From contig JAIRXG010000002.1 in assembly GCA_031268335.1 (NCBI GenBank), positions 1-64,000 of the forward strand: a stretch of 64,000 nt of DNA. Reading direction: 5' to 3'. This stretch comes from Campylobacteraceae bacterium (lineage in GTDB: Bacteria; Campylobacterota; Campylobacteria; Campylobacterales; Campylobacteraceae). Under the pieces are notes generated by a model, which saw nothing but the letters and a program-made list of their open reading frames with translations, did not search any database and was not told the DNA's origin. Below, one piece after another: positions 1 through 64,000 of this stretch. The position numbers were made by a program, and so were the translations under genes. Numbering within the stretch: the first letter of the stretch is position 1; the number at the start of each line of letters is the position of its first letter.

Positions 1-120
1 CTTGTAAAATCTTATAAGATAACATCTCTATCACTCTCGATATCGCATGACGGAGGCTTTGCAATAGCTATAGCCGTTATTGAGGGTAGATTATCTCAAA
101 AACAAAAATTAAGCCACTAA
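1..120 (+). CDS. acpS: Holo-[acyl-carrier-protein] synthase, C-terminal end (partial)
   Basis: Reading frame 1 is open from the window edge to a TAA at 118-120, giving 39 residues. The segment SLSISHDGGFAIAIAVIEG matches the C-terminal strand pattern of AcpS (S-[LI]-SH-x-x-x-x-A-x-A). AcpS transfers 4'-phosphopantetheine from CoA to apo-acyl-carrier protein in the cytosol. In Campylobacter jejuni acpS sits directly beside the capsule locus, and here it also abuts capsule-type genes, which supports the call. The N-terminal part lies outside the window. The identification rests on a short tail plus synteny. Confidence 0.65.
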   Translation, partial: LVKSYKITSLSLSISHDGGFAIAIAVIEGRLSQKQKLSH

Positions 121-214
121 TTTACCACTTTATATACTTTTGAATAGTTAGTTCTTTTGGATTTTCATAAAATATTTTTTTTAGCCTATATGTTAATCAA
201 AAAATCAACATTCT

Positions 215-2524
215 TTATGAAGTGGAGATATTTCCAAAATTTTTAACAAGATACTCTAATGTGGTTTTAGGAACTATCTTTGCTATTTCATCAAAATTTT
301 TCTCTTTCAAAAGATTTCTGACCTTTGAAGCGCTTATAGGTTCATTATTGAATTCAACTCTTTCTATTATTTCAAAATCTATATCGTATTTTGGAAGTAT
401 CATTTTCATAGTATTGTTATATTGCCTTGTAACATTATCGAAAGGCTCTTCGCCTGCAAAACGTACGGTTATATCTAAAACAGGAGCTATCTCTCTTACA
501 AAAATATTCACATCATTTGACACATCTATTGTCTCCTCTTGAAGTTTTTCTTTATTGGAATATGCTTCAAATGTAAGTGAGGATATGATAAATCTTCCGC
601 TTGGTATCACGGTGATATTTTCAAATTTTTTAGTACCCTTTTGAACCAATTCAAATCTATCTTTAAATGAAAAAAATGATTTGTCTTCTTCAACTACAAA
701 AATATATAGATGATCAACTTTTTTACAAGATGCTTCTACGAGATATTCATGTCCTAATGTAAAAGGATTGCAATTCATTACAATAGAGCCTATCTTACCT
801 TTGGTTTTTGACTTGTGGTTTAAAAGCAGATTTTTGTATTTTACAAGATTTTCGTTTTCTTCTCTTGGGATAATAGCTTGCCTCATTATTATTGCTTCAC
901 TCTTTTTACCCCCCCCCATTGTAAAAAAACTATTGCTTTGTGATTTTTCTGCTTTTACTAATCTATCTGAGCTTTTTTCATCAAATAGGTGATTTTCTTG
1001 CATTGTTTCAAACAAAAGTTCAGCAATTTTTTGATTGCCGATTTCATTTAAATGTTTATTTTCATAAAATACTTCTCCCATATCGTGTGGATGTTCAAAA
1101 GCTTGCTGTGTTTGACAAACTATAAAATGACTTTTGATGTATTTTAATATCTCTTTAGAATGTGATACACAAACTACTATGTCGCCTTTTTTAAAGTTCA
1201 TGGTTTTCATTAAAGCAATTTGTTGATCAAAGTCTTCGCCTCCATGATTTGCGCAATTTATAACACAGTATGATATATCCTCTTCAAAATGAGCATTGAT
1301 GATTCTTTGCAAACTACTTGATATTGTTTTTTCGTCAGATACTCCGAGTCCAAAAATGACACTATTGCCAAATATATATACAGTATTTTTAAAATTGTTT
1401 GGTTGATCAGTTGTAAGTCTAAAATTGTTTACAATATTACGATTTAAGCCCAAAACATCTTTTGCATAAAAAATACCATTGCGTTCTATTCTTAAAAATG
1501 TTGATGTTACGCTCTTGTTATATTCTTCCGAATAATTAAATCTGCTTAAAGCAGGTGGCAATAACTGGTTTTTCTTCCAAAAACCATCAATAGTTTTTAA
1601 TTCATCTTTAGATTTATTTTTTACCTCTGTCAATTTCGGTAATAAACAAAATACTATTTTTAATTCATTGTAAATATTTTGAATTGTTACCAGCGGCTCA
1701 ACAAAAAGCTTTGATGTAAGTACTTCGGATATAATATCTATTAAATATATTACTTTTGAATTAGTCTTTTTTTTAATTTTATTAAATATTTTACTATCTT
1801 TATTTACGGTGCAAATTAATATTGTATCGTTTTTGTCCAAAAATGATATGCGATCATCAAGCTTTGTGTATTTAATATTAATTCGCTTTGGTACAGAAAT
1901 GACACCAGCAGAAAATGATGCATAAGACAAAAGATATTTTATATTCAGGTCTTGCATAAATCTTGAGTTTAACAATATAAACTTAGACAATTCGAAGTCT
2001 TCCTTAATGCCAAATATACTTATGCTATTGATATCTCGTTCTTTAAAGTAATTTAATATATTGTAGTTAAATGACGATATTGTATAAAGCTTTTCCATAA
2101 TTTTTTGAATGTTCTTTTTATTTTCGTTAATTTTATCAATTACTTCCAATATTGATGACAAAGCCCAAGTATAATATTTACTTCCGCTTTTTAAACATCT
2201 AATTGCGGTCACATCATCATAATTGATATATGTACTTAAAAATGCATAATCATTCTCTAATGAATTCATCTTTTTAACAAATACTCTTATTCTCAATTGT
2301 CCAAAATTTATTAGTTGAAAACGTACATTCTTTATGTTGGTGTAGCTAATCTCTGCAATTTTAAAAGATATATTATATAATCTGTATGAAAACTGTAATT
2401 TTATATTGCTTTGCACGCTTAATTTTATATATAATATACTATTCTCAATAAAAGCTTTATAAGAAATACCGAATATGTCTTCACCAAATTCTTTGGCTTT
2501 TTTATCAATAACGAAAGCCGGCAT
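215..2524 (-). CDS. SGNH-hydrolase / CitC-like nucleotidyltransferase fusion, capsule locus
   Basis: A 769-residue protein with three parts. Residues 1-370 are of unknown family, with a possible Rossmann-like stretch near 165-260. Residues about 380-510 look like an SGNH/GDSL hydrolase: GNSVIFG with Ser388, the Asn-containing block NCANHGG near 423-429, and KHLNEIGN with His491. Residues about 575-765 look like the nucleotidyltransferase domain of citrate-lyase ligase (CitC) type: NPFTLGHEYL with the HxGH-like turn near 586-595, and a late ISASKVR motif. A likely role is modification of a surface polysaccharide by making or moving an activated group; the substrate is unknown. The stop lies 94 bp from the convergent acpS, and the gene starts 5 bp after the KpsC-like gene, so both are in one leftward operon. 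A run of nine G on the coding strand (Gly537-539) sits in the linker between the last two domains. Confidence 0.6.
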   Translation of the reverse strand: MPAFVIDKKAKEFGEDIFGISYKAFIENSILYIKLSVQSNIKLQFSYRLYNISFKIAEISYTNIKNVRFQLINFGQLRIRVFVKKMNSLENDYAFLSTYINYDDVTAIRCLKSGSKYYTWALSSILEVIDKINENKKNIQKIMEKLYTISSFNYNILNYFKERDINSISIFGIKEDFELSKFILLNSRFMQDLNIKYLLSYASFSAGVISVPKRINIKYTKLDDRISFLDKNDTILICTVNKDSKIFNKIKKKTNSKVIYLIDIISEVLTSKLFVEPLVTIQNIYNELKIVFCLLPKLTEVKNKSKDELKTIDGFWKKNQLLPPALSRFNYSEEYNKSVTSTFLRIERNGIFYAKDVLGLNRNIVNNFRLTTDQPNNFKNTVYIFGNSVIFGLGVSDEKTISSSLQRIINAHFEEDISYCVINCANHGGEDFDQQIALMKTMNFKKGDIVVCVSHSKEILKYIKSHFIVCQTQQAFEHPHDMGEVFYENKHLNEIGNQKIAELLFETMQENHLFDEKSSDRLVKAEKSQSNSFFTMGGGKKSEAIIMRQAIIPREENENLVKYKNLLLNHKSKTKGKIGSIVMNCNPFTLGHEYLVEASCKKVDHLYIFVVEEDKSFFSFKDRFELVQKGTKKFENITVIPSGRFIISSLTFEAYSNKEKLQEETIDVSNDVNIFVREIAPVLDITVRFAGEEPFDNVTRQYNNTMKMILPKYDIDFEIIERVEFNNEPISASKVRNLLKEKNFDEIAKIVPKTTLEYLVKNFGNISTS
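909..917. repeat. Homopolymeric C9 tract (G9 on coding strand) inside the SGNH/CitC fusion gene
   Basis: Nine consecutive C on the + strand encode three glycines of the leftward gene and are in frame as sequenced. Gain or loss of one base would end translation shortly after the SGNH part and remove the nucleotidyltransferase part. G/C tracts of this length are known slipped-strand contingency loci in Campylobacter and Helicobacter. Variation here is inferred, not observed. Confidence 0.6.
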
Positions 2525-2529
2525 GAATA

Positions 2530-4937
2530 CTATTCCTTGTTTTTAATAAACCAATTTCTGTGTTCCACAATATAGTCTGTGATTTCATCAACAGTGACTA
2601 TGCGGTTTTTATCAGGATTCCAATATCTGCTCAAAACAACATAAGCAAAATAAAAAATCTCTTCAATGCTTCTTTTTCTAAGACGCCTATCCAAAACTAT
2701 TTTATCTTCGGTAACACCCCATCCGGCATAAAACGGCACTCCATAACAATGAACTTTTTTGCCAGCCATCAACGCTTCAAATCCCATGCCGGAAGAACAT
2801 ACAAAAACATCGTCTACCAAATCAAAAAGAGCATATGGATTGATATCATAGTTATACAAGAAAATATTGTCGGCATATTTTAATGAAGATAGCAAATCTT
2901 TATTAAAATAACTTTGTTTGCCTCCGGTTATAGCATCAGGGTGCTGCTTCATTATAATGTCGTAATCACTATAATGAGATAATGCGTCTTGCAGCATATT
3001 AACAAACGACGAGCTGTCACCCAATCCGTATTTTACCGATGCATCGCTATATCGTTGATCTACTAAAAGAACTTTTCTTTTATTCGGGTTTCCCATACTT
3101 AATTTATAATAAGGAGCATGATTGTATTTCGAAACTCTATGTGTTACTATTTTGGATATACATTTCTTGCAATAATTAATAGTTTTTTTACTAAGCTTGA
3201 TATCGCTATTGAGCAAATTTTCTAATCGTGATGCTTTGGTTGCATCATAATATGCGGTATGACTATCAAATATAACAGACAAAGCCGGTTCGCCGGAAAG
3301 TCCGATATTAATAGATCTTATAAAGCCATCTTCAAGAATAATTGTTGGTTTATTAAGAGCTTTTGCATATGATTTTTGCACTATTTTTTTAGTTCTTGGA
3401 GTGATACCCCATTGATAAAAAATATCAACGCTTGCTATATTTTTAGTTTCCAAATCATTTTCAGCCAGTAATGTTCTGGCTTGTAATAAATTTTTCAAAT
3501 ATAGTTGCGATGTTTTTAAAACTTTTTCTGTAGTTGGAATACAAGCTACATCAACTATTTTATCATTAAAAAATGTCTCGCAACCATAATTATATTTAGT
3601 GATTTTTCTCTTACCGATTACCATATCGCAAAGATTATTTTTTATGCGCTCCCCTGCCAATCCGTCAAATACTCCTATACCAAAAGCATAAGCAAGTTTA
3701 TTAAATTCCATAGAATTTATACTCCATTGTCCAGATATAGCTCTATCTAAAAGCGTAAATAATTGCTCTTTAGTTTTTGCCACAGGAATAACCGACTCGT
3801 CCCAAATAGATGAAAATTCCAAATAACGAACCGATATAGCCTTTTTAGAAAGCAATATACTCTCAAAAAGCATTGTACTGTTTAAAGAAATAATTATGTC
3901 GGAATGATATATGGACTCTTCTGGACTTGTTAAATAACAACTTGCTTCATCAATTGTAACGAAATCAATCTCTTTGATTGCTCCTGCTGTTGCTTTATTT
4001 AATATATTTTTATCATTTGGTGGAAGACGAAAAATCATTTGACAATTATTAAGCTTGCAATACTTAATAATATCTCTGGTGCTTTGACGTTGTGCATCCA
4101 GCGCTAATTTATAATCAAGCTGACTATCGAGATATTGAGATGCAAACAATATTGTAGTTTTATTGCTTTCAAGTCCGTAAAGGCGGCAAAATTGTTCTTT
4201 GGTAATTTTTGGCTGATAATTTTTATATTGATCCAATTTCGGAGAGCCAACAGCCTCAAAACGTTCTTCAGGATAACCTCTTCCAATAAAAATTTTTTGC
4301 TGTATCTCACCCCAGCCCCAAATATTATCCGTTGTAGGAATGGATGCTTGGGCTCCTTTTATATCATAATAGTATTTGTCGGGATCAAAAAAAACGGACT
4401 CGTGAGGAATTAAAATAGTCGGTATGTCTAATTCTTTACAAACGTCAACAATAATTCTAATAGCTGCTGCCCAATCGAAAGTAAAAATAAACCCCTTTAT
4501 ATCAGCGCGTATTTGAACCAATTTACTTCTAATCATTTTTTTATAAAGAATTGGGTTTATGCGTGCAAACCTCAAAACATCTGTTCTTATATTGGCATTA
4601 TATATATTGTTGATGAAATCAAAAGGTTCTATGCGGTATTGGGCATCGTTTCTGATTTTTGATATTAAAATATCACTATGGCTATATATCCACGGTACAT
4701 ATAAAAATGTATAATTATTTTTAAAAATTTCTTTTAGGGTATTACTGATATATGGATTAAACCATGACGGGATACTTTCATCAAACTTTTTTTCAGAATT
4801 CGGGGGGGGGGGGGGGTAACTTTATTTTTTTCAGGTAATTGTGCAGAAATGACTTCAAGTATTTTTATACCATGCTTTTTATATGCATCTTTAAAAAAGA
4901 GGATAGGATGATTTAATAATTTTGTTATTTTGCTCAC
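2530..4937 (-). CDS. KpsC-like capsule polysaccharide glycosyltransferase, phase-variable, out of frame as sequenced
   Basis: The long open part (2530-4575, longer if read back to the G tract) resembles KpsC/KpsS capsule export proteins that add the beta-Kdo linker to the lipid anchor on the cytoplasmic side. Hallmarks are the block starting PTIILEDGFIRS, YYDATKASRLE, and the C-terminal LLVDQRYSDAS and KQHPDA. A start region from ATG 4937 (MSKITKLLNHPILFFKDAYK) runs into 15 consecutive C on the coding strand. After the tract it continues in the wrong frame and stops at about 4734. Adding one C (or losing two) joins it to the KpsC frame through PNSEKKFDES and gives a protein of about 802 residues. 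No good start exists between the tract and 4575; the TTG at 4575 is only an internal Leu codon. The gene is therefore OFF in this sequence, or the tract length is misread. It is the first gene of the leftward capsule operon. Confidence 0.7.
4802..4816. repeat. Homopolymeric G15 tract in the 5' part of the KpsC-like gene
   Basis: Fifteen G in a row (C15 on the coding strand) about 40 codons after the ATG at 4937. The upstream ATG frame and the downstream KpsC frame differ by two (start offset 362 bases), so tract lengths 13 or 16 restore one frame while 15 does not. Such tracts change length by slipped-strand mispairing and are also prone to sequencing error, so the true state may be mixed. 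Confidence 0.85.
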
Positions 4938-5982
4938 TATTGTTTCCTAAGAAATTTTGTCTTTTTAATTTTTCTTGCAAAAGTTCTCAAAAATTCCATA
5001 TAGACTATCCATTATATATAAAATGATTCAATCTTTATAAAATATTCATAGAATTGTTATTCTACTCCGATTACTTTAAACTTTAATAAAAAACTTATAT
5101 TTTTTTAAAAAGCCTATGCATTCATTTATTTTATAAAAATATTAATATTTTTATAATTTTCTGCTTTCAAGAAAACTTTTGACAGGATATATGTTCAATT
5201 TTATATCTGAAACTTTAATGAAAAGAAAAGCGATACATGACTTGCCTTTTAAACAATTTTTTTGAAAGGTGTTTTAAGAGGATAAATTTTCCAAGTAAAA
5301 TGCAAGTTTTAAGCTCCGAACTCACATTTAAAATTGTGTTTTATAAATTTCGAATTTGACGAATGGCATTTGGAATAAATGCAGGCGAAACTTGAGATAA
5401 AAATAGGTTTTTTCAAGCAATACAAAAGGTTCAGATATGGAATTTGACTGTGAAAACAAAATAGTTTTTGAATTAAATAAGTGCTATGCAGATTATCTTG
5501 TGCGAACAATAAAATTAAGATAGTAGACTATCAAATAGTTAAGATTGAACCAATTGTTACAGTTATAATGGATAGAAAGCCGAGTATGATTGTGATATTC
5601 TCATTATTCGAAAATTTTATTTAGTATCGGCAGGTTTTAAAAAAATTTTGAGGTTAGGATTGGAATCATAGGTGTGAATTTCACACAGTGTAAAGTAAGA
5701 TACAAATATCATAAAAAATATACGATCGAGACTCACAAGCAGCAAAACGGCAGAAAACTTGTTTTTGACAAACCCTATGAATATTGCCAGCGAAACTTAT
5801 ATGCTAAATAAAGATAATGACAGCATCGTATTATCCATTTTTTATATATGTAATGACGGCAGAAAATTTATTTTGAATATACTTGAGGATTATTTTTAAC
5901 TTGAAGTTTTGCAAAAAAATTAGTTTTGGCATAAGGGCAAGCTACAAAGAAGGCAAGTTAACATATAAATTTTTATGAAAAA
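4938..5982. other. About 1 kb without an intact gene; possible decayed coding remnants
   Basis: No full gene is visible between the capsule locus and the ferrosome-like operon. Around 5640-5890 on the + strand, short stretches read like coding sequence in two different frames. One ends in RKLVFDKPYEYCQ and the next contains NIASETYMLNKDND then NDGRKFILNILEDYF. They are separated by frameshifts and stops, so this may be a broken gene of unknown family. An open stretch at 5309-5509 on the minus strand has no recognisable family and an odd composition, and is left out. Promoters for the capsule operon probably lie just upstream of 4937. Confidence 0.35.
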
Positions 5983-6219
5983 CTAATTTTTTTGTAGGTT
6001 TGTTCTGCTTTTTTGTTTTTTATTGCCAGATTGATATAATTTGTGATGCCAATACGAAAAACCTATAAGCGCAACTCCTGCCGCTACATGTACCTTTTTT
6101 GCCGTTTTATTTTTGAGCATAAATGCGCTTGCGGTTAAGATTCCTAGAGAGAGTGTCATGCCGACTTTTGCTATCTCTTTTTTCGTTTTTAAAGTGTCTT
6201 TCATTTGCGTTTTTGTCAT
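5983..6219 (-). CDS. Small two-helix membrane protein, last gene of the ferrosome-like operon
   Basis: A 78-residue protein with two predicted membrane segments, about residues 19-37 and 44-58, and basic ends (KNKTAKK, GNKKQKSR). It starts 2 bp downstream of the P-type ATPase stop, so it is co-transcribed with it. I do not recognise a family. Small hydrophobic proteins of this kind accompany the P1B ATPase in ferrosome clusters of other bacteria, where they are thought to belong to the organelle membrane. That role is inferred here only from position and size. Confidence 0.6.
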   Translation of the reverse strand: MTKTQMKDTLKTKKEIAKVGMTLSLGILTASAFMLKNKTAKKVHVAAGVALIGFSYWHHKLYQSGNKKQKSRTNLQKN

Positions 6220-6221
6220 TT

Positions 6222-8357
6222 TTACTCCATTTTGAGTTTTTTCATTGAGTTGAAAAGAAGTGAGATTGTTGTACTGTTATGCAACACGGCTGTAGTTATC
6301 GGCGTAAAAATCCCGGTACTTGCACCTAGCAAAATCGCGCTGTTTACCCCTACGGTAGCGTTAAAATTTTTGTGAATTCTATCAATGGCTCTGTTTGCTA
6401 ACGCTTTTATTTGCGCCAAAGCTTCAATATCATCTTTCATAAGGCTTATATCTGCCGTCGCCTTAGTTATATCGGCGCCTTTAAACATACTAATTCCCAC
6501 ATCAGCGCTCATAAGAGCGGGCGCGTCGTTTATGCCGTCTCCCACAAACACTACTTTTGAGCCTCTGCTTTTAAGTTCATTTATGATTTTGGCTTTTGAT
6601 TGAGGAAGCATATTTGCGTGTACTTCGTCAATTCCCAACTCTTCCCCTATAGCTTTTGCGCGCGAGTCAATGTCGCCCGTTAGCATAACTATCTTTTTTA
6701 TCCCTAAAGTTCTCAATCTTCCGATGATGCTTTTTGCATTTTCTCTTATTTTGTCAAACATCTCTATCATACCCAAAAGTTTACCGTCATATCCTACATA
6801 AAGTATTGTTTTTCCTTCTTTTAGACTTTTGTCAATTTTATTTTCGTGTTCTTTGAAGCTTATTCTCTCGTCATCTTCCAAAAAGTGTCTGCTTCCTATC
6901 GTAACGTCTTTATCGGAAACTACGGTTTTAACCCCGTGTGCCACTATGAACTCAACCTCTTCGTGATGCATGTGGATAAAACCAAGCTTTTTGGCAGCTT
7001 TTACTACCGCTTCTGCTACGGGATGAAAATAATGTTCTTCAGTACTTGCCGTTAGATTTAGAATATCCTCTTTACTCCAATTTTCATCAAACGAAGTAAC
7101 GGAAATGACCTCAAGTTCACCGTATGTTAAAGTTCCTGTTTTGTCAAAAATAAAAGTATCTGCATTCATGAGAGCCTCAAGAACTTTTGCGCCTTTTACT
7201 AAAATACCGTTTTTGCCGGCTTGCGCTATAGCTGATTTGAATGCTACGGGAGTCGCAAGCCTAAGAGCACAAGAGTAATCTGCTTGGAGTACGGAGGCTA
7301 CATTTTGCATATTTTGTGTAACAAGATATGATAATGCTGATAATCCCAATGTGACGGGAACTAACTTGTCGGCTAATTTAGAAGCTTTTAATCCTATGGC
7401 TGATTTTTCTTCAAGAGAGCTTAAAATATAATGTTTAATCCTAGCCGTTGCCGTATTGTCGCCCACTTGCTCAGCCCATATTTTTATTTGTCCCTCTTTT
7501 ACGATGACGCCAGACATTATCCTATCTCCGCGCTCTTTTTTAATGGGTTCGCTTTCCCCAGTCATAGAAGCTTGATTTATCATAGCTATGCCCGCTACTA
7601 CATGTCCGTCTATGGCTACCGTTTCGCCATCGCCCACTACAACTATATTTCCAACTTTAACAGAGTGTGAGGGTATCTGTTTCAAAACTTTTTTACCCTC
7701 AATCGTCTCCTCAACCCAAACTTTATCTACATTTGGTTTTCCAAGCTCTCTAATTAACTCATCGCTTTTTTGAGTAGTAGTTTCTTCTATGTATTCTCCA
7801 AGTTCTAAGAGCGCGTTAGTGCTGTTAGCGGCAGTATAATCCTTTCTTGCGAGCGATACTCCGACAGCCATAGCTTCTAACACTTTTGACGTTAGTCCAT
7901 TTTTTATTAAATCGTCAATTCCTTTAGCTAAAAGCGGAATAGAGCCAAAAGCAGAGATGGCAAACTTTATGTTGTCATTTGTACTCATAGGCGTCAAGGC
8001 TAAAGCTGTAAAGGAGCGTAAGAGTCCTGACATATCGGGTTCATTGGTATTTAACTTATTTTTTATGGTTTTGCTTGAATTCTCAAAAGACTTAAAATCT
8101 ATCTTTAAAAGCTCTTTTTCTAAACTTTCCACATTCCACAAACCATCTGAGTAGAGTGTAAAAGTGCGCGCTTTATTGTTTACTTTTGCTCTTTTTACGC
8201 CGTTTAAACTCTCAAGCCGTATAGTGAGCGCGTACATGTCGCACTTATTACTTATGTCAAAAGAACCATAGCGCCTTCTAAAAGGACTTTGGTGTTTCAA
8301 AAAGAAACGGTTCAAGTTATTAGCTTTCAGTTTGCGCTTCAGCTCTGGCATCCTCAA
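6222..8357 (-). CDS. P1B-type metal ATPase, FezB-like (atypical Y-S-C metal site)
   Basis: A 711-residue heavy-metal P-type ATPase. The phosphorylation motif DKTGT is at 405-409, TGES at 266-269, the HP motif (HYFHPVAEA) near 445 and GDGIND at 606-611. In the membrane helix where copper and zinc pumps have CPC, this protein reads YSCALRLATP (361-370): the proline is replaced. This fits the P1B-6 group to which the ferrosome ATPase FezB belongs. The N-terminus (about 15-60) has an arginine-rich stretch (SPFRRRYGS) before a degenerate HMA-like fold, and an R-rich N-terminal motif is also described for FezB. A histidine cluster HMHH lies at 462-465. The likely cargo is iron, by family and neighbours. 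With the start at 8357 the gene overlaps the upstream gene by 38 bp; later starts such as TTG 8315 are possible. It lies in a Fur-box-preceded operon. Confidence 0.8.
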   Translation of the reverse strand: MRMPELKRKLKANNLNRFFLKHQSPFRRRYGSFDISNKCDMYALTIRLESLNGVKRAKVNNKARTFTLYSDGLWNVESLEKELLKIDFKSFENSSKTIKNKLNTNEPDMSGLLRSFTALALTPMSTNDNIKFAISAFGSIPLLAKGIDDLIKNGLTSKVLEAMAVGVSLARKDYTAANSTNALLELGEYIEETTTQKSDELIRELGKPNVDKVWVEETIEGKKVLKQIPSHSVKVGNIVVVGDGETVAIDGHVVAGIAMINQASMTGESEPIKKERGDRIMSGVIVKEGQIKIWAEQVGDNTATARIKHYILSSLEEKSAIGLKASKLADKLVPVTLGLSALSYLVTQNMQNVASVLQADYSCALRLATPVAFKSAIAQAGKNGILVKGAKVLEALMNADTFIFDKTGTLTYGELEVISVTSFDENWSKEDILNLTASTEEHYFHPVAEAVVKAAKKLGFIHMHHEEVEFIVAHGVKTVVSDKDVTIGSRHFLEDDERISFKEHENKIDKSLKEGKTILYVGYDGKLLGMIEMFDKIRENAKSIIGRLRTLGIKKIVMLTGDIDSRAKAIGEELGIDEVHANMLPQSKAKIINELKSRGSKVVFVGDGINDAPALMSADVGISMFKGADITKATADISLMKDDIEALAQIKALANRAIDRIHKNFNATVGVNSAILLGASTGIFTPITTAVLHNSTTISLLFNSMKKLKME

Positions 8358-8586
8358 AACGCTCTTTCAGTTCCTCAAAACCTGCTTGTAAAAAATTTGT
8401 TCCCTTAGCTACTGTTTTTAAGAGTACTTTGCTTGCTTTTTCGTTAGTTAAAACATAAGTTACAGCAGCGCCTATCAATGCTCCAACTACAAAATCTCCG
8501 CCTGTAAAGCCAAAATTTGTATTCAAAAGACCGTTATTTTGTCGGTTTTTGATATATGGATTTTGTTTTTTATTTTTTTTACTCAT
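8320..8586 (-). CDS. Small glycine-rich one-helix membrane protein (YtxH/DUF5132-like)
   Basis: An 88-residue protein. It has a basic, Asn/Gln-rich N-terminus, then one membrane segment (about 30-46, GDFVVGALIGAAVTYVL), then a charged helical tail (FEELKERFEDARAEAQ). This layout resembles YtxH/DUF5132-type proteins, which often accompany P1B ATPases; the assignment is by pattern only. Its end overlaps the ATPase gene, and its start overlaps the stop of the preceding gene by 4 bp, so it is translationally coupled within the ferrosome-like operon. Confidence 0.6.
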   Translation of the reverse strand: MSKKNKKQNPYIKNRQNNGLLNTNFGFTGGDFVVGALIGAAVTYVLTNEKASKVLLKTVAKGTNFLQAGFEELKERFEDARAEAQTES

Positions 8587-8882
8587 TTGTTTTCCTTTAA
8601 TAATGGTAATTTTTCAATCAAACATAAAGAACCTATGCCAAGAGCAAGCGAAACCGCGGCATTTAGATATTTGCCTTGACCTATGTAGTTTGTTGCCGCA
8701 ATTGCGCTTGCCGTTGCCGTTCCGCCTTGAATGGCGATTTTTACACCTTTTTTAAAAGTCGCTTTTTTATCGCCCTTATTTGAATAAGTTATACTTGCGG
8801 CCAATACGGCTGCCGTTAACGAACCGCTTATAAAATGTCCCGTTACGGAACGAGGAATTCCCGTATTAAATGTTGGCAACAT
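8583..8882 (-). CDS. Small two-helix membrane protein, faintly MamC-like
   Basis: A 99-residue protein with two hydrophobic segments (about 15-32 and 53-90), separated by a basic loop (SNKGDKKATFKKGVK) and rich in Gly, Ala and Ser. The pattern of a hydrophobic helix, a short charged loop and an Ala/Gly-rich pair recalls the magnetosome membrane protein MamC, but I can see no decisive motif. It overlaps both neighbours by a few bases. It is probably a structural component of the membrane system served by the operon; this is inference. Confidence 0.55.
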   Translation of the reverse strand: MLPTFNTGIPRSVTGHFISGSLTAAVLAASITYSNKGDKKATFKKGVKIAIQGGTATASAIAATNYIGQGKYLNAAVSLALGIGSLCLIEKLPLLKENK

Positions 8883-9120
8883 CTAACGCCTCTTTAGCCG
8901 CTTTTGGTTTTTTTCTTTTCGGTTTACTTGTTTTTTTAACTGCAGTTTCTTTTTTTATATTTTTTTGAAACTTTTCAGCTTTTTGCAAACCATCTTTGGC
9001 AAAATCTTTTGCTTTTTGTATGCCAACCTTTACCTCTTTGGCAATTTTAGCTTTATTGTTGAAAGCTACAACAGCCAATCCGCCTATAGCGACTCCTGCT
9101 ATAAATATTGGTAGTGCCAT
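8866..9120 (-). CDS. Small membrane protein with long Lys/Ala-rich tail
   Basis: An 84-residue protein: an N-terminal membrane helix (about 3-20, LPIFIAGVAIGGLAVVAF) followed by an amphipathic, lysine-rich region with repeated K-A-K-D-F-A-K / K-A-E-K-F-Q-K patterns and a basic end (SKPKRKKPKAAK). It has a clear ribosome site (AAGGAG, 6 nt before the ATG). It could tether the cytoplasmic face of a membrane to an anionic partner such as polyphosphate or nucleic acid; that idea is speculative. It lies between a 26-residue peptide gene and the two-helix protein gene. Confidence 0.6.
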   Translation of the reverse strand: MALPIFIAGVAIGGLAVVAFNNKAKIAKEVKVGIQKAKDFAKDGLQKAEKFQKNIKKETAVKKTSKPKRKKPKAAKEALDVANI

Positions 9121-9130
9121 AATATTCTCC

Positions 9131-9211
9131 TTATATATGTTTAAATTTCAATTGGTAGATAATAACGATAATACCCAAAAACGCGCCTATCAAAAAAGCA
9201 ATCCCGTTCAT
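9131..9211 (-). CDS. 26-residue single-helix membrane peptide
   Basis: A very short gene encoding MNGIAFLIGAFLGIIVII plus the tail YQLKFKHI. Its ATG (9211-9209) overlaps the TGA of the ferritin-like gene as ATGA. It has a strong ribosome site (GAGGAG, 5 nt before the ATG) formed by the end of that gene, and the stop is followed at once by the ribosome site of the next gene. The product is a single hydrophobic helix with a basic end. Coupling on both sides suggests it is really translated. Function unknown. Confidence 0.55.
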   Translation of the reverse strand: MNGIAFLIGAFLGIIVIIYQLKFKHI

Positions 9212-9897
9212 GTTTTCTCCTCGGTATCTTCTTTGCCCATCTCTTTTGTAAATACGGTTCCAAGCGCGCCCAAAACAGCGCCTGAGAGCATAGACAGATT
9301 CAACGAACCAAGAATAGAATTTATCTTTTGCGAATCTATATTTCCGTTTGAAATGTTATTTGCCAATGTGCCAAATTCATTAAATTTTTCCAATAACTGA
9401 TTTTGCGAAAAAGTGTTGTCGTTGGATTGATGATTTTTCATATCTTTATATACAAAAGTCCTGAAATTTGGTAATAATTCATTGCAAGAGAGCGCTTGCA
9501 AGCGATAAAAAGTATCTTCTATATCCTCTTTGTCACTGCAAAAATCTAAAAGCTCATCATACACCAATATCATTTTAAGTTCGTCGGCTATGCAAATTTC
9601 GCATATTTGAGTAATGTTGTCGGAGAGTTTTGCATAAGACTTGCAATTATTTTTTACAAATGGCACATTGTATTTTTCAAATAAAATGCCCAAAGCGCCA
9701 ATAGCGTCTAATTGTACATGTAAAGCTTCCGAAAAAATCGGAAAATTATCAAAAAGTGTATTTGCAGCTTTAAACTTTTCATAATTTTGATAATGCGCGA
9801 ACAAGGCTATACGCAGAGCTTGTTCATATTGTAAATACGGGCTTTTTGCGCTGATTTTTCTTTTGAAGAGCAGTATTTCGTCTTTATTTTTACTCAA
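9208..9897 (-). CDS. Ferritin-like four-helix protein
   Basis: A 229-residue, mostly helical protein. Carboxylate and histidine residues are spaced as in ferritin-like bundles: SEALHVQLDAIGALG in the first half, ADELKMILVYDELLDF in the middle, then EDTFYRLQALSCNELLPNFR, which resembles the rubrerythrin/DUF2202 end. The last 40 residues contain a small hydrophobic stretch (SMLSGAVLGALGTVF), so it may attach to a membrane. It starts inside the stop of the HMA2-like gene (ATGA). A ferritin-like protein inside a P1B-6 ATPase operon fits iron storage or mineralisation. Metal ligands cannot be assigned with certainty. Confidence 0.55.
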   Translation of the reverse strand: MSKNKDEILLFKRKISAKSPYLQYEQALRIALFAHYQNYEKFKAANTLFDNFPIFSEALHVQLDAIGALGILFEKYNVPFVKNNCKSYAKLSDNITQICEICIADELKMILVYDELLDFCSDKEDIEDTFYRLQALSCNELLPNFRTFVYKDMKNHQSNDNTFSQNQLLEKFNEFGTLANNISNGNIDSQKINSILGSLNLSMLSGAVLGALGTVFTKEMGKEDTEEKT

Positions 9898-10226
9898 ACT
9901 GTCTCCTTTATGACTTTATTGATAAAAGCTGTTACTTGTTCGCTATTTTCGCCCTCCGCAAAATCTTCCAACATGTAAAAGGGAAAAATATTTTCATCGT
10001 ATAAAATCGTGATAGTTCCCATGAGAGCGATTAATTTAAACTCTTTAATACCTTCAATTTTTCCTGCTATCTCTTTTGCTTTATTGATTGAAATATTTAG
10101 TTTTTCAAACTCTTTTTGCATCTCTTTTATTTTCGGACTTATACTAATTCTTATGCGCTCTTTAGTATGATGCAAGATGGAGAGGTATTTTGAGACTTGT
10201 AAAACTTGCTCTTTGGTAATATTCAT
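9894..10226 (-). CDS. HMA2-domain protein, first gene of the ferrosome-like operon
   Basis: A 110-residue protein with the HMA2-type signature HHTKERIRISISPKI near residues 18-32, then the typical helix–strand pattern ending with GIKEFKLIALMGTITILYD. These domains resemble heavy-metal-associated domains but lack the CxxC pair, and they recur in ferrosome clusters and beside P1B-6 ATPases. The ATG is preceded by AAGGAT. About 60 bp upstream lies a Fur-box-like site, and the gene heads a run of eight genes that overlap or nearly touch. Confidence 0.65.
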   Translation of the reverse strand: MNITKEQVLQVSKYLSILHHTKERIRISISPKIKEMQKEFEKLNISINKAKEIAGKIEGIKEFKLIALMGTITILYDENIFPFYMLEDFAEGENSEQVTAFINKVIKETV

Positions 10227-10283
10227 TTTTTGTATCCTTTGCGAAATTGTAACTTCTATTTTCGCAAAAGGATTAAAAAGTTA

Positions 10284-10301
10284 GTTTATAATCGTTATCA
10301 A
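10284..10301 (-). promoter_or_regulatory. Fur-box-like operator before the ferrosome-like operon
   Basis: On the minus strand the site reads TTGATAACGATTATAAAC. The core GATAACGATTAT differs from the Fur consensus half GATAATGATAAT at only two positions. It lies about 60 bp before the ATG of the HMA2-like gene and just behind the Fur-family regulator gene. Iron repression of the operon is inferred. Confidence 0.5.
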
Positions 10302-10319
10302 GAAGATGAATTTTTGATA

Positions 10320-10784
10320 TTAAGATTTTTGACACTCTTCGCAAAAACCAAATAAAAGCAAGCTGTGAGATAACGGCATGAAGCCTTTTTTGGCGCAAAA
10401 AGAGTCTTGAAGGGATTCAAGTTTGCTATCGTAAAACTCAACTATCTTGTAGCATTTTTTGCATATTAAATGGTCATGATGATATGATGCGTTTAATTCG
10501 TAAAATTTTTGTTTTTCAATGTCGTTTGGCAAAGAGAGAGAATTTATGATTTGTAGTTTTTCAAAAAGATTTACAATATTGTAGATAGTAGTTTGCGATA
10601 GTTTGCAGGAAAATACGTCATAAATTTTTTCCGCAATATCTTTAATGCTCAAATGTTTATCGCAGTGATACAGTACATGTAGCACAAAAGTTCTATTTTG
10701 AGAGTGGTTTAGCCCTAAAGATTTGAGTGTAAAATCTACTTTTTCCGAAAAAGAACCAAATGTGATAGTGATTTTGTTTATCAT
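10320..10784 (-). CDS. Fur-family metalloregulator
   Basis: A 154-residue Fur/PerR-type repressor. It has a winged-helix N-terminal half (KSLGLNHSQNRTFVLHVLY, then SIKDIAEKIYDVFSCKLSQTTIYN as recognition helix), the metal-binding run YHHDHLICKKCYKIVEF and a second cysteine pair CEEC at the end; both CxxC pairs for structural zinc are present. It sits 93 bp upstream of the ferrosome-like operon in the same direction, with a Fur-box-like site in between. It may be a dedicated regulator (Fur, PerR or Zur type cannot be told apart by eye) rather than the cell's main Fur. A GATACT-containing stretch lies just upstream of its own start. Confidence 0.75.
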   Translation of the reverse strand: MINKITITFGSFSEKVDFTLKSLGLNHSQNRTFVLHVLYHCDKHLSIKDIAEKIYDVFSCKLSQTTIYNIVNLFEKLQIINSLSLPNDIEKQKFYELNASYHHDHLICKKCYKIVEFYDSKLESLQDSFCAKKGFMPLSHSLLLFGFCEECQKS

Positions 10785-10889
10785 TTGATACTGACACCAA
10801 TCCCTTAAAATAAGAAGATATTATAGTTAAAAAAGTCAAATATTGGCTTAAGGGGTAATAATATAAACAGATACTTTAGCCATCTTTTA

Positions 10890-11076
10890 GATGTTTTGGC
10901 TTTTAATCAACCAAGACAATGTTATCTTAAAGGCATTCACTATTTGTGGATAAATTTTGTGCCGCTATTTTATTTGCAATAGCCTCAACTATGGATTTTT
11001 TCGATGAATATATAGTAAGAACATGGAATCAAAAACGGTATTTGGAAGCATATTGGATCTATTGGCGGACAAGATG
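10890..11076 (+). pseudogene. Decayed internal fragment of pgsA
   Basis: This stretch aligns almost base for base with the complement of 29626-29815, the 5' third of the intact pgsA. Shared runs include GATGTTTTGGCTTTTAATCA and ATTGGCGGACAAGATG. I estimate close to 90 % identity over about 187 bp. Most differences are transitions (TCG to TTG, GACGGA to GATGAA), and small deletions break the frame. The CDP-alcohol phosphotransferase signature is degraded (DFFDGYIARAW has become DFFDEYIVRTW). Neither end of pgsA is present. The remaining bases of 10785-11204 show no gene; the promoter of the Fur-family gene should lie near 10790-10860. Confidence 0.8.
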
Positions 11077-11204
11077 TAACTATGATAAAAAAAGCTAAAA
11101 CCGACAAAGGTTTCATAATTGCGCTTTGCCAGTTTTATTTTTGTTGAAGTAACAAAAACGTTACTTAGTCATGCGTTGGCGACTATCGTTTAGCGGCTGC
11201 TTCG

Positions 11205-13052
11205 TTACGGTTCAATGATATTGAAATCATTTGGCGCAGGATGGTCGAGGAATGATAATATTTGGTTTAGCAGCGGGTATTTCGGCGCTTCAAAGTTAAG
11301 CGCAATCGCGTTTAACTCATCGCGGGAAAGTGCGTACAAATCTTGCGCGTCCTTACTTACGCCTTTTCGCGCGCTTAAAACGCTATTGGAGAGGCAAATA
11401 CTCCATATTTCATTATCGATTGAGAGATTTAAGGTCATTGTTTTATCATCCGCTTTTTGTGGGTTTAGCCAAACGGCGATATAGTCAAATAACATTTCGA
11501 TTGGCATAAATTTTATGATCTCTTCTCCTAATGTACTTAGTCCGCCGCGCTTTTTTGCGCCGTCTCTTAGTTCCAATGCGCCTGTTAGATAAAGATTGCG
11601 CCAAGTTGCGCTTTCGGCTTGATAGCCAAGTTGTTCATATACATGTGCCAAAAGTTCTCTTGCCTCTTTATTTTGCGGATAACCGAAAACCGCATGATTT
11701 AAAACTTGCGCCGCAAAACGATATTCGCCGTTTTCATAAAGCTTTTTTGCTTTTTGTATGACTTCGTCGATTCCGCCCATTAGTTCGACAAATTTTATTC
11801 CGCTCTCCTTGGGCGGCAATGGATTTAAATTTGCGGGATTGCAATCAAACCAGCCCAGATAGCGCTGATAAGTTGCCTTAACATTATGATTTAAATGTCC
11901 GTAGTAGCCGCGAGTATGCCAGTGTTTAGCAAGAGAGTCGGGCAATTTTAAAGACTCGGCGATTTCGCTTGGAGTATAACCTTTGTTTATTAGTCTTACG
12001 GTTTGATCGTTTGTAAATTTATATAAATCGCGCTGCTTAGCAAGCAATTTTGTTATGTTATTTACGCTCCACTCGGGAAAATGGTGCGTCAAAATAAGCG
12101 CTTCGCTTTTGTCGCCAAAAAGTGTAAGCATTTCATCAATGTGCTTTGACCATGCTAATGCCGACCTTGCTTGCGCGCCGCGAAACGGCAATATATTATG
12201 TTGGTGATAAGTTATAATCTCCGCTGCGCACAATGCGCTAAAATCAGGCAAGTAAAAGCACATTTCCGAAGGCGCTTCGGCGTCAGGCGTTAATAAAAAG
12301 ACAAACTTTACACCGTCTATTACAAGCTCTTCAATTTTATTTTTGATAATTATATTTGGTTTTAGCGGCACGGAAATGCCGGTACTTGCTCCTTTGCCAA
12401 GTCCGCTGCCAATAAAACCTTTTGCGTTTGTTTCAAGCGCATTACCAAATTGATAAACCGATCGGCGATTCATAGCTGCGCCGACAAAGATATTTTCACT
12501 TACGAGCTCTTGTGTAAATTGATCGGGAACAATAAGCGGTATAGCGCCGTTGTCGATATTTTGTTGATTTACCAATGCGCCGATACCGCCAAAATGATCC
12601 CAATGACTGTGTGTAACGACAATCGCCGTGATTTTTATATTACCTAAACTTTTTTTGGCAAATTCAATTGCCGCTTTTGCCGTTTCGATGCAACCTAACG
12701 GATCGATTGCAATATAACCGTTTTGTGATTTGATCAACGTGAGATTTGCCAAATCAAAACCGCGAATTTGATAAATGCCGCGCGTAACCTCAAATAATCC
12801 CGCGATTGTATTTAGCTTTTCATGCCGCCATAAACTCGGATTGACCGTATCAGGCGTATCTTTTTGCAGAAGATTTTCCAATTCGTCTAGTCGCCAGACG
12901 ATTTTCTTTTTGTCATTTTTTATAACTAAGTCGTTGGCTTTGGCAATCAATCCTTTTTGAGCGCGCTCAAAATCCTCCGTTTGCTCAAACGGTAGATAAT
13001 CCAAATAGTTTTTATGCTTTATCTTTGTGTATTTAGTTGCTTCGCTTGCCAT
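11205..13052 (-). CDS. Linear primary-alkylsulfatase (metallo-beta-lactamase fold)
   Basis: A protein of about 615 residues of the SdsA1/BDS1 family, which hydrolyses alkyl sulfate esters such as dodecyl sulfate to alcohol and sulfate. The zinc motif THSHWDHFGG is near residue 150. Further family blocks are APSEMCFYLPD, NILPFRGAQARS and LTHHFPEW (His near 325). The C-terminal third has a helical dimerisation part and an SCP2-like sulfur-substrate domain. No signal peptide is visible, so the enzyme should be cytosolic, unlike secreted SdsA1. ATG 13052 is preferred because GGAG lies 5 nt before it; GTG 13058 overlaps that site. It is a single gene with no partner, and codons are somewhat richer in GCG/CGC than in the neighbours, which may indicate transfer. 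Confidence 0.85.
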   Translation of the reverse strand: MASEATKYTKIKHKNYLDYLPFEQTEDFERAQKGLIAKANDLVIKNDKKKIVWRLDELENLLQKDTPDTVNPSLWRHEKLNTIAGLFEVTRGIYQIRGFDLANLTLIKSQNGYIAIDPLGCIETAKAAIEFAKKSLGNIKITAIVVTHSHWDHFGGIGALVNQQNIDNGAIPLIVPDQFTQELVSENIFVGAAMNRRSVYQFGNALETNAKGFIGSGLGKGASTGISVPLKPNIIIKNKIEELVIDGVKFVFLLTPDAEAPSEMCFYLPDFSALCAAEIITYHQHNILPFRGAQARSALAWSKHIDEMLTLFGDKSEALILTHHFPEWSVNNITKLLAKQRDLYKFTNDQTVRLINKGYTPSEIAESLKLPDSLAKHWHTRGYYGHLNHNVKATYQRYLGWFDCNPANLNPLPPKESGIKFVELMGGIDEVIQKAKKLYENGEYRFAAQVLNHAVFGYPQNKEARELLAHVYEQLGYQAESATWRNLYLTGALELRDGAKKRGGLSTLGEEIIKFMPIEMLFDYIAVWLNPQKADDKTMTLNLSIDNEIWSICLSNSVLSARKGVSKDAQDLYALSRDELNAIALNFEAPKYPLLNQILSFLDHPAPNDFNIIEP

Positions 13053-13258
13053 TTTCACTCCATTTTTTACATGAATTATACAATAAACATTATTAAATGA
13101 ATCTGTTTACTATGAATTTGTTATTATTTAATATGACAAGTGTACTATTTTGCATCTATTTTTATTTATTTAGTGTTTTGTAAAGCCTTGTCTATGGATA
13201 TTTTATTTGATAGTGTGATATTATTATCCGTCATGTAAGTATGTTTGAGGATATGAGA

Positions 13259-16200
13259 TTGAACGATTTAGAAAAGATAATAAAACAAAGAGTTTTGGTA
13301 CTTGACGGCGCTATGGGTACGCAAATACAAAATTTAAAGCTTCAAAAAAGCATATGGCAAGAAGCCGTAGGTTGCAATGAATTTTTAAATATAAATGCCA
13401 AAGAAGCGATACAAAAAATACACAGAAGTTACTTGAAAGCCGGTGCTGATATCATAAAAACAAATACTTTCGGAACAATGCCTTGGGTGCTTGATGAGTA
13501 CGGATTGGGGTCAAAAGCATACGAACTTACTTTTGAAGGTGTGAAACTTGCCCGCGAAGTATGCGAAGAGTTTGGTGATAAACCTCGTTTTACGGCAACG
13601 TCTTTTGGTCCCGGAACGAAATTACCCTCCCTTAACGGTATTAGTTTTGATGAGATGTACGCAGGATATAACATGTGTGCAAAAGCGGCTATTGCGGCAA
13701 AAACAGATATATTTTTGGTAGAAACAGCACAAGACCCACTCCAAATAAAAGCTGCTATTTTAGCGATAGAAGATGCGAAAAAAGAGTATAAAACTTTTGA
13801 GCCTATCATGGTTTCCGTTACAATTGAGACAAGTAAAACTATGCTTATAGGTACGGATATCACAACGGTTGCCGCTATTTTAAGACCGTTTAATATATTT
13901 TCTTTGGGTATAAACTGCGGAAGCGGTCCTGATAAAATGCTCTCATACGTAAAAGAACTCAGCGAGATTTGGGATAAGCCGATAAGCATACATGCAAATG
14001 CCGGACTTCCGCAAAACAAGGGAGGTTATACTTTTTATCCTATGAGTCCGGAAGAGTTTGCCAAACTTCAAAGCGAATTTTTAAAATTTGAAGGGGTTTC
14101 ATTTCTCGGAGGTTGCTGCGGCACAACTCCTCAACATATCTTAGAGTTAAGTAAAGCTGTGAAAGACAAAATTCCTTTGCATTCCAAAGGTTATTTAGCG
14201 CCGTCTATCGCATCTTTATATGAGAGTAAAAGTTTGCGTCAAAATCCGCCCCCGTTTTTAGTAGGAGAACGCAGCAATGCTACAGGTTCAAAAGCTTTCA
14301 GAGATTTACTTTTGGCAAAAGATTGGGATGGAGTTTTGAATGTGGGGCAAACGCAAGTCAAAAGCGGAGCGCACGCTCTTGACGTGAGCGTAGGGTTTGC
14401 CGGACGCGACGAGATAGACGATATGCAAAAAGTGATAAACATGTACAATACGAAGATTTTTCTTCCCCTTATGCCCGATTCTACATCGTTACATGTACTT
14501 GAAGAGGCTTTGAAAAATATCGGAGGAAGAGCTATTATCAATTCTGCCAATCTTGAAGAGGGCGAAGAGAAATTTCATAAAATTTGTTCTCTTGCCAAGA
14601 GGTACGGCGCTGCGCTTGTTTGCTTATGTATAGACGAGAGCGGAATGGCAAAGACAAAAGAGAAGAAAGTCGCCGTCGCCAAAAGAATGTATGAAATCGC
14701 TTTAAGTCATGGATTTAAAGGCGGTGATTTGGTGTTTGATATGCTTACATTTACTGTTGGAAGCGGCGATAGCGAATATTTTACCGCCGCTATTGAAACG
14801 ATGGAAGCTATAAGAGAGTTTTGCGCGCTCTATCCGGAAGCGGGAACTATTCTTGGTATTTCAAATATCTCTTTCGGACTTGATAAAAGCGCTAGAGAGT
14901 ATTTGAATTCCGTATTTTTGCATCATTGTGTAAAGGTCGGTCTTAGTATGGCGATAGTGAATGTCAAAAATATTATCCCGTTTCATAAAATAGGATTGGA
15001 GGATTTGAAAGTTTGCGAAGATTTGTTGTTCAATGCAAAGCCCGAAGGCGCGGCGCCGTTTGCTTTTGTGAAGCATTTTGATAAAGTCAAAACGCAAAAG
15101 AGCGATACGGATGATGAATTTGAGAAACTCGATACGGAAAAGAAGATAAAAATACTGTTAAAAGACGGTGATAAAGATAAAATGCTGAAACTTTTGTTAC
15201 ATGTAAAGGATGAATTGTCGCCCGAAATAATTGTAAATAATATATTGATTGACGCTATGAGAGAGATAGGAGAGTTGTTTGGCGAGGGGAAAATGCAGTT
15301 GCCTTTTGTTTTGCAGTCTGCCGAAGTGATGAAAGCAAGCGTTGATTTTTTGAAGCCATATCTTTCTACAAGCAAAAAAAAAGATACTACTGTTGTAATC
15401 GGAACGGTTAAGGGCGATGTACATGATGTAGGCAAAAATTTGACCGATATTATACTTTCCAACAACGGCTACAATGTTATAAATATCGGGATAAAAGCAG
15501 AGGTTGAGGATTTTATAAAAGCTTATAAAGAACATAATGCCGATGCTATCGGAATGAGCGGGCTTTTAGTAAAGTCAACTGCGGTAATGAAAGAAAATTT
15601 GGAAGAGCTTCAAAATCAAGGGATAAATGCACCCGTATTATTAGGCGGAGCAGCGTTAAATAAAGATTTTGTAGATGAGTTTTGTCGTCCTGTTTATAAC
15701 GGCGCTGTTTTTTATTGCAAAGATGCTTTTGAGGGGTTAAACGCTATGCGGGCGATAGAGAAAAAAGAGTTTGGCAAATCATTTTTAAAGGCGGGAAAAA
15801 AGATTGTAAAAATACCTCAAAAGAAAAGTGAAAACAAAATCATTTTCCCGGCAGTAAATGAAGTTTTATATCCGTCGTTTTGGGGTAGGAGAGTTTTTGA
15901 TGTTGATTTGGATTTGGCATATAAATGGATAAATCAAAGAGCGTTGTTTAGCGCACGTTGGGGATATAGCGCAAAAAATTTAAACAGCGAGGAGAGAAAA
16001 AAACAAGAGCGCGAAGTTTTAAAACCTCTGTTTTCAGATATGAAAAATCTAATAAAAAAAGAGGATTTGTTTAAACCTGTCGCGATATACGGTTATTATC
16101 CTGCAATAAGTGAGGATACAAAACTTTATATATTAAGCGAAAAAAGTGATTTGACAAAATCTATTGACAAATTAAAGAAAGAGGCTGTTTTTGTTTTTGA

Positions 16201-16675
16201 TTTTCCGCGCCAAAGCAAAGCCCCTCATCGCTCTATCAGCGATTTTTTTAGAAGCGACAGGATTGATACGGCGGCTTTTACTATTGTGAGCGCGGGGAAA
16301 AAATTTGGCGAATACGGACGAAATCTCTATGAGAAAGGAGAGTTTAAAGAGTACTATCATTTGCGCGGAGTTGGCGTGGAGTTAGCCGAAGCGTTAGCTG
16401 AAATAGTACATAAACAGATTCGCATGGAGCTTGGCATAGCGAAAGAGGAGGGTGAAAGTTTGAGCGATGTAAACTTTAGAAAATATCAAGGTTGCCGTTA
16501 TTCATTTGGTTATCCCGCTTGTCCCGAACTTAGCGACAACAAATACATATTTCAACTCTTAAAGCCCGAAGAGTTCGGACTAACGTTAGACGAAACAATT
16601 TGGCAGATGCACCCCGAAGAGAGTACGACAGCGTTGGTATCGTATCACAACGAAGCCAAATATTTTACTCTTTAG
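13259..16675 (+). CDS. metH: Cobalamin-dependent methionine synthase
   Basis: About 1138 residues carrying all MetH modules, which transfer the methyl group of methyl-tetrahydrofolate to homocysteine through cobalamin in the cytosol. The homocysteine domain has zinc ligands in GINCGSGP and GGCCGTTP (about residues 220 and 286). The pterin domain starts at GERSNATGS (about 336). The cobalamin cap and domain carry DVHDVGKN with the axial His near 722. The C-terminal activation domain has the AdoMet signature RYSFGYPACPEL. Start: GAGG at 13247-13250 is 8 nt before TTG 13259, while ATG 13241 and ATG 13253 are badly placed, so TTG is preferred. No B12 riboswitch is visible upstream. The next gene is a TonB receptor 36 bp downstream. 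Confidence 0.93.
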   Translation: MNDLEKIIKQRVLVLDGAMGTQIQNLKLQKSIWQEAVGCNEFLNINAKEAIQKIHRSYLKAGADIIKTNTFGTMPWVLDEYGLGSKAYELTFEGVKLAREVCEEFGDKPRFTATSFGPGTKLPSLNGISFDEMYAGYNMCAKAAIAAKTDIFLVETAQDPLQIKAAILAIEDAKKEYKTFEPIMVSVTIETSKTMLIGTDITTVAAILRPFNIFSLGINCGSGPDKMLSYVKELSEIWDKPISIHANAGLPQNKGGYTFYPMSPEEFAKLQSEFLKFEGVSFLGGCCGTTPQHILELSKAVKDKIPLHSKGYLAPSIASLYESKSLRQNPPPFLVGERSNATGSKAFRDLLLAKDWDGVLNVGQTQVKSGAHALDVSVGFAGRDEIDDMQKVINMYNTKIFLPLMPDSTSLHVLEEALKNIGGRAIINSANLEEGEEKFHKICSLAKRYGAALVCLCIDESGMAKTKEKKVAVAKRMYEIALSHGFKGGDLVFDMLTFTVGSGDSEYFTAAIETMEAIREFCALYPEAGTILGISNISFGLDKSAREYLNSVFLHHCVKVGLSMAIVNVKNIIPFHKIGLEDLKVCEDLLFNAKPEGAAPFAFVKHFDKVKTQKSDTDDEFEKLDTEKKIKILLKDGDKDKMLKLLLHVKDELSPEIIVNNILIDAMREIGELFGEGKMQLPFVLQSAEVMKASVDFLKPYLSTSKKKDTTVVIGTVKGDVHDVGKNLTDIILSNNGYNVINIGIKAEVEDFIKAYKEHNADAIGMSGLLVKSTAVMKENLEELQNQGINAPVLLGGAALNKDFVDEFCRPVYNGAVFYCKDAFEGLNAMRAIEKKEFGKSFLKAGKKIVKIPQKKSENKIIFPAVNEVLYPSFWGRRVFDVDLDLAYKWINQRALFSARWGYSAKNLNSEERKKQEREVLKPLFSDMKNLIKKEDLFKPVAIYGYYPAISEDTKLYILSEKSDLTKSIDKLKKEAVFVFDFPRQSKAPHRSISDFFRSDRIDTAAFTIVSAGKKFGEYGRNLYEKGEFKEYYHLRGVGVELAEALAEIVHKQIRMELGIAKEEGESLSDVNFRKYQGCRYSFGYPACPELSDNKYIFQLLKPEEFGLTLDETIWQMHPEESTTALVSYHNEAKYFTL

Positions 16676-16711
16676 GAACTACATGTATATAAAAATATTT
16701 AAGGAGTTAAA

Positions 16712-18673
16712 TTGAGACTGTTTAGAGGTTACAAAGGGAAATATTTTTCTCTTGCAGCGATTTTAGCTTGCAGCGCAGGCGTTAGTCTTGAAGCAAACAA
16801 CGTTAGTTTGGAGACAAAAAAGTATGAAGTTGCTCAAAATTTTGCAAGCGAAAAAGAGGCTGAAACAAAAGAGGAGGCACTTGGGACTATACATGTCATA
16901 GCTGATATTGAGAAGAAAAAGTCTTATGAGCAGAGCAGTTTACGTACATTAAAACAAAAATCCCACACGACAGATACTACAGAAATCATAACCGGCGAAG
17001 AGATAGAGATAAAAGGCTTTCAAAATATCGTTGAGGCTTTAAACTCTGTTGCAGGCATATCGTCTACTGCTAACGGCGGTTACGGACAGAGCAACTCTTT
17101 GTATTTAAGAGGATTTGACTCAAAACATACGCTTGTTTTGATAGATGGCATTAGAGTTAATGACGCGAGCGGTTTAAGCGGTGCGCAAATAGAGCTTATA
17201 GATTTGTACGACATAGATAGGATAGAGATAGTAAAAGGCGCTCAGAGCGGAGTTTGGGGAAGCGATGCCAGCGGAGGAGTTGTTAATATCATAACCAAAA
17301 CAAAAAAGCAAGGTTTTAGCGGCGATATATTGACGGAGTTTGGTTCAAATGATTGGCAAAAATTCGCAGGCTCTTTTGGCTACGCAAATAAAGTATTTGA
17401 CATATCGTTATCACTTCTTTCCCTGCAAACAGACGGCATTTCAGCGGCAGCTCCAAAAAAAAGCGACGTTGGGTACGGTGATAAGGATTTGAACTGGGAA
17501 AAAGACGGATTTGAAAATACCATCGTGCATGTAAAGGGCGGCGTAAATCTTTCTGATGACGATAGGCTGGAATTTTTTATAAAAAAGGGCAAGTCTGAAA
17601 ACCATTTTGACGGTGGTGCCGGGGTAGATGCTAAAGATTATGACAATTTGTACGGATATGGAGAGTATTTTAATACCATTCGCACTTCGCTCTATTCGGT
17701 TGGCTACATAGGCGCGCATGAAAAACACAAGATAGATGCGAAGGTAAATTATGGCGATTTTAAGCGTTCTTTTTATGGCGGATATGTCGGCAGAACGTAT
17801 GAGGCTTATGCAAGCGACGAATTAAGTTACATCGGCGACGGTTCGCTTTTATTTGGTTTGGGTTATTTGAAAGATGAGGTAAAGCTCTCTGCCGGCGCAA
17901 AATTTCCAAACGATAGTCAAGACGATAAGTATATATTTGCTACAAATTCAAATAAATTAGGCGATTTTATAACCTCACAATCTCTAAGGTTTGATGCAAG
18001 AGATACTTTTGAAGATAAACTAACATTCAAAGTCGGTGCAAAATATAATTTTTACAAAGATTTATTTATATACGCTTCGTACAAAACAGGTTTTTTAGCT
18101 CCAAATCTTTATCAACAAAATTACGATGCGTCAAACTCTCTTGAAGCTGAGAGTTCAAGCGGATATGAGTTATCGGTCGGAACTCAAAATTTTTTATTGA
18201 CATACTTTGACCAACAGATAAAAAATGCTATTAATTACGGCGGTTGGTATCCAAATGATTTTTATTACAATATTGAGGGCAAAAGTAGATTTAAAGGCAT
18301 TGAGGTTAGTGCAAATTATCAATTATCCGATATATTGGGCGAACTCTCTTATACTTATCTTGATGCTAAAGACGCTAACGGCAACAAAATAGCCAGACGA
18401 CCGCGAGATAAAGTTGAGGCTTCTTTATCGTGGTTTTTAAGCGATACTCTTTTTATGAACATAAAAGGTTCTTATGTCGGTTCAAGACACGATACAAACG
18501 AAGTGCAAACAGGAAAGTATTTTTTAGCCGACTATACTGTAAATTATGATGTCGGTAAACGCATAAACTTATATTTTAAGATACATAATGTATTTGACAA
18601 GTACTATCAAGAGGTTGACGGATACGGTACTCTCGGCAGAAGTTTTTATGTAGGAACAAGAGGGAGTTTTTGA
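16712..18673 (+). CDS. TonB-dependent outer-membrane receptor, probably cobalamin (BtuB-like)
   Basis: A 653-residue receptor. The start is TTG with AAGGAG 6 nt upstream. The N-terminal signal peptide ends near SLEA. A plug domain follows (about 90-200; LYLRGFDSKHTLVLIDG, GGVVNIITK), then a 22-strand barrel ending in an aromatic terminus (FYVGTRGSF). The overall length and plug resemble BtuB. Its position directly behind B12-dependent metH suggests that vitamin B12 or another corrinoid is the cargo; this is inference, since the barrel loops do not identify the substrate. The stop overlaps the start of the next membrane protein gene. Confidence 0.8.
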   Translation: MRLFRGYKGKYFSLAAILACSAGVSLEANNVSLETKKYEVAQNFASEKEAETKEEALGTIHVIADIEKKKSYEQSSLRTLKQKSHTTDTTEIITGEEIEIKGFQNIVEALNSVAGISSTANGGYGQSNSLYLRGFDSKHTLVLIDGIRVNDASGLSGAQIELIDLYDIDRIEIVKGAQSGVWGSDASGGVVNIITKTKKQGFSGDILTEFGSNDWQKFAGSFGYANKVFDISLSLLSLQTDGISAAAPKKSDVGYGDKDLNWEKDGFENTIVHVKGGVNLSDDDRLEFFIKKGKSENHFDGGAGVDAKDYDNLYGYGEYFNTIRTSLYSVGYIGAHEKHKIDAKVNYGDFKRSFYGGYVGRTYEAYASDELSYIGDGSLLFGLGYLKDEVKLSAGAKFPNDSQDDKYIFATNSNKLGDFITSQSLRFDARDTFEDKLTFKVGAKYNFYKDLFIYASYKTGFLAPNLYQQNYDASNSLEAESSSGYELSVGTQNFLLTYFDQQIKNAINYGGWYPNDFYYNIEGKSRFKGIEVSANYQLSDILGELSYTYLDAKDANGNKIARRPRDKVEASLSWFLSDTLFMNIKGSYVGSRHDTNEVQTGKYFLADYTVNYDVGKRINLYFKIHNVFDKYYQEVDGYGTLGRSFYVGTRGSF

Positions 18674-19260
18674 TGAGATTGTATGTCAAAAGATATCTTC
18701 TATATAAATTTTTAAACTCACTGTTTTTCGGACTTTCGGTGGGGACTATTTTTATTATCTATGAACCGTTGAAGCCTTTGGTTTATTCTGTTGGGGGGAT
18801 ATTGTTAGCTTTTGGAATGCTTGCCTTAGCCTCGCAATACAGAAAACTTATGAACAAGAATGCTCTTTTTACGGTACTTTTGATAGTTGAGGTTATCACG
18901 CTCATCATAGTTTTGATATTTTTGTTTTTTCAAAAATCATTGTTATCGGCTCTTTTTATCTATATCTGTTATCAGGTGACATTTCTTTTCGGCAGTTATG
19001 TGATGAGGGTGGAGACGTTAGTGTTGAGGTATACTAAATTGTATTCTTTGGCTGATATGTTGAAACAAACAGGATATCTCATAGGACTTGGCGGCGCATT
19101 TGCGTGTTATGAGGCATTTGAGTACTGTGAAATTTCAGACAAAATAGAACAAGTGTATTATCTGCACTATATATTAGTTGTGGTACAATTTATAGTTATT
19201 TTTTGCTTGGTAATGTCGTTTTCTTGCAATAAGCTTTTACGTGCAAATTATATGAAATAA
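18673..19260 (+). CDS. Integral membrane protein of unknown function (about six helices)
   Basis: A 195-residue protein that is almost entirely hydrophobic, with about six membrane segments. Its ATG overlaps the TGA of the TonB receptor (ATGA), and GGGAG lies 6 nt before it. I do not recognise the family. The size and spacing resemble half of a major-facilitator transporter or a permease component. Coupling to a putative cobalamin receptor suggests a role in the same uptake route, for example an inner-membrane step, but nothing in the sequence proves it. It is followed 23 bp later by a Bcr/CflA transporter gene. Confidence 0.6.
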   Translation: MRLYVKRYLLYKFLNSLFFGLSVGTIFIIYEPLKPLVYSVGGILLAFGMLALASQYRKLMNKNALFTVLLIVEVITLIIVLIFLFFQKSLLSALFIYICYQVTFLFGSYVMRVETLVLRYTKLYSLADMLKQTGYLIGLGGAFACYEAFEYCEISDKIEQVYYLHYILVVVQFIVIFCLVMSFSCNKLLRANYMK

Positions 19261-19283
19261 CGAAAAAGAAGATAATACATAGT

Positions 19284-20462
19284 ATGAATGTTATATCCGA
19301 AAGGCGATTGGTTTTTATATTGGCGGCACTTTCTGCCATTACTCCGCTTGCCATTGATATGTATCTGCCTGCCATCAGCAATATGAGCAAAGCCATAGGC
19401 GTTGACGAATCTATGGTATCGGTTAGTATTAGTATATTTTTCTTAGGGCTTGCGGCAGGGCAACTTTTCGGAGGTCCCATATCGGATGCTTATGGCAGAA
19501 AGCCTATGGTTATAGCAGGACTTGCTCTTTTTTGCATAAGCAGTTTTGTTATAGTGTTTGTAGATAATGTTTATGTGTTGTGGTTTTTTAGATTTATTCA
19601 AGCTTTTGGCGGCGGAGTTGCTACCGTAAATGTATCAGCGACAGTGCGAGATATGTTTAGCGGTAAAGATAGCGCCAGAATATTTTCAATGATAGGTTCC
19701 ATCACTATTTTAGCACCGCTTATAGCACCGCCGCTTGGTCTTGGCGTTATTTTGATTTTCAAAAGATGGGAGACTATATTTTTGATTTTAGGGATTTATT
19801 CGTTACTGGCTCTTTATTTTTACAAACGAAACGTCATTATTTCACCGAAGACTGAGAAAGTTAAGATTACACCTATAAGAAATTATATTGACATTTTGAC
19901 AAGTTCAAAGCCGATGATACTGATTATAGCTCTTGTCGTATCAAGTTCGGGTATGTATGCCGTATTGACATTTTCATCGGTGATGTACGAAAAGTATTTG
20001 GGGCTTTCAAAACCGATGTTTATACTCTGTTTCTCAATGAACATAGCGAGTCTTATGATTGCTTCACGTATAAATATGCGCCTTGTAAGACGCATATCGC
20101 CGTTGAGGCTTTTAAAATTCGGTATGAAAGCGCAAGTTCTCATAAGTATCATTTTGTTTTCTTTTTATAGCAGTACAAATCCTTACATTATAGCGCCCCT
20201 TATAGCGTTATTTATCGGAACATTAGGATTTGTATTCGGCAATGCTCTTTCAATTGTCTTAGACTATTTTCCAAAGATAAGCGGTTCGGCTAACGCCGTT
20301 ATAGGCGTTTTACAGTATAGTGTCGGCGCTTTTGCAGGATTTTTAGTCGGATTGCTCAATGACGGCTCTTTGTTTCCGCTGATGTGTGTCATAATGTGCT
20401 CGTCAATCATAGGAGCAGCTATACTACTTATAAGCGTAGCGCGTAGCAAAGTTTTAGCATAA
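19284..20462 (+). CDS. Bcr/CflA-family MFS efflux transporter
   Basis: A 392-residue major-facilitator protein with 12 predicted helices. The N-terminal block LAIDMYLPAISNMSK is the hallmark of the Bcr/CflA drug-resistance family, followed by the MFS motif A region GGPISDAYGRKPM between helices 2 and 3 and RFIQAFGGGV in helix 4. Members export bicyclomycin, chloramphenicol, sulfonamides or small peptides by proton antiport; the substrate here is unknown. It sits 23 bp after the small membrane protein and 46 bp before corA, so it may share transcription with both. Confidence 0.85.
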   Translation: MNVISERRLVFILAALSAITPLAIDMYLPAISNMSKAIGVDESMVSVSISIFFLGLAAGQLFGGPISDAYGRKPMVIAGLALFCISSFVIVFVDNVYVLWFFRFIQAFGGGVATVNVSATVRDMFSGKDSARIFSMIGSITILAPLIAPPLGLGVILIFKRWETIFLILGIYSLLALYFYKRNVIISPKTEKVKITPIRNYIDILTSSKPMILIIALVVSSSGMYAVLTFSSVMYEKYLGLSKPMFILCFSMNIASLMIASRINMRLVRRISPLRLLKFGMKAQVLISIILFSFYSSTNPYIIAPLIALFIGTLGFVFGNALSIVLDYFPKISGSANAVIGVLQYSVGAFAGFLVGLLNDGSLFPLMCVIMCSSIIGAAILLISVARSKVLA

Positions 20463-20508
20463 AAGCATTATAATTCCGTCTTGGTTAATAAGATTTTGGG
20501 AGCTTAGC

Positions 20509-21468
20509 ATGATTAGATATTATGTAAAAGACGGAAACCGTTTGGGGTCTATAAGCGATATTGGCGCGCTAAAAAAAGATGTAAAACTGCAAAATATTAT
20601 TTGGATAGATATGCTAACCCCGACTATAAATGAGATTCGCGCCGTTGAAAAGCTTTTTAACATGAAGTTTCCCACAAAGCAGGAGAGCGAAGAGATAGAG
20701 ATAAGCTCAAGATACTGGGAAGAAGACGACAGGATAGAGATAAATAGCTATTTTCTTGTGAACAACGATGAAAATCCTTACAACGAAACGGTCTCATTCA
20801 TGCTGCAAGACAATCTTTTGATATCCATCAGATATAAAACTCTCAAGAGCTTTGACGAATTTACAAACAAGCTGTTTATTTTGCATAAAGAGTTGAAAGA
20901 CGGATTTGATATTTTTACAAAAATCATCGATATCAGAATTGACGCGGATGCCGATACTATAGAAGGATTGGCGCGCGAGATAACAAAGGTAAGGCGTCAA
21001 GTTTTTGTCGATTCTGTCAATGAGGAGGACGAGGAGATACTGGAGAGGATTTCGGTGTTTGAGGATTTGAATATGAAGATAAGAGAGAACGTAACCGATA
21101 AACAGAGAATTTTGACCTCTTTGCTAAAATCTTCGAAATTTCCCGAATCTTTAAAAAAAGAGATAACGATAATGCTAAAAGACGTTCGTTCTCTTATAGA
21201 GCATACTGATTTTAATTTTGAAAGATTGGATTATTTACAAAATATATTTTTAGGCACTCTGTCTATCGAACAAAATAAAGTAATTAAAATATTTACGATA
21301 GTCAACGTTATCTTTTTGCCGCCAACCTTGATAGCAAGTATTTATGGTATGAACTTTGAATTGATGCCCGAACTTCATCTCAAATATGGCTATTTATTGG
21401 CAATCTTTTTAATGATTTTATCGTCTATAACGCCTCTTTTGGTTTTCAAGAAAAAAGGCTGGATGTGA
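20509..21468 (+). CDS. corA: CorA-family magnesium/cobalt transporter
   Basis: 319 residues. A long soluble N-terminal domain (about 1-255) is followed by two C-terminal membrane helices. The conserved YGMNFELMPEL lies between them (about 281-291) and includes the GMN signature of the CorA pore. The protein should form a homopentamer in the inner membrane and carry Mg2+ with some Co2+ or Ni2+. The start ATG has GGGAGC 7 nt upstream. A strong hairpin begins at the base after the stop codon. Confidence 0.9.
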   Translation: MIRYYVKDGNRLGSISDIGALKKDVKLQNIIWIDMLTPTINEIRAVEKLFNMKFPTKQESEEIEISSRYWEEDDRIEINSYFLVNNDENPYNETVSFMLQDNLLISIRYKTLKSFDEFTNKLFILHKELKDGFDIFTKIIDIRIDADADTIEGLAREITKVRRQVFVDSVNEEDEEILERISVFEDLNMKIRENVTDKQRILTSLLKSSKFPESLKKEITIMLKDVRSLIEHTDFNFERLDYLQNIFLGTLSIEQNKVIKIFTIVNVIFLPPTLIASIYGMNFELMPELHLKYGYLLAIFLMILSSITPLLVFKKKGWM

Positions 21469-21508
21469 GTTCATATTTAAGGCAAACTGCTTTGCCTTAA
21501 ATATGAAC
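21469..21508. terminator. Perfect 18-bp hairpin directly after corA
   Basis: The left arm GTTCATATTTAAGGCAAA (21469-21486) is exactly complementary to the right arm 21491-21508, with a 4-base loop. It begins right after the corA TGA. No T-run follows on either side, so it is not a textbook intrinsic terminator, but a transcript-end or mRNA-stabilising role is likely. The remaining 130 bp before bioB show no gene. Confidence 0.55.
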
Positions 21509-21641
21509 GAAGAAACTCATAGCTGTTATGTGAGGTAATCCGAACATCAGCAATGGGTTTCAAGCAATGATTGTTATATTAAAAAAATTTCACATTGGCA
21601 AATAGTTCCAAACTTAAAACATAAACCTTAAAGGATAGAAT

Positions 21642-22478
21642 TTGAAAGAGATATTTTTATGTTCGATATGCAATGTCAGCAATGGCGGATGTAAGGAAGA
21701 TTGCGCGTATTGTACGCAAAGTCGTAAATATCAAACCGGCGTGAAAATTTATAAAGAAAAATCGCTTGACGAGATAATGAAAGAGGCTAAATATTTTGCC
21801 GATGCGGGTGCGCTTGGATTTTGTTTGGTAACTTCAGGTCGCAGTTTAACTTCTCAAAAAACAGAATATATAAGCCGCGCCGCTAAGATGATAAAAAAAG
21901 AGTTTGATTTTCATTTGATAGCATGTTGCGGAAGCGCTGATAAAGAGTCTTTGAGAGAACTTAAAAATGCCGGTATCGACAGCTATAATCACAACCTTGA
22001 AACCTCAAAAGACTTTTTTCCAAAAATCTGTACCACTCATACGTGGGACGAGAGATATAAAACATGTGAAAACGCGGCAAGCGTTGGACTTATGCTATGT
22101 GTAGGCGGTATTATGGGCATAGGCGAGAGTTGGAAAGACAGAGAGGATTTTTATAAGGCGGTAAGCTCATTAAATCCTTTTACATCGCCTGTAAACTTTT
22201 ATATTCCGAATACGGCTTTGCCGATAAAAAAAGACATCATGGACAGAGCCGAAGCTATAGAGTGTATAAAACTTGCAAAAAGTTATTTGCCGAGTACAAG
22301 ACTTATGATGGCTGGCGGCAGAGAGACGGTCTTTGGTTTTGAACAAAAAGAGATTTTTGAAGCCGGAATAGACGCTATCGTCATAGGCGGATATTTGAAT
22401 GCTTGCGGCAACGAACCTAAAGACGATATTGAAATGATAAAAAGATATGGATTTGAAGTATCTGTCGTATGCCATTAG
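21642..22478 (+). CDS. bioB: Biotin synthase
   Basis: A 278-residue radical SAM enzyme that inserts sulfur into dethiobiotin. The cluster motif CKEDCAYC gives Cys17, Cys21 and Cys24. Further BioB blocks are YNHNLETSKDFFP, GGIMGIGES and RLMMAGGRE. It is shorter than the E. coli enzyme (346), with a short N-terminus as in other Campylobacterota. The start is TTG with AAGGAT 7 nt upstream. No other biotin genes are nearby. Confidence 0.9.
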   Translation: MKEIFLCSICNVSNGGCKEDCAYCTQSRKYQTGVKIYKEKSLDEIMKEAKYFADAGALGFCLVTSGRSLTSQKTEYISRAAKMIKKEFDFHLIACCGSADKESLRELKNAGIDSYNHNLETSKDFFPKICTTHTWDERYKTCENAASVGLMLCVGGIMGIGESWKDREDFYKAVSSLNPFTSPVNFYIPNTALPIKKDIMDRAEAIECIKLAKSYLPSTRLMMAGGRETVFGFEQKEIFEAGIDAIVIGGYLNACGNEPKDDIEMIKRYGFEVSVVCH

Positions 22479-22940
22479 TATTTATTACATGTAACATGCA
22501 GTGATTTGCAAAATGTTATTTTGACATGAGTCTGGTACAATAAATAACTTACGTTTAAAGCGGAAAACATCTTTTGAAGTATTGCTATTTTGGGATAGAA
22601 ATTGTGGATTTTAGGCTTTTTAAAAATAAAATCCTCTTTTGATATTTCTGCTTTTTTGGCTTTTTAAGATAAAAGTTAAAATTGGCGTTTGAAGTTTTAC
22701 TAAACCCATAAAAATAACAAATTAACCCACTTACTTTATAAGCGGTAGATTTTAAAAGTTTTGTTACAGTAAAAAGCGCCTACTAACTTTTAGTTTTGAA
22801 AAAAATTGGCCCATCGCTATTTTCTCTCGCAAATGGACTTTGAGTAGCAAAGAGAGAAAATGTAAGCGCCCTTTAATAACAATTTTTCATACGATGGAAA
22901 CATACCTTGTTTTATATGGCATAAATGCGTATTATTAAGG
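22479..22940. other. 462-bp intergenic region
   Basis: No gene is visible. It contains one TACATGTA (22486-22493), two similar copies of GGCTTTTTAA(A/G)ATAAAA near 22617 and 22660, and a 9-bp inverted repeat (TTTTCTCTC near 22820, GAGAGAAAA near 22853) with a long loop. It separates the convergent bioB and PepSY genes and probably holds their transcription ends. Confidence 0.4.
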
Positions 22941-24056
22941 CTATTTCCCCAAACGATACCGCGCTTTTATCCTTTTATAAAACATTACAAAACCGCTTAG
23001 CATAAATAACGCCATAGCAGCTGAGGATATGCACCATAGAAATTTACCTATTTCTCCGAAAAAATATCCGCTATGCAAAGGGTAAATACTGGACATAAAT
23101 TTTTCGCCCAACGTTCTATTTTCAAATTTACTGTTAGATACAATTTCATTTTTTTCTATATCCGCTTGCACTCTGTTCATATCGCCTTTAGTGTCTTGAT
23201 ATGAGATTGAATACGTACCCTCTTGCGCAACTGTATTTAAAGTCAAACTTGTATAATCTTCGCCAATATTATCTTTAAATACCGTATAAATTTTATCTAA
23301 GTAACTTAGATCATTGACGCTCTCCACTTTTGGTTGTTGACGCTGCATATTGTGCGTACGCACGGGTTGTTCTACTCCTGCTATTTTGTATAACATCGTC
23401 CGATACCAGCCGTAACTCCAGTAAAGTCCGGTCAAACACATTATCAAGACAAATATCAGCGTATAAACGCCGATGACGATGTGTAGTTTATATAAAAGTG
23501 CAAACCAACCTTTTTTAAAATTTATCGCCATACTTTTCAAAAAGTTTCGTCTCATAGGCGGCATATATAGCCAAAGTCCGCTTATGGATAGAATAATAAT
23601 AGCTACGGTGGATATTGCTACTACTTGTTTGCCTGTCGCATTCATACCTTGAAAAGTCATCCATCTATGCAAGCTAATCACAGCGGCGAAGAACTCACCG
23701 CCTTTTATACTCGGAAGCATCTCGCCAGTATAAGGATTTACGAAAAATGCTCCGCGTCCTCGCCCGCTTATAGTGCCTACCGATACCGACCTTGTTTCGT
23801 CGCTATATACCGTAAGCGAGCTGATTGAAATGTTTGAACTCTGTTTTGAGACTTTTTCGACAAGTTCGGCAAGACTTAACGGTGCATCAACCGATTTTTT
23901 CACATGTAAACTTTCAGAGTTGATAACAGCCATTATCTCAGGTCTATATGAGAGTAAAGCCCCGGTTATCCCAACTATCATAATAGTAATACCCAGTAAG
24001 AGTCCAAGAATCATATGAATATTAAACCACCAACTTTTTTTGAATATTCTGAGCAA
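22941..24056 (-). CDS. PepSY-domain iron-regulated membrane protein (PiuB-like)
   Basis: About 371 residues with four strong membrane helices. It has an N-terminal helix with the family pattern WWFNIHMILGLLLGI, a periplasmic PepSY region, central helices with LHRWM and KLHIVIGVYTLIF, and a C-terminal LHSGYFFGEIGKFLW. Conserved histidines in the helices suggest a haem- or flavin-linked ferric reductase role in siderophore iron release, as proposed for this family. TTG 24056 is preferred because AAGGGG lies 5 nt upstream, whereas ATG 24080 has no ribosome site. It diverges from a siderophore-type receptor gene across a region with Fur-box-like sites. Confidence 0.8.
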   Translation of the reverse strand: MLRIFKKSWWFNIHMILGLLLGITIMIVGITGALLSYRPEIMAVINSESLHVKKSVDAPLSLAELVEKVSKQSSNISISSLTVYSDETRSVSVGTISGRGRGAFFVNPYTGEMLPSIKGGEFFAAVISLHRWMTFQGMNATGKQVVAISTVAIIILSISGLWLYMPPMRRNFLKSMAINFKKGWFALLYKLHIVIGVYTLIFVLIMCLTGLYWSYGWYRTMLYKIAGVEQPVRTHNMQRQQPKVESVNDLSYLDKIYTVFKDNIGEDYTSLTLNTVAQEGTYSISYQDTKGDMNRVQADIEKNEIVSNSKFENRTLGEKFMSSIYPLHSGYFFGEIGKFLWCISSAAMALFMLSGFVMFYKRIKARYRLGK

Positions 24057-24225
24057 GCAAACCCCTTTAATTTTATACATGTATTGATACTAAATATCAA
24101 AAAAATGGATTGTACATTTTTTTGCCTTAAAAAATATTGATTTAAGTAAAATGTCATAAATTAAAAAAAGCCCCTGAAAAATAGCGTTTTATAAATAATT
24201 CGCAATAAAACGGCGATTATTTGTT

Positions 24226-24240
24226 TGATAACGATTACTA
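24226..24240 (+). promoter_or_regulatory. Fur-box-like site (distal)
   Basis: TGATAACGATTACTA shares the TGATAACGATTA core with the site in front of the ferrosome-like operon (10284-10301). It lies about 115 bp before the receptor ATG and about 170 bp before the divergent PepSY start, so it could serve either promoter. Confidence 0.5.
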
Positions 24241-24292
24241 TTTTATCTAAGATTATTTTTATCTCATTTTGGATATTATGCCGCTTTATTAC

Positions 24293-24306
24293 AATAATGA
24301 TTATCA
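24293..24306 (+). promoter_or_regulatory. Fur-box-like site (proximal)
   Basis: AATAATGATTATCA matches the Fur consensus (ATAATGATTATC) almost exactly. It lies about 50 bp before the receptor ATG, where it would cover the promoter. Iron repression of the receptor is inferred. Confidence 0.6.
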
Positions 24307-24354
24307 AAATTGCTATTGTTCGCTAAAATAAAAAAAAATATTTGGAGGAATAAA

Positions 24355-26367
24355 ATGAGAAAAAGTTTTTGTGCTATTTCCGTTTTACTGTGCTGCTGGG
24401 GCGTGTTATTGGCTGCCGACGATAACGCTACTAAATTGGACACGATAAAGGTCGTTAGTGCAACGGGTTATGAGCAAAATATTGCCGATGCGCCCGCAAG
24501 TATGTTTGTTATCACAAAAGAGGAGCTGGAAAATAAATCTTTTAATGATTTGACCGAAGTTCTTAAAAATGTTCCCGGTGTTTATATAGAAGGCGGAAGC
24601 GTTTTTAAAGACATATCTATTCGTGGTATGAGCAGTTCTTATACGTTATATCTTATCGACGGAAAGCCGATGAGCGGAAATGAGGCTCATAGTCCGAACG
24701 GTATGTCGGGCGGTATCGCGACAAATTCATTACCTCCGGCATCTATGATAGAGAGGATAGAGATAGTAAGAGGTCCTATGTCGTCACTATACGGCTCTGA
24801 AGCTATGGGTGGCGTTATCAATATTATTACAAAAAAAACTCCGCAAGAGTGGAGCGGTAGTTTCAAGGGCGAATACACAAAATCCGTTAATGATATCAGC
24901 GAGGACGGTTATTAAGGAAGTATTAATATCGCAGGTCCTATTATTAAAGATTTGCTATCTTTGCAGACGTACGGCTCTATCTTGCAGCAAGATGAGAGTC
25001 ATTGCCCAAATCAAACTCCAGGAGCGGATTGCGGCGATAAGAGTTCATCGCCTGCTCCGGAATTTAAAGTCAGACAGTTTGGTACAAAAGCTATTTTGAC
25101 TGTTAATGATGAAAATAGCATATGGGCAAAATACGACTACTCTAAACAACAAAAAAGAGAAACGGAGGGCGTATCGTATGCAACAAATGCTTCTAACCGC
25201 GTAAATGGTTTGGCTGTTAAACAGAGCGTTTCGGCTGGACATGATTTGAAACTGGAGGATTTTATCTTAAATACCTACATTCAAGATACTTCCACAAAGA
25301 ATCCCACAAGAGGCAACGGTATAGACTATTATGTTTTGACAGCAAACACACAAGGCACTTATTTCTTTGAGAGCAACGCTTTAACGGCAGGTATTCAGTA
25401 TAGAAATGAAAAACTTGACGACCGTGCTACAAATGCGATGCCCGGCAATCCGCCTATTATTATGAAAAGATACTCTTATGCGCTTTTTGCAGAGGATGAA
25501 TGGAATATCATAGATGATTTATCATTGACAAGCGGACTTAGACTAAATGAAGATGAAAATTTCGGAACGCATATAAATCCGCGTCTTTATGTTGTCTACA
25601 GCGGTTTTGGCGATTTTACATTTAAAGGTGGTGTAGCCAGCGCTTACAAAGCGCCGACATTAAGGCAGGCAGCGGATGATTTCGGGGGTGTTTCAGGAGG
25701 CGGTATGCCCGGTAATACTGTAATGATGATGGGAAACCCTGATGTAAAACCTGAGACAAGCTTAAGTTATGAGATTTCTGCCGGCTATGCCAATAAAAAT
25801 ATGGGGATAGATGCCAGTGTAACTGCTTATCATACGGATTTTAAAGATAAAATCACATCTGTAACAATTTGCGAAACTCCGACAGGACTTCCTATGGATT
25901 GCAACTATAAAGGGGAGATGTATCGCAGGCTTACTACGTATGATAATGTTGACAAGGCTACCATAGAAGGAGTTGAGATTGCACTTAACTATGATATTTT
26001 GTCAAATTTTGCACTCGGTTATACATATACGTACACAAAAACGGAACAGAAAACCGGAGCAAATGCCGGAAAACCTTTAAATAATATTCCAAGGCATATG
26101 TTAAATGCGAATATTGACTATAAGCCTACAAGCAAATTAAGTTTATGGGGGCAATATAATTATAAGAGCAAATATCCCGAAACTAATCCATCCATTAAAA
26201 ACAAAGGTTATTATTTTATCGATTTGGGAGCTGCATATAAGCTTAAAGATGACTTAAAGATTACAGCCGGCATTTATAATGTTTTGAACAAAGAGATAAC
26301 GTTTGATACTCATGGGAGATACATAGAGGGCAGGCGAATATCTTTGGGTTTTGTTGCTGATTTTTGA
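24355..26367 (+). pseudogene. TonB-dependent siderophore receptor with one in-frame stop
   Basis: One reading frame of 671 codons runs from ATG 24355 (GGAGG 8 nt upstream; signal peptide ending near LLAAD) to 26367, broken only by a TAA at 24913-24915. The part before it holds the TonB box and plug (VFKDISIRGMSSSYTLYLIDG, GGVINIITK). The part after it holds the barrel up to the terminal aromatic VADF, with no frameshift. A single C-to-T change in a CAA codon would explain the stop (ISEDGY, stop, GSINIAG). The layout is like CirA/CfrB catecholate-siderophore receptors. It is preceded by two Fur-box-like sites and diverges from a PepSY protein. Options are recent inactivation, readthrough, or a sequence error. 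Confidence 0.85.
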
Positions 26368-27562
26368 TGATTTGCAATGTTAACCGCGCACGATTTTAAC
26401 AGTTTGTGCACGGAGAGTTTATTTTAGGCATGAAATTTCGAATTTTTAAGCTTTATATTATCTACATGTGAGAGTTTTGATATTTTTATGCTTATAATTT
26501 ATTTTTCAAATGATAAACGCAGTAGATTATATAGCATTAAATTACACTTATTATTTGAAATAGCGAATTAGCTAACTTTTGTTTGCGCGTATAGCAAAGT
26601 ATCGCGCTAAATTTTGTATTACTCCTTAAATTAATGACGAGAGGGCTTTTTGCCTTCTTGTCATTATCACTTTTTTCATATAGTATTCTTTTGAAGCATC
26701 ATACTCAAAATACTCTTTTTGTTGCAAACAAACAAGTTTAATGTTTTTTATCACGGCAAAAATTTGTTATTGCAAATAGCAGAATTGCCGTATTGTCGTT
26801 ATTGCTAAACGTAATAATATTCACAATGACGGCAAGCGAAACGGGGCGGGTGAAATAATGAATGCGGAGGATTTGCATTTTTTTGCCATTACGGCTAATG
26901 TTATTCTTTTGATTATTATATTTTTTGTTATTATAAGAAATACATACTTTATTATTATAAATATAATGAAGCAATTATTGAAAATAGTCGCGTTTTACTT
27001 GCAATAATGAAAGATTTATTGTATTGTATGACATTTTTCATCATAGTAAAGAGCTTAGCGATGAAGCAGTTCGTACAGCAAAACGATGGTAAAAAGTTTT
27101 CGCATTTTGTTCGCAATGACAAGCAGAGCGGTTATATGGGGATTTGGAATTGCAGATTTAGAGTCAATTCTCTTGTTTGCGGCGATATTGAAATGAAAAA
27201 AACACGGATTAAAATATTCACTATATACAGTTAATCTTTTAGCTACATGTAATGGCAGCAATCTTAAATTGTTTTAGTGATTTTGAAGTATTTATAGATG
27301 TTGTGATTAAACGAATAACATTGCCTCTATATTTATTATTTTTAATCATCAAAATGAAATCCTACATGTAATCTTTTTCGCAAAAAAACCATTTTAAAAC
27401 AAATTTTTTTTACTCTTCATTTTTCACCCATAAAAAATAAAAATAAAATTCTTGTTGCATGTAGGGTTTTTGACAACAGAGAGGATTGGCGTTTGACAAT
27501 TCAAGAGCTTACATGTAGCGTACAAATATCAGATTTTAATACAAAATATCTACATGCAGCGT
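26368..27562. other. 1.2-kb intergenic region with repeat-like segments
   Basis: I see no convincing gene. Segments near 26820 (CACAATGACGGCAAGCG) and 27112 (CGCAATGACAAGCAGAGCG) resemble each other and the short intergenic repeats that give false peptides ending in RND. The open stretches over them (26738-26974 minus, 27007-27234 plus) are therefore judged spurious. Three TACATGTA words lie at 27244, 27363 and 27510. A strong hairpin is at 26633-26665. Confidence 0.4.
26633..26665. terminator. 14-bp hairpin downstream of the receptor gene
   Basis: The arm AATGACGAGAGGGC (26633-26646) pairs with 26652-26665 through a five-T loop, with two G-U pairs in one orientation. A T-rich stretch follows 5 bases later. 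It lies 265 bp after the receptor stop, so it may be a distant terminator or a copy of the AATGAC-type repeat seen further downstream. Confidence 0.4.
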
Positions 27563-28240
27563 TTACTGTTTGAATAAAATTGTTCCGAGTCTTAACATGT
27601 TTGAGCCGCATTTTATGGCAAGCTCAAAATCCCCGCTCATTCCCATAGAGCAATAAACTGCTCCCAATGGGACAACTTTTTCATAAATTTCCCTTGTCGT
27701 CTCAAAGCTTTTTTGTATGATAGTGGTGTCGTCAATATGCGCTCCTATGCTCATAACGCCTTTTAGGTTAAGATTTGTACAGTTTTTCAAAATCTCTTCG
27801 TAAGTTTGCAAGGCAAGATTTGGCGAAATTCCGGCTTTACTTATCTCTTTCGCGCTATTTATCTGAAGCAAAATGTCCAGAGTTTTATTTTTGACTTTTA
27901 GACGCTTGTCTATCTGAATAGCAAGCTCCAAACTGTCGCACGAATGGATAAGAGTCGGGTTTAAGTCGATTAGTTGATTTATTTTATTTGTTTGCAATCT
28001 GCCTATAAAGTGCCACTTTATGTCGAGATTTTCAAGCTCGTCGCATTTTTGTTTTAAAGCTTGAACTTTATTTTCGCCAAAATGCGCGCATTTTGCATCA
28101 TAGAGTTTTTTTACTTCATCGGAAGTCACGGCTTTGCTTACTGCAATTAGTCTTATATCCTCTTTAAACAACGAGAGTTTTTTCGCATTTTCTATGCGTT
28201 CTTGCACATTTGAGAGGTTTTGTGTATATTTATCTGTCAT
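27563..28240 (-). CDS. yggS: PLP homeostasis protein, YggS/PROSC family
   Basis: 225 residues of the YggS fold, a PLP-binding TIM barrel without known catalysis that buffers vitamin B6. Visible family blocks are IRLIAVSKAVTSDEVK (with the PLP lysine), HFGENKVQ, WHFIGRLQTNK, LKGVMSIG and CSMGMSGDFELAIKCGS. ATG 28240 is chosen because it overlaps the TGA of rseP (ATGA) and starts the conserved part; a longer frame from 28312 would overlap rseP by 76 bp. It is the last gene of a leftward housekeeping run. Confidence 0.88.
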   Translation of the reverse strand: MTDKYTQNLSNVQERIENAKKLSLFKEDIRLIAVSKAVTSDEVKKLYDAKCAHFGENKVQALKQKCDELENLDIKWHFIGRLQTNKINQLIDLNPTLIHSCDSLELAIQIDKRLKVKNKTLDILLQINSAKEISKAGISPNLALQTYEEILKNCTNLNLKGVMSIGAHIDDTTIIQKSFETTREIYEKVVPLGAVYCSMGMSGDFELAIKCGSNMLRLGTILFKQ

Positions 28241-29325
28241 ATTTTTTGAGTGACAATTCTTGCTATGTCGTTGTAAATAGTAAATGCCACAAGCAGCATC
28301 AAAAGCAGCCAACCTGCGACTGTCATGTAGTAAAATACTTTCTCATTCGGCGCACGTCTAAAAATGAGTTCGTATATGTTGAACATTATGTGTCCGCCGT
28401 CGAGTGCCGGAATAGGAAGCAGGTTTAATACTCCAAGATTTACCGAAATTAGAGCGGTGAGCATCAAGAAAGAGACCAAGCCCAATTTTGCAGCATCGGA
28501 CGTTATGTCTACTATAGCGATTATTCCGCCAAGCTCTTTTGGGGATATAATGCGGTCTATTACCAGTTTTTTCAACGTTTGAAAAATCAGCAAAGAGTTT
28601 TGGATAACTTTTTGTCCGGCATAAATTATACTCTCAAACCCTCTATAGTACATAGTAAAAACTACATAAGACGGAGATACGCCTATAAGTTTTTCTTGCA
28701 CCGTTTCTCCAAATATATTTTTATTGTCTCCTATTTGCGCAGTAAGGTTTACATGTATTAGTTTGTCGCTTCGTTTCACTAAAATATCCATTTCGCCCGC
28801 ACTTGATTGGATACTTTTTTTTACATCGTCCCAGATATTGATATTTACGCCGTTTATCTCTTTGATAGTGTCATTTATTTGAAGTCCGGCATTTTGCGCA
28901 ATTGAATTATTTGAAAAGTCTCCTATTTGCGGAGCAAGCTCTCTAACTCCTAAATTGCCTATACATGCATAAAGGAAAAATGCCAATACAAAATTGGCAA
29001 AAGGTCCGGCAAAAAGTATAATTATTCTTTTCCATGGAGCTTTTTTGTTGTAACTATTCTCATCATCGCTCTTTTCCAAAGGGTCTATATCGTTTTGACC
29101 TTTCATTTGGACGTATCCGCCAAGCGGAATAAGACTCAAACAATATATAGTATCACCTATCTTTTTAGTCAAAATTTTCTTACCAAAACCTATACTGAAA
29201 ACCTCGACTTTTACTTTAAATATACGTGCGGCGATAAAATGTCCGAATTCGTGAAAAAATATCAAAAACGAAAGCGCAAGAAGAGCGTAGATTATACCAA
29301 AATGACCGAATGATGCGCCGAACAT
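28237..29325 (-). CDS. rseP: Site-2 intramembrane zinc metalloprotease, RseP-like
   Basis: 362 residues with four membrane helices. The zinc motif HEFGH is at residues 25-29 in the first helix, a PDZ domain lies in the middle (about 120-200), and the third ligand is in NLLPIPALDGGH near 310. The enzyme cuts transmembrane segments of signal proteins or leftover signal peptides. Its ATG follows the pgsA stop with no spacing, and its stop overlaps yggS. The pgsA–rseP pairing recurs in Campylobacterota. Confidence 0.9.
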   Translation of the reverse strand: MFGASFGHFGIIYALLALSFLIFFHEFGHFIAARIFKVKVEVFSIGFGKKILTKKIGDTIYCLSLIPLGGYVQMKGQNDIDPLEKSDDENSYNKKAPWKRIIILFAGPFANFVLAFFLYACIGNLGVRELAPQIGDFSNNSIAQNAGLQINDTIKEINGVNINIWDDVKKSIQSSAGEMDILVKRSDKLIHVNLTAQIGDNKNIFGETVQEKLIGVSPSYVVFTMYYRGFESIIYAGQKVIQNSLLIFQTLKKLVIDRIISPKELGGIIAIVDITSDAAKLGLVSFLMLTALISVNLGVLNLLPIPALDGGHIMFNIYELIFRRAPNEKVFYYMTVAGWLLLMLLVAFTIYNDIARIVTQKI

Positions 29326-29871
29326 CTATTGTTTCCCTTTTGCGTAATTGATAATATATTCGAGTCCGGAGTAAAGCGTTAGCGCGACGGCAATCCATAA
29401 AAGGATTTCAGACAACGGAGACCAATCCATAATCAAAAATCCTATCGCTATCATTTGAAATATAGTTTTAATTTTACCCGCAAATGAGGCGGCTACCTTT
29501 TTCCCTTCAGATGCTGCTACAACGCGAAGTCCTGTTATAAAAAATTCTCTAACCAATATGATATACACAATCCATGGATTTACGCGCAAGAGCAGCATAA
29601 GTCCCAAAAATGCAGCCAAAATAAGCATCTTGTCCGCCAATGGATCTAATATGCTTCCAAATACTGTTTTTTGATTCCATGCTCTTGCTATATATCCGTC
29701 GAAAAAATCCGTGGTTGAGGCTATTGTAAATAAAATAGCGGCGGCAAAATTTATCCACGAATAGTGAATGCCATCAAAAATGGCATGATCTTGATTGATT
29801 AAAAGCCAAAACATCAATGGAGCTATTAAAACCCTGATAAATGCCAATAGATTCGGAATATTCCAACTCAT
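29326..29871 (-). CDS. pgsA: CDP-diacylglycerol–glycerol-3-phosphate 3-phosphatidyltransferase
   Basis: 181 residues with about five membrane helices. The CDP-alcohol phosphotransferase signature is complete: DGYIAR, then eight residues, G, three residues, D, three residues, D (FDGYIARAWNQKTVFGSI, DPLAD). The enzyme makes phosphatidylglycerol phosphate, the first committed step to phosphatidylglycerol and cardiolipin. It overlaps the reductase gene upstream by ATGA. A decayed copy of its 5' third lies at 10890-11076. Confidence 0.92.
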   Translation of the reverse strand: MSWNIPNLLAFIRVLIAPLMFWLLINQDHAIFDGIHYSWINFAAAILFTIASTTDFFDGYIARAWNQKTVFGSILDPLADKMLILAAFLGLMLLLRVNPWIVYIILVREFFITGLRVVAASEGKKVAASFAGKIKTIFQMIAIGFLIMDWSPLSEILLWIAVALTLYSGLEYIINYAKGKQ

Positions 29872-30635
29872 TTAAAAGTTATTCCGCCGTCAATGATAAA
29901 TGTGTGTCCGGTAATCCAAGAAGCTTTATCCGAACATAAAAAAAGACAAGCTCCCGATAAGTCCGAAGGTTGCCCCATTCGCCCCAGAGGCGAAAGTTCT
30001 GCTGTTTTATTACTAACCTCTTCATAATTTACAAAAGCTCTCAAAGCATCCGTATCTATAGGACCTCCGCTTACTGCGTTTACTCTGATATTTTTTTCTC
30101 CAAGCTCTGTTGCGGCATATCTTACCATCGCCTCAACAGCGGCTTTACATGTACCGTGTCCGGCGTAATTTTCTATATATACAAGATTGCCTGTGGAGGA
30201 GATAGAGATGATACTGCCACCACCCGTCTTTTCCATTCTTTTAGCCGCTTCTTGCGCGCCTATCACAAATGCGTTTACAGTCGCAGTAAAAATATTATTG
30301 ATACCGCGCGGTTTTAATTTCATAAATTTTGTATATCCGCCCACTACGGCGCGTCCTGAAATTATCGCATTTGAAATAAAAAAATCAACTCTATCAAAAT
30401 CTTTGTCGATTTCTAAAAATAACTCTTTGTATGTTTCTGGTTCTAAAATATTAAGATTATAGGCACGCGCTTTTACACCGTAATTATTCTCTAAATCTTT
30501 AACTTGTTCTTGTGCTAACTGCTCGTTTGAGTTATATGTGAAAGCCACGTTTATTCCATTGGCGGCAAACTCATATACTATTGCTTTGCCTATGCCTCTT
30601 GTTCCGCCGCTAATAACCAGTGTTTTGCCCTTCAT
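29868..30635 (-). CDS. Enoyl-ACP reductase-like SDR (FabL type)
   Basis: A 255-residue short-chain dehydrogenase. The NADPH motif SGGTRGIG is at 9-16. The catalytic pair is spaced Tyr157-x6-Lys164 (YAGHGTCK), which is the enoyl-ACP reductase spacing of FabI/FabL, rather than the Y-x3-K of ordinary SDRs such as FabG. The GGG/TRGIG nucleotide site fits FabL better than FabI. It probably reduces trans-2-enoyl-ACP in fatty-acid elongation. It lies between dapA and pgsA, overlapping both by a few bases. The orthologous position in C. jejuni holds an oxidoreductase gene. Confidence 0.75.
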   Translation of the reverse strand: MKGKTLVISGGTRGIGKAIVYEFAANGINVAFTYNSNEQLAQEQVKDLENNYGVKARAYNLNILEPETYKELFLEIDKDFDRVDFFISNAIISGRAVVGGYTKFMKLKPRGINNIFTATVNAFVIGAQEAAKRMEKTGGGSIISISSTGNLVYIENYAGHGTCKAAVEAMVRYAATELGEKNIRVNAVSGGPIDTDALRAFVNYEEVSNKTAELSPLGRMGQPSDLSGACLFLCSDKASWITGHTFIIDGGITFK

Positions 30636-31531
30636 TAAAATCCTTTTATGTTATATTTTTTCATTGTTTGTTCTATAAATTTAAAATGTTCTTCGCTTGG
30701 CGGTACAAGCGGTAAACGATATTCAAGCGTATCCAAAAGACCAGCCAAATACATAGCCGCTTTTATAGGTATCGGATTGCTTTCGCAAAAGAGCGCTTTG
30801 TTTATCGCGTAAAGTTCGTCATTTATCGCTTTTGCGCCCAAATAATCAGAGTTTAAAGCCTTATGTGTCAAATCCGCTATTTTGTCAGGCAGCAAATTTG
30901 CCGTAACTGAAATTGCTCCTTTTCCGCCGTTTGAGAGAATAGGGTAATTTATCGCATCCTCACCGCTTATAAGATAGAGTCTTGGTTCGTTTGCCAACAG
31001 ATCCACACATCTATCTATAGAGCCTGTAGCCTCTTTGACGCCAAAGATATTATGACACTCTTTGAAAAGTCTGATAACCGTATTTGGTTGTATATCGCAG
31101 CCTGTACGACCGGGGACATTGTACAAAAGCACAGGTATATTTATGGCATTTGCTATAGTTTTGTAATGTTGATAAAGTCCTTCTTGGGTCGGTTTATTAT
31201 AGTATGGAGTTATAGAAAGAATAGCGTCTGCTCCTTGAAATTCGGCAAATTTTGCCAAATCAACCGCTTCATGCGTTGCGTTGCTTCCCGCTCCGGCCAT
31301 AACTTTAGCGCTTGTACCTTTACATGTAGCCACAGCTATTTCAATACAACGGCGATGCTCTTCTTGATTTAAAGTTGCGCTTTCCCCTGTTGTTCCTGCC
31401 GGCACTATGACATCTATACCGTTTTGTATCTGTCGCTTTATCAACTCTTCATATTTTTGCTCGTCAATTTTGCCATTTTTAAAAGGCGTTATGATTGCCG
31501 TCATAGCTCCTTGTAAGAAATTGCCATTCAT
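30635..31531 (-). CDS. dapA: 4-hydroxy-tetrahydrodipicolinate synthase
   Basis: 298 residues, the usual length. Family blocks are [26 protein letters not shown] with the catalytic Tyr, and GVKEATGS with the Schiff-base Lys. It condenses pyruvate with aspartate semialdehyde in the lysine/diaminopimelate pathway and so feeds peptidoglycan synthesis. It overlaps the M16 protease gene upstream (ATGA) and the reductase gene downstream. Confidence 0.95.
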
Positions 31532-32838
31532 TGTGCAGGTGCCTCCTTTCTTAATATAGCGGTTGTTGAGTGTTTTTCTATAAAATATCTGTTTGCAATC
31601 TCTTTTATCGTATCGGCTTTAAGAGCATTTATAGCCTCTTCATAGTTCAGAAGCGGCTCTAAAGAACCTTTTGCCAAAAAGCTTCCAAAAAGATTTGCTA
31701 TGCCGCTTGAACTCTCAAGCCCGAATATGAAATTGGCTTTTGTATTTATCTTGACTTTTTTGAGCTCGCTTTCGCTTACGCCATTGCTTTTCAAATCCTC
31801 TATCACGGCTAAAATTTCTTTTTCCACATCCTCAGCTTTTATATCCGGATTGCAGATTGCTAAAAATATAAAAAGATTTGGGTCGCGCGAACTCATATTA
31901 TAGGCGGATATTTGATTTACAAGCTTTTTTTGGTTAACTAAAATTTCATATAAACGACTGCTTTTACCATCGCCCAAAAGCGCGCTTATAGCATTCAAAG
32001 CCACTTGGTCTGGATGGTCGAAAGCGGGAATTTTGTAAGCTATGGCGATTATTTGAGTTTCGCTCTCTTTGGCTATATAGACTCTTTTTGCACCGTCTTG
32101 TTCCGGTTCGACTCGATATTTCTTAGGGATTGGAGATTCTTTTTTTATGTTTCCGAAATACTTTTTAGCTTCTTTAAAAGCAGTGTTTGGTTCTATGTCC
32201 CCCGATACCACTATTATTGCATTTGAGGGCTGATAATAAGCATTGTGAAAAGTTTTTATATCATCTATCGTCCAATTTTTTATATCGTCTTTAAAACCAA
32301 TTGGCGTCCAGTGATACGAGTGATAAATAAAGGCGCTGTTAAATAGTCTAAAGTACAAGTATCCTGCAGGAGAGTTGTCTGTCCGCCATTTTCTCTCTTC
32401 CATCACAACGTCTCGTTCAGGTTGAAATTCATCGTCTTTTAATAGCAAATTTGCCATCAATTCGCTGAAAAGTTCAAAAGATTTGGAAAGATTTTTACTG
32501 CTGCTTTTTATAAAATAGTGTGTAAAATCAAATCCGGTAGCGGCATTTGTAATACCTCCTATACTCTTTACCGTTTCGTCAAATTCGCCTGCTTTCAAAT
32601 TTTTTGTGGATTTAAAATTCAGATGTTCCAACATGTGAGCTATTCCGCTTTTGCCCATTATTTCATCACCGCTGCCCACTTTGTAGAACACATCCGTTGT
32701 TATAACTCCGCTGCCTTTGTTTACAGGTATGACAAAAATTTGAAGTCCGTTTGAGAGTGTTTGTGTTTCATATTTTGGCAAAGAATTAGCCATCATAACT
32801 CCTATACATGTAATAAATACTAAAAATATACGTTTCAT
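31528..32838 (-). CDS. Exported M16-family zinc protease
   Basis: 436 residues with an N-terminal signal peptide ([19 protein letters not shown]). The inverted zinc motif HMLEH is at 68-72, with the downstream glutamate in [11 protein letters not shown]. Two M16 domains are visible. Members of this PqqL/YmxG-like group digest peptides in the periplasm. The gene overlaps pyrD by 4 bp. The order pyrD–M16–dapA–oxidoreductase is conserved in C. jejuni. Confidence 0.88.
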
Positions 32839-33896
32839 TTTCTTTTTGAACCTATCGCCTCTTTTATGTTAAAAAATCCATCTCTTTCCATTAATTCCAA
32901 AATTCCCTTGTTGATTTGATACGCTATTGACGGACCTTGATAGATAAAGCTTGTGTAAATTTGCACCAAATTTGCTCCTTCAAGCAATCTGTCGTAAGCC
33001 TCTTTTGCGTCGCTTATTCCGCCCGCACTTATTAAAGTTGTTTTGCCGTAAAATTCTTTGGCTAAAGTCTTAAAGATTTTGAAGCTTTTCTCTTTCAATG
33101 CTTTTCCGCTTATTCCGCCGATATTTTTGGGATTTGCCACAAGTGAATAATCAATGGTAGTGTTTGTAGCTATTATACCGCCAGCGCCCTCTTCAATAGC
33201 CGCTTCGCATATAGATACGGCTTCTTTTTCGCTCATATCGGGCGCTATTTTGAGAAGGATTGGCTTGTCGGTCAATTTGACGCAAGTTTGAAAAAGTTCT
33301 TTGACAAATTTTTCATTTTGCAAATCTCTTAGATTTGGAGTATTCGGCGATGAAATATTTATAGCAAGATAGTCGCAAAATGGTGAAAAAACTTTTACAA
33401 GATTTTCATAATCGCTTATGGCGTTTTCTTGCGAAGTTGTTTTATTTTTGCCTATATTTGCGCCAAGAGGCGTTGCATAAGGATAAATTTTTGAAACTCT
33501 TTTTGAGATTTTTCCCATACCGTCGTTATTGAAGCCCATAGCGTTTTGCAAAGACTCTTCTTCTACATGTCTAAAAAGACGTGGCTTTTCATTTCCGCTT
33601 TGGCGTTTTGGGGTGATAGTACCATACTCTATATGTCCGAATCCAAGTGCGCTTAAAGCTTTTATCATAACAGCATTTTTATCAAAACCAGCGGCTATTC
33701 CTATCGGATTTGAGAACTTTACCCCCAAAGTCTCTTGCTCTAGTTTATCATCTGCCACAAAGTATTTTGAAGCTATCATACTGAGTAAAAACGGTGTAAA
33801 ATCAGCGGCAAATCTCATACCGTATTCGGCTAGTAAATGTGCTTTTTCTGGGTCTAATTTGAACAATATTTTTTTAAAGCTTTGATAATTTATCAT
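32835..33896 (-). CDS. pyrD: Dihydroorotate dehydrogenase, quinone-dependent (class 2)
   Basis: 353 residues. A short N-terminal helical extension for membrane and quinone contact marks class 2. Blocks are NPIGIAAGFDKN, NISSPNTPNLRDLQ with the catalytic Ser, IGGISGKALKEKS and LISAGGISDAKEAYDRL, which binds FMN phosphate. It oxidises dihydroorotate to orotate in pyrimidine synthesis. It is the first gene of the run ending at yggS; 60 bp separate it from the cysS stop upstream. Confidence 0.95.
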   Translation of the reverse strand: MINYQSFKKILFKLDPEKAHLLAEYGMRFAADFTPFLLSMIASKYFVADDKLEQETLGVKFSNPIGIAAGFDKNAVMIKALSALGFGHIEYGTITPKRQSGNEKPRLFRHVEEESLQNAMGFNNDGMGKISKRVSKIYPYATPLGANIGKNKTTSQENAISDYENLVKVFSPFCDYLAINISSPNTPNLRDLQNEKFVKELFQTCVKLTDKPILLKIAPDMSEKEAVSICEAAIEEGAGGIIATNTTIDYSLVANPKNIGGISGKALKEKSFKIFKTLAKEFYGKTTLISAGGISDAKEAYDRLLEGANLVQIYTSFIYQGPSIAYQINKGILELMERDGFFNIKEAIGSKRK

Positions 33897-33956
33897 TTAA
33901 GTATATATCCATTCTGTTTTTTCGCTGATTATAACCAAGATAAACTCTTTTTTGCT

Positions 33957-35363
33957 TTAAAAATCAACTTTTTCCCACTTTGTGCCGTCCATGTTATCCA
34001 TAAGAGATATACCTTTTTTAGTAAGCTCTTCTCGTATAAAATCTGCTTTTTTAAACTCCTTTTTAGCTCTTGCTTCCAAGCGTTCTTTCAAAAGAGTCTC
34101 TATTTGTATCTTTTCTTCCTCGCTTACGCCAAGCTGAAAATATGCGAAAGCTTCTTTCTCGCCTATGCCAAGTATAGAGTTTATAAGTTTTATATTTGTT
34201 GCAAACATAGCTTTTTTGTCATTATCTTTAGGGTTTTTATCCAAAATATCATTTGCATTTGCTATCATAGCATCTATTACGCTCAAAGCTTTTGAAATGT
34301 TTAAATCGTCTCTCAACGCTTGCATTATTTCGCGCTCAAACTCTTTGTCAGGCAACGTTAAACCGTGCATATCGGCAACCCTTTTTTTTAGCCTGTATAT
34401 CTTGTCAAGTCTTTTTTTGCTTTGCAAAAGATCTGTTTCGTTGAAATTGATACTTGACCTATAATGAGTTGACAACAGGTAAAAACGCACTATTTCGCCA
34501 TCGTAAATTTTTAAAATGTCTTTTAAAAAAAAGCTGTTTCCAAGCGATTTGCTCATTTTTTCACCGTTTATGGTAACAAAGCCGTTGTGCATCCAATATT
34601 TAGCTATCTCTTGAGAACTCTCTTTTCTTGTTTGCGCCGCTTCGTTTTCGTGATGAGGAAACAACAAATCCGCGCCGCCCGCGTGTATATCTATCTGATA
34701 TTTACCGTTTCTATCGGCTAAGTGTTCTTTTATCATAGCCGAACATTCTATATGCCAGCCCGGTCTTCCGTCGCCAAATGGCGCGGGATACGATATATCG
34801 CCTTTTTTGGCAAATTTCCATAAAGCAAAATCTTTAACGTCTCTTTTTTCCTCATCCTCTTCTACTCTTGAACGCATATCGTTTTCGTCTACATGTCTAT
34901 GTGAGATAGAGAGATATTTATCGTCTTTTGAAGTATCGAAATATACGCCGCTTGAAGTTGTGTAGGCGTATCCTTTGCTCAAAAGGTTTTGTGTAAAATC
35001 TATGATTGTTTTTAAAGATTGTGTTGCTCTTGGTTCTATATCGGCATCTTGCACACCGATAGCTTTCATATCGTCTTTGTAACGTTTGGTATAAAAAGAG
35101 GTTATTTCATCCAAACTTTTGCCGCTTTCGTTCATTTTTTTTATTATTTTATCGTCGATATCGGTGAAATTTTTTACAAAAGTTATTTTATATTTCAAAT
35201 GTGTAAGTACTCGGCGGAGTAAATCAAACGCCAAAGCACTTCTGGCGTGTCCCAAATGAGCGTCGTCATACACGGTAGGTCCGCAAACGTATATAAGCGC
35301 TTCGCTTTCATTGATAGGCTCAAACGGCAATTTTGCTTTTTTTACCGAGTCGTAGATGTACAT
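33957..35363 (-). CDS. cysS: Cysteinyl-tRNA synthetase
   Basis: 468 residues of class I synthetase. The HIGH-type motif is in DDAHLGHARS, and zinc ligands are at CGPTVY and further Cys/His (ECSAMI, HHENE). The KMSKS loop is GEKMSKSLGN. ATG 35363 is chosen because AAGGA lies 7 nt upstream and it starts the conserved region; the longer frame from 35417 adds 18 unrelated residues. The cysS–murJ order matches Campylobacter and Helicobacter. Confidence 0.94.
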   Translation of the reverse strand: MYIYDSVKKAKLPFEPINESEALIYVCGPTVYDDAHLGHARSALAFDLLRRVLTHLKYKITFVKNFTDIDDKIIKKMNESGKSLDEITSFYTKRYKDDMKAIGVQDADIEPRATQSLKTIIDFTQNLLSKGYAYTTSSGVYFDTSKDDKYLSISHRHVDENDMRSRVEEDEEKRDVKDFALWKFAKKGDISYPAPFGDGRPGWHIECSAMIKEHLADRNGKYQIDIHAGGADLLFPHHENEAAQTRKESSQEIAKYWMHNGFVTINGEKMSKSLGNSFFLKDILKIYDGEIVRFYLLSTHYRSSINFNETDLLQSKKRLDKIYRLKKRVADMHGLTLPDKEFEREIMQALRDDLNISKALSVIDAMIANANDILDKNPKDNDKKAMFATNIKLINSILGIGEKEAFAYFQLGVSEEEKIQIETLLKERLEARAKKEFKKADFIREELTKKGISLMDNMDGTKWEKVDF

Positions 35364-35567
35364 ACGGTTTCCTTGCGATATGAACGCCGTTGCGGTGAAC
35401 GGCAAAATGATTTGCAAGATGTCATTATATCAAAGAAGTTTAAAGATTATAAGAGATAATGATTTAAAATTCATCTGTAGCGATAAATATACGATAGATA
35501 AAGCTAATCTCGTTGGGTATTACATGTAGATATATAAAAATGTCAAAATATATGAAGATTTAAAGAT

Positions 35568-36974
35568 TTAAAATAGTGATTGCAACACCTCCTTTAAAGC
35601 CAATAACACAAAAAATTCAACAGTTAAAAGTATAAATAAAAAGAGCAGTTTTTTGAGCTTGATTATGTTAAAAAATGTTTTTACTCCAAATGCTCTTATC
35701 GTTAAGATAAATAAAAAAAGTCCGCTTATAGAGTTGGCAAGAGAGAGTCCTACAACACCAAATGGATATACGAGCGCAAAGGAGAACAGTACTCCGATAC
35801 CAAGCGAGACAGCCGAAATCATAGCCGCCTCTTTTTGTCTTTGTTGCGCAAAAAGCCAAAGTGAAAATATACGAGACAAACCAAAAGGTACAAGTCCCAA
35901 GAGATACATAGATAAAACTTTAGCGCATATAATCGTATCGTTGGAGTTAAATGAGCCGTGCTCAAAAAGGATTTTTATTATCGGTTCGCAAAGTAAAATT
36001 CCGCCAAGGGCGGAGATAGACAACAAAAATGTCAAAAACCAAAACCCTTTGGTTAAAAGTTTTATCGCTTCGCTCTCGTCATTTTTTTTGATAAGTTTTG
36101 TTATGCGCGGGAAAATACCTACAGATAAAGCTATCGCAAAGAGCGCTAAAGGCAATTGAAAAATTCTATTTGCGTAATACAGATAACTTATGCTGCCCGC
36201 GGCTAAAAAGCTGGCAAGCCATGTATCTATAAAAGAGGATAATTGAACGGTACTTCCGCCGAGAACGGAATGAAAAAAGTTTTTATAGAAAGTTTTGCAC
36301 TCAGTTTCATTTTGTTTATGCGTTTTTTTATATTTAACAGCTCCGAATACCAAAGGGAAAAGTCTCATTTTTTTCATAGCGTACATGTGAACTAAGACTT
36401 GCAAAAATCCGCCTGCTACGACGCCAAAACTTAAATAATAGACGGTTTTTTCGGGAGTAGACGGGTCGCTTAAAAGAAGCGAAACTATCATAGCTATATT
36501 TAAAAGTGCGGTAGAAAATGCTGTGGTAGCAAAGTGTGAACGATATTGCAAAAGCGAGGCTATGAAAGTTACTATGTATATAAGCGCCAGATAAAAGAAA
36601 TTGATGCTAACCAAAGGGGCCGTTTGTAAAATTTGCTCATCATTAAAGCCGTAAGCAAATATTTTGGTTATAAATGGGCTAAATATAACAACAAGAGTTA
36701 TCAAAAAGGCTATAAAAATGAAAAATCTTATGAATACATGCAGAGCAAAAATGCCTTTTGTGCGAGATTTTGTAAATGCGGGCAAAAAAGCTTGAGTAAA
36801 TGCTCCTTCGGCAAATATTCTGCGAAATAGATTTGGAAGTTTGAAAGCTACAAAAAACATATCGCTGTATATATTTGCTCCAAGAATGTTCGCGGTCAAA
36901 AGGTCGCGTACAAATCCGAATATGCGAGATACCAATATGCCGAAACTGTTGGTAAAAAATGCGCGAAAAATCAT
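35568..36974 (-). CDS. murJ: Lipid II flippase MurJ (MviN)
   Basis: About 468 residues with 13-14 membrane helices. The N-terminal signature SRIFGFVRDLLTANILG and PNLFRRIFAEGAFTQAFLPAF is typical of MurJ. It flips lipid II across the inner membrane for peptidoglycan synthesis. ATG 36974 is preferred to TTG 36980 on family grounds. About 204 bp separate it from cysS. It diverges from the 37123 gene across 148 bp that should hold both promoters. Confidence 0.93.
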   Translation of the reverse strand: MIFRAFFTNSFGILVSRIFGFVRDLLTANILGANIYSDMFFVAFKLPNLFRRIFAEGAFTQAFLPAFTKSRTKGIFALHVFIRFFIFIAFLITLVVIFSPFITKIFAYGFNDEQILQTAPLVSINFFYLALIYIVTFIASLLQYRSHFATTAFSTALLNIAMIVSLLLSDPSTPEKTVYYLSFGVVAGGFLQVLVHMYAMKKMRLFPLVFGAVKYKKTHKQNETECKTFYKNFFHSVLGGSTVQLSSFIDTWLASFLAAGSISYLYYANRIFQLPLALFAIALSVGIFPRITKLIKKNDESEAIKLLTKGFWFLTFLLSISALGGILLCEPIIKILFEHGSFNSNDTIICAKVLSMYLLGLVPFGLSRIFSLWLFAQQRQKEAAMISAVSLGIGVLFSFALVYPFGVVGLSLANSISGLFLFILTIRAFGVKTFFNIIKLKKLLFLFILLTVEFFVLLALKEVLQSLF

Positions 36975-37122
36975 AAACAAAAATCTTTATAGTAATTTTA
37001 AAACCAATAGTATAGCAAAAATAGTCATTAAAATATCATAATATTTAACTATAATTAATAAAGTTTATACTAATATCTCATACTGATTATTTTCTCTACG
37101 AAAATTAAAGGATATTTTCAAA

Positions 37123-38037
37123 ATGGCAATACTATTTAAAGCTAAAAAAAATAGCGAGGGTGAAGCGACAGTTGAAATATCTAAAAGATTAATAATAGAC
37201 AAAGGCGGTAAAGGCGAGATAAAAGCGCTACATGTAGAAGCCAAATCCACTCATAAAAAATCCTATATAACCGCTGAGCAAGTATATGTAAACGAACATT
37301 GCGGCGTAATCGAAGGCGGCGATGTTGAGATAAAACACATAAAAGGCGGCAAGGTAGTCGGCAATACGGTTAAAGTAGATTTTTTGGAAAGCGGCGAAAT
37401 AACGGCAAATTATATATATATTAATAATCTTGGTTCGGGAAACAAAGTCATATCAACCAATACGATTGAAATAAACAATATAAAGGGCACAAGAAATAGT
37501 TTAGTGATAAAACCGCCCGTAAACGATAATATTTTAAGTAAACTTTCGAGTTTATACGATAGGGTGGCTTTGTTTAAAAAAGAGTTTTCCAAAACAAATA
37601 GTCAATTGGAGCGCAAACTAAAAGAGTTGGAAGAGCGAAAAAGAAAAGTACAAGAACATAGAGCTAAGATTGAAGAGATGAAACAAAGCGGAGATATGCC
37701 GCATGTTGATTTGCTTGTGGGCATCAAAGAGTTTAACATGAACACGAAAGAGTACGATACGCTAATAGATGTAATTAAAGGGTTAGAGCGATATATAAAA
37801 GAAGACGAGGATGAATTTTCAAAACTTGAGAACGACATCATAATAAACGGAAAGATTATCAGCAATTCGCCTTGGAAAGAAAATAATCAGATTTTATTTA
37901 TTTTGCCTAAATATGATTTGGAATATTATACAAAAAAAGATGATAATATAGGCGAGATATATCTAAAATACAGCGGGGACAATAAGTTTCAGCTTGAAAC
38001 CAAAAATGTGGAAACAAACAATGATAGCAGCCATTGA
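37123..38037 (+). CDS. FapA/DUF342-like beta-helix and coiled-coil protein
   Basis: 304 residues. The first 130 or so are made of short repeating strands rich in Gly, Val and Ile (GGKGEIKALHVEAKS, GGDVEIKHIKGGKVVGNTV), as in FapA/bactofilin-type beta-helices. Then comes a charged coiled coil (about 155-260), then a short C-terminal domain. No enzyme motif is seen. The gene sits between murJ and ruvA as in C. jejuni and H. pylori, so it is a conserved lineage gene of unknown role. Its end overlaps the ruvA start by 17 bp. AAAGGA lies 9 nt before the ATG. Confidence 0.65.
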   Translation: MAILFKAKKNSEGEATVEISKRLIIDKGGKGEIKALHVEAKSTHKKSYITAEQVYVNEHCGVIEGGDVEIKHIKGGKVVGNTVKVDFLESGEITANYIYINNLGSGNKVISTNTIEINNIKGTRNSLVIKPPVNDNILSKLSSLYDRVALFKKEFSKTNSQLERKLKELEERKRKVQEHRAKIEEMKQSGDMPHVDLLVGIKEFNMNTKEYDTLIDVIKGLERYIKEDEDEFSKLENDIIINGKIISNSPWKENNQILFILPKYDLEYYTKKDDNIGEIYLKYSGDNKFQLETKNVETNNDSSH

Positions 38038-38575
38038 GGGAAAAGTAGTAAATAAAGAGCCGACAAATGTACATGTAAAGACATTAAGCGGAGTTACTTA
38101 TAAAATAGCCGTGTCTTTATATTGCGCGGCGTCAATAAACAGCGATATAGTAGAGCTTAAAATAACTCAGATAATAAGAGAAGATGCAAATTTATTGTTT
38201 GGGTTTTTGGATACGGATGAACAGAGAATGTTTGAACAGTTGATAAAGCTAAGCGGCATAGGAACTTCTACCGCTCTTGCTATCTGCTCGACTCTTACTC
38301 CAAGCACATTTGCAAAAGCTTTGACTTCTTCGGATACAAACGCTTTGATTAAAGTTCCTGGCATCGGACTTAAAAGCGCTAAAAGGATATTGGTCGAACT
38401 TGGAGAGTTTGTGCTTCAAAGCAGTTTAAGCGCATCGTCTCAAAGTCAAACTGAAGCAAAATTGGCATTGGAAGCTTTAGGATTTAAAAGCGAAAAGATA
38501 AGAGCAGTTTTATTTACATGCAAAGGCGCCACGACACAAGAGCTTATTAAAGAAGCTTTGAGTAAACTTCAATAA
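38021..38575 (+). CDS. ruvA: Holliday junction branch-migration protein RuvA
   Basis: 184 residues. An N-terminal OB domain is followed by two helix-hairpin-helix motifs (LSGIGTSTALAI and VPGIGLKSAKRI), and the C-terminal domain III that touches RuvB carries EAKLALEALGF. RuvA tetramers hold Holliday junctions for RuvB. ATG 38021 gives the standard start MIAAIEGKVV; a longer frame from 37994 is unlikely. Confidence 0.94.
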   Translation: MIAAIEGKVVNKEPTNVHVKTLSGVTYKIAVSLYCAASINSDIVELKITQIIREDANLLFGFLDTDEQRMFEQLIKLSGIGTSTALAICSTLTPSTFAKALTSSDTNALIKVPGIGLKSAKRILVELGEFVLQSSLSASSQSQTEAKLALEALGFKSEKIRAVLFTCKGATTQELIKEALSKLQ

Positions 38576-38596
38576 AAATATTTTCTAAGGACTATA

Positions 38597-39634
38597 ATGA
38601 AATTAGCTATTGTTTTTGGCGGAGAGAGTTATGAGCACGAAATAAGCATAGTAAGTGCAATCGCGTTAAAAAAGGTGATATTTTGCGAGCTTACATATAT
38701 ATTTTGCGATAAAAACAGAGATTTTTATCTGATACCTACCGACAAAATCACATCAAAGCGCTTTAGCGACGGCAAATATTTAGACGATAATAAGCTCACG
38801 TTAAAAAACGGCGGATTTTATTTGAAAAAGATATTTAAAGAAGAGAAAGTAGAGGTTGACGCCGTTATAAATATTATTCACGGAGCAGATGGAGAAGACG
38901 GCAAAATAGCCGCTCTTTTTGATTTCTTTAATATTCGCTACATAGGTCCGAATATTGAGGCGAGCGTTATTAGTTACAACAAATTTTTCACAAAACTCTA
39001 TGCGGAGTCTCTTAAAGTAAATACTTTAAAGTATGAGTTGCTTACAAAAAACAATCGTGAAGTCACGCTGTCTTTGCCGATTATTGTCAAACCTTTGAGA
39101 CTTGGAAGTTCTATCGGAGTGAGTGTAGTAAAAGACAAAAGCGAACTTGAGTACGCGCTTGACGTGGCTTTTGAATTTGATGATGAGGTGTTGGTTGAGC
39201 CGTTTGTAGAAAATGTAACGGAATATAACATCGCAGGCTGCAAAATCGGCAATAATATGCGATACTCTATCATAGAAGAGCCGCAAAAGAAACTTTTTTT
39301 GGACTTTAACAAAAAATACCTTGATTTTTCAAGAACAAACAAAGTTTTTGAAGCAAGAGTTACGGAGATGTTACACGAAGAGATAAGAAAGAGTTTCAAG
39401 AGTTTATATGAACCGCTTTTTGAGGGCGCTATTATAAGGTGCGATTTTTTTGTCATAAAAAATAGAGTTTACTTAAACGAGATTAATCCAAATCCCGGCT
39501 CTTTGGCAAATTATCTTTTTGAAGAGTTTAGCTCTCTTGTTCATGATTTGGCGCATAATTTACCGAAAAAACGCAAAATTCCCATATCGTACAAGTATAT
39601 AAACAGCATCCAATCAGCCAAAGGCAAAGCTTAG
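38597..39634 (+). CDS. ddl: D-alanine–D-alanine ligase
   Basis: 345 residues of ATP-grasp fold. Blocks are VFGGESYEHEISIVSA at the start, HGADGEDGKIAALFDF, IVKPLRLGSSIGVSVV and LNEINPNPGSLANYLF with the metal ligands. It makes the D-Ala-D-Ala that MurF, encoded downstream, adds to the peptidoglycan precursor. It starts 21 bp after ruvA with AAGGA near the ATG. Confidence 0.94.
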   Translation: MKLAIVFGGESYEHEISIVSAIALKKVIFCELTYIFCDKNRDFYLIPTDKITSKRFSDGKYLDDNKLTLKNGGFYLKKIFKEEKVEVDAVINIIHGADGEDGKIAALFDFFNIRYIGPNIEASVISYNKFFTKLYAESLKVNTLKYELLTKNNREVTLSLPIIVKPLRLGSSIGVSVVKDKSELEYALDVAFEFDDEVLVEPFVENVTEYNIAGCKIGNNMRYSIIEEPQKKLFLDFNKKYLDFSRTNKVFEARVTEMLHEEIRKSFKSLYEPLFEGAIIRCDFFVIKNRVYLNEINPNPGSLANYLFEEFSSLVHDLAHNLPKKRKIPISYKYINSIQSAKGKA

Positions 39635-39684
39635 ATAAAAGTGTGTAAAATTCGGATACCTTTTAAGATTTAAGGAAGAGTTTT

Positions 39685-39933
39685 ATGGCTGATTTTTATA
39701 ATAAAGAAGAGATATTTACAGCTACTCAAATCGTAAGAGACTTTAGCTCTGTTTTAAAAAAGATAGGTTCTAACGAACTTGAACGAGCTGTCATCGTTAA
39801 AAATGGGCGTTTTAGAGCCGTAATGATAAATTTTGAAGAGTATGAAAAATTAAAAGACGCGCTTGGCGTTTTGCAAAAAATTTATGCTAAAACAAAAAAA
39901 GTTGCAAACGAAAAAGCTCAAAATGGCAATTAA
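39685..39933 (+). CDS. Phd/YefM-like antitoxin-type protein without a toxin gene
   Basis: 82 residues with the N-terminal fold of Phd/YefM antitoxins (TATQIVRDFSSVLKKI, AVIVKNGRFRAVMINFEEYEKL) and a basic helical tail. AAGGAAG precedes the ATG. No RelE, Doc or Fic toxin gene follows; instead it overlaps a hydrolase gene by 11 bp. The same small gene lies between ddl and the hydrolase in Campylobacter, so it is probably a conserved domesticated regulator and not half of a toxin pair. Confidence 0.7.
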   Translation: MADFYNKEEIFTATQIVRDFSSVLKKIGSNELERAVIVKNGRFRAVMINFEEYEKLKDALGVLQKIYAKTKKVANEKAQNGN

Positions 39934-40645
39934 AAATATAACCTCCAACAAAATGCAATACTCTTTATCGTATGAGTTATTGAACCATACATGTGAAAAA
40001 TCCATACTCTTTTTGCATGGCTGGGGAGCCAATAAAGAGTTGATGAAAGGCGTTTTTGGCGAATTTTTAAAAGATTATTGCCATATCTATCTTGACCTTC
40101 CGGGCTTTGGCAATTCGTCAATAATTAAGGCCATGAACTCTTTTGAGGTAAAAAATGTCGTAAAAGAGTTTTTGTTTTCTATAGGTAAAAATCCGCAAAT
40201 CATCATAGGACACTCATTCGGCGGTAAAATCGCACTTTTGTTAAATCCCGAAAGTATTGTTTTATTAAGCAGCAGCGGTATAGTTTTACCCAAAAGATTG
40301 TGGATTAAAATAAAAATCGCACTTTTTAAAATTGCAAAATTTTGCGGTCTTAAAAGGTTTTATAAAGTATTTGCCTCAAAAGATGTAGAAGGCATGAGTC
40401 TTGTTATGTATGAGATGTTTAAAAAAGTTGTAGATGAGGATATGAGCGAATATTTCAGAGACTACGAGGGTAGGGCAATTTTGTTTTGGGGCAAAGACGA
40501 TAGCGCGACGCCTATTATTTCAGCGCAAAAAATAAACACTTTGATAAAAAAATCAACTCTATTTGAGCTTGCGGGAGATCACTTTTTCTTTCTGGGCAGG
40601 GGCGGATTTATAGAAGAGAAGATTGCTCAAAACTTAAAGGATTGA
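39923..40645 (+). CDS. Alpha/beta hydrolase
   Basis: 240 residues. The oxyanion block is FLHGWGANKE, the nucleophile elbow GHSFGG, the acid in GKDDSATP, and the catalytic His in AGDHFFF. It could act on an ester in cell-wall or lipid metabolism; the substrate is unknown. ATG 39923 begins the conserved part. The gene lies between the Phd-like gene and murF, the same position as in C. jejuni. Confidence 0.82.
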   Translation: MAIKNITSNKMQYSLSYELLNHTCEKSILFLHGWGANKELMKGVFGEFLKDYCHIYLDLPGFGNSSIIKAMNSFEVKNVVKEFLFSIGKNPQIIIGHSFGGKIALLLNPESIVLLSSSGIVLPKRLWIKIKIALFKIAKFCGLKRFYKVFASKDVEGMSLVMYEMFKKVVDEDMSEYFRDYEGRAILFWGKDDSATPIISAQKINTLIKKSTLFELAGDHFFFLGRGGFIEEKIAQNLKD

Positions 40646-40646
40646 T

Positions 40647-42122
40647 ATGACAAATCATTACATGTACATGTTTTTTCTATTTTTGCAAACGCTATTTGTA
40701 TTTTCTTTGGGATATTATATAAAAAGCGCGATGCAATGGTACTCATATAAGATAGAGCGGGTTATTTTTCATTACAATAAACCGATGTGGCATCTGCTTT
40801 ATTTTGTATTTCCTGTTTGCTTATACTATGTTTTTTGTTTTTTTGGATTATATATTTTATTTATAGTATTGGCGCCAATATATTTTGTTGCGCTATACCT
40901 TTGGAAAAAAAGACTTGATAAATCTTTACGTTTTACCGCCCGCGTCAAGCGGTTTTTTCTATTTTTGCTATTAGCTGTTGTTTTTAATGATATGCTCTGT
41001 TTTATACTTTACGCAAAGCTTGGAAGTTGTTTTTTTGGCGTTTTGATGCCGCTTATTCTAGCTCTTATTTTTAGCAATATTTATGAAGCGATACTTTTTT
41101 CGGGTTTTAAAAAAGAGGCTGTCGGGAAACTTAAAAGCATGCAAGATTTGCGGATAATAGCGATAACCGCAAGTTACGGAAAAACAAGCGTAAAAAATTT
41201 CTTATATCATATTTTGTCTTTCAAATTTAACTGCTATAAAACGCCGCGAAGTATAAATACCTTAGTTGGTCTTGCACTTGACATAAATACGTCTTTGCCC
41301 AAAGAGACTGAAATTTACATAGCTGAAGCCGGAGCTAGAGAGAGAGGAGACGTAAAAGAGATAGCTGAGTTTTTAAAGCCTGATATTGTTGTGGTTGGAC
41401 AAATCGGCGCGCAACATATAGAATATTTTAAAACGTTGGATAACATAAGAGATACGAAAATGGAGTTGCTGCTTTCTCAAAAACTAAAAAAAGCATTTGT
41501 ACATGTAAGCGCTAACGTAAATGCTAACAACGATAAAAGAGTCGAAATTTGGGGCGACGAGATAACTTTTATCGAAACTTCGCTTGATGGTACAAGATTT
41601 GGAATGAATATACAAGGGTCGGAAATCGTTTTTGAAACCAAACTGCTTGGAGCTTTTAATGCGGCAAATCTAGCTATATGCGTTCACATAGGGCTTTACC
41701 TTGGACTTGATATAAAGATAATACAAAAGGCTATATTCAGCATCTCAAGCGTTGAACATAGATTGCAAAGAATGGATGTCGGCGGGAAAATAATTCTTGA
41801 CGATAGCTTTAATGGAAATTTTGAAGGCATGAAAAGCTCTTATGAGTTAGTCAAAACATACGATGGTAGAAAAGTTTTGATAACTCCGGGAATTGTTGAG
41901 AGCACAAAAGAAGAAAATGAGAAACTTGCGAAAATTATAGATGAAATTTTTGATTTTGTTATTATTACAGGCAGCGTTAATGTTGAGACTCTAAGCGCTT
42001 GCATAAAGCGGACTAATAAAATTATCTTGAAGGACAAAACGCAATTGACGCAAGTCTTAGCTGAAAATACGTTTGTCGGAGATTTGATACTATTTTCAAA
42101 CGACACGCCTGCCTACATGTAA
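40647..42122 (+). CDS. murF: UDP-MurNAc-tripeptide–D-Ala-D-Ala ligase with N-terminal membrane domain
   Basis: 491 residues. Four or five membrane helices occupy about residues 5-150, an arrangement typical of Campylobacterota MurF. The Mur-ligase core follows: P-loop TASYGKTSVKNF (Lys179), the carbamate-type region AEAGARERGDV, VVGQIGAQHIEYF, and the C-terminal DDSFNGNFEGM. It joins the dipeptide made by Ddl to the UDP-MurNAc tripeptide. It starts 1 bp after the hydrolase gene. Confidence 0.9.
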   Translation: MTNHYMYMFFLFLQTLFVFSLGYYIKSAMQWYSYKIERVIFHYNKPMWHLLYFVFPVCLYYVFCFFGLYILFIVLAPIYFVALYLWKKRLDKSLRFTARVKRFFLFLLLAVVFNDMLCFILYAKLGSCFFGVLMPLILALIFSNIYEAILFSGFKKEAVGKLKSMQDLRIIAITASYGKTSVKNFLYHILSFKFNCYKTPRSINTLVGLALDINTSLPKETEIYIAEAGARERGDVKEIAEFLKPDIVVVGQIGAQHIEYFKTLDNIRDTKMELLLSQKLKKAFVHVSANVNANNDKRVEIWGDEITFIETSLDGTRFGMNIQGSEIVFETKLLGAFNAANLAICVHIGLYLGLDIKIIQKAIFSISSVEHRLQRMDVGGKIILDDSFNGNFEGMKSSYELVKTYDGRKVLITPGIVESTKEENEKLAKIIDEIFDFVIITGSVNVETLSACIKRTNKIILKDKTQLTQVLAENTFVGDLILFSNDTPAYM

Positions 42123-42151
42123 CGCAGCAACTGTTTTCAAAGTAGATATGT

Positions 42152-42949
42152 TTAATGAAAATGTATTGAGTAATTTATCTTGTTTTTTTGACAGTGACTG
42201 TGAATTTCTTGCGCTTCTTTGTGCCAATAATCCCCATTGCCGTACATGTATATCTCTTGATACAAAGACAGTAAATCTTTGTGATACTCTCGTATATAAT
42301 TTAAAACGCGCTCATGATATCTATTCTTTAAATTTAAGTTTTCAAAACCAAAACTATTTGAAAAATACTTACATGTATCAATTATTTTTCTAAAATCTGT
42401 TATTTTGGGAAACATAGGCGAAACAAAAATCCAAGTATCAATGCTCTCGCTATGTAAAATCTTTAAAGCTTCTATTCGCTTTTCTATGCTTGAAGCATAA
42501 GGTTCTATCTGCTTTCGGATATCGTCGTTTACGGTGTTAATAGAAAATCCTACGCTAATATTTGGAATTTTTTTAAAAATCTCTATGTCGCGCAATACAA
42601 GGTTTGATTTGGTTAGTATGCTTATCCTTGCGTTGCTTTGCGTGAATTGTTCCAATATCTGTTTTGTGACGCCGTATTTTTTCTCAAATGGATTATACGC
42701 GTCTGTAACAGAACTTAAAAATATATCGCAATCTTTGAATTTTTCGATATTAATTTTTTCGCAGCACATTTTTACATCTAAAAAATCGCCCCATTTTTCT
42801 TTGTGATTGGTGAATTTTTTCATAAATTCCGCATAGCAATATAAGCACTTGTGAGGGCAGCCGACATAAGGGTTGATGGCAAAATCAACAGATGGAAGCT
42901 TTGATTTTGATATAAGACTTTTTACTGAAATTTTATTGACAGTTATCAT
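42152..42949 (-). CDS. SPL-family radical SAM protein
   Basis: 265 residues. The [4Fe-4S]/SAM motif is CPHKCLYCYAEFM (CxxxCxxC) in the N-terminal third, followed by DIFLSSVTDAYNPFEKK, characteristic of the spore-photoproduct-lyase-like group. The organism should not form spores, so the substrate is unknown; related proteins are annotated as DNA-repair photolyase-like. It reads toward murF (29 bp between stops) and starts just after ackA in the same direction. Confidence 0.8.
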   Translation of the reverse strand: MITVNKISVKSLISKSKLPSVDFAINPYVGCPHKCLYCYAEFMKKFTNHKEKWGDFLDVKMCCEKINIEKFKDCDIFLSSVTDAYNPFEKKYGVTKQILEQFTQSNARISILTKSNLVLRDIEIFKKIPNISVGFSINTVNDDIRKQIEPYASSIEKRIEALKILHSESIDTWIFVSPMFPKITDFRKIIDTCKYFSNSFGFENLNLKNRYHERVLNYIREYHKDLLSLYQEIYMYGNGDYWHKEAQEIHSHCQKNKINYSIHFH

Positions 42950-42967
42950 ATGTTTGGCAAAAAGAAG

Positions 42968-44170
42968 CTAACCTCTTTTTGCCGTTTTTTGAATTAAATG
43001 CTGTGTCTGTTTTGCTATCGCTAACTCTTCGTTTGTGGGAACAACAAGCAGTTTAACAGCGCTTTTTTTGCTTTCAAAATGGACAAGAACGCCTCTTTTT
43101 TCACTCTGTTTTTTATTGATGCTAATGCCGAATATTCCAAGTTCGCTGCAAATTTTACGTCGTACGCTTACGGCATTTTCACCGATACCGCCGGTAAAAA
43201 CCAGAGCATCAACTTTGCCAAGTATAGTAAAATATGCGCCTATATATTTTTTTATTCTATAACAAAACATATCAAAAGCAAGTTTTGCTCTCTCATCGCC
43301 GTCTTTTATCTTTGCTTTTATTTCACGTAAGTCGTTTGTGCCGCAAATTCCTTTAAGTCCGCTTTTTTTATTTAAAAGGGTATCCAACTCTTTTATGTCC
43401 AACCCTTCCTCTCTTTCCAAATAAAACAAAATAGCAGGATCTATATCGCCGCTTCTAGTGCCCATGATAAGTCCTTCAAGCGGAGACAATCCCATAGACG
43501 TATCAACGCATTTGCCGTTTTTTATGGCGGCTATACTTGCGCCGTTTCCAAGATGCAATGTTACGAGATTACACTTATTGAGCGGTTTTTTAAGTTCTTT
43601 TGCTGCTTGCGTCGCAACAAAATGATGCGAGGTACCATGAAAACCATAACGCCTAATATGCAATCGTTCATAAAGTTCATAAGGCAGCGCATACATGTAA
43701 GCATATTGAGGCATTGTTTGGTGAAATGCCGTATCAAAAACCGCTACTTGCGGAACATGAGGAGCTTTTGACATAGTCGCTTTAACTCCGGCTAAACCGG
43801 GCGGATTGTGCAATGGGGCTAATGGTGAAAAATTCTCAATTATTTTGATAATTTTGTCGTTAATAAACTCCGTTTCTTGCATAGTGCCCCCATGCACCAT
43901 TCTATGCCCTATGCCGTCTAATTCGTCAAGTCCTTTTATTATTTTTTCGTCTATCAAAAAAGAGGAGACAATTTCAATGCCTTGTTCATGGTCTTTTATA
44001 TGAAGAGTTTTTGTTATCGGCTCTTCATGATGTATCGAGCCTATCTTTGTTTTACCCATAGGTTCGCCTATTTGCTCTATAAGTCCAAAAGCCATTGTCT
44101 TACTCTCTTTCATAGAAAAGAGCTGAAACTTAATAGAAGAACTTCCCGAATTTATTACAAGTATTTTCAT
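42968..44170 (-). CDS. ackA: Acetate kinase
   Basis: 400 residues of the ASKHA fold. The start is MKILVINSGSSSIKFQLF; the catalytic blocks are VFDTAFHQTMP, RYGFHGTSHHFV, NLVTLHLGNGAS and FTGGIGENA. It interconverts acetate plus ATP and acetyl phosphate plus ADP. It starts 3 bp after the pta stop, so the two are one operon. A SatP-type acetate permease lies about 16 kb away. Confidence 0.96.
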   Translation of the reverse strand: MKILVINSGSSSIKFQLFSMKESKTMAFGLIEQIGEPMGKTKIGSIHHEEPITKTLHIKDHEQGIEIVSSFLIDEKIIKGLDELDGIGHRMVHGGTMQETEFINDKIIKIIENFSPLAPLHNPPGLAGVKATMSKAPHVPQVAVFDTAFHQTMPQYAYMYALPYELYERLHIRRYGFHGTSHHFVATQAAKELKKPLNKCNLVTLHLGNGASIAAIKNGKCVDTSMGLSPLEGLIMGTRSGDIDPAILFYLEREEGLDIKELDTLLNKKSGLKGICGTNDLREIKAKIKDGDERAKLAFDMFCYRIKKYIGAYFTILGKVDALVFTGGIGENAVSVRRKICSELGIFGISINKKQSEKRGVLVHFESKKSAVKLLVVPTNEELAIAKQTQHLIQKTAKRG

Positions 44171-44173
44171 CGA

Positions 44174-46273
44174 TTACCCTTCTATGATTTGTCCGGCTTG
44201 AATAGCCGTGATGGCAACAGTATTAACAATATCTGCAACCAAGCAGCCTCTGCTCAAGTCATTGACGGGTTTTTTAAGTCCTTGAAGCACCGGACCCACA
44301 GCAACAGCGTTGGAGGAGCGTTGAACGGCTTTATATGTATTATTGCCGGTATTTAAATCCGGAAATATAAATACCGTAGCTTGACCTGCTACTTTGCTTT
44401 CGGGCAGTTTCGTTTTTGCTACGATAGGATCAATAGCAGCATCATATTGTATAGGACCTTCTACCATTAAGTCCGGTCGTTTGTTTTTGACTATCTTAAC
44501 AGCATTTTTTACTTTTTCAACATCGGCTCCTTCGCCTGAATCGCCTGTAGAGTATGATAGCATTGCGATTTTTGGCTCAATTCCAAAACTAGTGGCAGTA
44601 TCGGCTGAAGAGATAGCTATCTGAGCGAGTTCTTCAGCGTTTGGATCTCTATTGACTGCACAATCGCCATAAACAAGTACTTTTGTGTCCAAACACATAA
44701 AAAATATACTTGAGATTATGGAAATATTCGGTTTTGTTTTGATAATCTGTAAGGCTGGACGTATCGTGTCGCTCGTGGTATGAATAGCCCCTGAAACCAT
44801 ACCGTCAGCGTCGCCTTTGTATACCATCATGGTTGCAAAATAACTCAAGCCTTGCATAGCGTCTTTCGCAAGTTCCATAGTTACGCCTTTTGATTTGCGA
44901 AGTTCGTAAAACTCTTTTACGTAATCTTCCATCAAAGGAGATTTAGCGGGGTCTATTATTGTAGCGTTTGAGATATTGATACCCAAAGACGCCGCTTTTG
45001 TGTTTATATCCGACGCTTTACCTAAAAGTATAATATCGGCAACGTCTCTTCTTATGATAATTTCAGCCGCGCGCAAAATTCTATCGTCATTGCTCTCCGG
45101 CAATACTATTCTTTTTTTATTTTTTCTTGCCATTTCAAACATATTGTATTCAAACATTATCGGTGTCATAGATGTCGAATCTGAAGCGGCATCTATATAT
45201 TTTTCAATATCTTCCGTATTTACTCTGCTTGAAAATAGTCCCATGGCAAGAGCTATTTTACGTTCCCTGTTTATCGTAATTTGCGCCGGAACTTCCCTTA
45301 CTCTTAAAGCTGCCGAGAGCGTATCGCCGCTAATGCTTAAAATAGGCAGAGATATTTTTGAAAAACCTCCTATCAATTTTAAAAACGACTCTTTTGGCAA
45401 AATATCGCCTATCAATAAAATACCTGCTATCGTAGGATAAGCACCCGAATTATTTGCTGCAAGAACGCCTAAAATTATATCCGACCTATCCCCGCCCGTT
45501 ATTACTAAGTCATTTTCTTGCAAATAGGTGAGCATTGTATCGATAGTAGTGGAAACAACCCTTGTTTGCTTTACGACACGCCTTAAATCATCGCTTTTCC
45601 CAAAAACTATTTTACATCCAAGAGCATCTTTTATCTCTTCTATAGTCGGGCTGCTAAGCTCCTCAATCTCAGGCAATAAATATATGGGGGGATACGAGGT
45701 TTCAAACTGTTTTATATCTTTTTGAAGTTTTTCTAAAGTATTTGGTTCTAATCTATTTATAAAAGTATTAAAGTGATTACAGCCGCTTTTTTTAATAGCT
45801 TTTGATTCTATTTTTATCTCGTCAAGTAGTTGAAGGTTTGTGCGATTTACACCGCTTAATAGATTTATTAAAGGAGTGCCTAAATTTTTTGCAACTTCAA
45901 AATTTATATCAAAATCTACAATAGAAGAGAGTAAAGAACGGGCTATGCCTTCGCATAAAACAAAATCATAATTTTTTTCAAGTATTTTAAATTTAGCAAT
46001 CAAATTTTGCATCAATTCATTTAGTTTTCCTTCGGCGGCTGCGGATTTAACTTCTTCAATGCTAAAACCGATAGCATCGGAATAATCTATTTTTAAATCG
46101 TAATACTCAAGCATGAATGAGACAATATTGTCTGTTTTTTTCGAAGGCACTATAGGGCGAAAAAATGCAATATTTTTTACGCGGCGCCTTAAAATTTCCA
46201 TAAATCCCATGCCGATTACTAAACTTCCGGAATATGGCTCGAGCGACGATATATACAAACTTTTCGTCTTCAT
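44174..46273 (-). CDS. pta: Phosphate acetyltransferase (long form)
   Basis: 699 residues. The N-terminal half is a P-loop-like domain (here the loop is SSLEPYSGSLVIGMGF) followed by a DRTGG domain, as in long regulatory Pta. The C-terminal 330 residues are the catalytic PTA_PTB domain (PESNDDRILRAA, GDADGMVSGAIHTTSDTIRPAL, SYSTGDSGEG, AQPQYDAA-type block QYDAAIDPIVA). It converts acetyl-CoA and phosphate to acetyl phosphate. It is the first gene of the pta–ackA pair. Confidence 0.94.
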   Translation of the reverse strand: MKTKSLYISSLEPYSGSLVIGMGFMEILRRRVKNIAFFRPIVPSKKTDNIVSFMLEYYDLKIDYSDAIGFSIEEVKSAAAEGKLNELMQNLIAKFKILEKNYDFVLCEGIARSLLSSIVDFDINFEVAKNLGTPLINLLSGVNRTNLQLLDEIKIESKAIKKSGCNHFNTFINRLEPNTLEKLQKDIKQFETSYPPIYLLPEIEELSSPTIEEIKDALGCKIVFGKSDDLRRVVKQTRVVSTTIDTMLTYLQENDLVITGGDRSDIILGVLAANNSGAYPTIAGILLIGDILPKESFLKLIGGFSKISLPILSISGDTLSAALRVREVPAQITINRERKIALAMGLFSSRVNTEDIEKYIDAASDSTSMTPIMFEYNMFEMARKNKKRIVLPESNDDRILRAAEIIIRRDVADIILLGKASDINTKAASLGINISNATIIDPAKSPLMEDYVKEFYELRKSKGVTMELAKDAMQGLSYFATMMVYKGDADGMVSGAIHTTSDTIRPALQIIKTKPNISIISSIFFMCLDTKVLVYGDCAVNRDPNAEELAQIAISSADTATSFGIEPKIAMLSYSTGDSGEGADVEKVKNAVKIVKNKRPDLMVEGPIQYDAAIDPIVAKTKLPESKVAGQATVFIFPDLNTGNNTYKAVQRSSNAVAVGPVLQGLKKPVNDLSRGCLVADIVNTVAITAIQAGQIIEG

Positions 46274-46413
46274 TTAATTCCTTTATATTTTATTAAAAAC
46301 TCACATGTATGAGTCTATTTGCAAAGTGAATGTTATTATATGAAAAAATAGCTCGATTTTAGTGCTTAAAACCATTTTTGAAGATAAAAGTTATTATTTA
46401 TGTAACAATTTGT

Positions 46414-46442
46414 AATAAAGAGATGAAATTCATCTCTTTATT
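46414..46442. terminator. 14-bp palindrome ending the MSHA-like operon
   Basis: The arms AATAAAGAGATGAA (46414-46427) and 46429-46442 are exact complements around one base. The element lies 15 bp after the stop of the MshG-like gene, in the 183 bp before pta. An A/T-rich stretch follows on the minus strand but not a clean T-run, so a terminator is likely rather than certain. The tight centre would leave a loop of a few unpaired bases. Confidence 0.55.
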
Positions 46443-46456
46443 GTTAGAGGAGCAAT

Positions 46457-47710
46457 TTAGCCTCCTTTGACGGCGGAACTTAATTCCCACATAGGTAAAA
46501 ATATACCAAGCGCAAGCAATAAAACCATACAAGCGATAAATGCCAATAAGATAGGCTCTATATAACTTGATATATTATCTATTATCTCATTAAATCTTGA
46601 GTTGAAATAATCGGTTACTTTCGCAAGCATAACATCAAGCATACCGCCTTTTTCACCAGCTTGAATCATCTGTATCAACATACTTTCAAATAGCCCTGTT
46701 TCTCTAAAGGATTCGGTTAAAGAGATACCTCTTTGCACAGATATTTTAACCAAAGAGAGATTTTCTTGCATGTTTACATTGCTAACTGTAAGCAACGAAG
46801 TATCCAATGCTTCTGTAACCGGTATACCTGCTTTAATAAGTTCGGATAGTATCAACGTAAATCTATGCATATTTGAATAAAATATTATCTTTCCTACAAG
46901 GTAGGTTTTCAGAAGATATTTGTCAAATTGCGCATGAAAGAGAGGATTTGTTTTGTATGAACGGCGCAAAAGCACATATGATGCAATCAAACCGCCCAAT
47001 ATATAAAGTCCATAGTTACTCATGGCACTTTCTGTTCCGAGCAAAATTCTTGTCGGCAAAGGGAGGTTTGCGCCAAATTGTGAAAATATGTCTCTAAATG
47101 CCGGAACAACAAAAATCATCAAAATGACAAATGCCGCTGCTATTGCCGTTATTACCATTATCGGATATCTCAAAGCTTTTTTGAATCTTTTTTTGTTTTC
47201 ATAAACATCTTCAAGAATATCAGAGAGTTTTTTTAGGGACTCTGATAAGTTACCGGTATTTTCACCAAGCTCGATCATAGCAATACTAACGTCCCCAAGT
47301 TCTTCTCTAAAAGCCGCAGCAGATGCTGATAAACTAAGGCCGGCATTTAAATCCTCATCTATTTTAACAAAAATAGTTTTTAATTTTTCATCGGCTGCCG
47401 ATATTCCAACTTCTTTTACACTATCGTGTATAGGTATACCCGCATTTGTCATAACAGACAATTGTCTAAAAGATGAAACAAGAAATTCTGTTTTGATACT
47501 TCTTTTAACAAGAGCTCCTAAAACACTATCTTTAATTTTCTTAAACTGAACATCAAGAGGCGCTGATGTTTCCGTTATTTTAACTATCGAACTGTCAGGA
47601 TTTCTTGCTTTGAAAATTCTTACAATCTCTGTTCTATTATTTGCTTGAATAATAGTCTTTGAGCGCTGTCCTCTTTGCGAAGACTCAATTTCAAAATATT
47701 TTAAACTCAT
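46457..47710 (-). CDS. Type II secretion/type IV pilus inner-membrane platform protein (MshG/GspF/CtsF-like)
   Basis: 417 residues with two repeated T2SSF domains, each ending in a membrane helix. Family blocks are FRQLSVMTNAGIPIHDSV and its second copy FTLILSELIKAGIPVTEAL, plus MIELGENTGNLSESL / MIQAGEKGGMLDVML. It anchors the assembly ATPase at the inner membrane. It overlaps the ATPase gene by 4 bp. It corresponds to MshG in MSHA order and to CtsF of the Campylobacter DNA-uptake system. It is the last gene of the operon. Confidence 0.88.
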   Translation of the reverse strand: MSLKYFEIESSQRGQRSKTIIQANNRTEIVRIFKARNPDSSIVKITETSAPLDVQFKKIKDSVLGALVKRSIKTEFLVSSFRQLSVMTNAGIPIHDSVKEVGISAADEKLKTIFVKIDEDLNAGLSLSASAAAFREELGDVSIAMIELGENTGNLSESLKKLSDILEDVYENKKRFKKALRYPIMVITAIAAAFVILMIFVVPAFRDIFSQFGANLPLPTRILLGTESAMSNYGLYILGGLIASYVLLRRSYKTNPLFHAQFDKYLLKTYLVGKIIFYSNMHRFTLILSELIKAGIPVTEALDTSLLTVSNVNMQENLSLVKISVQRGISLTESFRETGLFESMLIQMIQAGEKGGMLDVMLAKVTDYFNSRFNEIIDNISSYIEPILLAFIACMVLLLALGIFLPMWELSSAVKGG

Positions 47711-49473
47711 GATTTTGCCACCCTTAGTACTTCATCTATAGATGTTATTCCTTTTGCCGCTCGGATAATACCGTCTTTGAACAAGTCTATAAATCCTTCG
47801 GCATACGCTTGTTTCTTTAACTCTTCTTTTGTAGTGCCTTGAGCTATCATACTGGATATTTTTTCGCTGATAGGCAAAATTTCCGAAATCATTTCTCGCC
47901 CAAGATATCCTGTTTGAGAACATTTTTCGCATCCTACAGCTTTGTAAAATACATAATTATCGGGAATAAATGATTTTATTCTTTCATACATTGATTTTGG
48001 AAGGTTTATTTTTGTTTTACAGTTTGGACACAATTTTCTAACCAATCTTTGAGCTTCTATAGCAACCAAAGCGCCGCTTATCAAATAAGGCTCGATTCCC
48101 ATATCTATTGCTCTTGTTACCGCGCTTATCGCATCATTTGTATGAAGCGTTGAGAAAACTAAGTGTCCTGTAAGCGCAGCTTGAACAGCGATTCTTAATG
48201 TTTCTTGGTCTCTAATCTCGCCAATCATAATGATATCCGGATCTTGCCTTAAGATTGAACGCAATGCCGAAGAAAAAGTTAAATTAGCTTTTTCGTTTAC
48301 ATGTACTTGCTGAACTAAGTTTAATTGATATTCTACAGGGTCTTCTACAGTGATAATTTTACTTTCCACACTCTTAATGGCATTAAGAGCGGCGTATAAT
48401 GTGGTACTTTTACCACTTCCTGTAGGTCCGGTAACAAGTATGATACCATAAGGAGAACGCATGGCTTTGGAAAATTTTTCATAATTTGCCGGGTGCATAC
48501 CTAAATTTTCCATTTTAATCATAATTTTTGATTTGTCTAAAATTCTTATAACTATAGACTCCCCAAAAAGTGTTGGAAGCGCAGATATACGAAAATCATA
48601 CTCTTTTCCGATAATTTTTGCCGAAAATCTTCCGTCCTGCGGTTTTCTTTTCTCAGCTATGTCCATACTTGATAATAGTTTTATTCTTGACGATAAAGGC
48701 GGATAGATATCTTTTTCAAACATAAATGTTTCAGCCAACATACCGTCAATTCTGCTTCTAACTAGACAGTTTTTTTCAGTAGGTTCTATGTGAATATCGC
48801 TTGCGCGTGATAAAATAGAGGTTTTTAGTATCGCTTCGATTAATTTTAAAATACCTGAAGATTCTTGCGGGTTTTCAGCAGCGCTTGTTGTTATCTCTCT
48901 TCGTATTTCATTAATGATACCGTTTATACTTTCGCTAAGTTCAATTTTATTTAGATATTTTTCAATGAGCGTAGGGTCAGATATAACAATTTTTACAATT
49001 TTTCTGTTGAATAATCTTTGCAAACCCTCTCTGGTTGCCATATTTGACGGGTCTTTAACAGCAACAAATATATTTATATCATCTTCTTTGACCGGCAAAG
49101 CCTCGTATTTTTTTAATTGCGCCAAAGAAGCTTTTTTGGAAAGCTTTGAATCAATATCCATAGCATCCAAATCCATATATTCAAATCCGGACTCGCTTGC
49201 AAAAAACTTCAGAAAAACTTCAGATTGTATGGCAAATTCGGTAGTAATGTCATCAAGTGTAATAGTTCCGCTTTTATAAAATCCTAAAAGTAAAATTAGT
49301 AAATCATCTTTTGAGAAGTAGCCGCTATCTATCAATGCAGAACCTAGCGAAGAACCATCTTGTGAAGCTGCTATTTGAATATTTTCTGCTGTTTTTTCAT
49401 CTATTATTCTATTTCCGACAAGATAACTTATAATCGCACTTGTAGCACCCATAGCGTTAGTCGCATCACTCAT
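47707..49473 (-). CDS. GspE/MshE-type assembly ATPase
   Basis: 588 residues. An N-terminal MshE-N/GspE-N domain is followed by the ATPase core: Walker A GPTGSGKSTT (about 350), Asp box, Walker B in ILRQDPDIIMIGEIRD, His box LHTNDA. The zinc tetracysteine loop is CPNCKTKIN and CEKCSQTGY. It powers pseudopilus or pilus assembly as a cytoplasmic hexamer. It corresponds to MshE or Campylobacter CtsE. It overlaps the platform gene and follows the TPR gene after 75 bp. Confidence 0.92.
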   Translation of the reverse strand: MSDATNAMGATSAIISYLVGNRIIDEKTAENIQIAASQDGSSLGSALIDSGYFSKDDLLILLLGFYKSGTITLDDITTEFAIQSEVFLKFFASESGFEYMDLDAMDIDSKLSKKASLAQLKKYEALPVKEDDINIFVAVKDPSNMATREGLQRLFNRKIVKIVISDPTLIEKYLNKIELSESINGIINEIRREITTSAAENPQESSGILKLIEAILKTSILSRASDIHIEPTEKNCLVRSRIDGMLAETFMFEKDIYPPLSSRIKLLSSMDIAEKRKPQDGRFSAKIIGKEYDFRISALPTLFGESIVIRILDKSKIMIKMENLGMHPANYEKFSKAMRSPYGIILVTGPTGSGKSTTLYAALNAIKSVESKIITVEDPVEYQLNLVQQVHVNEKANLTFSSALRSILRQDPDIIMIGEIRDQETLRIAVQAALTGHLVFSTLHTNDAISAVTRAIDMGIEPYLISGALVAIEAQRLVRKLCPNCKTKINLPKSMYERIKSFIPDNYVFYKAVGCEKCSQTGYLGREMISEILPISEKISSMIAQGTTKEELKKQAYAEGFIDLFKDGIIRAAKGITSIDEVLRVAKS

Positions 49474-49548
49474 TACGAAAACCCTTTATACTTATTTTTA
49501 TTCATTTTACCATTCAATTTTATATTTAATACATAAAATTTTAAAAAA

Positions 49549-50244
49549 TTATCTAAATTCCCCATTTTTAATTTTTTGCAATAAATTTAATGCATTTTGA
49601 GAATTTTTTGATGATTTTATAAAAACCTCAAGCGCTTTTATGGCATCTTCTTTTTTACCAAGTTTCACTTGACTTTTAGCAAACATAATCCAACTAAGTT
49701 CATTTTTCGAGTCTATTTCATTGGCTTTTAAGGCATATTCCAAAGACTTACGATACTCTTTTTTTTCATAAAATTCTTCCGATATCATATTAGCAAATAC
49801 TATGTTGCCCGTGTCTTCAAAATTTTTGATTAACTCATTAGTATTTTGAATATTATTTGTTTCGATAATGATTTTTTTCTCTTCCGGCGGTTCTATGACG
49901 ATTTGCGGACCAACATGCAGAGTATTTGGCTCTATGATAGGCACGATAGTATAATTCATCTCCTCTTTAACATCTGTATCATTATTTGTTGAATTATAAT
50001 CCTCAATAGTAGCATTCTCTGGTTGTATTATAATTGCATGGTTTGTTTCATTTGCAGTGTTATTTGAAATGATACTGTTTTTAGAATTTGCATTGTTTGG
50101 CATGTTTAAAACTAAATGTAAAAGCACGAGCAATAAAAGTAAAAGTAAAACAGAAAAAAATACAATGACCTTTTTAAATATTTTCTTGTTTTTAAATTCT
50201 CTCCATTGCTCTTCAAGTACAAGTACTTCTTCAGTTTTAAGCAT
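49549..50244 (-). CDS. Single-pass membrane TPR protein (MshN-like)
   Basis: 231 residues. A short cytosolic N-terminus is followed by one membrane helix (about 25-45, VIVFFSVLLLLLLLVLLHLV), a long Asn/Thr-rich linker, and C-terminal TPR helices (ISEEFYEKKEYRKSLEYALK, ELSWIMFAKSQVKLGKKEDA). Size, topology and position match MshN. It overlaps the ATPase gene by 8 bp. It may couple the inner-membrane complex to the secretin. Confidence 0.65.
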   Translation of the reverse strand: MLKTEEVLVLEEQWREFKNKKIFKKVIVFFSVLLLLLLLVLLHLVLNMPNNANSKNSIISNNTANETNHAIIIQPENATIEDYNSTNNDTDVKEEMNYTIVPIIEPNTLHVGPQIVIEPPEEKKIIIETNNIQNTNELIKNFEDTGNIVFANMISEEFYEKKEYRKSLEYALKANEIDSKNELSWIMFAKSQVKLGKKEDAIKALEVFIKSSKNSQNALNLLQKIKNGEFR

Positions 50245-51058
50245 TCATAAATCCTGTCGCGATTCCAGCCATTTCGATAATTTTTTTTCTATTATTGCTA
50301 TTTGCGATAATGGATGGTTTGCTGCTTTCATAATATTCGTATAGTTCAAAAGTTTTAAAAAGAAGTTTATTTACGCTTCTTAAGTTGCCGTTTGTTACAG
50401 AAAATATGAATGAAATATAATCTTTTAAATAAGAAAAGTATTCAAACTTATTGTGATAAAGAAATTTTTTCTCCAAATATACTCTAATTTCTTCAAAAGT
50501 CGAATCACCAAGTTCAATACTTTCCCAAATCCTTGTTTTAAAATAGTCTTTTGCCAAAACATCTTCTTTTTCTGTTTTGTGTACCGTAAATAAGAATTTA
50601 AATAATCTTGTATCGGCCATCAGGCGAATTTTTTCAATTAAATCACGAGGATACAATTGCGCTTCGTCCAGTAAAACCGTTACCATAGTTTGCTCCGAAA
50701 TTTTTGGCACTTTGGTTTTGTATATTGTTAGAAACTCTTCATAACCGCTAAATTCGGGGGATTTTATGGCAAAAACTTCTTCAAATAGAGATTTTAGGAA
50801 CTGCTTTTCATCAAAAAAAGGTCTTGGAAAAAATACTATAGGATATTTGTTTCTCAAATCACTATAGATTTTCTCCAGTAAAAAGGTTTTACCGCTACCC
50901 GGTTTTCCGTAAAAAAGAACCAATTTTAGCGGTTTATCAATAGCGCCTGAAAGTCTATCGTAAGCTATAACAGACTTATCGAGGCTTATATAATCAAAGA
51001 CCCTTCCATCGACAAATATATTTTTAACACTATAAAATTGGTTTATACTGGCATCCAT
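50237..51058 (-). CDS. ExeA/MshM-like AAA ATPase (CtsP-like)
   Basis: 273 residues. Walker A YGKPGSGKT lies near 50-58, Walker B VTVLLDEAQ in the middle, and a C-terminal AAA lid follows. Similar ATPases (ExeA, MshM, Campylobacter CtsP) help build the secretin or work at the membrane in DNA uptake. It is short and has no visible peptidoglycan-binding domain, unlike ExeA. The ATG overlaps the secretin stop. Confidence 0.78.
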   Translation of the reverse strand: MDASINQFYSVKNIFVDGRVFDYISLDKSVIAYDRLSGAIDKPLKLVLFYGKPGSGKTFLLEKIYSDLRNKYPIVFFPRPFFDEKQFLKSLFEEVFAIKSPEFSGYEEFLTIYKTKVPKISEQTMVTVLLDEAQLYPRDLIEKIRLMADTRLFKFLFTVHKTEKEDVLAKDYFKTRIWESIELGDSTFEEIRVYLEKKFLYHNKFEYFSYLKDYISFIFSVTNGNLRSVNKLLFKTFELYEYYESSKPSIIANSNNRKKIIEMAGIATGFMNA

Positions 51059-52680
51059 TATTTTTCTAAGATATTGTTATAGCCTAAATCTTTTAATGAT
51101 TCGGGCGAAATAACAGACGTGTCTTCACCGACAACTCTCGGAGTAATTATGAATACCAACTCTTTAGTTTTTACCTCTTCTCCGGCATATTTGAATGCAT
51201 ATCCTAAAATCGGAATGCTGCCAAGTATAGGAACACCTTTATTTACTTGTAAAATGTTGTTTGTGATTAGACCGCCAAGGATAATCGTATCGCCGTTTTT
51301 TACATTTACAACAGTTGATAGCTTTTTGTCTACCGTGTCAGGCGCTATTGTTCTTGGAATAGCAGTACCATCGGTACGAGCATATCTAACATCATCTTCT
51401 CTGTATTTAAAATCACTCAAAGACGGATTAATTCTTAGCATAATATTGTCGTTTTCGGATACAGTAGGAAGTATATTTAAGAGTATTCCTACAAAAAGAG
51501 AGTAGTTTGTTATATCTTCACTTGTTGTTGCAGTAGTGCTTGATGTAACCGTTGTTGATCTTGTTTGATAATTTATGGTATCGCCCACAGTAATCAATGC
51601 TTGCTGGTTATTTAGGGTTAAAACTTTAGGGTTAGATACGACACTCGTTTTACCTTTATCTTTTAGAAAATTAAAGACACCGTCAAGCGAAAGTTGTGTA
51701 CCGCCGCCAAAAGCAACTATTCCACCGGTATTAAAAGTACCGCTATTTGACGATGTTATACCATTGCCTCCGCTTCTGCCGAATTGAGGATAGTATGGAT
51801 AGTTGCCGCTAGGAGTTTGCGGCTCGTAAGACCATGCTGCTCCCGTATTTATGCCGTTAGCAGCCGCAATAGCTTCGCCAAAAAATCCAAGTTGAAATTT
51901 AGACCAATCGATTCCCATTCTGTTATCGTCATTAAGCTCTACAGATAGAATAGTAACGTCTATCAAAACCTGTTTTGACAATCTATCTTTTAATGTATTA
52001 AAGTACTCTTCTATTCTTGATAACTGGTCTTTTGTGGCAGTTATTGTTATTAATCCCGCTCTCGCATTAATTATAGGTTCTTTGGCGATATATAATTCTT
52101 TACCAGTATTTAATATCGCTCCTACCTCTTCGTTAATAGTATTCCAAAAGTCAAACTCTTCTTTTACAACAATTTCGTTATCAGACCTGTCGATACTCAT
52201 TTCTCCACCACTTGTTACTTGTCTTGGAGCTGAGTTAACAGAGGCGCTCATAGTAGCTGTTCCTTGTCTGACAGACGTAATATAATCAATTTTAAAACTT
52301 TTTGTATCAAGGGCTGAAATTCTTAAAACATTGCTTTTGTACTCATAATTAAGATTATTAGATGCCACTAAAATATCCAATGTTTCAAACAAGGATTTAT
52401 CTTTAATATTTGTACCGTATAATGGTTGATTTGCTATTTCAATAGCAGGCGCATCAACAAAAATTATACTGAAATCACATTTTTCAGATAGCTGGGACAG
52501 CACTTCGCTGATTTTAACATCAGAATTAATTTTCATACTCAATGTTCTATACTCGCACCCTTTTTTGGCTTGAGTTGTTTGTGCCGAAAGCGATGATGGA
52601 GACATTATCAATGCACATAGCGCAACGCTTGCTGTTAAGACAATACCTTTTTTAATTGATTGTGATGACACTATTTTCAT
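51058..52680 (-). CDS. Outer-membrane secretin (MshL/PilQ/CtsD-like)
   Basis: 540 residues. A signal peptide (VALCALIMSPSSLSAQ) is followed by the secretin N-domains (DVKISEVLSQLSEKCDFSI, the STN-like region). The C-terminal secretin domain has VSNPKVLTLNNQQALITVG, NGDTIILGGLI and GSIPILGYAFK. It forms the outer-membrane ring. A Ser/Thr/Gly-rich segment (about 280-330) is probably surface- or channel-exposed. It overlaps the small exported protein gene upstream by 29 bp or less. Confidence 0.9.
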   Translation of the reverse strand: MKIVSSQSIKKGIVLTASVALCALIMSPSSLSAQTTQAKKGCEYRTLSMKINSDVKISEVLSQLSEKCDFSIIFVDAPAIEIANQPLYGTNIKDKSLFETLDILVASNNLNYEYKSNVLRISALDTKSFKIDYITSVRQGTATMSASVNSAPRQVTSGGEMSIDRSDNEIVVKEEFDFWNTINEEVGAILNTGKELYIAKEPIINARAGLITITATKDQLSRIEEYFNTLKDRLSKQVLIDVTILSVELNDDNRMGIDWSKFQLGFFGEAIAAANGINTGAAWSYEPQTPSGNYPYYPQFGRSGGNGITSSNSGTFNTGGIVAFGGGTQLSLDGVFNFLKDKGKTSVVSNPKVLTLNNQQALITVGDTINYQTRSTTVTSSTTATTSEDITNYSLFVGILLNILPTVSENDNIMLRINPSLSDFKYREDDVRYARTDGTAIPRTIAPDTVDKKLSTVVNVKNGDTIILGGLITNNILQVNKGVPILGSIPILGYAFKYAGEEVKTKELVFIITPRVVGEDTSVISPESLKDLGYNNILEK

Positions 52681-53056
52681 TTTTTTCCCTTAAAAATAAT
52701 TCTATTGCTCGATTTTCGCTGCCCAAAACAACACTATTTTGTTTTATGGCAACTACTCTTAAACCATTAATTATTGAACCTTGAGTTAGCCAACTATCAT
52801 TGATTTTTACTTTATTTTCAAAAATAGCGCTAAGTTTGAATGTAGGCGACGAAGCATTAATATTGTTTGAGTCAACTGGCGTAGCTACAATTACAAAAGG
52901 ATTTGTTATGCTGTCTATATCTTGATTTGTTATGCCTACCCGCACTTCGCCAATCTCATTAAAAAACCTATCATACTCCACTATATCCGCACTATCGCAT
53001 AATGCGCCTTTTATGCATATCAGAGATACGCACATTACGATAATAGACTTTTTCAA
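52652..53056 (-). CDS. Small exported protein (MshK/PilP-like, CtsR-like)
   Basis: About 134 residues with a signal peptide (MKKSIIVMCVSLICIKGALC). The mature part ends in a PilP-like fold (FENKVKINDSWLTQGSIING, RVVAIKQNSVVL), which in other systems links the inner-membrane PilNO to the secretin. TTG 53056 is preferred over ATG 53071: it overlaps the upstream TGA, has GGGGGA 7 nt before it, and starts directly at the signal peptide. It lies directly before the secretin gene, the MshK position. Confidence 0.65.
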   Translation of the reverse strand: MKKSIIVMCVSLICIKGALCDSADIVEYDRFFNEIGEVRVGITNQDIDSITNPFVIVATPVDSNNINASSPTFKLSAIFENKVKINDSWLTQGSIINGLRVVAIKQNSVVLGSENRAIELFLREKNENSVITIN

Positions 53057-53697
53057 TATAACATCCCCCATACTGCGATTTGAATATTACCATCTATAGA
53101 GTTGCTTCTGATGCTGCTGGATATTGTGCTATTGTAAACATCCACAACAAGCTGACTTTCTTCAATGGCATTTAAAAATTTTACAGCATTATTAAAATTA
53201 CTTCTGAAATCAACTTCTATATCCAAAACCTGTTTCACTTTTCTATCTTGCAAATCTTTGCTGTCCAAAAAAGTATTTTCAATTCTTAAAACATTTACAT
53301 TATACTCTTTTGCCAAAAAAGCCAGTCTGTCCATAAAATTAGCCCAACTTTGATCGTTAAACAATAGATATGACAACTCTTTTAGTTTGCCGTCAATGTA
53401 ATTATTCGAATCTCTTATATCATTTAATGAAGTCGAATAGTTTCTAATGCCGTTTTCTAATCCGGGAATTGCTTGAGAGTTGGAATTTATATAGTTAGTT
53501 TCGTTTACAAGTTTGCTTGTCGTTTCATTCAAAATTCTTTGCTCGTTGCTTAAAAAGAATTCCGAAGGTTCAAATAAAGTAAGGTATATAATGCCTACAA
53601 TGGAGCAACAAGCTATTATATATATTAGTCCTCGCTCGTTTTTGCTTTTTGCCGAAAGCCAATTGTCAATTTTATCTAAAAGTGTATCTTCATGCAT
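53053..53697 (-). CDS. PilO/MshJ-like inner-membrane protein
   Basis: 214 residues. A short cytosolic N-terminus is followed by one membrane helix (about 25-42), a coiled coil (LNETTSKLVNETNYINSNSQ) and a C-terminal ferredoxin-like region with VDFRSNFNNAVKFLNAIE. This is the PilO layout. It overlaps its neighbours by 1-4 bp. It is expected to pair with the PilN-like part of the preceding gene's product. Confidence 0.7.
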   Translation of the reverse strand: MHEDTLLDKIDNWLSAKSKNERGLIYIIACCSIVGIIYLTLFEPSEFFLSNEQRILNETTSKLVNETNYINSNSQAIPGLENGIRNYSTSLNDIRDSNNYIDGKLKELSYLLFNDQSWANFMDRLAFLAKEYNVNVLRIENTFLDSKDLQDRKVKQVLDIEVDFRSNFNNAVKFLNAIEESQLVVDVYNSTISSSIRSNSIDGNIQIAVWGMLY

Positions 53698-55244
53698 TAT
53701 AAAATCTCCATACTAATATTGCTCTCATATCTACTTGTATTACCATTTCTCATTATAGTTTTTGTTCTAATTGTATAAAGCTTAGTATTTGCTATTTCAT
53801 CTATAAGTTCTGTTATATATTTTTCACTTTGACCAACTAAAGATAAGATTATGGTGTTATTTACTTGAGATATGTTGTTTAATTTTACATTATTTTTATT
53901 TGTTAATTTAACAAGATCTGATATGGTGACACCCTTCATTATATAATCAACTCTTTTGCCTTTGATCTCTTTCAACAAACCTTCTCTTGTCATTAAAAGA
54001 TTTGATTCTGTATCGTAATTTTCTTTTAATGAATTGTACTCTTTTTCAAGTATGGCGATTTTACTTCTCATGTCATTGGCTTCTATGAGTTTTACTTGAT
54101 ATTCGCTGTTTCTCATTTCATAAATTATGTGATTATAAAATCCAAATCCATAATTAAATATAGGGTATATCAAGCCTGCCGCCAATCCAGCTGCAATGGC
54201 GCCCAACAATACGCCTGCCGATCTTTTAGATAGAGGATCAGGGCGTTTAAATATGGTAAAATTAAATGCATTTTCATCGCCTGCTTCAATATATAATTGA
54301 GCCGCAAGCACCATCATTACATGTATTTGATCTATATATTGTTCTTTTGCATTTATGGCAATGCTGAAATTAAAGTTATGAGCTTCAAGTCCCATATAGC
54401 TTTTAGCGTACTCATTCATTCCTACTATGTTGCCAATTTCTGTTCCTATATAAACTCTGTCAATCTGAGAAATATTGCAATATCTTTTTCCATATACAGC
54501 AATATCGTTGATATATAGAAAAACTTCTCCGAAAAGCTTCATAAATTGTTGCTGATATCTAATATCGCTGGTGTTTAATCCGTCTTTTTTTAATATTTCA
54601 AAAAATACATCTTCATCGACTCTTTCGCCTATTAATGAACAAAATCTTTCATTGATTTCTCTTAATGAGTATCTTAAAGATTTAGAGTATAAATATCGCC
54701 CGTTTTGATAAATTGCTAAAAAAGCGTCATTTTTTTGAAAATATATAAAACATTCGGCGCCACCTCTTTGGTCTATAATACTTTTTTTATATAGGGCGGT
54801 AATTAGCATAGGCGCAGTAGTTACATAATCAACGCAAGGTAGTTTTCCTTTTAATTGAGAAAAACTTTGCACCATAATGTCCGAATTAATTGCAAATACA
54901 TCATATACATAATTTTTTTGATCGCTTACAGAAGATGCTGTTTCTACATAATTAATTTTATAATTTATAGACGAATCCAATCCTAAATCTTCGTAAGCTT
55001 TTATCTCAAGAGCATCTTGCAAATCATCCGCAGAGACACTTCTGCTAATCTCAATAGTGCCGAACACTATGTCTTTTGTCATAACATAAGATATGAAAAA
55101 GTTATTTTTTTTGAAAGAAGACCTTTTAAGATCATTTTCCACCATTTCATTTGAACCAAACTTATATGATGTATTAGAATACGGGTCTATTGTTATGATA
55201 GCTGAAGATGTGCTACCACTTTTATGTTTTTTTATTTTTGCCAT
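53697..55244 (-). CDS. PilM–PilN fusion-like protein (MshI-like)
   Basis: 515 residues. The N-terminal 340 residues resemble the actin-like PilM/GspL cytoplasmic domain (weak: VDYVTTAPMLITALY, CFIYFQKNDAFLAIY). A membrane helix lies at about 345-367 (GVLLGAIAAGLAAGLIYPIF). A coiled coil and a PilN-like periplasmic end (KGVTISDLVKLTNKNNVKL) follow. This single-protein arrangement and its first place in the operon match MshI. The operon promoter should lie in the 74 bp before it. Confidence 0.65.
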   Translation of the reverse strand: MAKIKKHKSGSTSSAIITIDPYSNTSYKFGSNEMVENDLKRSSFKKNNFFISYVMTKDIVFGTIEISRSVSADDLQDALEIKAYEDLGLDSSINYKINYVETASSVSDQKNYVYDVFAINSDIMVQSFSQLKGKLPCVDYVTTAPMLITALYKKSIIDQRGGAECFIYFQKNDAFLAIYQNGRYLYSKSLRYSLREINERFCSLIGERVDEDVFFEILKKDGLNTSDIRYQQQFMKLFGEVFLYINDIAVYGKRYCNISQIDRVYIGTEIGNIVGMNEYAKSYMGLEAHNFNFSIAINAKEQYIDQIHVMMVLAAQLYIEAGDENAFNFTIFKRPDPLSKRSAGVLLGAIAAGLAAGLIYPIFNYGFGFYNHIIYEMRNSEYQVKLIEANDMRSKIAILEKEYNSLKENYDTESNLLMTREGLLKEIKGKRVDYIMKGVTISDLVKLTNKNNVKLNNISQVNNTIILSLVGQSEKYITELIDEIANTKLYTIRTKTIMRNGNTSRYESNISMEIL

Positions 55245-55275
55245 TAATACCCATCCTTAAGACTGTACAATGATT

Positions 55276-55300
55276 ATTGTATCACAAAAAGTGAAAATTT
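55276..55300 (-). promoter_or_regulatory. Putative promoter of the MSHA-like operon
   Basis: On the minus strand TGATACAAT gives an extended -10 element (TG-n-TACAAT) with T-rich sequence upstream, about 32 bp before the ATG at 55244; AAGGATGGG then precedes the ATG. Campylobacterota promoters often lack a -35 box, which fits. Prediction by eye only. Confidence 0.35.
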
Positions 55301-55318
55301 TTATCATGAATATTCAAT

Positions 55319-56188
55319 TTATTCTAAATTTTTTTCACTTTTATTCCATTTTTTATCATTTTTAACTGATATTTTTAAAAAAACTTTTTTTTCAATAATT
55401 TTTTCAATAATTTTTCTTGAATATATTCCTATCCTTTTTAGTGTTTTTCCGCCGCTTCCTATAATGATATTTTTTTGACCCTCTTTTTCAGTTATGATGT
55501 CAGCGTAAATTTTATAAACTTCCCCATTTTCTTCAACTCTATCAATAACTACATCGGACGAATACGGAACTTCATCGTTTGTAAACTTGTAAATCGCTTC
55601 TCTTATAAGTTCTTTATATATTTCACGCATTGTTTGAGTCGTCAAAAGTTCTGGGTCATAAAGATATGGATGCTCAGGAACGAATTTTTCCAATTCATTT
55701 AGTAAGTATGTTTTGGATTTATAATGTTTTATTGAAATCGGGATAAGTGCTTTAAATTGCGATTGATAGATTTCAAATTCAGCTATCTTTTTTAATACTT
55801 TTTCATTATTTGCCATATCGCATTTTGTGAGTAAAACAATATGAGGTTTGTTTTTATGTGAAACTAAAAAGTCTTTATAGCTTTGCAAAGAGTCTGTAAC
55901 GGGTGTTAAAAATAGTATCAAATCGCAATCGCTCATAGCTTTCAAAGACTCTTCAATCATAACCTTATTTAAAAGTTTTTCGCTTACATGTATGCCTGGA
56001 GTGTCAACAAATATAAATTGCGTATTATTGTGCATAACAATTATATTTGCTCTTTTTCTTGTAGCGTTGGCTTTTTGTGAGACCATAGCCATTTTTTCGC
56101 CAACAAGCCAATTTAAAAGCGAGCTTTTGCCGGCGTTTGGTTTACCTACAACGGCTATAAATCCTGCTTTTTGCGGATTTTCGCTCAC
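55319..56188 (-). CDS. era: GTPase Era
   Basis: 289 residues. The GTPase domain has GKPNAGKSS (15-23), DTPG and TKCD. The C-terminal KH domain, which binds 16S rRNA, carries IIIGSGGKTLKRIG. Era checks 30S maturation. It overlaps the hslU stop by 4 bp and is the last gene of the argG–rplI–hslV–hslU–era run, an order shared with Campylobacter. Confidence 0.95.
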   Translation of the reverse strand: MSENPQKAGFIAVVGKPNAGKSSLLNWLVGEKMAMVSQKANATRKRANIIVMHNNTQFIFVDTPGIHVSEKLLNKVMIEESLKAMSDCDLILFLTPVTDSLQSYKDFLVSHKNKPHIVLLTKCDMANNEKVLKKIAEFEIYQSQFKALIPISIKHYKSKTYLLNELEKFVPEHPYLYDPELLTTQTMREIYKELIREAIYKFTNDEVPYSSDVVIDRVEENGEVYKIYADIITEKEGQKNIIIGSGGKTLKRIGIYSRKIIEKIIEKKVFLKISVKNDKKWNKSEKNLE

Positions 56189-57513
56189 AAAATATACCTT
56201 GCGCTATCTTCGTCTTCTAAAATCGTGTCAAGTTTTGCATGAACCAAAACCGCGTCTACATGTATGGTTTTACCTTTGTGTTCATCTGCGTCAAAGCTAA
56301 TGTCCTCAATGACTTTTTCTATTATTGTATGCAATCTTCTAGCGCCTATATCCTCGGTTTTTTCATTTGCTATATACGCTATTTTTGCAATAGCCCTTAT
56401 GGATTCATCATCAAAAATAAGTTCAACGTCTTCTGCTTTCAGCAATGCTTGATATTGACGCAATAAAGAATTTTTTGGTTGAGTCAAAATTTTATATAGT
56501 ATATCTTCGTCCAATGAATTCAGTTCGACTCGCAAAGGAAATCTTCCTTGAAGTTCCGGAATCAAATCGCTCGGTTTGCTCAAGTGAAAAGCCCCGGCTG
56601 CTATAAACAGTATATGATCCGTGTTTATAGTGCCAAGCTTTGTTGAGACAGCCGACCCTTCGACTATCGGCAAAAGGTCTCGCTGAACGCCCTCTTTGCT
56701 TGGGTCTTGTCTGCCTTGTGCGGTTGAAGGCACTGCGATCTTGTCGATCTCATCTATAAATATTATGCCGCCGTTTTGAGCTCTTTGCACCGCTTCACGC
56801 TTAATGACTTCATTATTTAGTATTTTGTCGGCAGCCTCAACCCTCAAAGCTTCTTTTGCCTCTTTTACAGACATCTCTTTTTTAATGCTATTTTGTCCGG
56901 CATTTAGTATTCTTATAAAAGATTCTTGTACTTTTATCATCTCGGAAGGCATATTCGAATCGTCTCCGAATTCACTGTTGTTTTGGCGCAAGTCTACCTC
57001 GATATTTAACCCGTCAAGGTCTCCTGCAATAAGCTTTTCTCGCATCTTTTCATAACTTTGTCTATAAGAGGCTTGTTTATCTTCGCTGGCACCTTTAGGC
57101 AATGGCGGCAAAAGTTTTTCAAGTATTATTTTTTCAATGTATCTGTCTATAGCTTCCGCATTTTTTTCTTTATGTTCGGTTTTTACGAGTGCGAGCGCGG
57201 CAAGCGCTAAATCCCTGACCATAGATTCCACATCGCGTCCTACAAAACCCACTTCGGTGTATTTGCTGGCTTCAACTTTTATGAAAGGCAGGCTCATCAT
57301 CCTTGCAAGCCGTCTTGCTATCTCTGTTTTTCCTACTCCTGTGGAGCCTATCATTAAAATATTTTTGGGTATGATTTCATCTTGCATCTCTTTTTCGAGC
57401 TTCATGCGTCTATATCTATTTCTAAGCGCTATAGCTATAGCTTTTTTAGCCTCAAATTGTCCGATTATATATTCATTTAGATATGTTACTATCTCTTTTG
57501 GCGTTAAATTCAT
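56185..57513 (-). CDS. hslU: HslU, ATPase of the HslUV protease
   Basis: 442 residues of the AAA+ Clp/HslU family. Walker A GSTGVGKTE is at 56-64, Walker B IIFIDEIDKIA, the pore loop GYVG-type site reads VGFVGRD here (FVGRDVESM), and the sensor-2 block is IGARRLHTIIEK. It unfolds substrates for HslV. Its ATG overlaps the hslV stop by one base. Confidence 0.96.
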   Translation of the reverse strand: MNLTPKEIVTYLNEYIIGQFEAKKAIAIALRNRYRRMKLEKEMQDEIIPKNILMIGSTGVGKTEIARRLARMMSLPFIKVEASKYTEVGFVGRDVESMVRDLALAALALVKTEHKEKNAEAIDRYIEKIILEKLLPPLPKGASEDKQASYRQSYEKMREKLIAGDLDGLNIEVDLRQNNSEFGDDSNMPSEMIKVQESFIRILNAGQNSIKKEMSVKEAKEALRVEAADKILNNEVIKREAVQRAQNGGIIFIDEIDKIAVPSTAQGRQDPSKEGVQRDLLPIVEGSAVSTKLGTINTDHILFIAAGAFHLSKPSDLIPELQGRFPLRVELNSLDEDILYKILTQPKNSLLRQYQALLKAEDVELIFDDESIRAIAKIAYIANEKTEDIGARRLHTIIEKVIEDISFDADEHKGKTIHVDAVLVHAKLDTILEDEDSARYIL

Positions 57514-58058
57514 TACTCTTTTTTATCCTCTAAAACAAAAGTTTTTATTGAATGATTTGTGTATATACAAATATCAGCGGCGATTTTTAAACTTTCTCTA
57601 ACAAGTTCTTCTTCGCCAAGCTGTGCATGTTCATTTAAAGCGCGCGCTGCCGAAATGGCATAATTGCCGCCGCTGCCGATAGCTGCTATTTGTCCGTCCT
57701 CAGGTTCTACCACATCGCCCGTGCCGCTTAGAATAAAGATATGTCCTCTATTTAAAACAATCATCATCGCTTCCAAACGACGCAAATACTTATCTTTACG
57801 CCACTCTTTTGAAAATTCAACGACAGATTTTAGTAAATCTCCCTTTTTTTGTTCCAAAATATTTTCAAACATATCAAATAGGTTAAAAGCATCGGCTGTA
57901 CTTCCCGCAAATCCTGCTAAAACGCTGCCGTTGTGCAACCTTCTGATTTTAACGGCATTGCCTTTTAAAACGGTATTACCGAAAGTTACTTGTCCGTCGC
58001 CACCTATAACAGACCTATTTTTGCCTTTATATGCCAAAATAGTAGTTGAGTGAAACAT
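57513..58058 (-). CDS. hslV: HslV, proteolytic subunit of HslUV
   Basis: 181 residues of the threonine-protease (proteasome beta) fold. Blocks are [23 protein letters not shown] and AIGSGGNYA. The Thr-Thr pair is at 5-6 ([12 protein letters not shown]), not directly after Met as in E. coli, so a few residues must be removed for the Thr to become N-terminal; other Campylobacterota HslV show the same extension. It lies between rplI and hslU with 3 bp or less. Confidence 0.95.
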
Positions 58059-58061
58059 ATT

Positions 58062-58508
58062 CTACTCTCCGATGATTTCTATTTTTAGATTTGAGTGAAT
58101 ACCGTGTCCGAGTTTAATTGACACGTCAAAAATACCCGTATTTTTTATTGGCAGTTCAATTTCTATATTTTTTTTATCAATTTCAATTTTGTGTTGAATC
58201 TCAAGTTCTTTTGCTATCTCGTCTTTCGTAACCGCTCCAAAAAGACTCCCATTTGCGCCCAAAGAGCGTCTTATGATAAGTTTTATATTTTTAAGAGCTG
58301 TTTTTATCTCTTCCAATCTCTCAAGCTCTTTTGCTTCAGCCTCAGCTTTTCTTTTTTGTTCGGCTTCGTATTGACGCAAGACATCGTTTGTTGCAAGTCT
58401 TGCAAATCCTTTACCTATCAAAAAATTTTTGCCGTAACCGTCTTTAACCTCTTTTATCTCTCCTATCTTTCCAAACCCTTTTACATCTTTAATTAATAAA
58501 ACTTTCAT
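58062..58508 (-). CDS. rplI: 50S ribosomal protein L9
   Basis: 148 residues, the standard length. The N-terminal domain is MKVLLIKDVKGFGKIGEIKE with VKDGYGKNFLIGKG, then the long connecting helix and the C-terminal domain (SLFGAVTKDEIAKEL). It binds 23S rRNA. A perfect 14-bp palindrome CTTTACATGTAAAG lies between it and argG (58522-58535). Confidence 0.96.
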   Translation of the reverse strand: MKVLLIKDVKGFGKIGEIKEVKDGYGKNFLIGKGFARLATNDVLRQYEAEQKRKAEAEAKELERLEEIKTALKNIKLIIRRSLGANGSLFGAVTKDEIAKELEIQHKIEIDKKNIEIELPIKNTGIFDVSIKLGHGIHSNLKIEIIGE

Positions 58509-58541
58509 AAATTTCCTTTCTCTTTACATGTAAAGTTATTT

Positions 58542-59768
58542 TCAGTCTTTATTTTGCATTTTTTTATTTTTTCCGCTTATGATAAATCTAAGCGCATTTA
58601 ATTTGATAAATCCTGCTGCATCTTTTTGATTGTAAACTTCATCTTCTTCAAAAGTTGAGAACGCTTGATTAAATAAGTTGTCTGTTCTCGAATCTCTACC
58701 TACAACTATCACATTTCCCTTGTATAGCTTAATTCTTACCGTTCCGTTTACGCTTGTTTGTGATTTGTCTATGGCGGCTTGCAGCATTTCTCGTTCTGGC
58801 GAGAACCAGAAGCCATTGTAGATTAAACTTGCAAAACGAGGCATAAGTTCGTCTTTTAGATGAGCGGCTTCTTTATCAAGCGTGATACTCTCTATGGCTC
58901 TGTGCGCTTTTAACATAATAGTACCGCCTGGAGTTTCATAACAACCGCGCGATTTCATTCCAACATATCTATTTTCAACAATGTCAAGTCTTCCTACGCC
59001 GTGTTTTGCGCCAAGTTCATTTAATTTTGCAAGCATTTGAGCAGGACTTAGCGCTTTTGAATTCAATTTTACAGGGTCGCCGTTTTTATACTCAATTTCA
59101 ATAATTTCAGACTCATCTGGCGCTTTTTGCGGATCTACAGTCCATCTCCACATACTCTCTTCAGGCTCTTTATCCGGATCTTCCAAAACCAATCCTTCAT
59201 ATGATATATGAAGTAGATTTGCATCCATAGAGTAGGGCGATTTGTTGCCTTTTTTGTCTATATCTATGCCATGTTTTTGCGCATATTGCAAAAGCTTTTC
59301 ACGCGAATTCAAATCCCATTCTCTCCAAGGGGCTATAATGGTTAAATCCGGATTAAATTTCAGATATCCTATCTCAAATCTAACTTGATCATTTCCCTTG
59401 CCGGTAGCTCCGTGCGAAACCGCGTCCGCATTTGTCAATTTTGCTATCTCAGCTTGTCTCTTTGCTATCAAAGGGCGGGCGATGGAGGTGCCCAAAAGAT
59501 ATTCACCCTCATAGATAGCGTTTGCTCTAAACATGGGAAATACAAAATCTCTTACAAACTCTTCTTTTAAATCTTCTATAAAAATATTTTCCGGTTTTAT
59601 TCCGAGTGAAAGCGCTTTTTTGCGCGCAGGTTCAAGCTCTTCGCCTTGACCTATGTCGGCTGTGAAAGTTACAACTTCACATTTGTATTCGTCTTGAAGC
59701 CATTTTAAAATAATACTCGTGTCAAGTCCGCCGGAATATGCTAAAACTACTTTTTTAACGCTTTTCAT
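58542..59768 (-). CDS. argG: Argininosuccinate synthase
   Basis: 408 residues. The PP-loop is AYSGGLDTS (10-18). Further blocks are [28 protein letters not shown] and [17 protein letters not shown]. It ligates citrulline and aspartate using ATP in arginine synthesis. It is the first gene of the argG–era run and diverges from a lipoprotein gene across 147 bp. Confidence 0.96.
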
Positions 59769-59915
59769 GATAAAAAATCCTTAAATTGAAAAATAGTATG
59801 TATTAAACTTTTAATAATAGCCAAAATTAGTTTAATCGCCAATTACGCGAAAGCCTATTTACACAAAAAGTGTTATAATAAATGCATTACCTTATATTTA
59901 AAAAAGGGGTTATGT

Positions 59916-60353
59916 ATGAAAAAAATATTTTTTCTATTTGCAATAGTTTTGTTTCTTGGCGGATGTGCTTCTAAACACGATGTAATACTCGTTGGTTTTA
60001 ACTCGGAAGAGATTTTGAAAAGCGTGTTTGACGAGAAAACAGAAACAGTAATCGTAACGATGCCCGATGGCGAAATATTGAGCGGCAGTTACAGTTCTCT
60101 TGATAGCGAAGAGCCTGTATATTTCTCAAACACATTGGGTTATTCAAGCGGTAGCAGATATCATAGAGGCGGAACTTTCGGCGGTATTGGAATAGGTCTT
60201 AATTTTGGTTACGAATCTACAAAATATGCACTTTTGACAAGCCAAACGTCTTCTTTGAAGATGGAGATATTGGCAACCATTAGAAGTTGGTCTAAAAATG
60301 GTTTTGGCGAAGCGAAAACAAACGACGGAAGAGTTTATAAAATACAGTTTTAG
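59916..60353 (+). CDS. Small glycine/serine-rich lipoprotein
   Basis: 145 residues. A lipoprotein signal peptide with lipobox LGGC (MKKIFFLFAIVLFLGGCASK) puts Cys17 at the mature end. The middle is rich in Gly, Ser and Tyr (SGSRYHRGGTFGGIGIGLNFGYE), and the end is a short mixed domain. I recognise no family. It is probably an outer-membrane lipoprotein of unknown role. AAAAGGGG lies 9 nt before the ATG. It converges on satP, with a hairpin between. Confidence 0.75.
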   Translation: MKKIFFLFAIVLFLGGCASKHDVILVGFNSEEILKSVFDEKTETVIVTMPDGEILSGSYSSLDSEEPVYFSNTLGYSSGSRYHRGGTFGGIGIGLNFGYESTKYALLTSQTSSLKMEILATIRSWSKNGFGEAKTNDGRVYKIQF

Positions 60354-60360
60354 CAAAATA

Positions 60361-60394
60361 TCTTTACATGTAAGAGTAGTATTACATGTAAAGA
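60361..60394. terminator. Hairpin made of two TTACATGTAA words between convergent genes
   Basis: The arm TCTTTACATGTAA (60361-60373) is exactly complementary to 60382-60394, with an 8-base loop. It lies 7 bp after the lipoprotein stop and 38 bp before the satP stop, so it could end transcripts from both sides. Each arm contains the palindromic octamer TACATGTA that recurs across the window. Confidence 0.55.
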
Positions 60395-60432
60395 TGGAAT
60401 TTATTGAAAAACTAGGTTAAGTTTTTGTCATT

Positions 60433-61032
60433 TTATTCATATACCGATATTTTGCCGACAGGTAAAACCTCCTTTTGCATGTGTATATTTAATACATTTG
60501 CCGCACTACCGTAAAATGAGAGTAGCGATATAACAAGTTCCGCTATGCCGGCAACTATCTTTGCCAATGTCGGCGCTACGCCAAATCCATAGCATACGAG
60601 AGATATAAATAAAATATCAATTGCCAAAAAAATAGAGAAAAGCACTTTGTTTGTTGTAGCGGCGCCTATTGTCATATATGAGGTAAAAATCAAATAACCA
60701 AGATAGAAAAAACCAAGCTGCCTTGTAAAATCGCCTTCATATTGTTGGAACACAAACCACCATGTAAGAGCTATCGTAATCCAAAACATACCATAACCGA
60801 TAAAAGCCAAACCGCCGAAGACATTTTGTTTTTTATAGTCCAAAAACCCGGCGATTAGTTGAACAAAACCGCCTAAGAGCAATGCGCAAGGCAAAATACC
60901 TATAGTGCCTGAGGTGAAACCCAATTTCTCGCTGGATGCAACCAGAGTAACTATAGCTAAGCCAAATAGCCCCAAAGCCGATGGATCAGCTTGCTCGGAA
61001 GCGATTTTTAAAGTGTCGAAATTATTTCGCAT
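60433..61032 (-). CDS. Acetate uptake transporter, SatP/YaaH (GPR1/FUN34) family
   Basis: 199 residues with six membrane helices. The family start motif N-P-[AV]-P-L-G-L is seen here as DPSALGLFGLA near residue 17, and GGFVQLIAGFLDY is conserved in helix 2 and its loop. These proteins carry acetate and succinate with protons. Together with ackA/pta this supports acetate use or release. A single gene between a lipoprotein and a flavoprotein gene. Confidence 0.85.
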   Translation of the reverse strand: MRNNFDTLKIASEQADPSALGLFGLAIVTLVASSEKLGFTSGTIGILPCALLLGGFVQLIAGFLDYKKQNVFGGLAFIGYGMFWITIALTWWFVFQQYEGDFTRQLGFFYLGYLIFTSYMTIGAATTNKVLFSIFLAIDILFISLVCYGFGVAPTLAKIVAGIAELVISLLSFYGSAANVLNIHMQKEVLPVGKISVYE

Positions 61033-61355
61033 AATTATTCCTTTAAATTGAGATACTTACTATTGTAAAAGCCGATATTAAACTTTTTAAAAATATCAAA
61101 GTATTAAAGTGAAAAAAGCATCAGTAGTGTTACTAATAGATACAATATGAAAATTTATTTTACGAAAGATGATGCAACTAAGCTGTGAAATCGGGATTTC
61201 TTACTCGAGTTTATATGAAAATAATATGTTACTAAAATATACAGTAGCATTTTTATGCAAAACCATACAAAAAAGGTCTTGAAATTTTTTATAATTTGTC
61301 GCTAAAGAAAAAAGTGCTACTATTTTTACTTAAAAAACAAAAAGGGCAAAATCCC
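61033..61355. other. 323-bp divergent intergenic region
   Basis: The region separates satP (leftward) from the flavoprotein gene (rightward) and should hold both promoters. A TATAAT lies near 61289. A small inverted repeat GAAATC/GATTTC lies near 61188. No small gene with a ribosome site is visible. Confidence 0.4.
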
Positions 61356-62309
61356 ATGCAAAATTTATATGACGTTATTATCATAGGCGGAGGACCTGCG
61401 GGAATCGGAGCTGCTGTAGAAAGCAGCATTTTGGGGATAAAAAATATTCTTTTAATAGAAAAAGGCGATAATCATTCACAAACCATTCGCAAATTTTATA
61501 AAGACAATAAAAGAGTTGATAAAGATTATAAAGGTCAAGAGATAAATCTTGAGGGCAATATACAATTTATGGATGGTAACAAAGAGAGTACTATAGATTA
61601 TTTTGATACACTTTTGGATCAAGAGAAGATAGATACGGCTTTTAACAACGAAGTGGAGAGCATAGAAAAAGCGAATGATATTTTTAGAGTTAGCACAAGC
61701 AAAACCGGTTATTTGTCTAAAATCATTATCATAGCCATAGGCAGAATGGGACGCCCCAATAAGCCGGATTACAAAATCCCGCTTTCTATATCCGACAAAG
61801 TAAATTTCAATCTCGACAAATGTTCTCAAGGAGAAGATATATTGGTTGTTGGCGGCGGAAATTCTGCCGCAGAGTATGCAATAGGTCTTTCAAACGGCAA
61901 TAAAATAATATTAAACTACAGGAAAGATAAATTTACAAGGTTGAACGATACAAATGAAAAAGCAGTATGGGATTTGCAAAAAAAAGGAAAAATCTCATTG
62001 ATGCTTGGTGTCGATATAAAGGGATTAGAGAGTGAAAACGGCAACGTAAGGGTATTGTTTGATAATGAAACGTCTCTAATCGTCAATCGCGTTGTTTATG
62101 CAATAGGCGGTACAACGCCGGTTGATTTTTTGAAAAAATGCGGTATTTTACTGGATGAGAAAGGACATCCGATATTTGATGAAAATTTTGAAACAAGCGT
62201 TAAAGATATGTACATATGCGGCGATGTCGCTACAACGCAGGGAGGTTCGATTGCCCTTGCTTTAAATCAAGCTTATAAAATCATTACGCATGCATTTGAA
62301 AGACAATAG
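61356..62309 (+). CDS. FAD/NAD(P)-dependent oxidoreductase (thioredoxin-reductase-like, no CxxC)
   Basis: 317 residues. The FAD site IIIGGGPAGIGAA is near the start, the NAD(P) site VVGGGNSAAEYA is in the middle, and the terminal FAD block is YICGDVATTQGGSIALALNQ. The redox CxxC of thioredoxin reductase is absent, so it belongs with YpdA-like or ferredoxin/flavodoxin-NAD(P) reductase-like proteins; the partner is unknown. ATG 61356 begins the conserved fold; a TTG frame from 61296 adds 20 basic residues and is less likely. Confidence 0.78.
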   Translation: MQNLYDVIIIGGGPAGIGAAVESSILGIKNILLIEKGDNHSQTIRKFYKDNKRVDKDYKGQEINLEGNIQFMDGNKESTIDYFDTLLDQEKIDTAFNNEVESIEKANDIFRVSTSKTGYLSKIIIIAIGRMGRPNKPDYKIPLSISDKVNFNLDKCSQGEDILVVGGGNSAAEYAIGLSNGNKIILNYRKDKFTRLNDTNEKAVWDLQKKGKISLMLGVDIKGLESENGNVRVLFDNETSLIVNRVVYAIGGTTPVDFLKKCGILLDEKGHPIFDENFETSVKDMYICGDVATTQGGSIALALNQAYKIITHAFERQ

Positions 62310-62359
62310 ATTGAATGGCGGACTATGTTGCGTAAAATTATGACTAACGATATAAAATA

Positions 62360-63052
62360 ATGAACTTATATCAGTATAAAAAGGGCTATAGATACACAAG
62401 CGATGTAATGTTATTGTATGATTTCGTGCGCTTTTTTAGACCCAAAGAGAGCGTATTGGATATTGGGTGTGGGTGTGGAATCTTGGGACTTTTACTAAAA
62501 CGCGATTTTCCGTCTATAAATTTAAGTGCTATAGATATTCAAAAAGAACATGTAACTTTAACACTTAAAAATGTACAAGAAAATGCTCTTGCCGCAAATG
62601 TTATTTTAGGTGATTTTGCAAAATACGAATTTAATGAAAAATTTGATTTTATAGTTTCAAACCCACCTTTTTATCACGAATTAACAAAAAAAAGCGAAGA
62701 TGAAAGGTTGCAAATAAGCCGCTATGCAAATTCATTGCCGATTAAAGAGTTTTTATCAAAAAGCGCTATGCTGATAAAACCAAAAGGTTCTTTGATTTTT
62801 TGTTATGATTCGAAGCAGATAGAAGAGATTGTTTTGCAAAGCGGCGCGGCAAAGCTAAAAATTTGCGATATACGTTTTGTTCACCCCAAAAAAGACAAAG
62901 AATCCTCATTAGTGCTTATAAGGGCAAAAAAGGAGTCCAAATCTTTTGCAAAAATTCATCCGCCGATTTTTATGTTTGAAGGAGATGCTTATTCGAAAGA
63001 GGCTAAAGAGATTTTTAAAATCGCTGATACGAGGAGCATAGATTGGGAATAA
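62360..63052 (+). CDS. TrmN6-like tRNA/N6-adenine methyltransferase
   Basis: 230 residues, class I SAM methyltransferase. The SAM site is VLDIGCGCGILGLLL and the N6-adenine motif IVSNPPFYH. The N-terminal YQYKKGYRYTSDVMLL is typical of YfiC/TrmN6, which methylates A37 of tRNA-Val. Related Campylobacterota proteins are the same length. Its stop overlaps the start of the cysteine-cluster gene by 10 bp. Confidence 0.82.
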   Translation: MNLYQYKKGYRYTSDVMLLYDFVRFFRPKESVLDIGCGCGILGLLLKRDFPSINLSAIDIQKEHVTLTLKNVQENALAANVILGDFAKYEFNEKFDFIVSNPPFYHELTKKSEDERLQISRYANSLPIKEFLSKSAMLIKPKGSLIFCYDSKQIEEIVLQSGAAKLKICDIRFVHPKKDKESSLVLIRAKKESKSFAKIHPPIFMFEGDAYSKEAKEIFKIADTRSIDWE

Positions 63053-63420
63053 TAAAACAAGAGGGTTATAATTATGCGTTCAATGCCGATGCTTGCACAT
63101 CTTGCGGCGGCAAATGTTGTATAGGTGAGAGCGGATATATTTGGGTTAGCGAGGAAGAAATTTTGATTTTTATTAAATTTTTAAATGTAAAAAGGGAGGA
63201 ATTTATACTACAATATCTGCAAAGAATAAATTCTTACTTTTCTTTGAAAGAGGTGAAATTTGGAGATGGTTATGCATGTATCTTTTTTGACGAGAAGATA
63301 ATGGGTTGCGGGGTATACGATATCAGACCAAATCAATGCCGTACATTTCCGTTTTGGGACTATTTCAAAAATCACAAAAAAGAGTTGGAGGATGAATGTA
63401 TAGGTATTTTGCCATCATAA
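63043..63420 (+). CDS. YkgJ-family cysteine-cluster protein
   Basis: 125 residues. Cysteines sit in the YkgJ pattern: CTSCGGKCC near the N-terminus, then CGVYDIRPNQCRTFPFW. They probably bind zinc or an Fe-S cluster; the function is unknown. The start TTG 63043 has AGGAG 7-8 nt upstream and lies inside the end of the methyltransferase gene. The stop overlaps the TPR gene start. Confidence 0.8.
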   Translation: MGIIKQEGYNYAFNADACTSCGGKCCIGESGYIWVSEEEILIFIKFLNVKREEFILQYLQRINSYFSLKEVKFGDGYACIFFDEKIMGCGVYDIRPNQCRTFPFWDYFKNHKKELEDECIGILPS

Positions 63421-64000
63421 TTTTAAGCATGTTATATACATGTGGAGCGGCTAATGAAACAAATATTTCAAAAAGCAGCCCCTCGATAAATGAAAATTTG
63501 CTTATCTTGCAAGCTTTAGATGCTCAGCAATATGGTAGATTTGCCGATTCGGCTTTGCTTTTCAAAAAACTTTATGAAAGAAGCAAACAAGAGGAGTATT
63601 TGAAAAATTCTATAAGACTTTTTTTAATGACAAATAATATTAGTATGGTTGATAACTTAATACAAAAAGGGTTTAAAAATTATCCGCAAGATTTTGAATA
63701 CGAACGTTTCAACGTAGCCAAATTACTTAAAGAAAACAACATAACTGCGGCGCAAAAAGTATCATTGGCGCTTTTGGAAAAAGAGAGAAATGAGCAAAAT
63801 CTAAAACTTGTCGGTACGATTTTTCTCTACATGCAAGATTATAATTCGTCTTTGAACTATTTTAACGAGGCATACGCTATTTCTAAAAACGAACAATTGC
63901 TTGTTCAAATTGCGGATATAGAATTAAAACTCGGCAGAACAAACGAAGCGATTTCGCAACTTGAAACTTACGCGCGGATGAATGGTTGCAGTGTCGGCGT
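63396..64000 (+). CDS. TPR-containing exported protein (partial, runs off the window)
   Basis: At least 201 residues. ATG 63396 has GGAGG 4 nt upstream and overlaps the YkgJ stop by 25 bp. The N-terminal hydrophobic segment YFAIIILSMLYTCGA is a signal peptide, possibly with a lipobox-like Cys. Helical repeats follow in TPR style (RFADSALLFKKLYERS, NSSLNYFNEAYAISKNEQLL, QIADIELKLGRTNEAISQLE). Such proteins are common in Campylobacterota after trmN6/YkgJ-type genes; the role is unknown. Confidence 0.75.
   Translation, partial: MYRYFAIIILSMLYTCGAANETNISKSSPSINENLLILQALDAQQYGRFADSALLFKKLYERSKQEEYLKNSIRLFLMTNNISMVDNLIQKGFKNYPQDFEYERFNVAKLLKENNITAAQKVSLALLEKERNEQNLKLVGTIFLYMQDYNSSLNYFNEAYAISKNEQLLVQIADIELKLGRTNEAISQLETYARMNGCSVG

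Follow-up and report, generated by a model that had tools for sequence, protein, structure and literature searches.

Does the run of 15 guanines at 4802–4816 in this stretch of DNA (the window, 64,000 nucleotides in all) switch a gene on and off, and if so, is that gene the anchor-making capsule enzyme KpsC? Direct counting gave exactly 15 G on the plus strand, and since the gene reads from the minus strand, its message carries C15, read as proline codons. The only other G or C run longer than six in the window is the C9 at 909–917. A first-order model predicts about 3e-7 runs of at least 15 G or C per 64 kb, and the G15 run within a coding frame is far beyond chance. We computed the product of the leader frame for tract lengths from 11 to 18. 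The frame that opens with the GTG at 4937 gave 801 aa at a length of 13 and 802 aa at 16, whereas the other lengths gave 46 to 68 aa, with 67 aa at the sequenced length of 15; some tract lengths thus yield the full protein and others a truncated one, the pattern of a phase-variable gene. The initial annotation had reported the G15 run at this place, a junction of leader and long frame only at 13 or 16, and a stop near residue 67 at 15, and on all three points it agreed with our count and computation. Its ATG frame had to be replaced, because no ATG reads from upstream into the tract in any frame and the GTG at 4937 is the sole good start. The coordinates are collected in Table 1.

Table 1. Features of the tract gene and its downstream neighbor, in window coordinates
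Feature	Position	Strand	Remarks
AGGAAA, Shine-Dalgarno-like	4943–4948	minus	5' of the GTG start; direct sequence reading
Leader helix motif KLxxxPxxFFKDAxxK	4872–4937	minus	Also found on KpsE and on glycosyltransferases of capsule loci in the family
Leader frame as sequenced	4734–4937	minus	GTG start at 4937; 67 aa; stop at 4734–4736
Putative contingency tract	4802–4816	minus	G15 on plus strand, C15 on coding strand; encodes prolines
Enzyme frame 3' of the tract	2530–4797	minus	755 aa, no internal stop; joins the leader at 13 or 16
N-terminal module	3640–4452	minus	Weakly matches the BFO_1060 glycosyltransferase model, under the cut-off
KpsC-N-like beta-Kdo transferase module	2548–3423	minus	Catalytic Glu, QxxxD Asp and HPD His present
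Next gene	215–2524	minus	769 aa; C-terminal citrate-lyase-ligase-like nucleotidyltransferase domain
Second tract	909–917	minus	C9 on plus strand, G9 in coding strand; linker preceding the nucleotidyltransferase domain; in frame

The leader itself has relatives. The motif KLxxxPxxFFKDAxxK, carried by its 41 residues, also opens KpsE in the genus, as well as large glycosyltransferases from capsule loci in other parts of the family. This homology speaks for the GTG start, and the tract accordingly falls in a linker between the leader helix and the catalytic part. TTG and CTG codons at 4858, 4846 and 4834 are in frame at tract lengths of 14 and 17; they are unlikely starts because they are located past the conserved leader helix. 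A promoter and terminator scan upstream of the tract gene gave nothing above chance, and an Rfam search returned no match in the window. The kilobase or so preceding the gene (4940–6000) carries no convincing frame and may be the site of decayed genes.

The genome is a 1.65-Mb draft, 85% complete and in 31 contigs, and homopolymers this long are prone to miscounts of one base in either direction, naturally raising the possibility of a consensus or assembly error, in which the true tract would be 16 or 13 and the gene simply ON, whether or not the tract can switch it. The neighboring C9 tract, which is in frame, fits such an error as well. However, a miscount would leave the tract itself, its presence at the same position in a second species, and a pattern that runs through the genus. 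A pattern search located seven runs of at least nine G in this genome (lengths 9, 10, 14, 14, 15, 15 and 22), and such runs occurred in 13 of the 14 genomes of the genus. In the 20 stretches that we read, tracts lie, among other places, in genes resembling Type III methyltransferases, TonB receptors, outer-membrane proteins, WG-repeat proteins and glycan-modifying enzymes, names that come from reading translations and not from a family search; many of these tracts are out of frame, and further tracts in the same genome likewise break their frames. With these observations, we consider a plain error clearly unlikely; the count of 15 may also represent the consensus of a mixed population. The WG-repeat gene has its tract near the 3' end, 15 long in G000 (L042:7850–7864) and 13 long in G006 (L237:1539–1551), and slippage there would alter the C-terminus only.

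In a search for mismatch repair proteins, none of the 14 genomes of the genus, several of which are 99% complete, had a MutS1 or MutL match above the curated cut-off, while 11 of 14 controls passed. The frames behind the weak MutS1 matches in the genus measure about 750 aa, and we take them to be MutS2. Long tracts are more mutable where mismatch repair is absent. Two other tracts were noted in passing. On contig C28, a C14 run (L041:6679–6692) splits a long HAD-type, glycan-locus-like frame and is out of frame as sequenced. On contig C18 (L044:1862–1900), a C22 run is followed by GCGGCCGCG, which contains a NotI site, and then by C8, an arrangement odd enough for a library or assembly artefact.

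Behind the tract, the long frame holds two modules. Residues 463–719 of the 755-aa frame match Capsule_synth (6e-36), and the best solved relatives of this C-terminal module are the KpsC modules 6mgb (1.2e-52), 6mgc (3.8e-49) and 6mgd (3.2e-34), of which we take the first two to be KpsC-N and the third to be KpsC-C. Consistently, the module scored higher against the first half of the genome's own KpsC (202 bits) than against the second half (134 bits). The aligned catalytic residues are kept, namely the glutamate in LEDGF, the aspartate in QxxxD and the histidine in the HPD stretch. The published catalytic residues are Glu66, Asp160 and a histidine printed as His94 (PMC10148158); counting along the aligned chain, the HPD histidine is position 194. 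The module thus has the Glu, Asp and His of the retaining beta-Kdo transferases of the KpsC-N/WbbB type, and transfer of Kdo from CMP-Kdo by way of an Asp adduct is predicted. Judged by this module, the sugar added is most likely a beta-linked Kdo or a similar one.

The N-terminal module is far more isolated. The N-terminal 440 residues of the enzyme frame had no Pfam match, even at E = 5, no orthologue was found in 153 genomes of the family except one doubtful match (E = 1e-3), and no relative was found in 399 genomes of the order or in phage records. A scan of genome contigs with the full enzyme frame returned no relative, and no intact-frame orthologue of the tract gene was present in the genomes searched. 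An AlphaFold model of the 755-aa frame made without an alignment had a mean pLDDT of 34, too low for use. The N-terminal module most likely adds another unit.

The same leader (54% at the amino acid level) occurs in a second species of the genus, G006, with a G15 run at the matching place and 75% DNA identity over 171 bp, so the tract position appears to be common to two species. In G006, the leader and tract run straight into a segment that matches window positions 4167–4209 (L110:9812–9878); this segment comes from the middle of the gene, most of which has been deleted. A fusion of the G006 leader to the GT2 gene that follows was ruled out, as no tract length joins them. That the homologous tract is likewise 15 long, with most of the gene lost behind it, counts against a working switch and raises the question of whether the window gene is a decaying, horizontally acquired glycan gene, its tract a relic without selected function. 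The confinement of the gene to one genome and the upstream kilobase without a convincing gene are consistent with such decay. Apart from the tract, however, the 755-aa frame is free of stops and its catalytic residues are intact, and we assign decay a small probability only.

A kps locus, kpsM-kpsT-kpsE-kpsD-kpsC-kpsS, lies on contig C28 (10436–18022) and carries no tract; the names kpsM, kpsT, kpsE and kpsD come from sequence reading and gene order. Its KpsC is of the normal two-module type (683 aa) and is encoded beside kpsS. The tract gene lies outside this locus and has one Capsule_synth module, where KpsC, at about 680 aa, has two. Elsewhere in the genus, the tract protein matches KpsC-type proteins, for the most part in frames near 680 aa, and the window gene is absent from all of these other genomes. 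That the tract gene is the organism's KpsC, so that the tract switches the lipid anchor and with it the whole capsule, is therefore highly improbable despite its one KpsC-N-like module with catalytic residues and the known homopolymer switching of an E. coli kpsC. We reject the identity on the different architecture and on the separate tract-free kpsC beside kpsS; that the genus keeps KpsC and not the tract gene also speaks against it.

The tract gene is instead an extra, accessory capsule-type glycosyltransferase. The label "KpsC-like" given by the initial annotation fits the C-terminal module (about 290 aa) and fails for the rest of the protein. Its proposal that the lipid anchor and the whole capsule are switched is not supported, because a tract-free kpsC and kpsS lie on C28 and the tract gene lacks the two-module architecture; the OFF state is expected to cost the glycan a single Kdo-type linkage or cap, not to abolish the whole capsule. 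Its remark that KpsC is an unusual target is dated, given the reversible 7A/6A slippage reported in kpsC of E. coli K96 (PMC13410964). The genome also has a third gene with a KpsC-N-like module, which encodes two GT2 domains plus the module in 1134 aa (C28:51538–54942; L039:6539–9943), indicating that KpsC-type modules are reused in accessory glycan enzymes here. Its start overlaps the end of a short gene bearing a G14 run (L039:9921–10460, also on C28), and it is possibly phase-variable through translational coupling to that gene. The general lesson is that a one-module KpsC-like match does not identify the capsule anchor enzyme, as this genome keeps a tract-free kpsC elsewhere.

Taken together, we propose that the run is a putative slipped-strand contingency tract within the gene of an accessory, capsule-type glycosyltransferase, a reading to which we give a probability of about 75%. 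A poly-G contingency switch that is OFF as sequenced was also the proposal of the initial annotation, and it is the best-supported reading, given the tracts throughout the genus, the apparently shared position, the failure to detect MutS1 or MutL and the leader homology; the whole 755-aa frame with its catalytic residues is further support. Polymerase slippage would add or remove a G and so change the frame. At lengths of 13 or 16, the leader, the N-terminal module and the Kdo-transferase module would be made as one protein of about 802 aa, and at other lengths, an early stop would leave a short peptide. The OFF state would remove one Kdo-type linkage, a branch or a cap at the chain end of a surface glycan, and the lipid anchor, made by the separate KpsC and KpsS, would be unaffected by switching.

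Switching may also reach the next gene. This gene begins 5 bases past the stop of the tract gene, so the OFF state may lower its expression by polarity. With the second tract inside this gene, the pair could take up to four combined states. Its relative in another genome (G005) has a tract of 14 at the homologous linker, and both copies are in frame. The G005 protein has an extra N-terminal part resembling a hexapeptide-repeat acyltransferase. The upstream partner of this gene varies among the species, being a gene for a 1138-aa HAD-containing protein in G005, glycosyltransferase-like genes in G002 and the tract gene here, and the whole looks like a swappable glycan cassette. More speculatively, the two glycan genes of the operon, each with a poly-G tract, could form a two-bit switch in a gut symbiont, combining a two-module Kdo transferase with a modifying enzyme whose domains would be parted by slippage in the linker, the upstream OFF state silencing the downstream gene by polarity; we hold this extended model to be tentative and somewhat unlikely. 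Campylobacterales genomes assembled from metagenomes have been reported in a termite gut study (PMC9137090).

Long G/C tracts are a vehicle of phase variation in Campylobacter, and the locus described here holds a real and probably working contingency tract of this known kind in an accessory glycosyltransferase. As in the Campylobacter loci of capsule, LOS and flagellar genes (PMC6321876, PMC8355987), an intragenic G/C homopolymer would set translation ON or OFF by frame; a glycan enzyme as target, no detectable MutS1 or MutL and a related family are further likenesses. The locus differs from them in genus and target gene, in having a proline-coding tract right behind a leader helix, and in being known from one sequenced length. 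With it, poly-G phase variation of surface glycans would reach a further genus of the Campylobacteraceae, one represented here by draft genomes only, and an enzyme bearing a KpsC-type Kdo transferase module becomes a candidate for phase variation. That module resembles the retaining beta-Kdo glycosyltransferases KpsC and WbbB (PMC10148158) in its LEDGF glutamate, QxxxD aspartate and HPD histidine, with KpsC-N structures as its best match, but here it stands singly at the C-terminus behind a different N-terminal module and a KpsE-like leader. The E. coli K96 kpsC case (PMC13410964) is likewise a homopolymer frameshift in a KpsC-type gene. In K96, however, a short A tract lies in the true kpsC and the whole capsule is lost, whereas here a G15 tract lies in an accessory enzyme and kpsC is untouched.

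Follow-up and report, generated by a model that had tools for sequence, protein, structure and literature searches.

A candidate ferrosome gene cluster with a predicted ferritin-fold protein in Campylobacterota

The gene cluster on the minus strand at positions 5983–10784 of the 64,000-nucleotide stretch of Campylobacteraceae DNA analyzed here (the window) very probably represents the ferrosome-building gene set in the form that it takes in Campylobacterota. Ferrosomes are membrane-bound iron stores that, to our knowledge, have been demonstrated in few bacteria so far. With good confidence, we read the cluster as a fez operon for an iron store that replaces FtnA-type ferritin, and its predicted ferritin-fold protein, referred to here as Fer, as more likely a docking or scaffold piece of that store.

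Eight closely packed genes lie in this region together with a Fur-family gene and a Fur-box-like site (Table 1); every part of the leftward run described in the original prediction was found there. The probable start of the ATPase is a TTG at 8315, which yields a protein of 697 amino acids. The window was compared with the operons on two Arcobacter plasmids (L032 and L033; CP129951 and CP134847) and with 20 loci selected for their flanks among the FezB matches. The order hma, hyd5, hyd4, ytxH, fezB was unchanged in all 23 of these Campylobacterota loci, and the arrangement is therefore not due to chance.

Table 1. Features of the candidate ferrosome cluster (positions in the window).
Feature	Position	Strand	Evidence
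Fur-family regulator	10320-10784	-	Pfam FUR 3.9e-25
Fur-box-like site TGATAACGATTATAA	10286-10300	-	between regulator and operon; 12/14 to 7-1-7 consensus
hma, HMA2-like small protein	9894-10226	-	Pfam HMA_2 1.7e-5 (below cut-off); hhalign 99.6%
Fer, predicted ferritin-fold protein	9208-9897	-	TTG start; AlphaFold model; ligand pattern; dN/dS
26-residue single-helix peptide	9131-9211	-	AGGAG-type site; dN/dS 0.13
hyd5, one GxxxG helix and Lys-rich tail	8866-9120	-	hhalign 96.0% (21 columns only)
hyd4, small hydrophobic protein	8583-8882	-	hhalign 98.4%
ytxH, YtxH-like, one GxxxG helix	8320-8586	-	hhalign 99.2%; Pfam YtxH 0.012 (below cut-off)
FezB-type P1B ATPase	6222-8357	-	LQADYSCALRLATPVA at the place of C-P-C in CPx pumps
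cytC, FezC-type cytochrome part, 78 aa	5983-6219	-	two conserved His; Pfam DUF4405 0.045 (below cut-off)

In Rhodopseudomonas palustris CGA009, the genes for ferrosome formation are a set of six, the fez genes RPA2333–2338 (PMC12016538). The same six gene types are held by two Rhodopseudomonas clusters, L055 and L158. The comparison relied on fez proteins of Rhodopseudomonas genomes, which may be other strains than CGA009. Like the Rhodopseudomonas cluster, the window has a FezB-type ATPase; each of the six gene types has a homologue there, and the order differs little. Profile comparison by hhalign matched the four small partners to the proteobacterial cluster at 96–99.6%, with hma, hyd5, hyd4 and ytxH corresponding to its second, third, fourth and fifth genes, respectively. 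These matches were one-to-one, and off-diagonal values were low except between families sharing a GxxxG helix or an HMA2 domain. The GxxxG of hyd5 was present in 23 of 23 loci.

The last gene of the run had been described as one more small membrane protein; the gene is there, and its identity can be corrected to the cytochrome part of FezC without the HMA2 domain. By hhalign, cytC matched whole FezC at 95.1% and the C-terminal part at 89.4% (P 2.3e-7). FezC is reported to be a haem-b cytochrome (PMC10979944). Both histidines of the cytochrome part were present in all of the aligned sequences (20 of 20). No cytC was found in three of the 23 loci (L127, L138 and L139). The window differs from Rhodopseudomonas in that FezC is cut down to its cytochrome part and placed last rather than first, and in the addition of Fer, the 26-residue peptide and the Fur gene. 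The Arcobacter plasmid operons resemble the window in gene order and in their YtxH, ATPase and cytC proteins. Their Fer gene is annotated DUF2202, and the L032 copy, unlike that of the window, keeps all five ligands; no adjacent Fur gene and no 26-residue peptide were found in either operon. A similar cluster is carried on Azospirillum plasmids, with ATPases 44–50% identical to that of the window.

In the metal-binding helix of the window ATPase, D-Y-S-C replaces C-P-C, which bears out the Y-S-C noted originally. The protein lacks both the CPC of Cu+ (P1B-1) and Zn/Cd (P1B-2) pumps and the SPC/TPC of the P1B-4/P1B-5 pumps compared, and C/S/T-P-C followed by A or P occurred in none of 131 FezB-like sequences. 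The N-terminus, previously described as arginine-rich, does contain arginines, in the form of an H-x4-R-x-R motif common to 123 of the 131. When a P1B tree was built, 28 FezB-like rows, that of the window included, lay on one side of a branch with 96/91 support, opposite 11 CPx pumps (CopA, ZntA, CadA, CzcP and Nia). An inner branch (100/99) joined the window and Rhodopseudomonas ATPases, with the Vibrio, Cereibacter, Deinococcus and Fusobacterium rows outside. By sequence, the window ATPase groups with that of Rhodopseudomonas, apart from the Cu, Zn/Cd, P1B-4 and P1B-5 pumps.

Fer is predicted to have the four-helix ferritin fold. Its AlphaFold model (pLDDT 78.9) aligned with a bacterioferritin over 137 residues (VIA Z 16.4, rmsd 2.2). 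The earlier description of a ferritin-like protein is thus supported in its predicted fold, but not by a Pfam match, as no model, DUF2202 included, scored over its cut-off with the window copy. Homologues with intact ligands match DUF2202 or Rubrerythrin, and in a Pfam scan of eight Fer proteins the four that exceeded the DUF2202 cut-off all had intact ligands. An intact Fer, that of L105, aligned with 3q4r over 131 residues (Z 15.8, rmsd 1.9, 25% identity). Like the DUF2202/rubrerythrin-like ferritin superfamily (e.g. MJ0754, 3q4n, 3q4r), Fer appears as a four-helix bundle; unlike that superfamily, it has a hydrophobic C-terminal tail with GxxxG, is linked to fez genes and has repeatedly lost ligands.

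The ligand columns (pattern E, E..H, E, H) were deduced from conservation rather than from a solved structure, and the window copy keeps one of these five inferred ligands. All five were present in 21 of 53 Fer sequences, and 28, from several lineages, had three or fewer, in a survey of 60 loci picked for spread and not at random. The dN/dS of the window copy against its relative in the same-genus locus L120 was 0.13, by which a pseudogene was ruled out as far as one relative allows. Metal ligands have been lost repeatedly in Fer, and the window copy is under purifying selection.

Among 397 Campylobacterota genomes surveyed, 136 bore FezB, and in 128 of these Fer lay upstream of fezB, at a distance of 0.64–2.0 kb. 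This near-constant presence rules out a local acquisition. Outside the phylum, it occupied the same position in 14 of 86 fez loci, mostly proteobacterial, which comprised the best 80 of 459 confirmed matches, ranked by Azospirillum likeness, and six hand-picked plasmid loci. The Fer profile favours fez-linked copies because it was built from them. The cut at 1.2e-11 was chosen once the gap was visible; weaker matches (E 4e-9 to 7e-4) occurred in 16 genomes, two of which also had a strong match. Of the 23 loci, two had the 26-residue ORF, the window and L120, in both of which a ribosome-site-like AGGAG stands ahead of the ATG, with its dN/dS calculated across 26 codons between these two.

The source genome (G000) has four Fur-family genes, and the one beside the cluster is a paralogue distinct from the housekeeping-type Fur. 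Six of seven fez-adjacent Fur proteins fell in one clade next to the housekeeping-type group; its support of 87/80 is short of the starred level. The score of the Fur-box-like site against the 7-1-7 consensus was equalled by about 0.001 of 2000 Markov shuffles, and the site is identical in L120. Scores reached P < 0.05 in nine of 21 other loci and did not rise above chance level (P > 0.05) in 12, including the same-genus loci L121–L124, and the Fur box was dropped as a phylum-wide signal on this account. In the window, the site and the neighbouring Fur gene suggest that the operon may be regulated by iron.

In the 74 and 19 FezB genomes of two families, no FtnA-type ferritin was found. FtnA was present in 46 of 47 and 76 of 81 FezB-negative genomes of the same families, counting those listed by a PF00210 search and leaving genomes without a PF00210 match uncounted. 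Phylum-wide, FezB and FtnA occurred together in eleven genomes and neither in 121; kinship entered these exclusion counts only through the exchange seen inside genera. FtnA had also been called by PF00210 E-value; a match in G304 proved Dps-like and one in G029 FtnA-like, and a direct FtnA profile was therefore used instead, with nearly the same counts. Campylobacterota genomes with the cluster tend to be those without ordinary ferritin, and ferrosome genes appear to take its place.

The ATPase matches the generic heavy-metal model TIGR01525 and, barely over the cut-off (344.5 vs. 313.5), the cadmium family model TIGR01512, as would fit a conventional exporter of copper or zinc/cadmium. Judged at the sequence level, this reading is rejected on the motif and the tree and disfavoured further by the partner proteins that match the fez cluster, and we give it almost no weight. 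It is also improbable, to a lesser degree, that a plasma-membrane ATPase exports Fe(II) for detoxification, with the small proteins as accessory subunits and no organelle. Iron-exporting P-type ATPases are known. A review table assigns Ni(II)/Fe(II) to P1B-5 and Fe(II) to P1B-6 (PMC7558416). However, the parts match the cluster type that makes ferrosomes in R. palustris (PMC12016538), and the SPC/TPC motifs of P1B-4/P1B-5 pumps are missing. Storage fits better than export because the FezB genomes of two families are without FtnA. A Fur box working in the usual way would, moreover, mean induction under iron shortage, when export would be of little use. The original reading of the cluster as a fez/ferrosome operon holds up in these sequence comparisons, with the ATPase outside the compared Cu/Zn exporters and the small proteins matching the Rhodopseudomonas-type cluster part by part.

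The original prediction cast Fer as a possible mineral-handling addition. It is not a local addition, since it is a regular fez neighbour across Campylobacterota, and mineral handling is unsupported for the window copy because four of the five inferred ligands are lost. Oxidation of iron or nucleation of mineral by Fer, inside the organelle or at its surface, would agree with the predicted fold, with the intact ligands of other Fer sequences and with their DUF2202 matches. Yet the site is degraded in several lineages, the window copy keeps its predicted fold and low dN/dS despite the loss, and no Fer was seen in L055 or L158; we regard this role as unlikely. The window copy can scarcely act as a ferroxidase; its role is more probably structural, in docking or scaffolding, than one in mineral handling.

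Under the ferrosome interpretation, iron shortage would lift the repression that a Fur-type regulator exerts at its box near 10290, allowing the operon to be expressed. The HMA2-like, glycine-zipper and hydrophobic small proteins may shape or coat a membrane compartment, into which FezB would pump Fe(II), and the FezC-type cytochrome may cycle electrons so that iron is deposited and released. Fer, with its predicted ferritin fold and hydrophobic tail, would belong regularly to the Campylobacterota gene set, probably for docking or scaffolding in the window, and the compartment would substitute for FtnA-type ferritin as the store.

In the literature searched, which did not extend to the two primary ferrosome papers, we found no account of Campylobacterota ferrosomes or of a ferritin-like fez protein, and no mention of DUF2202. 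We propose tentatively, at somewhat less than even chances, that Fer is a near-constant ferrosome subunit, a ferritin turned scaffold, its metal site repeatedly stripped and the protein tethered by GxxxG, and that Fer-bearing ferrosomes replaced ferritin as the iron store in large parts of Campylobacterota, with repeated exchange inside genera. If this is true, the conserved, ferritin-shaped extra subunit would offer a way into the construction of the ferrosome compartment. The idea that ferrosomes replace ferritin is made directly testable by the either-or pattern of the two.

Downstream of the Fur-box-like site, eight packed genes run on the reverse strand to position 5983 of the window. Among the proteins of this region, Pfam matches above cut-off were obtained for the Fur protein and the ATPase; the HMA_2, YtxH and DUF4405 matches of the small proteins fell below it, and the sole match of the ferritin-like protein (Fer), to an unrelated zinc-ribbon family, was sub-threshold. 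The ATPase open reading frame has 711 codons, including a TTG at 8315, four bases past the preceding stop, and the same-genus homologues in loci L002 and L003 (697 aa) begin at the matching position. Elsewhere in the window, 15 consecutive C residues precede the listed start of a capsule-type gene by ≈230 bases; the frame running into this stretch soon meets a stop, and it looks like a phase-variable tract.

Positions of features in the window and in compared loci
Feature	Locus	Position	Strand	Remark
Fur-family gene	window	10320-10784	-	Pfam match over cut-off
Fur-box-like site	window	10286-10300	-	candidate regulatory site between Fur-family gene and operon
Capsule-type gene	window	2530-4575		Pfam Capsule_synth
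15-C tract	window	4802-4816	-	
Alkylsulfatase-like gene	window	11205-13058	-	near operon
TonB-dependent receptor, uncharacterised gene, MFS transporter	window	16712-20462	+	near operon, in this order
Second P1B ATPase with C-P-C	L128	5962-8082	-	directly upstream of fez operon
Second P1B ATPase with C-P-C	L132	451-2553	+	directly upstream of fez operon
Rubrerythrin-like ORF (by eye)	L049, Paramagnetospirillum caucaseum	11030-11530	+	downstream of FezB gene

The ATPase has LQADYSCALRLATPVA where CopA, ZntA, CadA, CzcP and Nia have C-P-C, S-P-C or T-P-C. In a tree of 39 sequences it was placed on the FezB side, apart from the copper and zinc pumps, as originally predicted: a branch (96/91) separated 28 FezB-like rows from the remaining sequences, and within these rows a second one (100/99) united the window and other Campylobacterota with Rhodopseudomonas, Azospirillum, Paramagnetospirillum and betaproteobacterial rows. 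The operon also occurs on Arcobacter plasmids, which nested among the Campylobacterota relatives of the window and so place the window in this phylum. The C-P-C ATPase found upstream of the operon in some relatives branched beside the FezB clade (99/94).

Ferrosomes of R. palustris CGA009 are reported to be made from six fez genes (PMC12016538). Rhodopseudomonas sp. BR0M22 (L055) has six genes, encoding an HMA2 plus cytochrome part, an HMA, three small proteins and the ATPase, and a second Rhodopseudomonas genome (L158) has the same set. It is a fair, though unproven, assignment that these are of the CGA009 type, because an ATPase 92-100% identical occurs once each in 4/16 Rhodopseudomonas genomes. 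When window-type and Rhodopseudomonas-type profiles were compared, the expected kinship of the small proteins to a known fez cluster was borne out for hma, hyd5, hyd4, ytxH and cytC-to-FezC (probabilities of 99.6, 96.0, 98.4, 99.2 and 95.1%), the hyd5 match comprising only the GxxxG helix (21 columns). Off-diagonal probabilities were low, except for hyd5/ytxH (80 and 87%), fer/hyd5 (62%) and fer/ytxH (25%), where the GxxxG helix is shared, and for hma/fezC (98%), where the HMA2 domain is.

The product of the last gene, cytC (78 residues), aligns to FezC over the C-terminal part of the latter (89.4%, P 2.3e-7). FezC is reported to bind haem b (PMC10979944). The cytochrome part stands alone in the window's cytC, and both His positions are kept in 20/20 aligned sequences.

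We compared 23 Campylobacterota loci (20 chosen for their flanks, the window and two Arcobacter plasmids). All had hma, hyd5, hyd4, ytxH and fezB in order; cytC was present in 20, always after fezB, Fer in 17, a Fur-type gene inside the fetched flank in nine and the 26-residue peptide in two. In L121-L124, L138 and L139, hyd4 and ytxH appear fused in one open frame. FezB was found at E <= 1e-120, as a single copy, in 136/397 Campylobacterota genomes; 128 of these had Fer (E <= 1.2e-11), on the same strand and 643-2022 bases upstream of fezB, and three of the eight lacking it belong to the window's genus. Outside the phylum, 86 loci (the best 80 of 459 confirmed FezB matches plus six picked plasmid loci) yielded Fer (E < 1e-3) in 14, always between hma and hyd4, no more than 4 kb from fezB and on its strand, with no match elsewhere in the fetched stretches.

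The window's genome has four Fur-family genes. The fez-adjacent ones of 6/7 genomes grouped together beside the housekeeping type (87/80), that of the seventh (G044) being another type. Both the window and L120 have a strong Fur-box-like site; among the 21 other loci, nine, including L120, scored P < 0.05 and 12 did not. L121-L124 belong to these 12 and have neither Fer nor the adjoining Fur gene. In the six loci of a single genus (the window, L120 and L121-L124), the Fur box, the adjoining Fur gene, Fer and the 26-residue peptide either all occur or are all missing.

AlphaFold models of Fer showed a four-helix bundle for the window (pLDDT 78.9) and for the intact betaproteobacterial homologue L105 (79.6). 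In the list of 50 Foldseek matches to the window model, nearly all were ferritin-like or unnamed, except three rows (7vg4), and none reached E 0.001; two of those listed for L105 did. The VIA structure comparison gave Z 16.4 (rmsd 2.2, 137 residues) and Z 16.6 (rmsd 2.7, 142 residues), respectively. Since unrelated helical bundles can score up to Z 13-14, the predicted ferritin fold rests also on homology to the copies exceeding the DUF2202 cut-off (L126, L128, L093 and L105).

Five ligand positions were inferred; all five were kept in 21 of 53 Fer sequences, four in 4 and three or fewer in 28. The Fer proteins of the window and L120 keep one, which, for the window copy, argues against the original idea of a mineral-handling addition. 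Ligand loss was probably repeated, because the label 'lost' required 13 changes, 11 forced by starred (supported) branches, on a quick FezB tree whose long branches leave parts unsure; some of the changes may be regains. Compared with L120, dN/dS was 0.07 for FezB and 0.13 for both Fer and the 26-residue peptide. The data fit best with a protein retained for its shape and not for an iron site. A GxxxG helix occurs in hyd5 (23/23), ytxH (23/23) and the Fer tail (15/17), against 4.7, 7.3 and 5.6 expected on shuffling, with no excess in hyd4, cytC or hma; such helices may pack side by side in the membrane. Betaproteobacterial Fer proteins, including L105, carry a conserved E..H ... H-G ... Q-H set in the C-terminal part, even where the ferritin-site ligands are missing; none was seen in the aligned Campylobacterota copies.

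A PF00210 search gave a strong, FtnA-type and a weak, Dps-type class, assigned from a tree of 18 such proteins with E. coli FtnA, Dps and Bfr; G304 and one protein of G029 were exceptions. With a direct profile, FtnA was found in 151/397 genomes: 11 had it with FezB, 140 had FtnA alone, 125 FezB alone and 121 neither (Fisher p 4e-21, counting genomes as independent despite kinship). In the window's family (f1), FtnA occurred in 0/74 FezB genomes vs 46/47 FezB-negative ones, and in family f13 in 0/19 vs 76/81, the negatives being those listed by the PF00210 search; in the remaining families it occurred also in 11/43 FezB genomes, nine of them in f9. The exchange probably happened more than once, because FezB-only and FtnA-only species share seven genera (g2, g5, g6, g20, g24, g46 and g59). 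The window's own genome (85% complete) shows a Dps only. No description of a Fer-like fez subunit or of this exclusion was found in the literature searched, a search that did not take in the primary ferrosome papers.

By the available sequence tests, then, the cluster is the fez operon originally predicted, and a ferrosome organelle is its predicted product. The extra subunit Fer and the exclusion between FezB and ferritin set it apart as a variant of known fez clusters. Of the hints at function, this exclusion speaks most strongly for a role of the operon in iron storage.
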